Source: a virus. Taken from it: a DNA stretch of 31,111 bases. Where the stretch lies: IMG/VR virus record IMGVR_UViG_3300043119_000569, positions 1 through 31,111 of that record. One strand, given 5' to 3'. The notes under the pieces were generated by a model that ran no database searches, was not told the DNA's origin, and saw only the letters and a program-made list of their open reading frames with translations. Made by a program: the position numbers and the translations under genes. How positions within the stretch are numbered: position 1 is the stretch's first letter; every line of letters starts with the position of its first letter. Positions 1-31,111 of the stretch are shown piece by piece.

Positions 1-99
1 TTTCATCCTGACCCCAAGGCGTTGCTGGCGGAGGTTAATCGCGAACCAGCACTGCACTCCTTGGAGTTTCGCACAACTTGCATGTGCTCGTCAGAGGGT
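1..99. other. Left-edge segment, no gene recognised
   Basis: No convincing coding frame is seen. On the - strand (downstream of the tRNA) short hairpins are visible: ACTCC-AA-GGAGT near 56-67, a GCACA/TGTGC stem near 70-90, and a CTGAC/GTCAG pair that could close the whole segment. It may be the trailing part of the tRNA transcript or the start of another structured RNA cut by the window edge. Confidence 0.3.
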
Positions 100-174
100 T
101 GGTACTTGATACGGGAGTCGAACCCGTCTTGTCCGCATGAAAGGCGGGTGTCCTAGCCGATAGACGAATCAAGT
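100..174 (-). tRNA. tRNA-Glu (anticodon UUC)
   Basis: Read on the - strand, the segment folds as a full cloverleaf. The acceptor stem ACTTGAT/ATCAAGT has 7 perfect pairs. The D arm contains the GTC...GGAC pairing. The anticodon arm has the loop CTTTCAT, giving anticodon TTC (Glu), with one C-A mismatch at the top pair of its stem. The T arm is ACGGG-TTCGACT-CCCGT. The discriminator A is followed by an encoded CCA. It lies about 4 nt downstream of a candidate structured RNA and is probably made from the same transcript. A phage tRNA-Glu may supplement host decoding; this is inference from what is known of phage tRNAs. Confidence 0.93.
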
Positions 175-177
175 GTA

Positions 178-472
178 AAAAGTGGGCGGTGACTAGAGAA
201 TTCGGTCACCATCAAGTTGTTATCTGGACATATGTGCCAGACTCATAACACCCATAATAAAATACTTTGCAAATACTAACGTACGCTTTCGATCCACGTG
301 GAAGACACTTACAAGCCCCTGCAGAGGCGGTCATGCGCACCTTCACGATTGTTACACTAGCAACCTATGCCTAGTCAAAGTATTTTATTATGTGTGCTAA
401 GGGCTGTGGCTCGGACTTTCCCACAATTAAGACGTTGTTCGGCTACCGCTCGCACCGCTGTCACCCTGTAAT
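178..472 (-). ncRNA. Candidate structured noncoding RNA upstream of tRNA-Glu
   Basis: A consensus promoter on the - strand (479-507) would start a transcript near 472 that runs without a good reading frame to the tRNA. The RNA shows a long-range helix in which 399-376 pairs with 269-246: 17 perfect pairs, a 1x1 mismatch, then 6 more. It closes a domain of about 106 nt that holds smaller stems such as GCCTC-TGCA-GGGGC and GGTTG/CAATC. A GTGG...CCAC stem at 424-406 surrounds GGAAAGTCCGAGC, which matches the conserved CR-I segment of bacterial RNase P RNA. The 3' end has GGTGAC/GTCACC and could also pair with the 5' GGTGAC. The partner strand CR-V (GGCTTA) was not found, so RNase P identity is only a hypothesis. 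It may be a new phage RNA. Confidence 0.5.
246..399. repeat. 24-nt inverted repeat (one mismatch) within the candidate RNA
   Basis: The arms are 246-269 and 376-399. The inner 17 bp (CATAATAAAATACTTTG and its complement) are perfect, followed by one mismatch and six further pairs including one G-U. The arms contain the AAAGTATT core that also occurs in the iterated elements to the right. Confidence 0.85.
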
Positions 473-478
473 ATATCT

Positions 479-507
479 ATTATACGCCGTTTAAGATAGC
501 CGTTCAA
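479..507 (-). promoter_or_regulatory. Sigma70 promoter of the structured RNA and tRNA-Glu
   Basis: On the - strand TTGAAC (507-502) is separated by exactly 17 bp from TATAAT (484-479). The start would fall near 472, just before the structured segment. This is one of the best-spaced promoters in the window. Confidence 0.8.
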
Positions 508-589
508 GTAAAAAATTAGACAATCGTTGCAACCAGACTACCTTACTAAATATGACTAATTGTTGTCGTGAGGTTGAGTAAGTGTTCAT
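491..589 (-). CDS. Possible 32-residue peptide coupled to a mini leader ORF
   Basis: An ATG at 589 opens 32 codons ending at TAA 491-493. The start overlaps the TGA stop of the 14-codon frame upstream as ATGA, a layout typical of translational coupling. The product is short, with a mixed hydrophobic and basic stretch (LVIFSKVVWLQRL), and no family is recognised. Its last codons overlap the -35 region of the structured-RNA promoter. It may be a real small peptide or a chance frame in an RNA leader. Confidence 0.25.
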   Translation of the reverse strand: MNTYSTSRQQLVIFSKVVWLQRLSNFLLERLS

Positions 590-630
590 TTGCTTGCGGG
601 CACCAAATAACGAAGTTGTTTGGTATTCAT
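586..630 (-). CDS. Possible 14-residue leader peptide
   Basis: An ATG at 630 follows a purine-rich GGGAAGGG about 5 nt upstream, on the transcript starting near 652. The frame has 14 codons (MNTKQLRYLVPASK) and its stop overlaps the next ATG as ATGA. The start region AATGAATAC is exactly complementary to the GTATTCATT loop of the + strand RNAs in the cassettes to the right. Too short to be sure. Confidence 0.25.
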   Translation of the reverse strand: MNTKQLRYLVPASK

Positions 631-658
631 TAAGCCCTTCCCGACTGTCTAAGTATAT

Positions 659-687
659 ATTATACAGTGATTGGGGTTGAAGATCAA
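659..687 (-). promoter_or_regulatory. Sigma70 promoter for the leader region at 490-650
   Basis: TTGATC (687-682), 17 bp, TATAAT (664-659) on the - strand. It lies just after the HTH gene at 719-1027 and would start a transcript near 652 covering the two mini frames and, by read-through, the structured RNA. Confidence 0.7.
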
Positions 688-718
688 GACAAAATTTCCT
701 GACCCTCAACCGCCGCGA

Positions 719-1027
719 TTACTGCAAGCGTGCAACCAGTGCTTCCAGCACATCGTGGTTGGCCTTTTCCAGGCTTTCAAACACTTCTGGAGCCACGCCG
801 CAACGTTGTGCAAGCAGGTCAACCAGTTCGGCTTTCTTAACCCGTGCAACGCCTTTGTTGGGGGTCTTGGCCACGTACACGCCTTCGCGTGAGAGCTTGG
901 CAACTACGCTACGCACAGTTTTGCCCAGTGTCTCGGCAAGTTGCTCCACGGTTTTACCAGCTTGGTAGCCGGTGACGAGTTCCACGGTTTGTTCGGGGGT
1001 ATAGTTCTGAGGGATCGCTTTAGTCAT
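719..1027 (-). CDS. Small HTH-like protein, paralogue A
   Basis: The 102-residue protein has an N-terminal part (about residues 8-50) that looks like a helix-turn-helix: YTPEQTVELVTGYQAG, then VEQLAETLGKTVRSVVAKLS. A lysine-rich linker (about 50-68) and a short C-terminal helical part follow. It is clearly paralogous to the proteins at 2074-2406 and 5585-5908; the core LGKTVRSVVAKLSRE is identical in all three. Such small proteins occur in many phages and are usually annotated as hypothetical. DNA binding and a regulatory role are inferred from the fold and from the repeated promoter-like cassettes around it. The start at 1027 is supported by AAAGGA upstream and by its own promoter at 1068-1096. 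Confidence 0.85.
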   Translation of the reverse strand: MTKAIPQNYTPEQTVELVTGYQAGKTVEQLAETLGKTVRSVVAKLSREGVYVAKTPNKGVARVKKAELVDLLAQRCGVAPEVFESLEKANHDVLEALVARLQ

Positions 1028-1067
1028 CGTATGTCCTTTAGTTGGTTTCTGCGCTGTTTAAGATTCT

Positions 1068-1096
1068 ATTATACACTTAGAAGGGAACATCGTCAA
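1068..1096 (-). promoter_or_regulatory. Sigma70 promoter of HTH paralogue A
   Basis: TTGACG (1096-1091), 17 bp, TATAAT (1073-1068) on the - strand, overlapping the 3' end of the 44-codon gene upstream. Confidence 0.8.
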
Positions 1097-1211
1097 ATTC
1101 AAAAATTTCGTCGTGTGCGTCGCTACATACGAAAATTTCTGACAGTTCTGCTCCTGCAAATTCATGGAACCAGTCGTCCTGAATCTGTGCGAAAAATTCG
1201 GTGTCTGTCAT
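1077..1211 (-). CDS. Small acidic protein of 44 residues, unknown function
   Basis: The start at 1211 is chosen because AGGAAGGA lies just upstream and a promoter stands at 1246-1274. The longer frame to 1400 would run through that promoter. The product begins MTDTEFFAQI and is very acidic (10 of the last 25 residues are D or E, ending FDDVPF), with no cysteine pair or membrane segment. Strong acidity in a tiny early phage protein would fit a DNA-mimic or host-binding inhibitor, but that is only a thought; no family is recognised. The next gene's promoter overlaps its end. Confidence 0.65.
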   Translation of the reverse strand: MTDTEFFAQIQDDWFHEFAGAELSEIFVCSDAHDEIFEFDDVPF

Positions 1212-1245
1212 TTGCCATTCCTTCCTGTTGATATAATAATTATAC

Positions 1246-1274
1246 AAAACTTTGCCAAAGTGTTCAAATCTAAA
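1246..1274 (-). promoter_or_regulatory. Sigma70 promoter of the 44-residue gene
   Basis: TTGAAC-17 bp-TATAAT on the - strand, back to back with the + strand promoter at 1284-1313. The two -35 boxes are only about 10 bp apart. Confidence 0.75.
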
Positions 1275-1283
1275 TTTTTTCTC

Positions 1284-1313
1284 TTGACACATATAGCTTT
1301 GCCACTGTATAAT
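1284..1313 (+). promoter_or_regulatory. Cassette A: + strand promoter
   Basis: TTGACA (1284-1289), 18 bp, TATAAT (1308-1313), followed directly by GGGCGC as in the other cassettes. It fires against the surrounding genes. The 18-bp spacing is the same in cassettes B to F. Unlike the others, its -10 box has no clear symmetric repeat. Confidence 0.75.
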
Positions 1314-1440
1314 GGGCGCAGAGGGACCCTCAAGTTTTTGCACTTGACCCCGCACTGGCGCAGAAAAGCTCAAAGTTTTCCACTTGACAAGGATTCCCAC
1401 TGGCGCAGCAAAGCTGCGTGAGTACGAAAGTACTCAAATT
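1314..1440 (+). ncRNA. Cassette A: possible short RNA with tandem hairpins
   Basis: Downstream of the promoter two degenerate copies of a unit of about 45 nt follow. Each has CTCAA-TTTT-CACTTGAC and CACTGGCGCAG-AAAG and resembles the promoter with its TATAAT lost. They are followed by two adjacent hairpins, CGCAGC-AAA-GCTGCG (1404-1418) and GAGTAC-GAAA-GTACTC (1420-1435). No U-tract terminator is seen, so the 3' end is unclear. Confidence 0.35.
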
Positions 1441-1460
1441 CGATTTTAAATGAAAATTGC

Positions 1461-1520
1461 AAACAAAAGTACACATGAGCTATTTGGTTCACAAAACGCG
1501 CCTGCAAACAAAAGTAGTAG
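1461..1520 (+). repeat. Iterated element copies 1 and 2, with a TTTGGTTCACAAAA box
   Basis: AAACAAAAGTACACAT at 1461-1476 and AAACAAAAGTAGTAG at 1506-1520, with TTTGGTTCACAAAA at 1483-1496 between them. The same TTGGTTCACAAA box precedes an AAACAAAAGTA element by about 20-22 nt at 2632 and 6269, so the pair is a composite site. Confidence 0.6.
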
Positions 1521-1600
1521 TGTTGTTTTTTAAACACACACAAAAAATATGTTATTGAAAAAACTTGACACGGGCCGCAAAATTATGGTATAATTTTGGC
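1521..1600 (+). promoter_or_regulatory. Cassette B: A-tract block and symmetric-core promoter
   Basis: A conserved block (GTTGTTTTTTAAACACACAC then AAAAAATA) precedes TTGACA (1565-1570), 18 bp, TATAAT (1589-1594). The -10 region is a perfect inverted repeat, CAAAATTAT-GGT-ATAATTTTG (1578-1598). The A-rich block looks like an UP element. TGG before TATAAT adds an extended -10. The conserved initial transcript GGCGC follows. Confidence 0.75.
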
Positions 1601-1694
1601 GCAGCAAAATGTAATACTTTTGTTTGCAATTTCGTTTTGCAAACAAAAGTATTACAAAAGATAATGGACAAAATAAAACCCGCCAAAGCGGGTT
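1601..1694 (+). ncRNA. Cassette B: predicted short hairpin RNA
   Basis: The RNA would begin near 1601 and fold at once into a perfect 19-bp hairpin. GTAATACTTTTGTTTGCAA (1611-1629) pairs with 1637-1655 around a 7-nt loop. It ends at the GC-rich stem 1677-1694, shared with the gene on the other strand. No coding frame is present. The hairpin's right arm is one copy of the iterated element. Confidence 0.5.
1668..1694 (-). terminator. Rho-independent terminator of the 81-residue gene
   Basis: On the - strand AACCCGC-TTTG-GCGGGTT is followed by TTATTTTG, just after the stop of the gene at 1699-1944. On the + strand the same stem is followed by ATTATT, so it may also end the cassette B RNA. Confidence 0.85.
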
Positions 1695-1698
1695 ATTA

Positions 1699-1944
1699 TT
1701 AAATTAATGCAGATCTGGGGATTTTAATTAATCCTGCAAGATAATCAATTTCCCATTCATAATGCTGAAAAACCTCATAATCATAATCGCCAGTAAATTC
1801 CAGCATATAATCGGCCGCGATATTAATATATTCTGGACGGATTTTGTCAAATGTCCAGCCATTATAATCTTGGGGATTAATGCCCAACTGGAGAAAAGTT
1901 AATACCAGCGGTTTATCCGCAAAACTGGGAAAATTAATCATCAT
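1699..1944 (-). CDS. Hypothetical protein of 81 residues
   Basis: The product is acidic and rich in aromatic residues (several W, Y and F). It has no predicted membrane segment and no cysteines. The middle part (IAADYMLEFTGDYDYEVFQH) is strongly acidic. No family is recognised. AAAGGAA lies upstream of the ATG pair at 1944/1941; either methionine could be used. The gene is followed by a strong terminator and preceded by the three-armed inverted repeat at 1965-2072, so it looks like a single-gene unit. Possible roles such as host takeover are not supported by anything in the sequence itself. Confidence 0.75.
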   Translation of the reverse strand: MMINFPSFADKPLVLTFLQLGINPQDYNGWTFDKIRPEYINIAADYMLEFTGDYDYEVFQHYEWEIDYLAGLIKIPRSALI

Positions 1945-1964
1945 TTTGTTTTTCCTTTAAAAAT

Positions 1965-2072
1965 CCTATTATAGAAACGCACGTCGAGCTATTATGCCGG
2001 GTCGAATCCTTCCCTTACACCAAATCAACGATGCTTGTGTGCGTTTCTATAATAGGGCTTTCGCCCTATTAT
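1965..2072. repeat. Three-armed inverted repeat (switch-like) between two genes
   Basis: CCTATTATAGAAACGCAC (1965-1982) is perfectly complementary to 2039-2056 (18 bp, 56-nt spacer). The right arm also takes part in a second perfect hairpin, ATAATAGGGC (2049-2058) with GCCCTATTAT (2063-2072). On the - strand the latter has a GAAA tetraloop and lies just after the stop of HTH paralogue B. The left arm contains the -10 box TATAAT of the 81-residue gene. The two pairings exclude each other in one transcript. The 56-nt interior has no recognisable gene. Confidence 0.7.
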
Positions 2073-2073
2073 A

Positions 2074-2406
2074 TCAGATTGGCTTAGAATTAGCCAATGC
2101 GGAAAAAATCTTTTCCAGTGCCGTTTTATTGGCTTTTGTCAAACTTTCGATTTCATTTTCCGAGAGTTTGAGAATTGCGCCGATTGCGTCAGCGTGTGCA
2201 TCCTTTTTGACTACTGGAGCACCAGTTTTTGAAACATAAGTTTTCGCTTTGTAGACTTTTTCGCGTGACAATTTAGCCACAACCGAACGAACAGTTTTGC
2301 CCAAATTTTCGGCGATGGTTTCAACTGCGACACCGGCCGCATAATCGGCCACCATTTTGGTGGTTTGCTCGGCGGTGTAATTCACCGCTTTTGTGGTCTT
2401 TTCCAT
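2074..2406 (-). CDS. Small HTH-like protein, paralogue B
   Basis: The 110-residue protein has the same layout as the other two paralogues. The N-terminal part (YTAEQTTKMVADYAAG, VETIAENLGKTVRSVVAKLS) looks like a helix-turn-helix, followed by a lysine-rich linker (KVYKAKTYVSKTGAPVVKKD) and a helical C-terminus. It is closest to paralogue C at 5585-5908; the similarity is visible at DNA level across the core. The start at 2406 has GAAAGGAAAGC upstream. A - strand promoter (TTGCCA, 16 bp, TATAAT) stands at about 2438-2465. Binding to the recurring cassette elements is an inference. Confidence 0.85.
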   Translation of the reverse strand: MEKTTKAVNYTAEQTTKMVADYAAGVAVETIAENLGKTVRSVVAKLSREKVYKAKTYVSKTGAPVVKKDAHADAIGAILKLSENEIESLTKANKTALEKIFSALANSKPI

Positions 2407-2442
2407 TTTCGCTTTCCTTTCAGTGTTTAAGCCTTTATTATA

Positions 2443-2511
2443 TCAGATTTCGGCAACTTGGCAAGACTTATTTTTTGTAGGGTCTTTGCACATTTCCCCG
2501 ATCGCTGACAA
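2443..2511 (-). CDS. Doubtful 22-codon frame with TTG start
   Basis: A TTG at 2511 lies exactly 6 nt after the - strand -10 box TATAAT (2523-2518), the same spacing as at the three leaderless ATG genes. The sequence TGTGGC between box and start is identical to that before the SprT-like gene. The frame ends at TGA 2443-2445. It may be a decayed remnant of a leaderless gene. Confidence 0.15.
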   Translation of the reverse strand: MSAIGEMCKDPTKNKSCQVAEI

Positions 2512-2524
2512 GCCACAATTATAC

Positions 2525-2613
2525 CACAATTTTTTGTTGTTTTTTAAACACACACAAAAAATAAGTTTTTGCCAAAAACTTGACGCGGGGCAAAATTATG
2601 TGGTATAATTTTG
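2525..2613 (+). promoter_or_regulatory. Cassette C: divergent promoter with symmetric core
   Basis: + strand: TTGACG (2580-2585), 18 bp, TATAAT (2604-2609), with the perfect inverted repeat CAAAATTAT-GTGGT-ATAATTTTG (2591-2613). The block GTTGTTTTTTAAACACACAC and AAAAAATAAG stands upstream. On the - strand an extended -10 box TGGTATAAT (2526-2518) faces the other way. GGCGCC follows the + promoter. Confidence 0.7.
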
Positions 2614-2690
2614 GCGCCAACCTGTAATACTTTGGTTCACAAAAATTACCGGAAACAAAAGTATTCATAAATTTTTGGCGCGCCCACACC
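2614..2690 (+). ncRNA. Cassette C: possible short RNA with iterated element
   Basis: After GGCGCC the transcript has AATACTTT (2624-2633) able to pair with AAAGTATT near 2658-2665, the TTTGGTTCACAAAA box, and AAACAAAAGTATTCAT (2653-2668). No terminator is seen before cassette D, so it may run into it. Confidence 0.35.
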
Positions 2691-2692
2691 TT

Positions 2693-2785
2693 ATTATACC
2701 ACAAAAACCGTTGTTTTTTAAACACACACAAAAAATAAGTTATACGAAAAAACTTGACACGGGCACAATTATAATAGTATAATTG
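2693..2785 (+). promoter_or_regulatory. Cassette D: divergent promoter with symmetric core
   Basis: + strand: TTGACA (2754-2759), 18 bp, TATAAT (2778-2783), inside the inverted repeat CAATTATA-ATAG-TATAATTG (2766-2785). The same A-tract block precedes it. On the - strand TGGTATAAT (box at 2698-2693) faces left. The initial transcript GGCGCC is conserved. Confidence 0.72.
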
Positions 2786-2789
2786 GCGC

Positions 2790-2868
2790 CCCGAAAACAA
2801 AAGTATTCATTTTTGCAAATGTAAACTTTTGTTTTTAAACGCAAAAAAGCCCCTCCTGGGGGCTTTTA
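2790..2868 (+). ncRNA. Cassette D: predicted short RNA
   Basis: The RNA would carry AAAACAAAAGT (from 2794) pairing with ACTTTTGTTTT (about 2825-2835), then the terminator stem AAAAGCCCC/GGGGCTTTT with TTTT, for a length of about 75-80 nt. No coding frame is present. The loop includes ATTCATTTTT, as in the other family members. Confidence 0.5.
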
Positions 2869-2870
2869 TT
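2843..2870. terminator. Bidirectional terminator between cassette D and the PQ-loop gene
   Basis: AAAAGCCCC-TCCTG-GGGGCTTTT reads as a rho-independent terminator on both strands. It ends the + strand short RNA and the - strand PQ-loop gene, whose stop codon (2866-2868) lies inside it. Confidence 0.85.
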
Positions 2871-3114
2871 TTCGGGGTTTTATTTTATAATAGGCAATAA
2901 TCGAAATAAATATAATGTTCGCCGTATAATTAAATATTAATGGCCAATGCCATTTTGGAATAATATAAACAATCGTGAATAATTCGCCCACGCCCCACAT
3001 AATCAAAAACCCCCAAGTTAATCCGTCAGAGTTTTTTGTTTTATAAGATTCCCAAGCCTGCGGTAATCCACAAAATGCCAATAAAATCCCGCCAATCCAG
3101 CCAATATATTCCAT
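2866..3114 (-). CDS. PQ-loop / SemiSWEET-like membrane protein
   Basis: The 82-residue protein has three predicted membrane helices (about residues 4-19, 33-51 and 58-76). The PQ-loop signature is clear: CGLPQAWESYKTKNSDGLT, with the LPQ motif at the end of helix 1 and the KTK-S-GLT linker. The size equals a single three-helix half-transporter, as in bacterial SemiSWEETs, which dimerise to move small sugars or other solutes. PQ-loop proteins are known from some phages, but their role there is not settled; the solute cannot be read from the sequence. AAAGGAC precedes the start, and the gene sits directly downstream of the exonuclease gene. Confidence 0.82.
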   Translation of the reverse strand: MEYIGWIGGILLAFCGLPQAWESYKTKNSDGLTWGFLIMWGVGELFTIVYIIPKWHWPLIFNYTANIIFISIIAYYKIKPRK

Positions 3115-3133
3115 GATAGTCCTTTGAGATAAT

Positions 3134-3149
3134 CGGGGATTTCTCCCCG
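3134..3149 (-). terminator. Intergenic hairpin after the exonuclease gene
   Basis: CGGGGA-GAAA-TCCCCG on the - strand, with a GNRA tetraloop, lies between the exonuclease stop and the PQ-loop start. The 3' side is ATTATC rather than a T run, so it may be a weak terminator or an RNA-stability element. Confidence 0.5.
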
Positions 3150-3155
3150 AATATA

Positions 3156-3854
3156 TTAAGCCGCTTTAAAGTGATCTTTTACCTGAAACGCTTTCCAATT
3201 ATAGGCAAGCATTTTCTCGCGCCAGTCACGCTTATTGATAATGGTTTGCAAAATCGGCAATTCAAAATCACGGGCATCTTCTAAGGCAGTATGCGGTTCG
3301 ATTTTAAATTCACCGGCAATAAACCCGCAAACTGATTCCGCAGTAGTGGAAAATGTCATATTGCCATTTGCAGTGGGTTTATTAAAAAGGTGATTTTGCA
3401 AAACAAAATCACGATATTGTTTTTTATTGCAGATATTACCAACGGCCGCTTGCCACAAGCAAAACTTATTCGAGAAACCCGACAAATCAATACCAGTATT
3501 TTGGCATTTGTCCAAATCAAAAGCCAGATTATATGCAGTCAAAATCGGGTCATATTTGCCAATGGCTTGGTTAATCCAGCGATTAATCGCATTTACTGAT
3601 GCAAGCATACGTGTGCCATTATCAAGCATTTTGACATAATTGGATTTTCTTTTTTCCAAACCCGAATAACCCCAAATATCATTCGCTTTTTTATCGTGGA
3701 ACAATTCAAAATTGCCATAATGGTTATTGACCAAAACAGCGCATTGATTGTGGATTTTGCCCTGACGATCAACGATAATGATGGCAAAATCGGCCACAGT
3801 GTTTTCGATTGTGGTTTCAGTGTCCAAGATAGCGAAGAATTGTTTTTTAGCCAT
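3156..3854 (-). CDS. DEDDh 3'-5' exonuclease (DnaQ/RNase T superfamily)
   Basis: The 232-residue protein carries the motifs of the DEDDh exonuclease fold. Motif I is AILDTETT (D11, E13), motif II is YNLAFDLD (D113), and motif III is HTALEDARD (H188, D193). These residues hold the two metal ions for 3'-5' hydrolysis of nucleic acid. It stands alone, with no polymerase domain attached. Phage relatives are thought to act in DNA degradation, repair or proofreading; the exact role here is not shown. GAAAG lies upstream of the start at 3854, and an extended -10 promoter (TGATATAAT near 3885) lies upstream of that. Confidence 0.88.
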   Translation of the reverse strand: MAKKQFFAILDTETTIENTVADFAIIIVDRQGKIHNQCAVLVNNHYGNFELFHDKKANDIWGYSGLEKRKSNYVKMLDNGTRMLASVNAINRWINQAIGKYDPILTAYNLAFDLDKCQNTGIDLSGFSNKFCLWQAAVGNICNKKQYRDFVLQNHLFNKPTANGNMTFSTTAESVCGFIAGEFKIEPHTALEDARDFELPILQTIINKRDWREKMLAYNWKAFQVKDHFKAA

Positions 3855-3915
3855 GATTGCTTTCAGTTGGTAAGCCTAGATTATATCACAGTTTTTTGCA
3901 AAACCGGAAAATAAT

Positions 3916-4131
3916 TTAAAAAAAGTTGTTGTAAATTCCCAACAAGTTAGCACAGAAAAAAGTGCCATTCAAAACGCCCAAAGCCTTATCACGTTTTACA
4001 AAAGCCACGATAAGCCAAGCCAGTGAACCAAAAGTAAACAAAATGTAACCAATTTTAAACATTGCGCTTGCAACTGCAAACGACCCTAAAATTGAAACAA
4101 AAGTACCAAACCAAGACAAGATATTAAGCAT
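3916..4131 (-). CDS. Small membrane protein with three predicted helices
   Basis: The start is set at 4131 (71 residues) because this ATG overlaps the stop of the upstream SprT-like gene by 8 nt, suggesting coupled translation; a longer frame to 4176 has no such support. Hydrophobic segments lie at about residues 3-20, 24-42 and 50-66, and the protein ends NLLGIYNNFF. The hydrophobic half-repeat and the N-rich end recall small PnuC-like or SWEET-like phage membrane proteins, but no signature is clear. It would sit in the inner membrane. Confidence 0.72.
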   Translation of the reverse strand: MLNILSWFGTFVSILGSFAVASAMFKIGYILFTFGSLAWLIVAFVKRDKALGVLNGTFFCANLLGIYNNFF

Positions 4132-4507
4132 TTTTTGGAATCTCCATTGAGTGATGCGGGTTAGCCTCAAGCCCATATTCTAACATGATTTTTTGCCAAT
4201 TTTCACCATGACCACAAATTTTTTCTGAATCACCGAAAAGGTTATAATCGGCTTGGTGAATAATCTCATGCGGAAGTATTACATCCATCATGATATTGAA
4301 GTATTGAGTATTCCATTTGAAAAATTTGTAACCCATTTGTATGCGGTTTTCTTTTTGAAAACACATTCCGGCACAACGCCAGATGTAAGGGTTAAGTTCT
4401 AATTTTGGTTCATTGTAGTGAACCAAAGGTGTATAAATTTCGCAAAGTGAATCCCAAATCATTACAGTCTCGCGATGTAAGTGGGTTAAGAGTGCTTTTT
4501 TGTCCAT
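4124..4507 (-). CDS. SprT-like zinc metalloprotease domain protein
   Basis: The 127-residue protein contains the zinc-binding motif HEIIH (H80, E81, H84) in ILPHEIIHQADYNLFGD. A second histidine lies in CGHGENWQKIM (H100), the arrangement of SprT-like domains, in which HExxH and a downstream GHGxxW histidine bind zinc. In eukaryotes the related SPRTN cleaves DNA-protein crosslinks. Phage copies are common but of unknown target, so an action on host DNA-bound proteins is inference. The -10 box TAGAAT (4519-4514) ends exactly 6 nt before the ATG, so the mRNA is probably leaderless. The next gene overlaps its end. Confidence 0.85.
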   Translation of the reverse strand: MDKKALLTHLHRETVMIWDSLCEIYTPLVHYNEPKLELNPYIWRCAGMCFQKENRIQMGYKFFKWNTQYFNIMMDVILPHEIIHQADYNLFGDSEKICGHGENWQKIMLEYGLEANPHHSMEIPKNA

Positions 4508-4519
4508 GCCACAATTCTA

Positions 4520-4608
4520 CCACGAATTTGTGTTGTTTTTTAAACACACACAAAAAATAAGTTATTAAAAAATCCTTGACACGGCCAAATATTATATAGT
4601 ATAATATT
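4520..4608 (+). promoter_or_regulatory. Cassette E: divergent promoter with symmetric core
   Basis: + strand: TTGACA (4576-4581), 18 bp, TATAAT (4600-4605), within AATATTATA-TAG-TATAATATT (4588-4608). The block GTTGTTTTTTAAACACACAC and AAAAAATAAG precedes it. To the left stands the - strand promoter of the SprT-like gene. The conserved GGCGC follows. Confidence 0.75.
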
Positions 4609-4663
4609 GGCGCAAACCTGCAAACCAAAGTATTCATTTTTGGTTTGTAAACAAAGGTATTAC

Positions 4664-4683
4664 ATTGTTTCATGTGAAACAAT
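4664..4683. promoter_or_regulatory. parS-like palindrome
   Basis: ATTGTTTCATGTGAAACAAT contains TGTTTCATGTGAAACA (4666-4681), which matches the bacterial chromosomal parS consensus TGTTTCACGTGAAACA at 15 of 16 positions; the centre is TG in place of CG. The arms are 9 bp. No ParA or ParB gene is seen in the window. It could also be just a second stem before the terminator. Confidence 0.45.
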
Positions 4684-4704
4684 AGGGGCAAAGCCCCTAT
4701 TTTT
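4682..4704. terminator. Bidirectional terminator between cassette E and the HAD gene
   Basis: ATAGGGGC-AAA-GCCCCTAT followed by TTTT on the + strand. On the - strand the same stem follows the HAD gene stop (4703-4705) and is followed by TGTTTC. It probably ends both transcripts. Confidence 0.8.
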
Positions 4705-5179
4705 AATGTCCTTGTTTACTTGGAACATAAACCCCACGGATATTGAATCGGTCACAAACCGCTTTCAAATAAGTGGTATTATCTTCATAAAATGTAAATT
4801 CAGCATTTGCAAATGGCTTAAGATTAAAAAACTTAGTTAATCCAGCGATTTTCAATTTACCGCCTGAAGTAGTATCACCATCACAACGTGAGATAATATA
4901 ATCAGGTTCACCGAGAATATCGGTGATGAATTTATTATCAGCTTCACGCAAAACACGGGCAGTTGCAATAATCACAAAAGTATTATCATCTTGCAAATCC
5001 GCACGATATTGGCTAGCCAATGGCAATAATGAATCATCCATTGCCCGATATTCATTTTCTCTCCAATAATCCAAATCAATTCGTTCGCCCGAATCGTCAA
5101 CGATGGTTTTATATCTGTGCAAACTGCAAACGATAGTACCATCCATGTCATAAATGCTAACCTTAGTAATCTTTGCCAT
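4703..5179 (-). CDS. HAD-superfamily phosphatase
   Basis: The 158-residue protein has the haloacid dehalogenase motifs. Motif I is IYDMDGTIV (nucleophile D11, acid/base D13), motif II is VIIATAR (T73), a lysine lies in the GGKLK segment (about 108-110), and motif IV is YEDN (E132, D133). The layout and small size fit phage HAD enzymes acting as 5'-nucleotidases or like the 3'-phosphatase part of polynucleotide kinase. The substrate is not evident. The start at 5179 has AGAGG 7 nt upstream, and a -10 box TATAAT lies about 25 nt further up with only a weak -35. Confidence 0.85.
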   Translation of the reverse strand: MAKITKVSIYDMDGTIVCSLHRYKTIVDDSGERIDLDYWRENEYRAMDDSLLPLASQYRADLQDDNTFVIIATARVLREADNKFITDILGEPDYIISRCDGDTTSGGKLKIAGLTKFFNLKPFANAEFTFYEDNTTYLKAVCDRFNIRGVYVPSKQGH

Positions 5180-5266
5180 TTTGAACCTCTGTTCTGTGTT
5201 GATGTGTCAATTATACACGGCTTTTGGGGTTTTGTGTGGCTTTTTTTGCCCATCACACAAAATAAA

Positions 5267-5300
5267 GTGTAACAATTCTGGCCAACTGTTACAATTATTT
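5267..5300 (-). other. Inverted repeat TGTAACA/TGTTACA
   Basis: TGTAACA and TGTTACA (7 bp) are separated by 12 nt, with CTTTATTTT on the 3' side on the - strand. It may be a weak terminator for the gene at 5405-5536, or an operator. Confidence 0.3.
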
Positions 5301-5302
5301 TC

Positions 5303-5354
5303 GTTGTTTTTTGGCAAAAGCCCTTGACACGGGCAAATTATATATGATATAATT
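5303..5354 (+). promoter_or_regulatory. Cassette F: + strand promoter with symmetric core
   Basis: TTGACA (5324-5329), 18 bp, TATAAT (5348-5353), within AATTATAT-ATG-ATATAATT (5336-5354). Only the GTTGTTTTTT part of the upstream block is kept. GGCGCG follows. Confidence 0.72.
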
Positions 5355-5357
5355 GGC

Positions 5358-5406
5358 GCGCCCACAGAAACAAAAGTATTCATTTCTGTGGGCAAACAAA
5401 AGTATC
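5358..5406 (+). ncRNA. Cassette F: possible short RNA, antisense to the 43-residue gene
   Basis: GCCCACAGAAA pairs perfectly with TTTCTGTGGGC (11 bp), placing CAAAAGTATTCA in the loop. A second AAACAAAAGTATC (5394-5406) follows and overlaps the stop of the gene on the other strand. No terminator is seen, so the RNA may run on as antisense to that gene. Confidence 0.4.
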
Positions 5407-5536
5407 AACGATCTTTCATTCGTTGCAAAACGGCCAATATATCAGGCTCAGACAATTTTTCAAGCAAACGCCGCAAGACCTCATCTTGCACGTCTTTTGG
5501 AGTCGGAGTATTTGGGTTTTGAGTGTTTGTGTTCAT
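5405..5536 (-). CDS. Small helical protein of 43 residues, probably leaderless
   Basis: The frame begins MNTNTQNPNTPTPKDVQDE and continues with a charged amphipathic helix (VLRRLLEKLSEPDILAVLQR). It is polar, soluble and of unknown function. The -10 box TATAAT (5548-5543) lies exactly 6 nt before the ATG, with TTGTAT 16 bp further up, so transcription should start at the ATG itself. No ribosome binding site is present. The promoter overlaps the terminator of paralogue C. Its 3' end is covered by the cassette F RNA on the other strand. Confidence 0.65.
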   Translation of the reverse strand: MNTNTQNPNTPTPKDVQDEVLRRLLEKLSEPDILAVLQRMKDR

Positions 5537-5552
5537 GAGTGTATTATACCAT

Positions 5553-5576
5553 AAAAAGCAGGGGATACAATCCCCT
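5553..5576 (-). terminator. Terminator of HTH paralogue C
   Basis: AGGGGA-TTGTA-TCCCCT followed by GCTTTTT on the - strand. The same bases supply the -35 region of the 43-residue gene, so terminator and promoter are interlocked. Confidence 0.8.
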
Positions 5577-5584
5577 ACAAGTTA

Positions 5585-5908
5585 TCAGGTCTTTTCAGCC
5601 TTAATAAAATCTGCAATCGCTTTGAGTGCAGTTTTGTTAGCTTTGGTTAGCGATTCTACATCAGCTTCACCCAAGCCCAGAGCATCACCAATGTAATCGG
5701 CAACAGCATCCTTTTTTACTACAGCTTCACCAGTCTTGGAAACATAAGTTTTAGCTTTGTAAACCTTCTCGCGTGAGAGCTTGGCAACAACCGAACGAAC
5801 AGTCTTACCCAATGCCTCAGCAATGGATTCAACAGTAGTACCGGCTTGGTAGTCGGCAACCATCTGAGCTGTCTGCTCAGGCGTATAATTCACAGTCTTG
5901 GTAGTCAT
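5585..5908 (-). CDS. Small HTH-like protein, paralogue C
   Basis: The 107-residue protein has the shared plan of the three paralogues. The N-terminal part (YTPEQTAQMVADYQAG, VESIAEALGKTVRSVVAKLS) looks like a helix-turn-helix, followed by a lysine-rich linker (KVYKAKTYVSKTGEAVVKKD) and a helical C-terminus (LGEADVESLTKANKTALKAI). It is more like B than A. The start at 5908 has GAAAGGA 7 nt upstream. A weak promoter-like TTGCAT-17-TATACT lies within the small membrane gene upstream, so it may also be co-transcribed with the two genes before it. Its function is probably regulatory, by analogy only. Confidence 0.85.
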   Translation of the reverse strand: MTTKTVNYTPEQTAQMVADYQAGTTVESIAEALGKTVRSVVAKLSREKVYKAKTYVSKTGEAVVKKDAVADYIGDALGLGEADVESLTKANKTALKAIADFIKAEKT

Positions 5909-5920
5909 TTAAAAGTCCTT

Positions 5921-6016
5921 TCAGGGTTTCATTACAAAAGCAAAGTATAACACAAATGGCAGGGCAATGCAAGCCATACAAAGTGCCAAATCCAAAAATT
6001 CTCGAATCTTATTCAT
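5921..6016 (-). CDS. Single-pass membrane peptide of 31 residues
   Basis: The start ATG at 6016 overlaps the stop of the upstream gene as TAATG, and GAGG lies 8 nt upstream. The product begins MNKIREFLDL and is then almost wholly hydrophobic (LALCMACIALPFVLYFAFVM), one membrane helix ending in K-P. It includes two cysteines. Size and coupling suggest a real small membrane protein of unknown role; a chance frame cannot be ruled out. Confidence 0.55.
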   Translation of the reverse strand: MNKIREFLDLALCMACIALPFVLYFAFVMKP

Positions 6017-6189
6017 TATTCAGCCTCACATTCAGCGGCATAAGCCAGAGCATTTTGTGCAGTGCACAAAGCGTTATAAGAACGGCGAACAATGGTATCA
6101 TCACCAGTGATCTTAGCCGCATAGTATTCAACCAATTTTTCAGCATATGCAAGAGCAAGTGTCTGTGTCATAGTGTCTTTCGTTGTCAT
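6016..6189 (-). CDS. Small protein of 57 (or 51) residues, probably leaderless
   Basis: Two in-frame ATGs are possible, at 6189 and 6171. The first is exactly 6 nt after the -10 box TATAAT (6201-6196) of the strong promoter TTGACA-16-TATAAT, giving a leaderless mRNA. The second has a weak GAAAG upstream. The product is alanine-rich and helical (TLALAYAEKLVEYYAAKITG, then SYNALCTAQNALAYAAECEA) with two conserved-looking halves. No family is recognised. It heads a three-gene unit with the membrane peptide and HTH paralogue C. Confidence 0.65.
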   Translation of the reverse strand: MTTKDTMTQTLALAYAEKLVEYYAAKITGDDTIVRRSYNALCTAQNALAYAAECEAE

Positions 6190-6195
6190 GTATGA

Positions 6196-6223
6196 ATTAT
6201 ATCACGCAATCTCACAGTGTCAA
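6196..6223 (-). promoter_or_regulatory. Strong sigma70 promoter of the 6189 leftward unit
   Basis: TTGACA (6223-6218), 16 bp, TATAAT (6201-6196), on the - strand. It is the rightmost leftward promoter and marks the left side of the divergent control region. Confidence 0.85.
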
Positions 6224-6268
6224 CAAGTTTTTTAAATTATTTTCTAGGTAGTTTCCCTATGTAGTAGT

Positions 6269-6366
6269 TGGTTCACAAATGTGATAGGAAACAAAAGTAG
6301 TAGGTGTGCTAATAGATTAGAAACAAAAGTACACAGGGGGCGGTTTGTAGACTAAAGTATTCACAT
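6269..6366 (+). repeat. Iterated elements in the control region
   Basis: TTGGTTCACAAA (6269-6279), then AAACAAAAGTAGTAG (6289-6303), AAACAAAAGTACACAG (6321-6336) and the degenerate ACTAAAGTATTCACAT (6351-6366), all in the same orientation as in the cassettes but without a TTGACA/TATAAT pair beside them. Confidence 0.6.
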
Positions 6367-6419
6367 TTGCCTATGGGCCCACCCACACGCGGCCTATTCA
6401 AATAAAACTCGAAAACACT

Positions 6420-6562
6420 TTCGGTGCCAACGCTCAACCCAATCGCCACCAATCCACCCAAACTGCCCCCACCCGACCCTAAACCACAACAAACCCACCC
6501 CCACCTTCCACATCCCCCCAACCCACCCCAAATCCGCACTTGCCCACACACCTGCCCCCGTG
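6420..6562. other. C-rich, nearly G-free tract before the terminase genes
   Basis: About 140 bp with very few G and many C runs (for example CCCCC at 6466-6470, CCCACCCCCACC near 6495, CCCCCCAACCCACCCC near 6513). The - strand is correspondingly G-rich, with several GGG or longer runs at short spacing, enough for G-quadruplex formation. No gene is seen here. It may be a packaging site, an origin or an R-loop-forming element. Confidence 0.7.
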
Positions 6563-6569
6563 ATATAAT
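6540..6569 (+). promoter_or_regulatory. Promoter of the structural module
   Basis: TTGCCC (6540-6545), 18 bp, TATAAT (6564-6569) with TGA before it (extended -10). AAAGGA and the small terminase start at 6588 follow at once. Confidence 0.65.
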
Positions 6570-6587
6570 CCACCCAAAGGACTACAT

Positions 6588-7064
6588 ATGACTCAAAATC
6601 TACCTGCTGAAACACTGCAAATTGCCCCGGAAGCCCTGGAGGTAGCAAACTGCTATTTACAGTTACAAGATGCCAAACGTGTGGCACACGAACTAGACTT
6701 GCCACCAACCCTGGTCACCGAAATCCTCGCCCGCCGTGAGGTAAAGGGCTATATTGATGCTGTGTTCATGGACACCGGCTACAACAACCGTTTTCAAATG
6801 CGTGCTGCTATGGACGCACTAATCAAGCAAAAGTTTCAGGAGCTGCATGAAGCCGGAACTGGATCGACTAAAGATATTAGTGAACTGCTAGCGCTTTCAC
6901 ATAAAATGTCGATGGACTTGCTAGACCGTGAAATTCAGCTTGAGAAGGCTCGTCAAGGCCCTGGCGGCCCGCAAAAGCAGGTCAACGTGCAAATAAACGA
7001 CGGACTTGATGGATCAAAGTACTCACATCTTATTTCAAAGCTTATTAGTGGAGACGGGTTGTAA
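6588..7064 (+). CDS. Terminase small subunit
   Basis: The 158-residue protein precedes the large terminase and has a helix-turn-helix-like N-terminal part (about residues 18-55: NCYLQLQDAKRVAHELDLPP, then TLVTEILARREVKGYID). A helical middle region (oligomerisation) and a polar C-terminal tail follow. This is the plan of phage small terminases, which bind the packaging site as a ring and load DNA onto the large subunit. AAAGGA stands about 7 nt before the start. In this phage the partner gene does not follow directly: a homing endonuclease gene lies between them. Confidence 0.82.
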   Translation: MTQNLPAETLQIAPEALEVANCYLQLQDAKRVAHELDLPPTLVTEILARREVKGYIDAVFMDTGYNNRFQMRAAMDALIKQKFQELHEAGTGSTKDISELLALSHKMSMDLLDREIQLEKARQGPGGPQKQVNVQINDGLDGSKYSHLISKLISGDGL

Positions 7065-7073
7065 AATTTAAGC

Positions 7074-7129
7074 TTGCGCAGTACCTTCATAGATGATATA
7101 ATAGTATTTTAATAATTTATGAAGGTACT
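7074..7129 (+). promoter_or_regulatory. RBS-burying hairpin with an internal promoter
   Basis: AGTACCTTCATA (7080-7091) is perfectly complementary to TATGAAGGTACT (7118-7129), which contains the GAAGG ribosome binding site of the next gene. The 26-nt loop holds TATAAT (7097-7102), with TTGCGC (7074-7079) 17 bp upstream. RNA started here lacks the left arm, while read-through RNA carries both. Confidence 0.7.
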
Positions 7130-7133
7130 AATT

Positions 7134-7802
7134 ATGCAAACATACATATACAAACTTACTTTTCCCAATAGTCATAAAGTTTATATTGGGCAAAGTCTTA
7201 ACCCGGAAACTAGAGTACAACGTCACCTACAAAAATTACGTGACGGAATACATCACAGTAAAAAACTACAACAAGAGTACCCAGAGTGCGGTAAGCCCGA
7301 ACTAAGTATTCTAGAAGTCTGTGATATCAATAGTGCAGATACTCAAGAAATTTATTGGATACAAGAGTATAATTCTTATCTTGATGGATACAACTCCACC
7401 AAAGGCGGCAACGGTACAGGGGTAGGAGAAGACTGCCCTAGTGCCAAGTATACCATTGATGACTATCTTGCAGTTGTAGCTTTTTTAGCGCACACAGATA
7501 TGTCCACAAAAGAAATAGCTGCCGAATTAGGTGTAGGTATAAGTACAGTACTTAATATTTCTTCACAAACCAATCACCTGTATTTACGTGATATTGTACC
7601 AGAAGACTGGAATTTAATGATTAATAAACAAAGACATCATGCTAACTGGAGGGCGTATCCATCCGTTATTAGTCCAGATGGTGTAGTACATAAAGTAACC
7701 AGTGCCAGGGCATTTTCGCGAGAACATAAACTGGATCAGTCAGATTTTGCCAAAATGCTAAATGGCAAAAAACTTAGTGTTAGGGGCTGGAAAGTATGCT
7801 AA
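7134..7802 (+). CDS. GIY-YIG homing endonuclease with C-terminal HTH/NUMOD-like part
   Basis: The start is placed at 7134 (222 residues), 9 nt after GAAGG; an ATG at 7119 lies inside the hairpin with no binding site. The N-terminal GIY-YIG domain is visible: YIYKLT...KVYIGQS, an arginine in TRVQRHL, and a GYNSTKGG segment. The C-terminal part has a helix-turn-helix (TKEIAAELGVGISTVLNI) and a module (SPDGVVHKVTSARAFSREHK...GWKV) resembling the repeats of DNA-binding regions of homing endonucleases. It is probably a free-standing homing endonuclease cutting a cognate site in phage relatives lacking it, inserted between the terminase genes. It overlaps the large terminase start by 7 nt. Confidence 0.88.
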   Translation: MQTYIYKLTFPNSHKVYIGQSLNPETRVQRHLQKLRDGIHHSKKLQQEYPECGKPELSILEVCDINSADTQEIYWIQEYNSYLDGYNSTKGGNGTGVGEDCPSAKYTIDDYLAVVAFLAHTDMSTKEIAAELGVGISTVLNISSQTNHLYLRDIVPEDWNLMINKQRHHANWRAYPSVISPDGVVHKVTSARAFSREHKLDQSDFAKMLNGKKLSVRGWKVC

Positions 7803-9082
7803 CTGTATCACGACCAGATGTACAATGCGATGAGATTGTTGAGTTTGATGCCGGTGCCAGGTTTATTAAGCTGCCTATTACCAACTACTTGAAACTGTTA
7901 GGCATTTACGAAACCATCAACCGACCCCAAATCGCACTAATTAACGCAGTCAACGACCCCAAGTACCGATTTGTTTGCGCTGCACTAGCACGACGTCTGG
8001 GCAAAACCTACATTGCCAATGTGGTTGGTCAGCTTGTTTCACTAGTCCCCGGCTGCAATGTGCTAATCATGTCGCCAAACTATAATCTATCGGGAATTTC
8101 GTTTGAACTACAACGCAAGCTGATCAAGCACTTTGACTTAGAAGTTTCGCGTGATAACCTTAAGGACAAGATTATTGAACTCTCAAATGGTTCGACAATT
8201 CGCATGGGTTCGCTGTCGACTGTGGACAGTTGTGTTGGTCGAAGCTACGACCTAATCATCTTTGACGAAGCTGCACTGGGGTCAGACGGTGAGGCTGCGT
8301 TTAACGTTGCGCTACGACCTACGCTGGATAAGCCTAATTCAAAGGCTATTTTTATTTCCACACCGCGTGGTCGCAACAACTGGTTCTCTCAATTTTATCA
8401 GAGGGGATTTAGTGCGGATTTTCCAGAGTGGGTTAGCTTGCAAAGTGACTATAGCGAGAATACTCGCATGGCTGAGTCGGATGTGGCTGAGGCACGCAAG
8501 TCTATGTCGCGTGCTGAATTTGAGCAAGAATACCTTGCTTCATTCACAGTGTTTGAGGGTCAGATTTATAGTCTAGCACAATCCGATGTCCTAGAACCGC
8601 CCCCAGACTTGCGTGGCGAAGCCATTGCTGGTTGTGACCCAGGCTATCGTGACTACACAGCGTTTGTCGTAATACTCTACTGCATGGTCACCGATGTGTT
8701 TTGGATTGTTGATGAGTACTTAAAGAACGAAGCCACCACTGCTGATCACGCCGAGTCATTTCGTGAGTTGTGTTCAAAGTGGGGTGTAGAAACCATCTTT
8801 ATTGATAGTGCGGCCGCACAGTTTGCTAGTGACCTGGCTTATATCTACGACCTTGCCTCAACCAAAGCTAAAAAAGATGTGCTGCCAGGTATTGCTTATG
8901 TGCAAACACTGGTAGCGCAAGGCCGACTCAAAGTAGCGCCTCACTGCACTCACAGCTTAGCAGTGTTTGACCAATATCGCTGGGATACAAAAGAAGGCCT
9001 ACAACGTGAACGTCCAAAGCATGATGAGTTTTCTCACATGGCTGACGCGATTCGTTACGCACTTTATACATACACCTTGTAA
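7796..9082 (+). CDS. Terminase large subunit
   Basis: The 428-residue protein is the ATP-driven packaging motor with nuclease. Walker A is LARRLGKT (64-71), Walker B is LIIFDE (153-158), and the coupling motif is FISTPRG (186-192). The RNase H-like nuclease has acidic residues in CDPGYRD (D281), IFIDSA (D337) and HMADAIRYAL (D417). The start at 7796 overlaps the stop of the endonuclease gene (ATGCTAA), with AGGGG upstream, so expression may be coupled to it. Its 3' end overlaps by 19 bp a second endonuclease gene on the opposite strand. Confidence 0.95.
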   Translation: MLTVSRPDVQCDEIVEFDAGARFIKLPITNYLKLLGIYETINRPQIALINAVNDPKYRFVCAALARRLGKTYIANVVGQLVSLVPGCNVLIMSPNYNLSGISFELQRKLIKHFDLEVSRDNLKDKIIELSNGSTIRMGSLSTVDSCVGRSYDLIIFDEAALGSDGEAAFNVALRPTLDKPNSKAIFISTPRGRNNWFSQFYQRGFSADFPEWVSLQSDYSENTRMAESDVAEARKSMSRAEFEQEYLASFTVFEGQIYSLAQSDVLEPPPDLRGEAIAGCDPGYRDYTAFVVILYCMVTDVFWIVDEYLKNEATTADHAESFRELCSKWGVETIFIDSAAAQFASDLAYIYDLASTKAKKDVLPGIAYVQTLVAQGRLKVAPHCTHSLAVFDQYRWDTKEGLQRERPKHDEFSHMADAIRYALYTYTL

Positions 9083-9645
9083 TTCCACAGCCTATCCCAC
9101 CAGCCTAGTTTACTTAGTCGTTGTAGCTCAGTTTTGTGCTTAAAGTAACGATCTTTGAATTCATTGGTTAGTGCCAGCAGATCCTTATAATCCTGGTCAA
9201 TAATATAACCCTCGTCTCGTAGCTGTTGGAGTGCATCTTCTGCAGCACTTTGCAGTTCTTGTGCGGCATCAATCTTTTGTTGGCTGCTATGTATTAGCTC
9301 CAAGTGTTCTAGTGTGCCCAAGTGCAGTAGCTCATGCGATTTGTTTATAAGTCGGGAAACTTCATCTGATTGATTAACTGCTGGGTAGGTAGTGTTAAGC
9401 ATATCATGACACTTAAACTGGTCAATAAGTAACTCCTCTAAAATATCAATATGGTCACGGTGACAATAAAAGATTGCCTCGGTTTCCGGTAAACCGCAGC
9501 GCTCATACTCAACCTGCATAGGTCGTGCTGCCTTGCCAGTTGCGAACTTATTAAAGTGCTGTTTCCAGCGAGTTTCCAAGTCAAGTGATTTGCCGATATA
9601 AAACTTACCACTTGAAAAGGTTAATCGGTATATTCCCGAAGCCAT
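9064..9645 (-). CDS. GIY-YIG endonuclease on the opposite strand
   Basis: The 193-residue protein starts with a textbook GIY-YIG domain: GIYRLTFSSGKFYIGKS, then the arginine in LETRWKQHF and a glutamate in the ILEELLIDQF segment. The asparagine region is NTTYPAVNQSDE. The C-terminal half (about 95-185) is a long charged helix of coiled-coil type with no recognised DNA-binding domain, so it differs from the first GIY-YIG protein. It has its own consensus promoter (9664-9692) and AAGGAG before the start. It overlaps the large terminase end tail to tail by 19 bp. It is the only - strand gene in the structural module and probably a selfish element. Confidence 0.88.
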   Translation of the reverse strand: MASGIYRLTFSSGKFYIGKSLDLETRWKQHFNKFATGKAARPMQVEYERCGLPETEAIFYCHRDHIDILEELLIDQFKCHDMLNTTYPAVNQSDEVSRLINKSHELLHLGTLEHLELIHSSQQKIDAAQELQSAAEDALQQLRDEGYIIDQDYKDLLALTNEFKDRYFKHKTELQRLSKLGWWDRLWNYKVYV

Positions 9646-9663
9646 ATTTCTCCTTAAAATTCA

Positions 9664-9692
9664 ATTATACTCGATTTGGATTGTGTGTGCAA
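9664..9692 (-). promoter_or_regulatory. Promoter of the opposite-strand GIY-YIG gene
   Basis: TTGCAC (9692-9687), 17 bp, TATAAT (9669-9664) on the - strand. Confidence 0.75.
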
Positions 9693-9727
9693 GTCAAAAC
9701 GTCCAAGGTGCACAAAAAATTATGGTA

Positions 9728-9756
9728 TTGACATTTTTGTCCTAACCAGGTATAAT
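9728..9756 (+). promoter_or_regulatory. Consensus sigma70 promoter for HNH, portal and capsid genes
   Basis: TTGACA (9728-9733), 17 bp, TATAAT (9751-9756), a perfect match to consensus. It restarts rightward transcription after the reversed endonuclease gene. Confidence 0.88.
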
Positions 9757-9786
9757 ACTAGTAATCTCAAGAGGTCCAATTAAAAA

Positions 9787-10218
9787 ATGGCCAAGAACAC
9801 AAACAAACGTATCCCAGTTAAGTGGGTTCGCGATCGTGCCAAGGCAGCGTACGATAAAAAAACGGAGTGCTTTGTCTGTGATACTGACAAAGACCTAGAA
9901 CTTCATCATCTACATTCGATCACAATCTTACTAGAAACGTGGGCTGCGCGAAAAGGTTACGACATATCAACAGACGAAGGCATTTTAGCTGTTCGTGATG
10001 AATTTATTGCTGAGCACCGCGTAGAGCTATATGACCAGGTTTACACCCTATGTAATCCGCACCATGTAGCACTGCACAGTATTTATGGTAAAGCACCAGC
10101 AGTAGGTTCGGAAGCAAAGCAGCAACGTTGGATTGAAATACAACGCGAAAAGCACGTTCATGGTGATAAAGCCGTTCCTACTCAAACACACAACTCATTT
10201 TTCTCAAGATTTATTTAA
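9787..10218 (+). CDS. HNH endonuclease
   Basis: The 143-residue protein has an HNH core. A first CxxC (CFVC) is followed by the catalytic DLELHHLHS, and the second metal knuckle is TLCNPHHVALHSIYG. A helical insertion of about 45 residues lies between the two parts. HNH proteins next to the terminase genes of HK97-type phages take part in cos cleavage together with the large terminase, which is the likely role here given the position. A homing function is the alternative. GAGG lies about 13 nt before the start, a long spacing. Confidence 0.82.
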   Translation: MAKNTNKRIPVKWVRDRAKAAYDKKTECFVCDTDKDLELHHLHSITILLETWAARKGYDISTDEGILAVRDEFIAEHRVELYDQVYTLCNPHHVALHSIYGKAPAVGSEAKQQRWIEIQREKHVHGDKAVPTQTHNSFFSRFI

Positions 10219-10226
10219 GGGAAACT

Positions 10227-11411
10227 ATGAGTTGGATAACAAAATCTCAAGACTGGATTCGTGAAAAACTGAACCCAGCACAAACACGTATTGCACAAGA
10301 CGCCGGTACACAAATCGGTAGTGATGCCAAGGTAACGTACTTTCAAAGCTTTCAGAAGCTGGAAGCAGTTAATCGTAGCGTTAGCTTGTTAGTTAACGCT
10401 GCAAGTAGCTTAGACTACGACATAAAAGATAAAGTACACGATGGTGTTACAACTGGTATTCGTCAAAAAACACTAAATACCTTACTTAACTTCCGTCCTA
10501 ACCCCTATCAAAGTGCACAAGATTTTCGCACCGCGCTATTCACAGACTTTGTCCTAGAAGGTAACGCTTTTGTACACTTTGACGGTGTATTTATGTATCA
10601 CCTGCCTGCTGACAAAGTAGAAATCATGACTGACGAAAAGACTTTTATCAAAGGCTTTCGTTATAACGGAATGGTAGACTTCAAAGAGTCCGAAGTTTTT
10701 TACTTTCGTGATTTAGCCAGCGATAGTATCTATCGTGGAAGCAGCAGACTACAATCAGCAGACCGCAGCGTTAAGTTGTTGTATTCAATGCAGCAATTTC
10801 AAGAAAACTTCTTTGATAACGGTGCAGTATTTGGCTTAGTGCTTACCACTGATAACACGCTATCACAAGTTGCAAAAGAAAAAACAATTGCTTACTGGTT
10901 ACAAAAGTACAATGTTAAACAAGGCGGTAAGCGCCCAGTTATCTTGGACAGTGGCTTAAAGCCGCATCAGCTAGCCGAAACAAACTTCAAAGACATGGAT
11001 TTTGATACTTCAATCAAAACTCATGCCGAAAAAATCATGCAAGCAGTTGGCGTTCCGCCAATCTTGTTGCAAGGTGGTAACAACGCCAACATCTCACCTA
11101 ACTTACGCTTATTCTACTTAGAAACAGTATTACCGATTAATCGTAAGTTTATTAGTGCAGTTGAGCGTTACTTTGGTTACGACGTAGAAGCTATTACTAG
11201 CTCCGTTAGTGCACTACAACCCGAATTAAAAGACATTGCTGCGTACCATAGTACGTTAGTAAATGCCGGTATTATAACTCCTAATGAAGCTCGCGTAGAA
11301 CTTCGTTATGAATCAAAAGCTGGCAACGATGATTTACGAATTCCTGCAAATATTGCAGGTTCAGCCGCAAATCCTAGTACTGGAGGACGACCCGCCTCCG
11401 CTAAGGAATAA
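10227..11411 (+). CDS. Portal protein (HK97 family)
   Basis: The 394-residue protein has the length and landmarks of HK97-type portals. The N-terminal region is VNRSVSLLVNAASSLDYDI and NPYQSAQDFRTALFTDFVLEGNAFV; the wing is LQSADRSVKLLYSMQQFQENFFDNGAVFG. The stem/crown part includes the conserved AEKIMQAVGVPPILLQGG and the C-terminal LRLFYLETVLPINRKFISAVERYF. It forms the twelve-fold ring at one capsid vertex through which DNA passes. AAGGGA is upstream of the start, and the gene is 8 nt after the HNH gene. Confidence 0.92.
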   Translation: MSWITKSQDWIREKLNPAQTRIAQDAGTQIGSDAKVTYFQSFQKLEAVNRSVSLLVNAASSLDYDIKDKVHDGVTTGIRQKTLNTLLNFRPNPYQSAQDFRTALFTDFVLEGNAFVHFDGVFMYHLPADKVEIMTDEKTFIKGFRYNGMVDFKESEVFYFRDLASDSIYRGSSRLQSADRSVKLLYSMQQFQENFFDNGAVFGLVLTTDNTLSQVAKEKTIAYWLQKYNVKQGGKRPVILDSGLKPHQLAETNFKDMDFDTSIKTHAEKIMQAVGVPPILLQGGNNANISPNLRLFYLETVLPINRKFISAVERYFGYDVEAITSSVSALQPELKDIAAYHSTLVNAGIITPNEARVELRYESKAGNDDLRIPANIAGSAANPSTGGRPASAKE

Positions 11412-11425
11412 CACAAAGGGGTATT

Positions 11426-13342
11426 ATGGTAGATAAAAATAAAGTCCTGTTTTTAAACAGTTCTTTTACTAAGAGTGAACCTCTACCAACTGCTGACGGC
11501 AAAATTGAAAGTGTAACCATTCAAGGATACGCTTCAACTAATGACGTTGACAGACACGGTGACATTGTTCCAGCTGCGGTGTGGCAAAAGGGTATTGAGA
11601 ATTACTTGAAAAATCCAGTAATTCTTGCTTACCACAACCACAATGAGCCAGTTGGTCGAATGACAGATCACCGCGTTGATGAGAAAGGCTTGTTTGTAAC
11701 AGCAAGAATTTCTGCAGCAGCTGAGGATGTTTTCAATCTTGTAAAAGACGGCGTGCTAACCGCCTTTAGCATTGGTTTCCGTATCGTTGATGCGGAATAT
11801 AATTCAGCCTTAGAGCTGTTTGTTGTAAAAGAACTGGAACTACACGAAATATCCGTTGTGTCTGTACCAGCTAATCAAAATACACTATTTAGTCTTTCTA
11901 AGGCGTTTGATACGGCCGAAGAATTTAAAAGTTTCAAAATGCAATTTGCTACCCCAAGCGACTCAGCTAAAGGGCTAGAAGCCTCCGGTGATGCAAAAAG
12001 CGATAACACAAAGGAATTGGAAATGACTCCAGAAGAACTACAAAAAATGTTGGCCGCTGCCGCTGAGCAAGCCACTAAGTCCCTGCTAGCTGCTCAAGAA
12101 AAAGCCGCTGCTGAAAAAGCTGCTGCCGATGCGCAACAAGCTGACTTAGACGCAAAAATCAAGGCTGCTGTTGCTCTAGCAACACCATCCACAACTGGTG
12201 CTGAAGCACTAATGGCAGAAGTAGAGAAGCGTTTCGCTGCTCAAGCTGACGAAACTAAATCTGTTGTTGCTGGTCTAGAAAGCGCTCTAAAAGAGAAAGC
12301 TGCTGAACTAGAAGCTATTCAGAAATCACGTATGACTTTCACAGATGGCAAAGCCGGTGAAATGTCTTATGCTGACAAAGAGAAGGCCGTTATTCTCGCA
12401 AAGATGGCAGGTAAAGCCCTAGAAGGTACTAAGTTTGGCCGTGATATGGTTCAAAAGTACGGTGCTCACGTTCCAAGCGCAACTTGGGAACTAGAAGTAT
12501 CCACAAACATGGAAAATGAAGTACGTCGTCGTCTAGTGGTTGCTCCTAACCTACGCGCTATTACTATGGCTACCAACGTAATGACTATTCCTGTGAACCC
12601 AGAAGCTGGTGTTGCTACATGGATGGCTAACACAGCATTTGGTACAACATCATCTGCTGGTGCCGAAGCAACTCACGCGCTAAAAGAAATCACTCTAAAC
12701 GCTTACAAAGTTGCAACAAACGAATACGTTGCTTACGAAGAAGAAGAAGACGCTCTGCTAGCAATTATGCCTGTTATCCGTGACGCTATGGTTCGCCGTG
12801 TTGCTCGCGCTGTTGACCGCGCTATGCTACGTGGTGCTGGTTCCGGAAGCGATCCAGTTAAAGGTCTAGCAACTTACGACGCAGTAAGCGCTGTTACTCT
12901 AGATATTTCTGATGCTGCTAAAATGACAGTTGCAAAACTGCAAGCTATGCGTCGTGACCTAGGTGCCTGGGGTCTAGACCCAGCTGAACTAGTTTATATC
13001 GTAAGCACAGAAGGTTACTACGACCTGCTAGAAGATACAAACTTCCTAACAGTCGACAAAGTTGGTCAACAAGCCACTCTGTTAACTGGTCAAATCGGTG
13101 CAGTTGGTAACACTCCAGTTATCGTAAGTGCTGAATTTGCAGACAAAGCAGCTGACGCTGTTGGCGCAATCTGCTTTGCACCAGGTAACTTCTTGGCTGG
13201 TAATCAACGCGGTCTACGTGTTGATACACAAGACCTAGTAGAAACACAACGTCGTGTTATGGTAGCTAGCCTACGTACTGGCATGACTCAAGTTACAACT
13301 AACCTAGGTGCTGGTGTTTCAGCTCTACGTTACGTAGCTTAA
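11426..13342 (+). CDS. Fused prohead protease and major capsid protein
   Basis: The 638-residue protein joins three parts usually made from two genes. Residues 1-165 are a HK97 gp4-like serine protease (VDRHGDIVPAAVW, H70/H72 in AYHNHNEP, S115 in TAFSIGF, E141 in ELHEISVVSVP). Residues about 200-305 form an alanine/lysine/glutamate-rich helical scaffold (delta) domain. Residues about 310-638 are the HK97-fold capsid protein (VPSATWELEV, then NVMTIPVNPEAGVATW). The protease should mature the prohead by removing the scaffold. An internal start with a good binding site at 12023 could make capsid protein without protease. AAAGGGG lies 5 nt before the first ATG. A terminator follows. Confidence 0.92.
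   Translation: MVDKNKVLFLNSSFTKSEPLPTADGKIESVTIQGYASTNDVDRHGDIVPAAVWQKGIENYLKNPVILAYHNHNEPVGRMTDHRVDEKGLFVTARISAAAEDVFNLVKDGVLTAFSIGFRIVDAEYNSALELFVVKELELHEISVVSVPANQNTLFSLSKAFDTAEEFKSFKMQFATPSDSAKGLEASGDAKSDNTKELEMTPEELQKMLAAAAEQATKSLLAAQEKAAAEKAAADAQQADLDAKIKAAVALATPSTTGAEALMAEVEKRFAAQADETKSVVAGLESALKEKAAELEAIQKSRMTFTDGKAGEMSYADKEKAVILAKMAGKALEGTKFGRDMVQKYGAHVPSATWELEVSTNMENEVRRRLVVAPNLRAITMATNVMTIPVNPEAGVATWMANTAFGTTSSAGAEATHALKEITLNAYKVATNEYVAYEEEEDALLAIMPVIRDAMVRRVARAVDRAMLRGAGSGSDPVKGLATYDAVSAVTLDISDAAKMTVAKLQAMRRDLGAWGLDPAELVYIVSTEGYYDLLEDTNFLTVDKVGQQATLLTGQIGAVGNTPVIVSAEFADKAADAVGAICFAPGNFLAGNQRGLRVDTQDLVETQRRVMVASLRTGMTQVTTNLGAGVSALRYVA
12011..12025 (+). promoter_or_regulatory. Internal ribosome binding site and start in the protease-capsid gene
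   Basis: AAGGA (12011-12015) stands 7 nt before the in-frame ATG at 12023 (codon 200), just where the scaffold domain begins (MTPEELQKML). A product of 439 residues would match a normal HK97-type capsid precursor. The spacing and position support use, but it is not proven. Confidence 0.6.
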
Positions 13343-13356
13343 TAGTTTAAAACTAT

Positions 13357-13387
13357 AAACAAGACCCTTAAGTGGGTCTTGTTTTAT
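13357..13387 (+). terminator. Terminator after the capsid gene
   Basis: AAACAAGACCC-TTAAGT-GGGTCTTGTTT (11 bp) is followed by TTAT. It is a rho-independent terminator in the highest-demand part of the operon. Its right arm is shared with the next hairpin. Confidence 0.85.
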
Positions 13388-13419
13388 AAGTGTATACTGT
13401 ACACTTATAAAACAAGGAG
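13378..13419 (+). promoter_or_regulatory. Competing 17-bp hairpin covering the connector RBS
   Basis: CTTGTTTTATAAGTGTA (13378-13394) is perfectly complementary to 13400-13416, with loop TACTG. The left arm overlaps the right arm and T run of the terminator, so the two cannot form together. The right arm ends inside AAGGAG (13414-13419), the binding site of the gene at 13425. Confidence 0.7.
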
Positions 13420-13424
13420 ATTCT

Positions 13425-13997
13425 ATGGCATTAAACCTAATTACAAGACAAGAATATAAGGCGTATGCGGGAATCAAGAGTACCAACTACGATAGCGATA
13501 TTGATGGGCTAATCCCAAGAGTATCACAACTAATAAAAAACTACTGCCGTCGTACGTTTGTGGACTACATGGACTCAGACAAAGTAGAAATATTTAGTGG
13601 TGATTGCGATAAACTAATACTTAGCGAAAGTCCAGTTGTATCGGTTAACCTAGTTCAACAAAGTGATAACTACGGTCAAAGCTACAGCAACTTAACACAA
13701 TACACTGACTGGGTTCAAGATGGTGATTATGTTATTCCACTAAACACAGATGCATACTGGGCAAAAAGAATTCGTGGATACCGTGTATCCTATGCTGCAG
13801 GTTATGATGATGTGCCGCTGGATATTGCGCTTGCAGCAATGGATTTAGTAAGCTACTATCGCCAAAACGATGGGTCTGTACATAACAATAAGTCACCAGG
13901 TGCTGGTGGCAGTGTTCAACTAGAGTATATTATGAACACTAACTTTCCAGCACAAATTAAGCGCGTGCTAGATCTTTATGTGGCGGATTATTCGTAA
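13425..13997 (+). CDS. Head-tail connector (HK97 gp6-like adaptor)
   Basis: The 190-residue protein follows the capsid gene as in HK97. Its sequence fits the gp6-like connector family: an N-terminal ITRQEYKAYAGIKSTNYDSD, then IDGLIPRVSQLIKNYCRRTF. A beta-rich middle with PVVSVNLVQQ and a C-terminal helix pair (VPLDIALAAMDLVSYYRQ) follow. These proteins form a ring below the portal where neck proteins attach. AAGGAG is 5 nt before the start but lies at the end of a strong hairpin, so translation may be damped. It overlaps the next start by 1 nt (TAATG). Confidence 0.8.
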   Translation: MALNLITRQEYKAYAGIKSTNYDSDIDGLIPRVSQLIKNYCRRTFVDYMDSDKVEIFSGDCDKLILSESPVVSVNLVQQSDNYGQSYSNLTQYTDWVQDGDYVIPLNTDAYWAKRIRGYRVSYAAGYDDVPLDIALAAMDLVSYYRQNDGSVHNNKSPGAGGSVQLEYIMNTNFPAQIKRVLDLYVADYS

Positions 13998-15640
13998 TGG
14001 CTATTGAGATACCTTATAGTATAGCAACAAATGCAAAAGAGTTTTTAACTGGATTAGTTGCTGAGCAAGCCTCATATTATAACTCCAAAGAAAAAGCAGC
14101 AAAAGATATTAATACTTTTGTTAGCGAAATAGATACAAAACTACGTTTAGCATATGATAAATATATTCCAAACGTACATGTAATAGACGCAGAGTCTTTT
14201 ACTAATATACTTGCAAATAGATTGGCAGAGGCCGGTAAAAACGTACTGGATCCAGGAGCAGATACAGGCATAGCCGCAAGGTTTGCAGATAAAAATAGTA
14301 CAGAATATAAAAATCTCAGTAAAATAGTTGTAGATAGTTTAAGTAAATACCATAACAAGCTACTTAGTAATCAGACAGTAAAAAACCCGATAGATGCACT
14401 AAACTCACTATCTAGTAAACTATTTGCAAGAACAAGAAAAATAGATAATCCAATATCTGCTAGAATACTAGGCCTTGAGTTCTCTAAAAACATAAACTCT
14501 ATTTTCGGCAATAGAGCTGTACTAGCAGCGGTAGACCCTAGACTTGGTAGTTCAAGTACTAGATTTGTATTTTTTTCATCTTCATTTAATGCAATTGGTA
14601 CTCCTATAAAAGAAAACGTGTATAAACCAGTAGAGGCTTTTATAAAAGCTACTTTAGGTACTGATACAGTTTCAGGATTCGGTTTAGGTACACTAGTAAA
14701 CGCTGGACATGCCTCATTAATTAATGATCTAGGGTCTTTTGTTAATAGCCCTGCCTTTGCTCAAGTACTGTACGGCGTAAGTTCCGGAAGATCTAGTAGG
14801 TCATCAAGCCCACAACAAGCAGCAGAAATATTTAAAATAGAAAGTAAGCTTTTAGAAAATAGTATAAGAGTAGATAAGACTTTTTTAAGTAGTCAGGGTG
14901 GCTACGGTGTACTATTGGCCCTAGGCGTTACATTTACAAATATAGAAGATGCAGAGTTAAATCAACAGCGTGGTAGGATTTCAGAAGCTAGCGCAGTTCG
15001 TAGTTTTAATATACAGAAACCAACTACTATTACTAAATCAGCAAAAGATAAGATAGTAAATACTATATTAAGACTAGTACTTAGAAATAATCCAGCATTG
15101 GGAAAATCGTCTAGGTCTATTGTAGATTTTTTAACAGAAGCTTATTCTGGAATACTGTTAGGCAAACGTGTAGCCGGCGAAAAAAGCTCAACAACTGTTA
15201 GAACTTCAAAAACAGTAAAAAATTCTGTACAAAATAAATCTGAAAAGACTAGTTTCAATAAGCCTACAGCTAAAAGTAACAAAGTTAGTTTAGCTGTATC
15301 GACAGAGTTACAGGCTAATTTAACCGGATTACAAAACCTAATCAACCAGCAGTTGCAAGATGTTATCAGCGCCAATATGGGTGACGGAAGTTCTCGTAGT
15401 GTGTTAAACTACCGATCTGGTAGACTAGCTTCAAGTGCCAAAGTTGAAAGCATGAGCCAAAGCAGAGCAGGTTTAATAACTGCTTTTTATACCTACATGA
15501 AGAATCCTTACGCAACATTCTCAAGTGGCGGAAAACAAAGTTCCCCTGCATCACGCGACCCTAAGTTGCTGATAAGCAAGTCAATTCGTGAAATTGCTGC
15601 ACAACAAGTAGGCAATCGTTTAAGGGCAGTAAATATATGA
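13997..15640 (+). CDS. Large neck/tail-completion-like protein of 547 residues
   Basis: No family is recognised over the full length. The position between the connector and a tail-terminator-like gene is where HK97-type phages have a short gp10-like neck protein. The last 115 residues (STELQANLTGLQNLINQQLQ, LNYRSGRLASSAKV, MKNPYATF) look like such a protein. The first 430 residues appear to be an extra domain, rich in Ser, Asn and Lys and predicted largely helical. The DNA of this part is AT-rich and uses many AGA and ATA codons, unlike the portal and capsid genes, which prefer CGT. It has no own binding site and overlaps the connector stop by 1 nt. Confidence 0.6.
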   Translation: MAIEIPYSIATNAKEFLTGLVAEQASYYNSKEKAAKDINTFVSEIDTKLRLAYDKYIPNVHVIDAESFTNILANRLAEAGKNVLDPGADTGIAARFADKNSTEYKNLSKIVVDSLSKYHNKLLSNQTVKNPIDALNSLSSKLFARTRKIDNPISARILGLEFSKNINSIFGNRAVLAAVDPRLGSSSTRFVFFSSSFNAIGTPIKENVYKPVEAFIKATLGTDTVSGFGLGTLVNAGHASLINDLGSFVNSPAFAQVLYGVSSGRSSRSSSPQQAAEIFKIESKLLENSIRVDKTFLSSQGGYGVLLALGVTFTNIEDAELNQQRGRISEASAVRSFNIQKPTTITKSAKDKIVNTILRLVLRNNPALGKSSRSIVDFLTEAYSGILLGKRVAGEKSSTTVRTSKTVKNSVQNKSEKTSFNKPTAKSNKVSLAVSTELQANLTGLQNLINQQLQDVISANMGDGSSRSVLNYRSGRLASSAKVESMSQSRAGLITAFYTYMKNPYATFSSGGKQSSPASRDPKLLISKSIREIAAQQVGNRLRAVNI

Positions 15641-16074
15641 GTCGTAGAACCTCAATCGTAAAAGTCTTGACTGCTAAGCTAGCCTTAATAAACGGTCAAG
15701 CACCTTATAAAACCAACTTATTCCAAAATGCTTATGCCAAGCTAAAATTCTGGGACGAAGTAAAAGACTTTCCAGCAGTGTACTTAACACCTGGTTCTGA
15801 GCAACGTGAGTATCATCCTGGCAACTTTACTTGGGGATACCTAGGTATAGCCATTAAAGTATATTGCCACGGTGAAGATTCCAGTGAACAACTAGAACTA
15901 CTACTAGAAGACATAGAGAATTGTGTGGACGCAAATCGTGTGCTCGTATACGATGCCACTACCAACTACGAAACAACTGAAATATTAATTCAGTCAATAA
16001 CAACTGATGAAGGGCTTTTAGCCCCTTATGCAGTTGGCGAAATTAACTTACAAGTCCGATACCAGATTATGTAA
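15637..16074 (+). CDS. Tail terminator/completion-like protein
   Basis: The 145-residue protein starts inside the previous gene's stop (ATGA) and precedes the major tail tube gene. Features such as FPAVYLTPGSEQREYHPGNF and the charged LLLEDIENCVDANRVLVYD, with a beta-rich C-terminus (NLQVRYQI), suit the tail terminator family, which caps the tail tube and joins it to the head. Position is a large part of the argument. AAGGG lies about 11 nt upstream. Confidence 0.65.
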   Translation: MSRRTSIVKVLTAKLALINGQAPYKTNLFQNAYAKLKFWDEVKDFPAVYLTPGSEQREYHPGNFTWGYLGIAIKVYCHGEDSSEQLELLLEDIENCVDANRVLVYDATTNYETTEILIQSITTDEGLLAPYAVGEINLQVRYQIM

Positions 16075-16150
16075 GCAACCGTACCAAAGTGCCAGCAACA
16101 GATAAATGTCTAGTTAAGGTACTAGTGTACTAACTACAAGGAAATGAGAT

Positions 16151-17284
16151 ATGTCATTTAATTTAATTCGTAATAGTCGAGTATTCTTCACGACTAAAGT
16201 CGACTCAACTACTGGTAAGGTAGAAGCTACAAGTCACACAGCGGATACAACCCGCGAAATTCAAGTACTAGAAGGTTTTAGTTTTAGTCAGAATACTGGT
16301 CAAGAAACAGTTACACTAAACGAAGCTGGCGCTAGCCCAGTTCGTGGTCAGCGTAGTTTTAACACAAGTCTAGACCCAGCGGACTTTTCGTTTACAACTT
16401 ATATGCGCCCACAAGACGGTGGTACAAACATCACTTGTGAAGAATCTGTGTTGTGGAACGCAATGTTTGCAGTTGATGCAATTGGTGGTACTGACCCTGC
16501 TTGGGAAGACGATACTAGCAATGCTACTTGTGTAGTAACAAACTCTAATAAACACCAACTACAAAAATTTGGTTTAATTATTGTACTTGATACAACAACT
16601 TTTGTTATTGATAACTGTGTGTTAAACACCGCAACGGTTGATTTCGGCTTAGATGCTATTGCTAGTATTCAGTGGTCTGGTCAAGGCAGTGAACTACGTC
16701 AGATTACGTCCCCAACAATTAGTGGTGGAACAATTAGTGGTACTATCGGTGGAAACTTCAAGCAAAAGGTAACAACTGCACCTTATATTGCTAATAAGTT
16801 GAGTGTTGTTACACTAAAAGATGTTATTGGTGGTGCTAGTGGCTCCTCTTACAGCGTGCCTATTACTGGTGGCTCACTAACAATTAGTAATAATGTTACT
16901 TACTTAACACCAGCTAACTTAGCTACTGTTAATAAAGCAGTTACATACTTTACAGGTACTCGCTCTATTAGCGGAAGTTTAAATGCTTACTTACGTACAG
17001 GCACTACCAACACGCAGGGTCTAATGGATACCATGCTAACAAACTCCACTACATCAGTTGATCCTGACTTCTACTTAAAGATTGCAGTTGGCGGAACTAA
17101 TACTACTAGAGTAGAGTTTGAAATGCCTGCGGTTGTGTTATCAATTCCTGCTGTAAACGCTGAGCAAGTTGTGTCAACAACAATTAATTTTACTGCTCAA
17201 GGGTACACTGGTACCAGTTTTGATATTGGTGCAGCTAACGAGTTGAATATTACATATACAACTCCTAATACAACTCCAACTTAA
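16151..17284 (+). CDS. Major tail tube protein
   Basis: The 377-residue, beta-rich protein is rich in T, S, G and N and lies before the tail chaperones, where the tail tube gene is expected. N-terminal MSFNLIRNSRVFFTTKVDS, the EIQVLEGFSFSQNTGQETV segment and GQRSFNTSLDPADFSF match the style of siphovirus tube proteins, which stack as hexamer rings. It is longer than lambda gpV, so an added C-terminal domain (about 215-377) is likely. AAGGA is about 10 nt upstream, and a rho-independent terminator follows, as expected for a product needed in many copies. Confidence 0.78.
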   Translation: MSFNLIRNSRVFFTTKVDSTTGKVEATSHTADTTREIQVLEGFSFSQNTGQETVTLNEAGASPVRGQRSFNTSLDPADFSFTTYMRPQDGGTNITCEESVLWNAMFAVDAIGGTDPAWEDDTSNATCVVTNSNKHQLQKFGLIIVLDTTTFVIDNCVLNTATVDFGLDAIASIQWSGQGSELRQITSPTISGGTISGTIGGNFKQKVTTAPYIANKLSVVTLKDVIGGASGSSYSVPITGGSLTISNNVTYLTPANLATVNKAVTYFTGTRSISGSLNAYLRTGTTNTQGLMDTMLTNSTTSVDPDFYLKIAVGGTNTTRVEFEMPAVVLSIPAVNAEQVVSTTINFTAQGYTGTSFDIGAANELNITYTTPNTTPT

Positions 17285-17293
17285 TTTTTCTAC

Positions 17294-17325
17294 AGGGTTG
17301 GATTGATCCCCAACCCTACTTTTTC
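17294..17325 (+). terminator. Terminator after the tail tube gene
   Basis: AGGGTTGG (17294-17301) pairs with CCAACCCT (17310-17317), followed by ACTTTTT. It probably lets only part of the transcripts continue into the chaperone and tape measure genes. Confidence 0.82.
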
Positions 17326-17342
17326 TTACTTAATATAAAAAT

Positions 17343-17759
17343 ATGTCAATTTCCCTAAAATCTCTGTTGGTTCCTTCAAAATCCGTTGAAGTAGAGTATC
17401 CTGGCCTCTATGGCTTCAAGGTTAACATTGCGTTCTTATCGCGCGAAACGCTTCTTAACATTCGCAAAAAGTCTACTAAAACTAGCTTTAAAAATCGTCA
17501 AGCATCTGATGAGTTCAATGAGGACTTATTCCTGCAACTTTATGTTGAAAATGCTGTAAAAGGCTGGAGTGGACTAAAACTGGCTTACCTTGAACAATTG
17601 GCTCCAGTAGACTTAACTGGACAAAATCCAGAAGACGAGCTAGAATTCAGTGCAGAAAATGCACTGTACTTAATGAAGAACTCAAGTAACTTTGATGCTT
17701 TTATTAGCGAACAGGTATCGGACCTGGGAAACTTTTCTTCGAGCAGCAACAAGCCTTAA
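17343..17759 (+). CDS. Tail assembly chaperone (gpG-like)
   Basis: The 138-residue protein is the short product of a two-frame chaperone gene, like lambda gpG. It lies between tail tube and tape measure genes. It has the usual compact alpha/beta body (VEVEYPGLYGFKVNIAFLSR, then a helical LFLQLYVENAVKGWSGLKLA) and ends SSSSNKP. Near its end lies the slippery sequence GGGAAAC (17726-17732), where a fraction of ribosomes can slip by -1 into the next frame. Such proteins wrap the tape measure during tail assembly and are absent from virions. No good binding site is seen before the ATG at 17343. Confidence 0.82.
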   Translation: MSISLKSLLVPSKSVEVEYPGLYGFKVNIAFLSRETLLNIRKKSTKTSFKNRQASDEFNEDLFLQLYVENAVKGWSGLKLAYLEQLAPVDLTGQNPEDELEFSAENALYLMKNSSNFDAFISEQVSDLGNFSSSSNKP

Positions 17760-18118
17760 ATGAGTTGCTCGTAAATTACATGCAAAATTCTAATGTGAAC
17801 ATGACCCGGGATCAGTACTTTGAAATGTGCGAAGCCTTGGGTAGTGAGCCGGTTGATTCAGAAATTCCGGTTGAACTTGATGACTTTCCAATAGAAGTTC
17901 AGCAGGCGTTTGGAGTTTACAGAATGTTGCGTGATGAGTGGGATAGCATGAGTGGCGTTTATCTTGGTAAAACACTAATTGGTATTACTGAAATATTAGA
18001 AGCTTCCGAAATCAGTCCAGAAGATAATAAGTTTATTATTACTCTTGTGCGGCTAATAGATCAAGTACGTGCTCAAGAAATAAACAGTAAAAAAGCAGCC
18101 GAAAAACCCGCGACTTAA
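17343..18118 (+). CDS. Frameshifted tail chaperone (gpGT-like)
   Basis: A -1 shift on GGGAAAC at codons 129-130 joins the gpG-like frame to the frame ending at 18118. The product is about 258 residues: 130 shared, then LFFEQQQALNELLVNYM and the acidic, helical gpT-like part (DSEIPVELDDFPIEVQQAFG, YRMLRDEWDSMSG). The second frame has no stop between 17708 and 18118 and no convincing start of its own, apart from a TTG at 17765. The organisation equals lambda G/GT, in which the T part binds the tail tube subunit. The 3' end overlaps a terminator. Confidence 0.85.
17726..17771 (+). promoter_or_regulatory. Programmed -1 frameshift site with stem-loop
   Basis: GGGAAAC is read as GGA AAC in frame 0 and as GGG AAA after the slip. 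Seven nt downstream begins an 8-bp stem, CGAGCAGC (17740-17747) with GTTGCTCG (17764-17771), including one G-U pair. The spacing is typical of bacterial frameshift signals; lambda uses GGGAAAG. Confidence 0.85.
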
Positions 18119-18136
18119 AACCTCGCGGGTTTTTTT
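18102..18136 (+). terminator. Terminator after the tail chaperone
   Basis: AAAAACCCGCGA pairs with TCGCGGGTTTTT (12 bp) across a 9-nt loop and is followed by further T. The stop codon of the long chaperone is in the loop. Confidence 0.9.
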
Positions 18137-18155
18137 ATGTTAAAAATTTTTTGGT

Positions 18156-18184
18156 TTGACATTATAATGGTTACATGATATAAT
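18156..18184 (+). promoter_or_regulatory. Promoter of the tape measure gene
   Basis: TTGACA (18156-18161), 17 bp, TATAAT (18179-18184), with TGA before the -10. It restarts transcription directly after the terminator. Confidence 0.85.
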
Positions 18185-18240
18185 GGTCTGTATCAAAGTT
18201 TGTGCAATTTAAGCCACAGGTTCTAAGTAAAGGAGCAAAG

Positions 18241-21200
18241 ATGGCAACAGTCAAAATAGATTTAAGTTTAGAAGACACCAAAGGCAGTATTAAAAGTCGT
18301 AAGAGTGAAGTTGAAAGCTTAAACCGTGAATTAGAGAAAACAAAGAGACTTAGTACTGGTACTAAGTCTGGTAGCGGCGCCGTAAAGTCTAGCTATAGCT
18401 CCGCAATGGGTGGTAGTGAAAACGCTGAATACGGCCGTGCTCGCGGAAGTATGGGAGCAACAGGAGCCGGTGCTCGTGATTTTGCCAACCAAGCACAAGG
18501 TCTTGGTGGACTAGTTCGCCTATACGCTACCTGGGCAGCTAACATATTTGCCGTTAGCGCTGCGTTTAGTGCACTAAGTAACGCCGCAAACGTCACTAAC
18601 ATGATTCAAGGTATGAATCAACTGGGAATTTCCAGTGGTATAGCTTTGGGCAGCATGGCGCAAAGATTTGTAGAAGCCTCGGATGGTGCAATCAGTTTAA
18701 AAGATGCCGTTTCTGCAACTGTTAAAGCAGTGTCTAGTGGACTAAGTCAAGCACAGTTCGAACAGTTGGGAAAAGTAGCAAATAATGCTAGTAAAGCCCT
18801 AGGTATCGACATGGCCGATGCTGTTAGTCGTCTTACTCGTGGTATTACCAAGCTAGAACCAGAACTATTAGACGAATTGGGTATCTTTACCAAAGTAGGT
18901 GCTGCAACAGAAGATTATGCAAAAAGAATTGGTAAATCAGCAGCTAGTTTAACAGACTTTGAAAAACGTCAGGCATTTGCTAATGCTGTGCTTGCAGAAG
19001 GTACTGCTAAGTTTGGCAGTATCAAAATTGAGGCAAACCCCTACGACCAGTTAGCTGCCTCACTAACAAACTTGTCTAACAAAGTACTGGGTTTTATTAA
19101 CACAGCACTTGGACCACTAATCAGCTTGCTAAGCTCAAGTCCAACTGCTTTGGGCATAGTGGTAGCAGGTTTAGGTAGTTTGCTACTAAAACAAGCTATA
19201 CCAGCAATAGGACAGTATAAGTCAGCTTTAGCTTCATCAGCAGATGAGTCTGAGAAAAAGTGGCAACAAAAAAGCGACGCTATTAAAAAGATTGAAAAAG
19301 ATCAGTTTCAGTACATTATTAATATGTCCGAGGCTGAGGCAGATGCAAAATTAGCTAGTTTTGAAAAAGCAGAGCGAAGACTTAAAAAGTCCAAGGGTAT
19401 GGCTGGTGTTTTTGATGAACGTACTCAAAATATATTACAAGGCACAACACTTAGCAAAGAAGATCGAGGATATTTACAGTCAAAACAAGCAGAAGCAGCT
19501 GCAGCTGGTAATAAACAATTGGCCGCGGCTTATAAAGAAGCTCGTGTAGCTTTAGATGGTTGGATAAAGTCCGAAAAAGAACACGAAAAATTACTAGAAA
19601 AGATCAGCGATCAAACAAATAAAAACATATCAGGTGCTAGCAAGTTATCTGCAGCAGGTTTTGCCAGAGATGAGCTAAATAAAGCAAGAATCTCCAAGTC
19701 TAGATCCGCATTGATATCTGAGGCGGCGGAAAATGCTTCAACCGGTTCTATGTCACAGTCTTGGGAAAAGCTAAACAAAGGTATCAAAGACGAAAAATTA
19801 ACAGGAATATCTGCTGGATTTACCAGAGTAGGCGGTGCAGCTGCAATCGCAACCACCGCTATTTCAAGAGCTGCAAGTGTTGTAACTGGATTTTTTGGTA
19901 CAGTTGGTCTAGTAGTTGGAGCACTATCTACTCTATACTCCTTTATGTCAAAAAACCGTAAAGAAGCCGAGGCTCTAGGTTCCGCCATTGAACAATCAGA
20001 TGAAGCTGTAAAAACTGCCACCGGTACTTTTGAGAAGTTCAACAACGTACTTTCTTCAGAGTCAATAATGGCCAAAGCCAATGCAACAGTTGGCCTAGTA
20101 GATGCTATGGATAAGTTAGTTAATAAGTTTGCGGATTTTGATAAAGCTTCCAACGGTGTAGATATGGTATGGGAAAGCTTAAAAAGCCTGGTAGGTCTAT
20201 CAAAACAAGATGATGTAGCCAAAGGATTAGCCTCTAGCATAACCAAGTTGTTAGAAACCATAGAAGATCCGGCATTAAAAAGCGAATTTGAGGGTAAGTT
20301 AAAGAATCTACTATCAATAGACGACTTAAACTTTTTTGCAATAGACGATGCACTAGATAGTATTGACCCTAAAAAGTTAAAACAATTAACAAAAGACGCC
20401 GAAGAATTAAAAGTAAAGAACCAAGCAGTAGCTAGTTCTGTTGCCCTAATACGTGATGGATTCAAAAATGTAACTACAGCATTTACAGCACTAGAAAATA
20501 CATTAAAACCAAACGATGTAGTATCTAACTATGCTAGTGCAATTGCCAAGCAGTCAGATATCATGACTAAGGCATTTGAGAATCCAAAAGTTGCGGCAGC
20601 TACTTTTAATGATATAATAGCAGACACAAGTAAGCTCCAAGCCTTTTCGCCAGAGTCGGCCGCTCAAATTTTAGCTGTTGCTGAGGATTTCAAAAGATTA
20701 ACAAAAGCAATACAAGACGCAGAGCTTCAACTTAAATCCTTGAGTGGTGCAAGTTATTGGGAAGATATTGATACTCAAGCATATGATTCACTGCAACGAG
20801 ATGCTATTTTTGTAAAGCTACAAGCAGATAAAAAGAGTTTAGCTGAACTTGGTAATGTTTTAAAGAAAGCTACAGCTGATTCCATGGAGTACGCTTTTAA
20901 AATAGCTTTAGCAAAAGTAAAAACAGCATCCGCACAAGCCGGTATAGATCAGCAAAAAGGTTTAGTTTCAGCACTACCCAAGTCACAGGCAACTATTGAA
21001 GCACAGATGACTTTGGAAAATAAGTCAATTGATATTCGCAAGCAAGAAATTCAATCAATCTATACGCTTACTAACCAATTAAAAATATCAACTGCTTCTC
21101 AGAAAGTAATGGATCTAGAGAAAAAACTACAAAATGCTACGCCAGAAAAGCAAGCAGAAATAAGCAAAGAACTTGGATTAGCCCAAGCTGAAGAGCAAAT

Positions 21201-22854
21201 CTACAGGGGTACACTTGCAAAAGAAAACGTTCCAGCAGAGTTAAAAGGTGCTTATTTTGAACAGCAGCAGCTAAGATCAGGTATGCAGTCTCAACTAGCC
21301 GTACTAGATATAAATAAGATAAGCAACGAGCAAAAAAGAGCACTTGATAAAAAGTTAGCACTATTTGAGCAAGACAATAGAAATGATGCTGATTACATAA
21401 AAGAGAAAGAAGTACAAAGAGATGCCCAACTAGCTCAAGAAGGCTTAACCTTAGAAGATAGAGACACTATAAACAAGCAATTCAGATTAGTTACTGAAGC
21501 AGAGAGAAAACGTCAAGCTACTATAGCAGAACGACAAACTGTGTCACAAGCAAAAGGTGTTATAGACATAGTAACTAAGCCAGCAGTTAACGGTATTAGT
21601 GGAGCTGCTGCTCAGGCAGGTCAAGAGGCACTAACAGCAGCAAGAACTGATTTACCTACCTATGAAAAGCAAACAAAGGACGCTGAGGCTCGCTTCGCTA
21701 TACTAGAAGCAACTACAGATACTCAAGCTAAGTCAGCCTTATTAGTCGAAACTACTGCCAGAGACTATGATAGAATATCTCAAATTCTTTCTGATAATAA
21801 CGCAGCAAGTACACTAGAGTACGATACCAGAGTACAAAGCCTGGACATAGATCAAAAGTCCTTGGATACAAAACTAGCTCAAAAAACAATTAGTCAGCAG
21901 CAGTACGAAGATCAGACTAATCTCAATGAGTTAAAAAGAGTGGAGCTGAATACTGCACAGCAGTTAAATCAGGCTTTATCAGATTATATTAATAAAACTG
22001 TTGCTTTAAATAAAGAAATAGCTGCCGGAAATGTAACACCTCAACGTAGTGCTCAAATTGAAACCGACAAAGCAAATGCACTGAAGTTTTATACTGACTC
22101 TACACAGAGAATCAGAGAACAAGGCACCGCAGACAAAGAACGATTAAATATACTCGGTGAACTAAGTGTTCGCCAAAAAGCTTATGCAGATATATTTGAA
22201 AATTCCATGAAAGGCATGGAAGATGCCATTGTAGAATTTACTAAAACTGGTAAACTCAGTTTTGAGTCAATGATTTCTAGCTTTATAGAAGGATTACTGC
22301 GCTACGAAATTCAGCAAGCACAAATGTCCTTTATTAGAGGTTCTGGTGGTTTTGGTGGTATACTTAATGCAGGCTTCAACTACTTTGCTACTATGGGCGA
22401 TACAAATGCTGCGGGTAACGCGATGTTTGATGCTGGACTTAATATGATGGCTCCTAGCGCCAAAGGTAATGCCTTTGACTATGGTATTGAGGCATTTGCC
22501 AAAGGTGGTGCATTTACCAATAGTATTGTTAATTCACCAACCTTATTTAAGTTTGCAAAAGGCACAGGGCTAATGGGCGAAGCCGGCCCAGAAGCCATTA
22601 TGCCACTTACACGTGACGGTAGTGGAAATCTGGGCGTTCGCGCACAGGGTGGTGGAAGCAATGTAGAAGTAGTTATTAATAACTATAGTACTGAAAAAGC
22701 AGAAACCAAAGAAACTGTGGACAGCAAGGGCAATCGTAAGATTGAGGTTATGGTAGGTGACATGGTAGCAGACCAATTAAGCAAGCCTGGTTCAAGTACC
22801 CAGCAAGCACTAACTAATGGATTTGGACAACGTCCTTCCATTGTAAGGAGATAA
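18241..22854 (+). CDS. Tail tape measure protein
   Basis: The start is placed at 18241 (1537 residues) because AAAGGAG lies 7 nt upstream; a longer frame from 18202 lacks a binding site. The protein is long and largely helical, with hydrophobic stretches near residues 97-125, 300-325 (LGIVVAGLGSLLLKQAIPAI) and 545-570 (VVTGFFGTVGLVVGALSTLY). A long coiled-coil part rich in Q, K and E follows. The lambda gpH-like C-terminus includes MKGMEDAIVEFTKTGKLSFE and GLMGEAGPEAIMPLTRDG. It fixes tail length and enters the cell envelope during DNA delivery. By the usual relation of length to residues (about 1.5 angstrom each) the tail would be roughly 0.2 micrometre long. Confidence 0.93.
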   Translation: MATVKIDLSLEDTKGSIKSRKSEVESLNRELEKTKRLSTGTKSGSGAVKSSYSSAMGGSENAEYGRARGSMGATGAGARDFANQAQGLGGLVRLYATWAANIFAVSAAFSALSNAANVTNMIQGMNQLGISSGIALGSMAQRFVEASDGAISLKDAVSATVKAVSSGLSQAQFEQLGKVANNASKALGIDMADAVSRLTRGITKLEPELLDELGIFTKVGAATEDYAKRIGKSAASLTDFEKRQAFANAVLAEGTAKFGSIKIEANPYDQLAASLTNLSNKVLGFINTALGPLISLLSSSPTALGIVVAGLGSLLLKQAIPAIGQYKSALASSADESEKKWQQKSDAIKKIEKDQFQYIINMSEAEADAKLASFEKAERRLKKSKGMAGVFDERTQNILQGTTLSKEDRGYLQSKQAEAAAAGNKQLAAAYKEARVALDGWIKSEKEHEKLLEKISDQTNKNISGASKLSAAGFARDELNKARISKSRSALISEAAENASTGSMSQSWEKLNKGIKDEKLTGISAGFTRVGGAAAIATTAISRAASVVTGFFGTVGLVVGALSTLYSFMSKNRKEAEALGSAIEQSDEAVKTATGTFEKFNNVLSSESIMAKANATVGLVDAMDKLVNKFADFDKASNGVDMVWESLKSLVGLSKQDDVAKGLASSITKLLETIEDPALKSEFEGKLKNLLSIDDLNFFAIDDALDSIDPKKLKQLTKDAEELKVKNQAVASSVALIRDGFKNVTTAFTALENTLKPNDVVSNYASAIAKQSDIMTKAFENPKVAAATFNDIIADTSKLQAFSPESAAQILAVAEDFKRLTKAIQDAELQLKSLSGASYWEDIDTQAYDSLQRDAIFVKLQADKKSLAELGNVLKKATADSMEYAFKIALAKVKTASAQAGIDQQKGLVSALPKSQATIEAQMTLENKSIDIRKQEIQSIYTLTNQLKISTASQKVMDLEKKLQNATPEKQAEISKELGLAQAEEQIYRGTLAKENVPAELKGAYFEQQQLRSGMQSQLAVLDINKISNEQKRALDKKLALFEQDNRNDADYIKEKEVQRDAQLAQEGLTLEDRDTINKQFRLVTEAERKRQATIAERQTVSQAKGVIDIVTKPAVNGISGAAAQAGQEALTAARTDLPTYEKQTKDAEARFAILEATTDTQAKSALLVETTARDYDRISQILSDNNAASTLEYDTRVQSLDIDQKSLDTKLAQKTISQQQYEDQTNLNELKRVELNTAQQLNQALSDYINKTVALNKEIAAGNVTPQRSAQIETDKANALKFYTDSTQRIREQGTADKERLNILGELSVRQKAYADIFENSMKGMEDAIVEFTKTGKLSFESMISSFIEGLLRYEIQQAQMSFIRGSGGFGGILNAGFNYFATMGDTNAAGNAMFDAGLNMMAPSAKGNAFDYGIEAFAKGGAFTNSIVNSPTLFKFAKGTGLMGEAGPEAIMPLTRDGSGNLGVRAQGGGSNVEVVINNYSTEKAETKETVDSKGNRKIEVMVGDMVADQLSKPGSSTQQALTNGFGQRPSIVRR

Positions 22855-22857
22855 TAA

Positions 22858-23223
22858 ATGGCAGTATTACTATGGCCTAGCACTTTACCACAGTCTCCTC
22901 AAAAAGGGTTTCAGGAGACTGTGGGTGTTAATATAATTCGCAGTCAAACTGATGCCGGCCCTGCAAAACAGCGCAGACGTGGTTCAAAGCCAACAGAATT
23001 GTCACTGTCATTTATAATGACAACAGCTCAAACTCAAATACTGGAAGAATTTGTAAAAGACTACGTCTATGGTACAAATAGATTCCGTTTTCCACACCCC
23101 AGATTACTAAACACTATAATAGATGTTCGTATTATACCAGCTAATTCTGGCGAATTTTATACACTACAATATATTGCACCAGGATACTGGTCAACTAGCT
23201 TAAAACTTGAAGTAATGCCATGA
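22858..23223 (+). CDS. Minor tail protein (gpM-like position)
   Basis: The 121-residue protein follows the tape measure gene with AAGGAG 8 nt upstream. It has a beta-rich outline (LLWPSTLPQSPQKGFQETVG, TELSLSFIMTTAQTQILEEF, and FRFPHPRLLNTIIDVRI) that suits a small tail tip protein such as lambda gpM or related distal tail components. The family is not certain from sequence alone. It overlaps the next gene by 4 nt (ATGA). Confidence 0.65.
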   Translation: MAVLLWPSTLPQSPQKGFQETVGVNIIRSQTDAGPAKQRRRGSKPTELSLSFIMTTAQTQILEEFVKDYVYGTNRFRFPHPRLLNTIIDVRIIPANSGEFYTLQYIAPGYWSTSLKLEVMP

Positions 23224-23750
23224 GTAGATTAAATAGACTATCTTCTAATGCTATAAAAGCAATGTATGGTTCGGAAACAAATGAAGCATTATTAATGCTT
23301 TTAACCATATATGATCCTGAAAATCCAAGTACTGTAGTAGGTAGACTTGCTAACGGCTTTACAGGCAGGTTAGCAAGTTTAACTACGGACCAGGAGATTA
23401 TTTATGGTGTAACAAGTAGGTCTAATAGTTACTACTTTTTACCTATGGAAATAACCTTGCCAACAGAGCAAGAAATAGGTATGGGGCAGTTTAATATTGT
23501 ATTACAATATGCTGCTCCAGACTTAATAGCATTAATACGACAAAACATAACAAAGCCCACAAAAATACTGCTAGAGCTAGTACTATCTAGTACTCCAGAC
23601 TATGTAGAGGCAACTTTCTCCGATTTCTCTATAACCAGTGTAACGTATAACGCACAGCAAATCAACCTTAGTTTAGAGATGGTTAATCTAAGTCGTGAGC
23701 CTTTTCCGTGCTATAATTTTACACCTGGCTATTTCCCAGGATTATTTTAA
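23220..23750 (+). CDS. Minor tail protein, DUF1833-like (gpL-like position)
   Basis: The 176-residue protein has the marks of the DUF1833 tail family: the N-terminal LLMLLTIYDPENP, a beta-rich body, and the C-terminal QINLSLEMVNLSREPFPCYN followed by FTPGYFPGLF, the typical ending. Members lie between the tape measure and NlpC/P60 genes and are thought to do the job of lambda gpL at the tail tip. A cysteine near the end could be functional but is single. Start and stop overlap both neighbours. Confidence 0.78.
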   Translation: MSRLNRLSSNAIKAMYGSETNEALLMLLTIYDPENPSTVVGRLANGFTGRLASLTTDQEIIYGVTSRSNSYYFLPMEITLPTEQEIGMGQFNIVLQYAAPDLIALIRQNITKPTKILLELVLSSTPDYVEATFSDFSITSVTYNAQQINLSLEMVNLSREPFPCYNFTPGYFPGLF

Positions 23751-26700
23751 TGAAATATGATAAATATATAGGATTACCATACAAAGATAATGGTAGAGAT
23801 ATTGACGGCATAGATTGCTGGGGACTAGTTCGCCTTTATTATAAAGAAGAACTAGGTATTGATCTACCTAGCTATACTACAGAGTATTACGGTCGCAGCG
23901 ACCCTGATATTTCTAGCTTGGTTAATCTTTACAAAGATAACTGGGAAAAAACCACTGAGTATGCTCCCGGAGACGTAATAGTATTTAATATGCTAGGCGA
24001 GCCTTCGCACGTTGGCGTTTATATAGATAACAATAAGTTTATACACTGCAGAAGTGGTGCAAACAGTGTAGTAGAGTCACTTACTTCAAGCAAGTGGACT
24101 AAGCGAATAGAAGGAGTATACAAGTACAGTACTAAAAATCAAGTACAACTTGTAGGTGCTCCACACCCACTAAAATCAAGCATTGTATTTGAATCTTCTG
24201 CGGCAGGTAAAACTGTTCAAGAAGTAGCTGATTTTATCACACAAAAATATGCTATTAATAGTACACAGTACACAGAAAAACTAGTTATTTTAGTAGACGG
24301 TGTGCCAGTACAAAAGGATTTATGGGCTACTACTGTTTTAAAAGCAGGAGAAGTAGTTACTTACAAAGCAGTTGCCGGCGAACAAGTTTTAAAAATGGTA
24401 ATTGTTTTTGTAGCCGTATTCTACTTAGGACCAATGGTAGGCAACTTCCTTGCAGGCGGAACAGCTGCAGCAGGTAGTTTTGCAGCAGCAGCTGGTAAGT
24501 TTGCGGTAGCTATTGCGGCTTCTGCACTTGTAAACGCTATTTTTCCAGTTAGACAACCTACCGTAAATGATCCTGGTAACTCTAATCCACTAAATGTATT
24601 TACTGGTACTAGCAATCAAGAAAATAGATTCGGAGCGATACCTGTAGTACTTGGTAAAGTTAGAATGTCTGGTTTGTTAGGTGCTACACCATACATAGAA
24701 ACATTAAGCGATACAACTTTATTAAACTTATTAATTGTATGGGGTTTTGGCCCACTAGCAATTAATGATATTTGTATTGGTGCCAATCAACTAGAAAATT
24801 ACTATACTGGACTAGCACTAGAAACTCCTAGACCAGTTACACTATACGGTACTACAGATCAGGACGAAACAAGTTTTAATGCACTATATGGTTCCGACGT
24901 AGAGCAGGCCCCAGCAAAGCAAGTAGAGCTAGTAAATTTAGAGGCCGACAACCCTTGGCAGTATATTTACTTTAATCAAGAGTCTACCCGAGTAGCTGTT
25001 TCTTTTACTGCTCCTGAAGGTATGCGTGCCGTTAATACTAAAAATGGTGATGTGTCAGAAACCACAGCTAAAGTATCTGTGGAATTAGGTGTGTATAATC
25101 CCGCCACTGCACAATGGATCTTTAGTCCTCAAACTCCTTATTCGCTGGGTGCGTATAACTCGAACCAATTAGACCCTGCAGCATTTACTACTACTTTACC
25201 AGCACCTGGAGGTAATACCACTGACGTTCCTATGGGCGATACTACTGTAGCTAACTACGTTCCATACCATCAATTTTTTACTTTTGCTATAGCACCTACC
25301 GGTGGCGTACAAATATTTGATGGCATTGTTTATTCAAACCCTAACGGGGTTCTAACCTCATCAGAAATAGCTGCTGCGGAAAAAAGTAACTATGGTTGGA
25401 TGCTAGAGGACATAAGTGCTAAATTTTCTACTATACCTGTAATTCCACAAGATTTTTTACCAATACATACAGTATTATTAAAAGGCAGCGGAGAGGTAGA
25501 AAGTACAATTAGTTATTTAAGTCAGTATTCTATGCACGAAGGCCTGGGATTAACTGTCACTCAGTTAACTGAAGCTTATCAGGGCGAGTTTAATACAACG
25601 GTATATAGCCCTAGTGGTTATGTAAAATTTGACGTACAAGCAGGGTACATAATTAAAAATGCTGCATCTAATGTAGTAACTGAAGATAGTGGTCTTGAAA
25701 CTGAGACTATATTTACTTCTCGACAGTTTATAGGTAAGACAAATGCTGAGGGTTATAGTGGTTGGACTAGCTTACTAAATAACTACGGCATTGCTTCAAA
25801 TGACGGTAACAAGAGCGGTACAAGTTTAGACTATTCACAAACAGTGTACTTTCCGTACTCTGGGCAGTACTTGTTTGAAACAAGCGCTGATGATAGTGGA
25901 GAAGTAATAGTAGATGGTATAACTATTATAAAAGCACTTAGTTGGAGAGAAGTACAAAGTACCTTACACTATTTAGAAAAGGGAAATCACACTGTTAGAT
26001 TAAAAGCAGATAATTCAGGGGGCGGATTAATAGGTGGTTCACTTGTTGTTAAGTATACTCGTGGCGGTATTAACACAGTTGCAAAAACTTATACAGAAAT
26101 TGTTTTTGGTGCTCCTGGACTGTTTCATAAACGCAAAGATGCGGGTGGATACACACAATATTTCGAGCAATTACCTAAAGCTAGGTATGCAATAAGGTGT
26201 AAGAGAACTAATAGTAGTATAGAAGAACAAGGAGACTTGCGCTATTTAAATAAGATTGTGCTATTTACTGCAGCCTGTTTCGATAATACTAGACCTGCGG
26301 TAAATCCTCCAGGCTGTTGGTTAGCAAAAACTGCTATCAAAGTACAAAGTACTAACAAGATCAATGGCAGCATTGAAGGTGTAAATGCACTAGTACAATC
26401 AATTTGTTTAGACTGGGATAAGGCTACGCAGACATGGATTAATAGACCTACTAGCAATCCTGCTAGTTTATTTATGCATGTACTAATGCATCCTGCAAAT
26501 GCATACGCTATCAAAAACACAGAGTGGCGAGATAAAATTGACTTAGCTACGTTACAAGACTGGCACGAGTTTTGTGATACTGGTAACTCAAGCGGTGGTA
26601 AGTTAGAGTACAATAATACTCTTACTAATAACATGAGTATTATTGATGTATTACGTGATATATGTGCTGCAGGGCTAGCAAGTCCATTATTTATTGACGG

Positions 26701-28225
26701 CAAATGGTCCGTTGTAGTAGATAAGCCAAGACCGTATACTACTCAGTACTTTACACCATACAATAGTTGGGATTTCGAGTCTACAAAAACATTGTTAAGA
26801 CTTCCACATGCGTTTAGAATAAACTTACTAGACGAGCAACAGGCGTATCAAACCAATGAACTTATTGTTTATAATTACGGATATAACAAAGATGGTACTA
26901 GTGGTAAAGAAGCCGCTACATTATTTGAAAGCCTGACACTACCAGGAGTAACTAATAAAGATCAAGCAAAGTTCTTAGCTAGATGGCACCATGCTCAGAT
27001 AAAACTACGACCAGAAACTTACTCTATTAATACTGACTTTGAATACTTGGTATGTAATCGCGGTGACGTTGTAAAGGTAAGCCACGATGTGCCTCTATGG
27101 GGCGTGGGCAGTGGCAGAATTAAAGCTGTTACAGTAGGCAGTACCGCACTTCAGTTAACCGAGCCAATGAAGTTAACTGCCGGTAAAACTTATAGCATAC
27201 TAATTAGAACAAACGATAAAACTAAGCCAGATGGAATTACAAAAACATTAGCTCCAATTACTATTACTGATTTCTATACTACAATACAGTTATCCGATGC
27301 TTCAATAATTCAATTATCTGATGGTATAGAGCCTGATAATTTATTTATGTTGGGCGAGTTAGATCGAGTAACTCAAGAATTAGTGGTTCTAAGCATAGAG
27401 CCTACAAGTAGTACTGGAGCTAAGTTAACTCTTGTTGACTATTCCCCAGAAATATACACTGCTGATTTAGACCAATTATTAACATTTGACGCAAATATTA
27501 CATTAGATAATACTGATATTGTTAAAAATACCATAACACAAGCACCTATTATCAATCAAGTAAGTAGCGAAAGTGCCTTAAGTGAAGCAATCTCTGGTGG
27601 AACTTATCAAAACGTAGTGATTGTTAGTTTCTCTAGCCCTATGGGATTAAGTCAAAATGCTGAGCAAATTGAATCGCAGATTATTCGTGCAGATTCGGAT
27701 TTTGATTCTAGTAGTTTAAGTGAAATATACACAGTTGATAAATCTATTAGCAGTTTAGTAGTTAATGGACTAACTACAGACAGCACATACAAAATGCGTT
27801 CTAGGTATAGCAGTAAGTCTGGATTAATAGTCGGTCCTTGGAGCGAGATATTTTGGTTTTTAAATTCTGGTAAAACTGTTAATGGGTCTTTAGCGCCAAC
27901 ATTGGAAGTAGATTTAGAAGGTACTTTTATTGTTGCAAAGCCAGCTGTAACAACACAAATGCCTGATTTTTTAACTTACGAGTACAGATTACGCAAAGAT
28001 ACTGGTACAGAAGATTTCTGGGAATTAGATATCAGTGATCCGCAGTATGGTATTAAAATTGTTAAAAGCACCGGAGATGCTAGATTTGACCTTCGTGAAC
28101 AACCAAGGCCAAGACTTTCCGCAGCTGGAGTTACCTACAGAATAGCTTGCAGGGCACTAGATCGTCAAGGAAATTACAGTACTGTAAGTACTCTAGGAAC
28201 AATAGTTGTTAAAACTATTACATAA
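23750..28225 (+). CDS. Fused tail tip protein: NlpC/P60 + gpI-like + gpJ-like
   Basis: The 1491-residue protein unites functions that lambda places on genes K, I and J. Residues 1-125 are an NlpC/P60 peptidase (GIDCWGLVRLYY with C23; PSHVGVYI with H87), likely opening peptidoglycan. Residues about 130-275 are a gpI-like part with a small beta domain and a hydrophobic Ala/Gly segment (VLKMVIVFVAVFYLGPMVG, AAAAGKFAVAIAASALVNAI). From about 285 the gpJ-like host-specificity protein follows (NRFGAIPVVLGKVRMSGLLG; LLNLLIVWGFGPLAINDICI). An inserted domain at about 665-770 (GWTSLLNNYGIASN, FETSADDSGEVIVDGITII) looks like a PA14 sugar-binding domain. Fibronectin-like modules occur near the C-terminus. 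It starts 1 nt inside the previous stop. Confidence 0.85.
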   Translation: MKYDKYIGLPYKDNGRDIDGIDCWGLVRLYYKEELGIDLPSYTTEYYGRSDPDISSLVNLYKDNWEKTTEYAPGDVIVFNMLGEPSHVGVYIDNNKFIHCRSGANSVVESLTSSKWTKRIEGVYKYSTKNQVQLVGAPHPLKSSIVFESSAAGKTVQEVADFITQKYAINSTQYTEKLVILVDGVPVQKDLWATTVLKAGEVVTYKAVAGEQVLKMVIVFVAVFYLGPMVGNFLAGGTAAAGSFAAAAGKFAVAIAASALVNAIFPVRQPTVNDPGNSNPLNVFTGTSNQENRFGAIPVVLGKVRMSGLLGATPYIETLSDTTLLNLLIVWGFGPLAINDICIGANQLENYYTGLALETPRPVTLYGTTDQDETSFNALYGSDVEQAPAKQVELVNLEADNPWQYIYFNQESTRVAVSFTAPEGMRAVNTKNGDVSETTAKVSVELGVYNPATAQWIFSPQTPYSLGAYNSNQLDPAAFTTTLPAPGGNTTDVPMGDTTVANYVPYHQFFTFAIAPTGGVQIFDGIVYSNPNGVLTSSEIAAAEKSNYGWMLEDISAKFSTIPVIPQDFLPIHTVLLKGSGEVESTISYLSQYSMHEGLGLTVTQLTEAYQGEFNTTVYSPSGYVKFDVQAGYIIKNAASNVVTEDSGLETETIFTSRQFIGKTNAEGYSGWTSLLNNYGIASNDGNKSGTSLDYSQTVYFPYSGQYLFETSADDSGEVIVDGITIIKALSWREVQSTLHYLEKGNHTVRLKADNSGGGLIGGSLVVKYTRGGINTVAKTYTEIVFGAPGLFHKRKDAGGYTQYFEQLPKARYAIRCKRTNSSIEEQGDLRYLNKIVLFTAACFDNTRPAVNPPGCWLAKTAIKVQSTNKINGSIEGVNALVQSICLDWDKATQTWINRPTSNPASLFMHVLMHPANAYAIKNTEWRDKIDLATLQDWHEFCDTGNSSGGKLEYNNTLTNNMSIIDVLRDICAAGLASPLFIDGKWSVVVDKPRPYTTQYFTPYNSWDFESTKTLLRLPHAFRINLLDEQQAYQTNELIVYNYGYNKDGTSGKEAATLFESLTLPGVTNKDQAKFLARWHHAQIKLRPETYSINTDFEYLVCNRGDVVKVSHDVPLWGVGSGRIKAVTVGSTALQLTEPMKLTAGKTYSILIRTNDKTKPDGITKTLAPITITDFYTTIQLSDASIIQLSDGIEPDNLFMLGELDRVTQELVVLSIEPTSSTGAKLTLVDYSPEIYTADLDQLLTFDANITLDNTDIVKNTITQAPIINQVSSESALSEAISGGTYQNVVIVSFSSPMGLSQNAEQIESQIIRADSDFDSSSLSEIYTVDKSISSLVVNGLTTDSTYKMRSRYSSKSGLIVGPWSEIFWFLNSGKTVNGSLAPTLEVDLEGTFIVAKPAVTTQMPDFLTYEYRLRKDTGTEDFWELDISDPQYGIKIVKSTGDARFDLREQPRPRLSAAGVTYRIACRALDRQGNYSTVSTLGTIVVKTIT

Positions 28226-28234
28226 AGGATAAAA

Positions 28235-31111
28235 ATGGCGGCATATTTATACCCCGGCGTAAAATCGCTACATTTGGTACTAGATAAACCATATGACACT
28301 GTTAGGACTACAGACATCAGGGACGACTTACAATCGGTAAGAGTATGGTATTCTACAACAACTGGATTTGATCCAAATAATGGACAGGGCACATTGGTGC
28401 CTTCTGGTAATAGTTTATCAGTAATCATTACAAACTTAGTACCCAACACAAGGTACTATGTAAAGTATGCTTTTATTAGTGCTATTGATTCCGATGAAGT
28501 AGATCCAGCAGGCCCTACGGGGCCAGAATCTTATACTGTTTCTAGTGAACTAACTCAAGTAGTGTATGACGAAAATGTTACTGTGTATGGTTATCTAACC
28601 AATGACCCTACCGGCATTGCAACTGCTGCAGACGGAACTGGTGGAAACTTCAGTCTTGCTACTGGTACCTTTAAGGTATATGATGTAAGCCAAGACGTTA
28701 CAGGTGCAGGACCTGTTTATAGCATTAAAGCAAATAGTAATAGTTTTCTTACTGGGGCAACTATAGATGCCAATAGTGGTGTTTATAGTTGTACAGGAAT
28801 GACTGCAAATAGCGGTAGTATTACGTTTCTGGCAACATATAAAACTGTTGTAGTAGAGCAAGTATGGAATGTTTATAAGGGTATAGCTGGAGCTAATGCA
28901 CCGCTAATTCAGTTGTCAGCAACTAACAGCGATTTTGTGTTTAAAGACCAGTTTGCAACAACTTCCTTAACCACTAACACAGTGTTAACTGCAGCTCTTA
29001 AAAATATTACGGGTACGGTTGTTTTTACAGCCAAAGCATATACTCGTGCAGGGGTACTAGTAACCACCCCAGGTAACCTTACAGGTGCAGTGGCTTTTAC
29101 AACATCCGGTAATACTATTACTATAACCGGAGCTCAGTTTGCTGCTCTGGGAGTAACGGTTGGTACAGTAATTGTAACAGCTACTATTGGTACAGTAAGT
29201 GATAGCTTTACACTATATCGTATTAATGATGGTACTGAGCAGATAACTGTTGAGTTATCAAATAGTTCTCACCTAATACCTGCTGCAGAAAACGGTGATA
29301 CAGTAGCAGCTAACTATATTGGTAGCGGCACCACAGTTCGTGTAAAACAAGGCAACACTTATCTACCAGTGGACCAAACTTCACCGTATGATAGCGTAGG
29401 TACTTGGAATATATTTGATATCACCAGTGTTGGTATTACCTGCGATCCTACACCTACGGTTGCCAGTAACTATATAGATTTTGACACTCATGCAGCCATG
29501 ACTGCGGACAGTGCATATATTGATTATACAATATATTATAGAACTACCACAGGTCAAACAGGTAGTCAAGTAGTTCGTCAGAGTTTTGCTAAATCCAAAG
29601 CCGGTATAACTGGTTCTAGTGCACCATTAGTAACACTAACTTCTACTGGTCAAGTATTTATAAAACAAAAAAATACAGGAACGGTAACGCCAAGTTCAGT
29701 TACACTTACTGCTACTGCTTCTAATTTTGGTGCCAGCCCTACGTACGTTTGGAAGTCAAGTACTGATGGAGGTGCTACACTAACAGTTATTGAAGGTGCT
29801 ACTGGTAACACGCTTACACGTAGCAGCTTTGCCGCAGGCACTGTGTTAATACGGGTAGATGTAACAGGCGATGGTGAAACAGGGTATGACCTACTTACTC
29901 TATATTCAGTGAAAGAGGGCGACGACACTATAGTAGCAGGTTTAGAAAACGAGAATCAAACTGTAAGCTGCGATAGTACAGGAACACCTATAGCAGGGCA
30001 GTTACCACTATCAAGTAAGTTAGTAGTTTTACGTGGAAGCGCTGTGCTTACTAATAGTGACGGCGTTACTTGGGAAAAAGCATCCGAAACTGGTATGACC
30101 AGTACTATAAACGCTACTACTGGAGTTATTGCTATTAGCGCTATAAGTGCAGTTAGTGCTAGCGCAACATATAATGCAAAACTCGGTACTCTTACACTAA
30201 GCAAAATACTTACACTAAATAAATCTAATAGCGGTGCACCTGGAGCTAACGCTCCATTAATTCAGCTATCTGTAACTAACAGTGATTTTGTATTTAAGGA
30301 TGAGTTTGCAACAACACCAGTAACAGCTAACACAGTAATAACAGCAGCGCTTAAAAATATTACAGGTACACCTACTTTTACAGCTACAGCGTATACTCGT
30401 GCAGGCGCGCTAGTAACTAGTGCAGGTAATACTACAGGTGCTGTAGCTTTTACACAAGCAACCAATACCATTACAATAACCGGAGCTCAGTTTGCTGCTC
30501 TGGGAGTAACGGTTGGTACAGTAATTGTAACAGCTACTATTGGTACTGTAACCGATAGCTTTACACTATATCGTATTAATGATGGTACTGAGCAGATAAC
30601 TGTTGAGTTATCAAATAGTTCTCACCTAATACCAGCTACAGAAAGTGGTAGCACAGTATCAGCTAACTATACAGGTAGTGGTACTACTATACGTGTAAAG
30701 CAAGGTAATACACTTTTAACAGTAGATGCAACTTCTCCATACGCTAATGGTACTTGGTATGTTTCTAGTACATCTGCCAGTGGTATTACTGCAGATACTT
30801 CACCTACATTATCTGCTAGTACAATAGACTATGACACACATTCAGCAATGACTGCTGATAATGCGTATATAGACTATACCATAACCTATATAACTACAAC
30901 CGGTCAAGCAGGTACGCAAACAGTACGCCAAAGCTTCGCTAAATCTAAAGCAGGTATTGCTGCTCCACTAATTCAGCTATCTGCAACTAACAGTGATTTT
31001 GTATTTAAGGATCAATTTGCAACAACACCAGTAACAGCTAACACAGTAATAACTGCTGCTCTTAAAAATATTACTGGTACACCTACTTTTACAGCTACAG
31101 CATATACTCGC
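28235..31111 (+). CDS. Long tail fibre with repeated modules (3' end outside window)
   Basis: An open frame of at least 959 codons starts at ATG 28235 with AAAGGA upstream and runs off the window without a stop. The first about 90 residues look fibronectin-like (SLSVIITNLVPNTRYYVKYA). It then consists of Thr/Ser/Ala/Gly-rich beta modules. A module of about 237 residues (APLIQLSATNSDFVFKDQFA ... SFAKSKAG) occurs from 28898, again from 30251 and a third time from about 30962 (incomplete). A different module of about 215 residues (VTLTSTGQVFIKQKNTGTVT) stands between the first two. Such proteins form trimeric fibres that bind the cell surface. The position directly after the gpJ-like gene suits a side or central fibre. 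Confidence 0.82.
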   Translation, partial: MAAYLYPGVKSLHLVLDKPYDTVRTTDIRDDLQSVRVWYSTTTGFDPNNGQGTLVPSGNSLSVIITNLVPNTRYYVKYAFISAIDSDEVDPAGPTGPESYTVSSELTQVVYDENVTVYGYLTNDPTGIATAADGTGGNFSLATGTFKVYDVSQDVTGAGPVYSIKANSNSFLTGATIDANSGVYSCTGMTANSGSITFLATYKTVVVEQVWNVYKGIAGANAPLIQLSATNSDFVFKDQFATTSLTTNTVLTAALKNITGTVVFTAKAYTRAGVLVTTPGNLTGAVAFTTSGNTITITGAQFAALGVTVGTVIVTATIGTVSDSFTLYRINDGTEQITVELSNSSHLIPAAENGDTVAANYIGSGTTVRVKQGNTYLPVDQTSPYDSVGTWNIFDITSVGITCDPTPTVASNYIDFDTHAAMTADSAYIDYTIYYRTTTGQTGSQVVRQSFAKSKAGITGSSAPLVTLTSTGQVFIKQKNTGTVTPSSVTLTATASNFGASPTYVWKSSTDGGATLTVIEGATGNTLTRSSFAAGTVLIRVDVTGDGETGYDLLTLYSVKEGDDTIVAGLENENQTVSCDSTGTPIAGQLPLSSKLVVLRGSAVLTNSDGVTWEKASETGMTSTINATTGVIAISAISAVSASATYNAKLGTLTLSKILTLNKSNSGAPGANAPLIQLSVTNSDFVFKDEFATTPVTANTVITAALKNITGTPTFTATAYTRAGALVTSAGNTTGAVAFTQATNTITITGAQFAALGVTVGTVIVTATIGTVTDSFTLYRINDGTEQITVELSNSSHLIPATESGSTVSANYTGSGTTIRVKQGNTLLTVDATSPYANGTWYVSSTSASGITADTSPTLSASTIDYDTHSAMTADNAYIDYTITYITTTGQAGTQTVRQSFAKSKAGIAAPLIQLSATNSDFVFKDQFATTPVTANTVITAALKNITGTPTFTATAYTR
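28898..31111 (+). repeat. Near-identical repeated modules in the fibre gene
   Basis: Unit starts are 28898, 30251 and 30962; units 2 and 3 are 711 bp apart. Parts are identical at DNA level: the stretch beginning ACCGGAGCTCAGTTTGCTGC is found at about 29127 and again at about 30478 and continues for over 60 bp without change. This points to recent duplication or gene conversion. Confidence 0.85.

Follow-up and report, generated by a model that had tools for sequence, protein, structure and literature searches.

GOLLD and ROOL are elaborate phage-borne RNAs that form RNA-only cages; ROOL is a large RNA of phages and prophages often found near tRNAs, and the linkers of GOLLD sometimes hold phage tRNAs (PMC12286853). 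Theta ribozymes occur beside phage tRNAs (PMC10879173), and the hammerheads of prophages, which flank genes, were proposed to cut polycistronic messages (PMC3088659). In the locus described here a known ribozyme and a tRNA stand together with domains for which we found no description, and we rate this large, elaborate RNA of phages as a new family. The literature searched, with subscription papers and preprints mostly outside its scope, contained no description of a hammerhead built into a large phage RNA. With a probability of about 0.85 the structured RNA examined here (178-472) belongs to the 5' half of a large, modular and non-coding RNA which uncultured T5-like phages carry and which a hammerhead ribozyme would cut in two.

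The window, i.e. the whole stretch of 31,111 nucleotides that was analysed, is a 31-kb virus record whose left end is cut off, and every feature treated here lies on its minus strand. A second copy of the locus, L004 in the 61.5-kb contig IMGVR_UViG_3300043103_000244, is identical to window 1-720 and extends beyond the window end (window position = 11028 - L004 position). The features are:

719-1027 (minus strand): upstream gene for a small DNA-binding protein (D5-like) of 102 aa, phrog_323 'transcriptional regulator, D5-like', E 3e-7
659-687 (minus strand): promoter P1, TTGATC-17-TATAAT, with the inverted repeat GGGTCA..TGACCC flanking its -35
510-652 (minus strand): separate small RNA of about 143 nt, closing stem TTAGACAGTC/GATTGTCTAA, followed by TTTTTT
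479-507 (minus strand): promoter P2 of the large RNA, sigma-70-like TTGAAC-17-TATAAT; the TATAAT -10 box is kept before the RNA start in most homologues
1-472 (minus strand): the first (5') 40% or so of the large non-coding RNA, which continues past the contig end at L004 11028-11733
400-467 (minus strand): domain D1, three-way junction; covariation 0.288 vs 0.071 shuffled, 0/500 (26 sequences); model R2 62 bits
376-391 (minus strand): arm helix between D1 and D2, 5' strand, 16 pairs, by comparative pairing
254-269 (minus strand): arm helix, 3' strand, 16 pairs, by comparative pairing
183-254 (minus strand): domain D2, second copy of the three-way junction; covariation 0.452 vs 0.143 shuffled, 0/500 (19 sequences); R2 77 bits
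100-174 (minus strand): tRNA-Glu(TTC) with encoded CCA, between D2 and the hammerhead, by ARAGORN and Rfam
about 101-6 (minus strand): predicted type I hammerhead ribozyme (open stem I), by alignment A1 and covariation; model R1 84.7 bits on window 3-101, where L004, identical to the window, belongs to the R1 training set

The terminase of the window has 49-50% identity to terminases of Vibrio phages with genomes of 112-118 kb, and it also matches many phages of Salmonella and Escherichia. From these matches and the D5-like gene we infer that the phage carrying the RNA is T5-like. The D5-like gene served as a syntenic anchor: loci were fetched by it and searched with L004 10310-11800 as a query (nhmmer), and homologues of the RNA lie directly after the gene in about 60-65 uncultured phage loci. 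When cultured phages were searched with the RNA the tRNA alone matched, and the neighbouring gene gave no match. A raw scan of viral contigs with the motif GGGAAAGTCCGAGCC returned 27 stretches, one of which is the L004 contig itself (L099), and the others were unmatched in the nhmmer search with the RNA. Several paralogues of the D5-like protein lie on either side of the RNA locus in one genome (window 719-1027, 2074-2406 and 5585-5908, L004 11939-12250, all on the minus strand). One contig, IMGVR_UViG_3300043436_004120, holds two copies of the RNA (L007 and L143) that are 90% identical over about 700 bases; they may come from two strains, from a duplication or from the assembly.

In most loci the order is constant: the gene is followed by P1, the small RNA of about 143 nt with its T run, P2 and the large RNA. 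The small RNA (652-510) is kept in most homologues and its closing stem shows compensated changes (CAGTCG/CGACTG, CAGTTG/CAACTG); in L053-L064 another sequence of similar closed shape stands in for it. The inverted repeat around the P1 -35 box lies at about 710-670 (minus strand) immediately past the stop of the upstream gene, and its arms co-vary among phages (GGGGACA/TGTCCCC, GGGGAGAAG/CTTCTCCCC). The large RNA begins at (A/T)GGGTGACAGCGG across homologues.

An earlier note on this DNA had placed a structured RNA with its own promoter at 178-472, leading straight into the tRNA. Both the promoter, which is P2 at 507-479 with its -10 box conserved in most homologues, and the start were correct, and the existence of the structured RNA is confirmed, yet it forms merely the middle of a larger molecule. 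The end at 178 was wrong, because the RNA continues through the tRNA past the contig end, so that tRNA-Glu lies inside the transcript and not beside it. In L004 the large RNA comprises about 1.17 kb, from 10562 (about window position 472) through tRNA-Glu to 11733 at an intrinsic terminator, GCCCCCAAGATTCGCTATCTTGGGGGC-TTTTGTTTT. A terminator AAGCCCC..GGGGCTTTTG is found about 0.6-1.7 kb past the gene in most complete members, which implies a length of about 0.45-1.5 kb for the large RNA, a range in which a few ends were placed by hand. As the note had held, the RNA is non-coding: neither it nor its homologues contain a long conserved reading frame. Single-sequence folding of the large piece was not significant (z about -1.8); the support for RNA structure is comparative.

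D1 and D2 are paralogous three-way-junction domains of one architecture: a GGG/CCC stem closes the domain, a helix of 3 pairs carries a hairpin that varies, and a further hairpin completes the junction. When both were aligned jointly in one common register, 96% of the cells were paired and covariation was 0.593 vs 0.197; the 3-pair helix was 100% paired with the types UA/AU and UA/CG/AU. Model R2, built from D1 and D2, matched each RNA once or twice and, in a search of 835 kb, nothing outside the large RNA. The first pair of the arm helix is 10 letters past D1 and its end abuts D2. Here a long-range helix of 23 pairs had been predicted; the helix exists, with support for its 16 inner pairs (391-376/269-254). 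All 16 are formed in most of the 12 homologous linkers, with many compensatory changes and nearly every position altered somewhere. The exceptions are mismatches in L006 and L044, and L011, which pairs differently because of an insertion. A lack of covariation in the long helix had been named as evidence against the RNA; the helix is in fact strongly compensated.

The tRNA-Glu has a complete cloverleaf with anticodon TTC and the CCA end. It was present in 12 of the 44 loci scanned and absent in 32, some of these loci being incomplete. In L067 it occupies the position of the arm helix, while it lies between D2 and the hammerhead in the window, which marks it as a guest module.

The tRNA is followed immediately by the letters [ACCCU]CUGACGA-GCACA-UGCAAGU-UGUGC-GAAA-[stem III]-U-C|AGGA. 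These are the parts of a hammerhead, which the earlier note had missed, with CUGACGA at 94-88, stem II at 87-71 and stem III closing on U11; cleavage is expected between C10 (C17) and A9. The core, CUGANGA ... GAA, is invariant in all 43 sequences of alignment A1, as is A15.1-U16.1. N7 is U or C, and H17 is C in 39 and A in 4 of these sequences and never G. Stems I, II and III occur in hammerhead order with a covariation of 0.309 vs 0.128 shuffled (0/500), and slid controls reached at most 0.113. Compensated changes comprise UA/AU/CG and CG/GC/AU/UA in stem II and UA/AU in stem I. The transcript most likely cuts itself after window base 10.

Stem I of the window copy is short, with three pairs, one mismatch and one pair. 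When single sequences were folded, most members had a competing fold that lacks the full hammerhead and is somewhat more stable, usually by 0.4-3 kcal/mol, and the z of about -1.5 for the ribozyme was not decisive. The short stem I and the competing fold count against the self-cleavage predicted from the sequence. Rfam Hammerhead_3 aligned to the same place and strand in L033 with 20.1 bits, below the cut-off of 48.5, probably because stem III holds an extra domain. RF00163 and RF02276 remained below their cut-offs here and likewise on an ordinary-looking hammerhead in the contig of L142 (16.6 bits).

When 2.9 million viral contigs were scanned with a strict DNA pattern for the ribozyme, 40 stretches matched, and all but L113, L132 and L142 are contigs of this RNA family; seven contigs were new and inspected, four of them belonging to the family, and the rest were already known family contigs. 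The same pattern had no match in bacterial and archaeal genomes (genome_contigs). L113, L132 and L142 are ordinary hammerheads of other phages; they lie between protein genes, have a short stem III and score below the Rfam cut-offs where tested. Stem II is changed or enlarged in the hammerheads of L044, L047 and L052, which have GAUGG.. for GAGC... Three members, L068, L080 and L081, have no recognisable hammerhead, implying that cutting is not essential in every member and that the ribozyme is modular as well.

The 3' half of the RNA, beyond the window, is a mosaic. A 3' domain of two hairpins and a pseudoknot was supported in 17 aligned members (0.395 vs 0.144, 0/500), and in L004 CAGACCCUAAACUGCAC could pair over a long range with GUGCAGUUUAGGGUCAG. 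Taken together, on sequence and covariation P2, D1 and D2, the 16-pair arm, the optional tRNA-Glu, the hammerhead, the 3' domain and the intrinsic terminator belong to one modular RNA gene.

A motif, YRCRRYTTAGGGTCRG, is dispersed in these genomes. It occurs at window positions 4082, 6475, 15557 and 20365, all on the minus strand, as well as in L004 and 19 further loci; the substrate strand of the hammerhead is a copy of this motif, and so is one element of the 3' domain. TTAGGGTC was found outside the RNA 141 times in 20 loci vs 5.7 expected, with equal strands. The D5-like protein may bind at the dispersed motif. Trans-cleavage of phage messages by the hammerhead at the dispersed TTAGGGTC sites was not supported, given the equal strands and a lack of sense bias (38 sense, 46 antisense).

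The earlier note had considered a reduced, diverged RNase P-like RNA which might process the adjoining tRNA-Glu, on the basis of a 13-letter match to CR-I. The match, GGAAAGTCCGAGC, does lie within a GTGG/CCAC stem as described; it is the loop of the hairpin at 424-404, the second hairpin of the covarying D1. In homologues the stem and CCGAG are kept, while the AAAGU part is swapped for unrelated letters of other lengths. The suggested cmsearch gave no match of any Rfam RNase P model on the region at E<=10, and RNaseP_bact_a found nothing in 11 homologous contigs while detecting its target in 11 of 14 control genomes, so that the class A controls worked. A P4 partner or CR-V segment was not found, and most homologues lack the tRNA. 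Thus the CR-I match is chance, bacterial RNase P RNA of class A or B was rejected with practically no probability left to it, and the note's other option, in which the phage RNA is new and unrelated and the match accidental, was the correct one. The tRNA might also be the reason for the ribozyme. If the hammerhead only trimmed the 3' side of a phage tRNA, as might be supposed from the association of theta ribozymes with phage tRNAs (PMC10879173) and from L004, where the ribozyme starts immediately after the tRNA CCA, the remainder would be leader and trailer without a function of their own. Yet most members without a tRNA keep the hammerhead, L068 has a tRNA and no ribozyme, and about 95 nt separate the two in L005 and L007. 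Moreover, after the cut the entire ribozyme would stay attached to the tRNA, and D1, D2, the arm and the 3' domain covary independently. Because the tRNA is optional and changes place, the ribozyme is not merely a tRNA-trimming device, and we regard this explanation as very unlikely.

A highly diverged GOLLD or ROOL would likewise be phage-borne, large and elaborate, and phage tRNAs are sometimes carried in GOLLD linkers (PMC12286853). However, the GOLLD covariance model had no match on the large RNA at E<=10; a weak score of 13.5 bits lay elsewhere in the contig, off the RNA, and controls scored too. GOLLD was therefore not supported. The ROOL model gave no match in 10 contigs, with an equally silent positive control, and none in the Rfam scans of L004 and L033. 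At curated thresholds Rfam 15 matched nothing but the tRNA, and permissive scans added weak matches only. In the literature searched we found no paper that links GOLLD with a hammerhead, and we know of no hammerhead in ROOL. Covariance models thus detected no kinship to GOLLD or ROOL, for ROOL with a silent control, and we consider such an origin highly improbable. The hammerhead might instead be a dead relic that is conserved for the DNA motif TTAGGGTC or for its RNA shape and not for cutting. The copying of the dispersed motif in the substrate strand and the competing alternative fold would fit with this. Yet the entire core is invariant, including GAA and CUGANGA away from the TTAGGGTC motif, H17 is restricted to C or A, and the changes in stem I preserve pairing. 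A relic appears unlikely, and we favor the view of a large modular RNA that is cut by its own hammerhead.

In the mechanism we propose, transcription would start from P2, and D1, the rigid arm of 16 pairs and D2 would fold. The hammerhead would cut during transcription and separate C17 (window 10) from the A that follows it (window 9), to yield a 5' product of about 463 nt with D1, the arm, D2, the tRNA and the ribozyme, ending in a 2',3'-cyclic phosphate, and a 3' product of about 0.7 kb with a 5'-OH. Where a tRNA is present it would be freed by host RNase P and 3' nucleases. As the least certain step, both RNA bodies might serve as structural RNAs in infection, as proposed for GOLLD and ROOL, the nearest parallels; by this analogy we put the idea forward tentatively. 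It is doubtful, though conceivable, that the family is a new class of giant phage RNA in two pieces, with an optional tRNA-Glu in the 5' piece, whose hammerhead-cut halves remain associated or join with more copies, as in the cages of GOLLD and ROOL. Very few RNAs of such size and complexity are known from bacteria or phages, and what GOLLD, ROOL and OLE do has yet to be settled. A further phage RNA family without detectable kinship to these, with a movable guest tRNA and a built-in ribozyme, would offer a comparative handle on the roles of such RNAs, and cutting, assembly and tRNA release become directly testable.

Compared with known systems, the RNA shares with GOLLD (RF02032) that it is large, elaborate and phage-borne, and the variable linker of GOLLD can carry a phage tRNA (PMC12286853). 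It differs by the missing covariance-model match, by other modules, by the hammerhead inside and by a length of up to about 1.5 kb. ROOL (RF03087) resembles it as a large phage or prophage RNA often near tRNAs (PMC12286853), whereas no match to its model was found, with a silent control. Theta ribozymes, like the predicted ribozyme here, are self-cleaving and adjoin phage tRNAs, but their fold is HDV-like and not that of a hammerhead, and in the large phage RNA the tRNA is optional (PMC10879173). The prophage hammerheads also reside in phage genomes (PMC3088659), while the hammerhead here lies within a dedicated non-coding RNA. With the hammerheads of Rfam clan CL00010 (RF00163, RF00008, RF02276) it has in common the complete core, three stems in order, a GUC (sometimes GUA) site and the type I topology. 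In contrast to these, its stem III bears an extra domain and it scores under the Rfam thresholds; a natural hammerhead would here gain a fixed place within a larger structured RNA.
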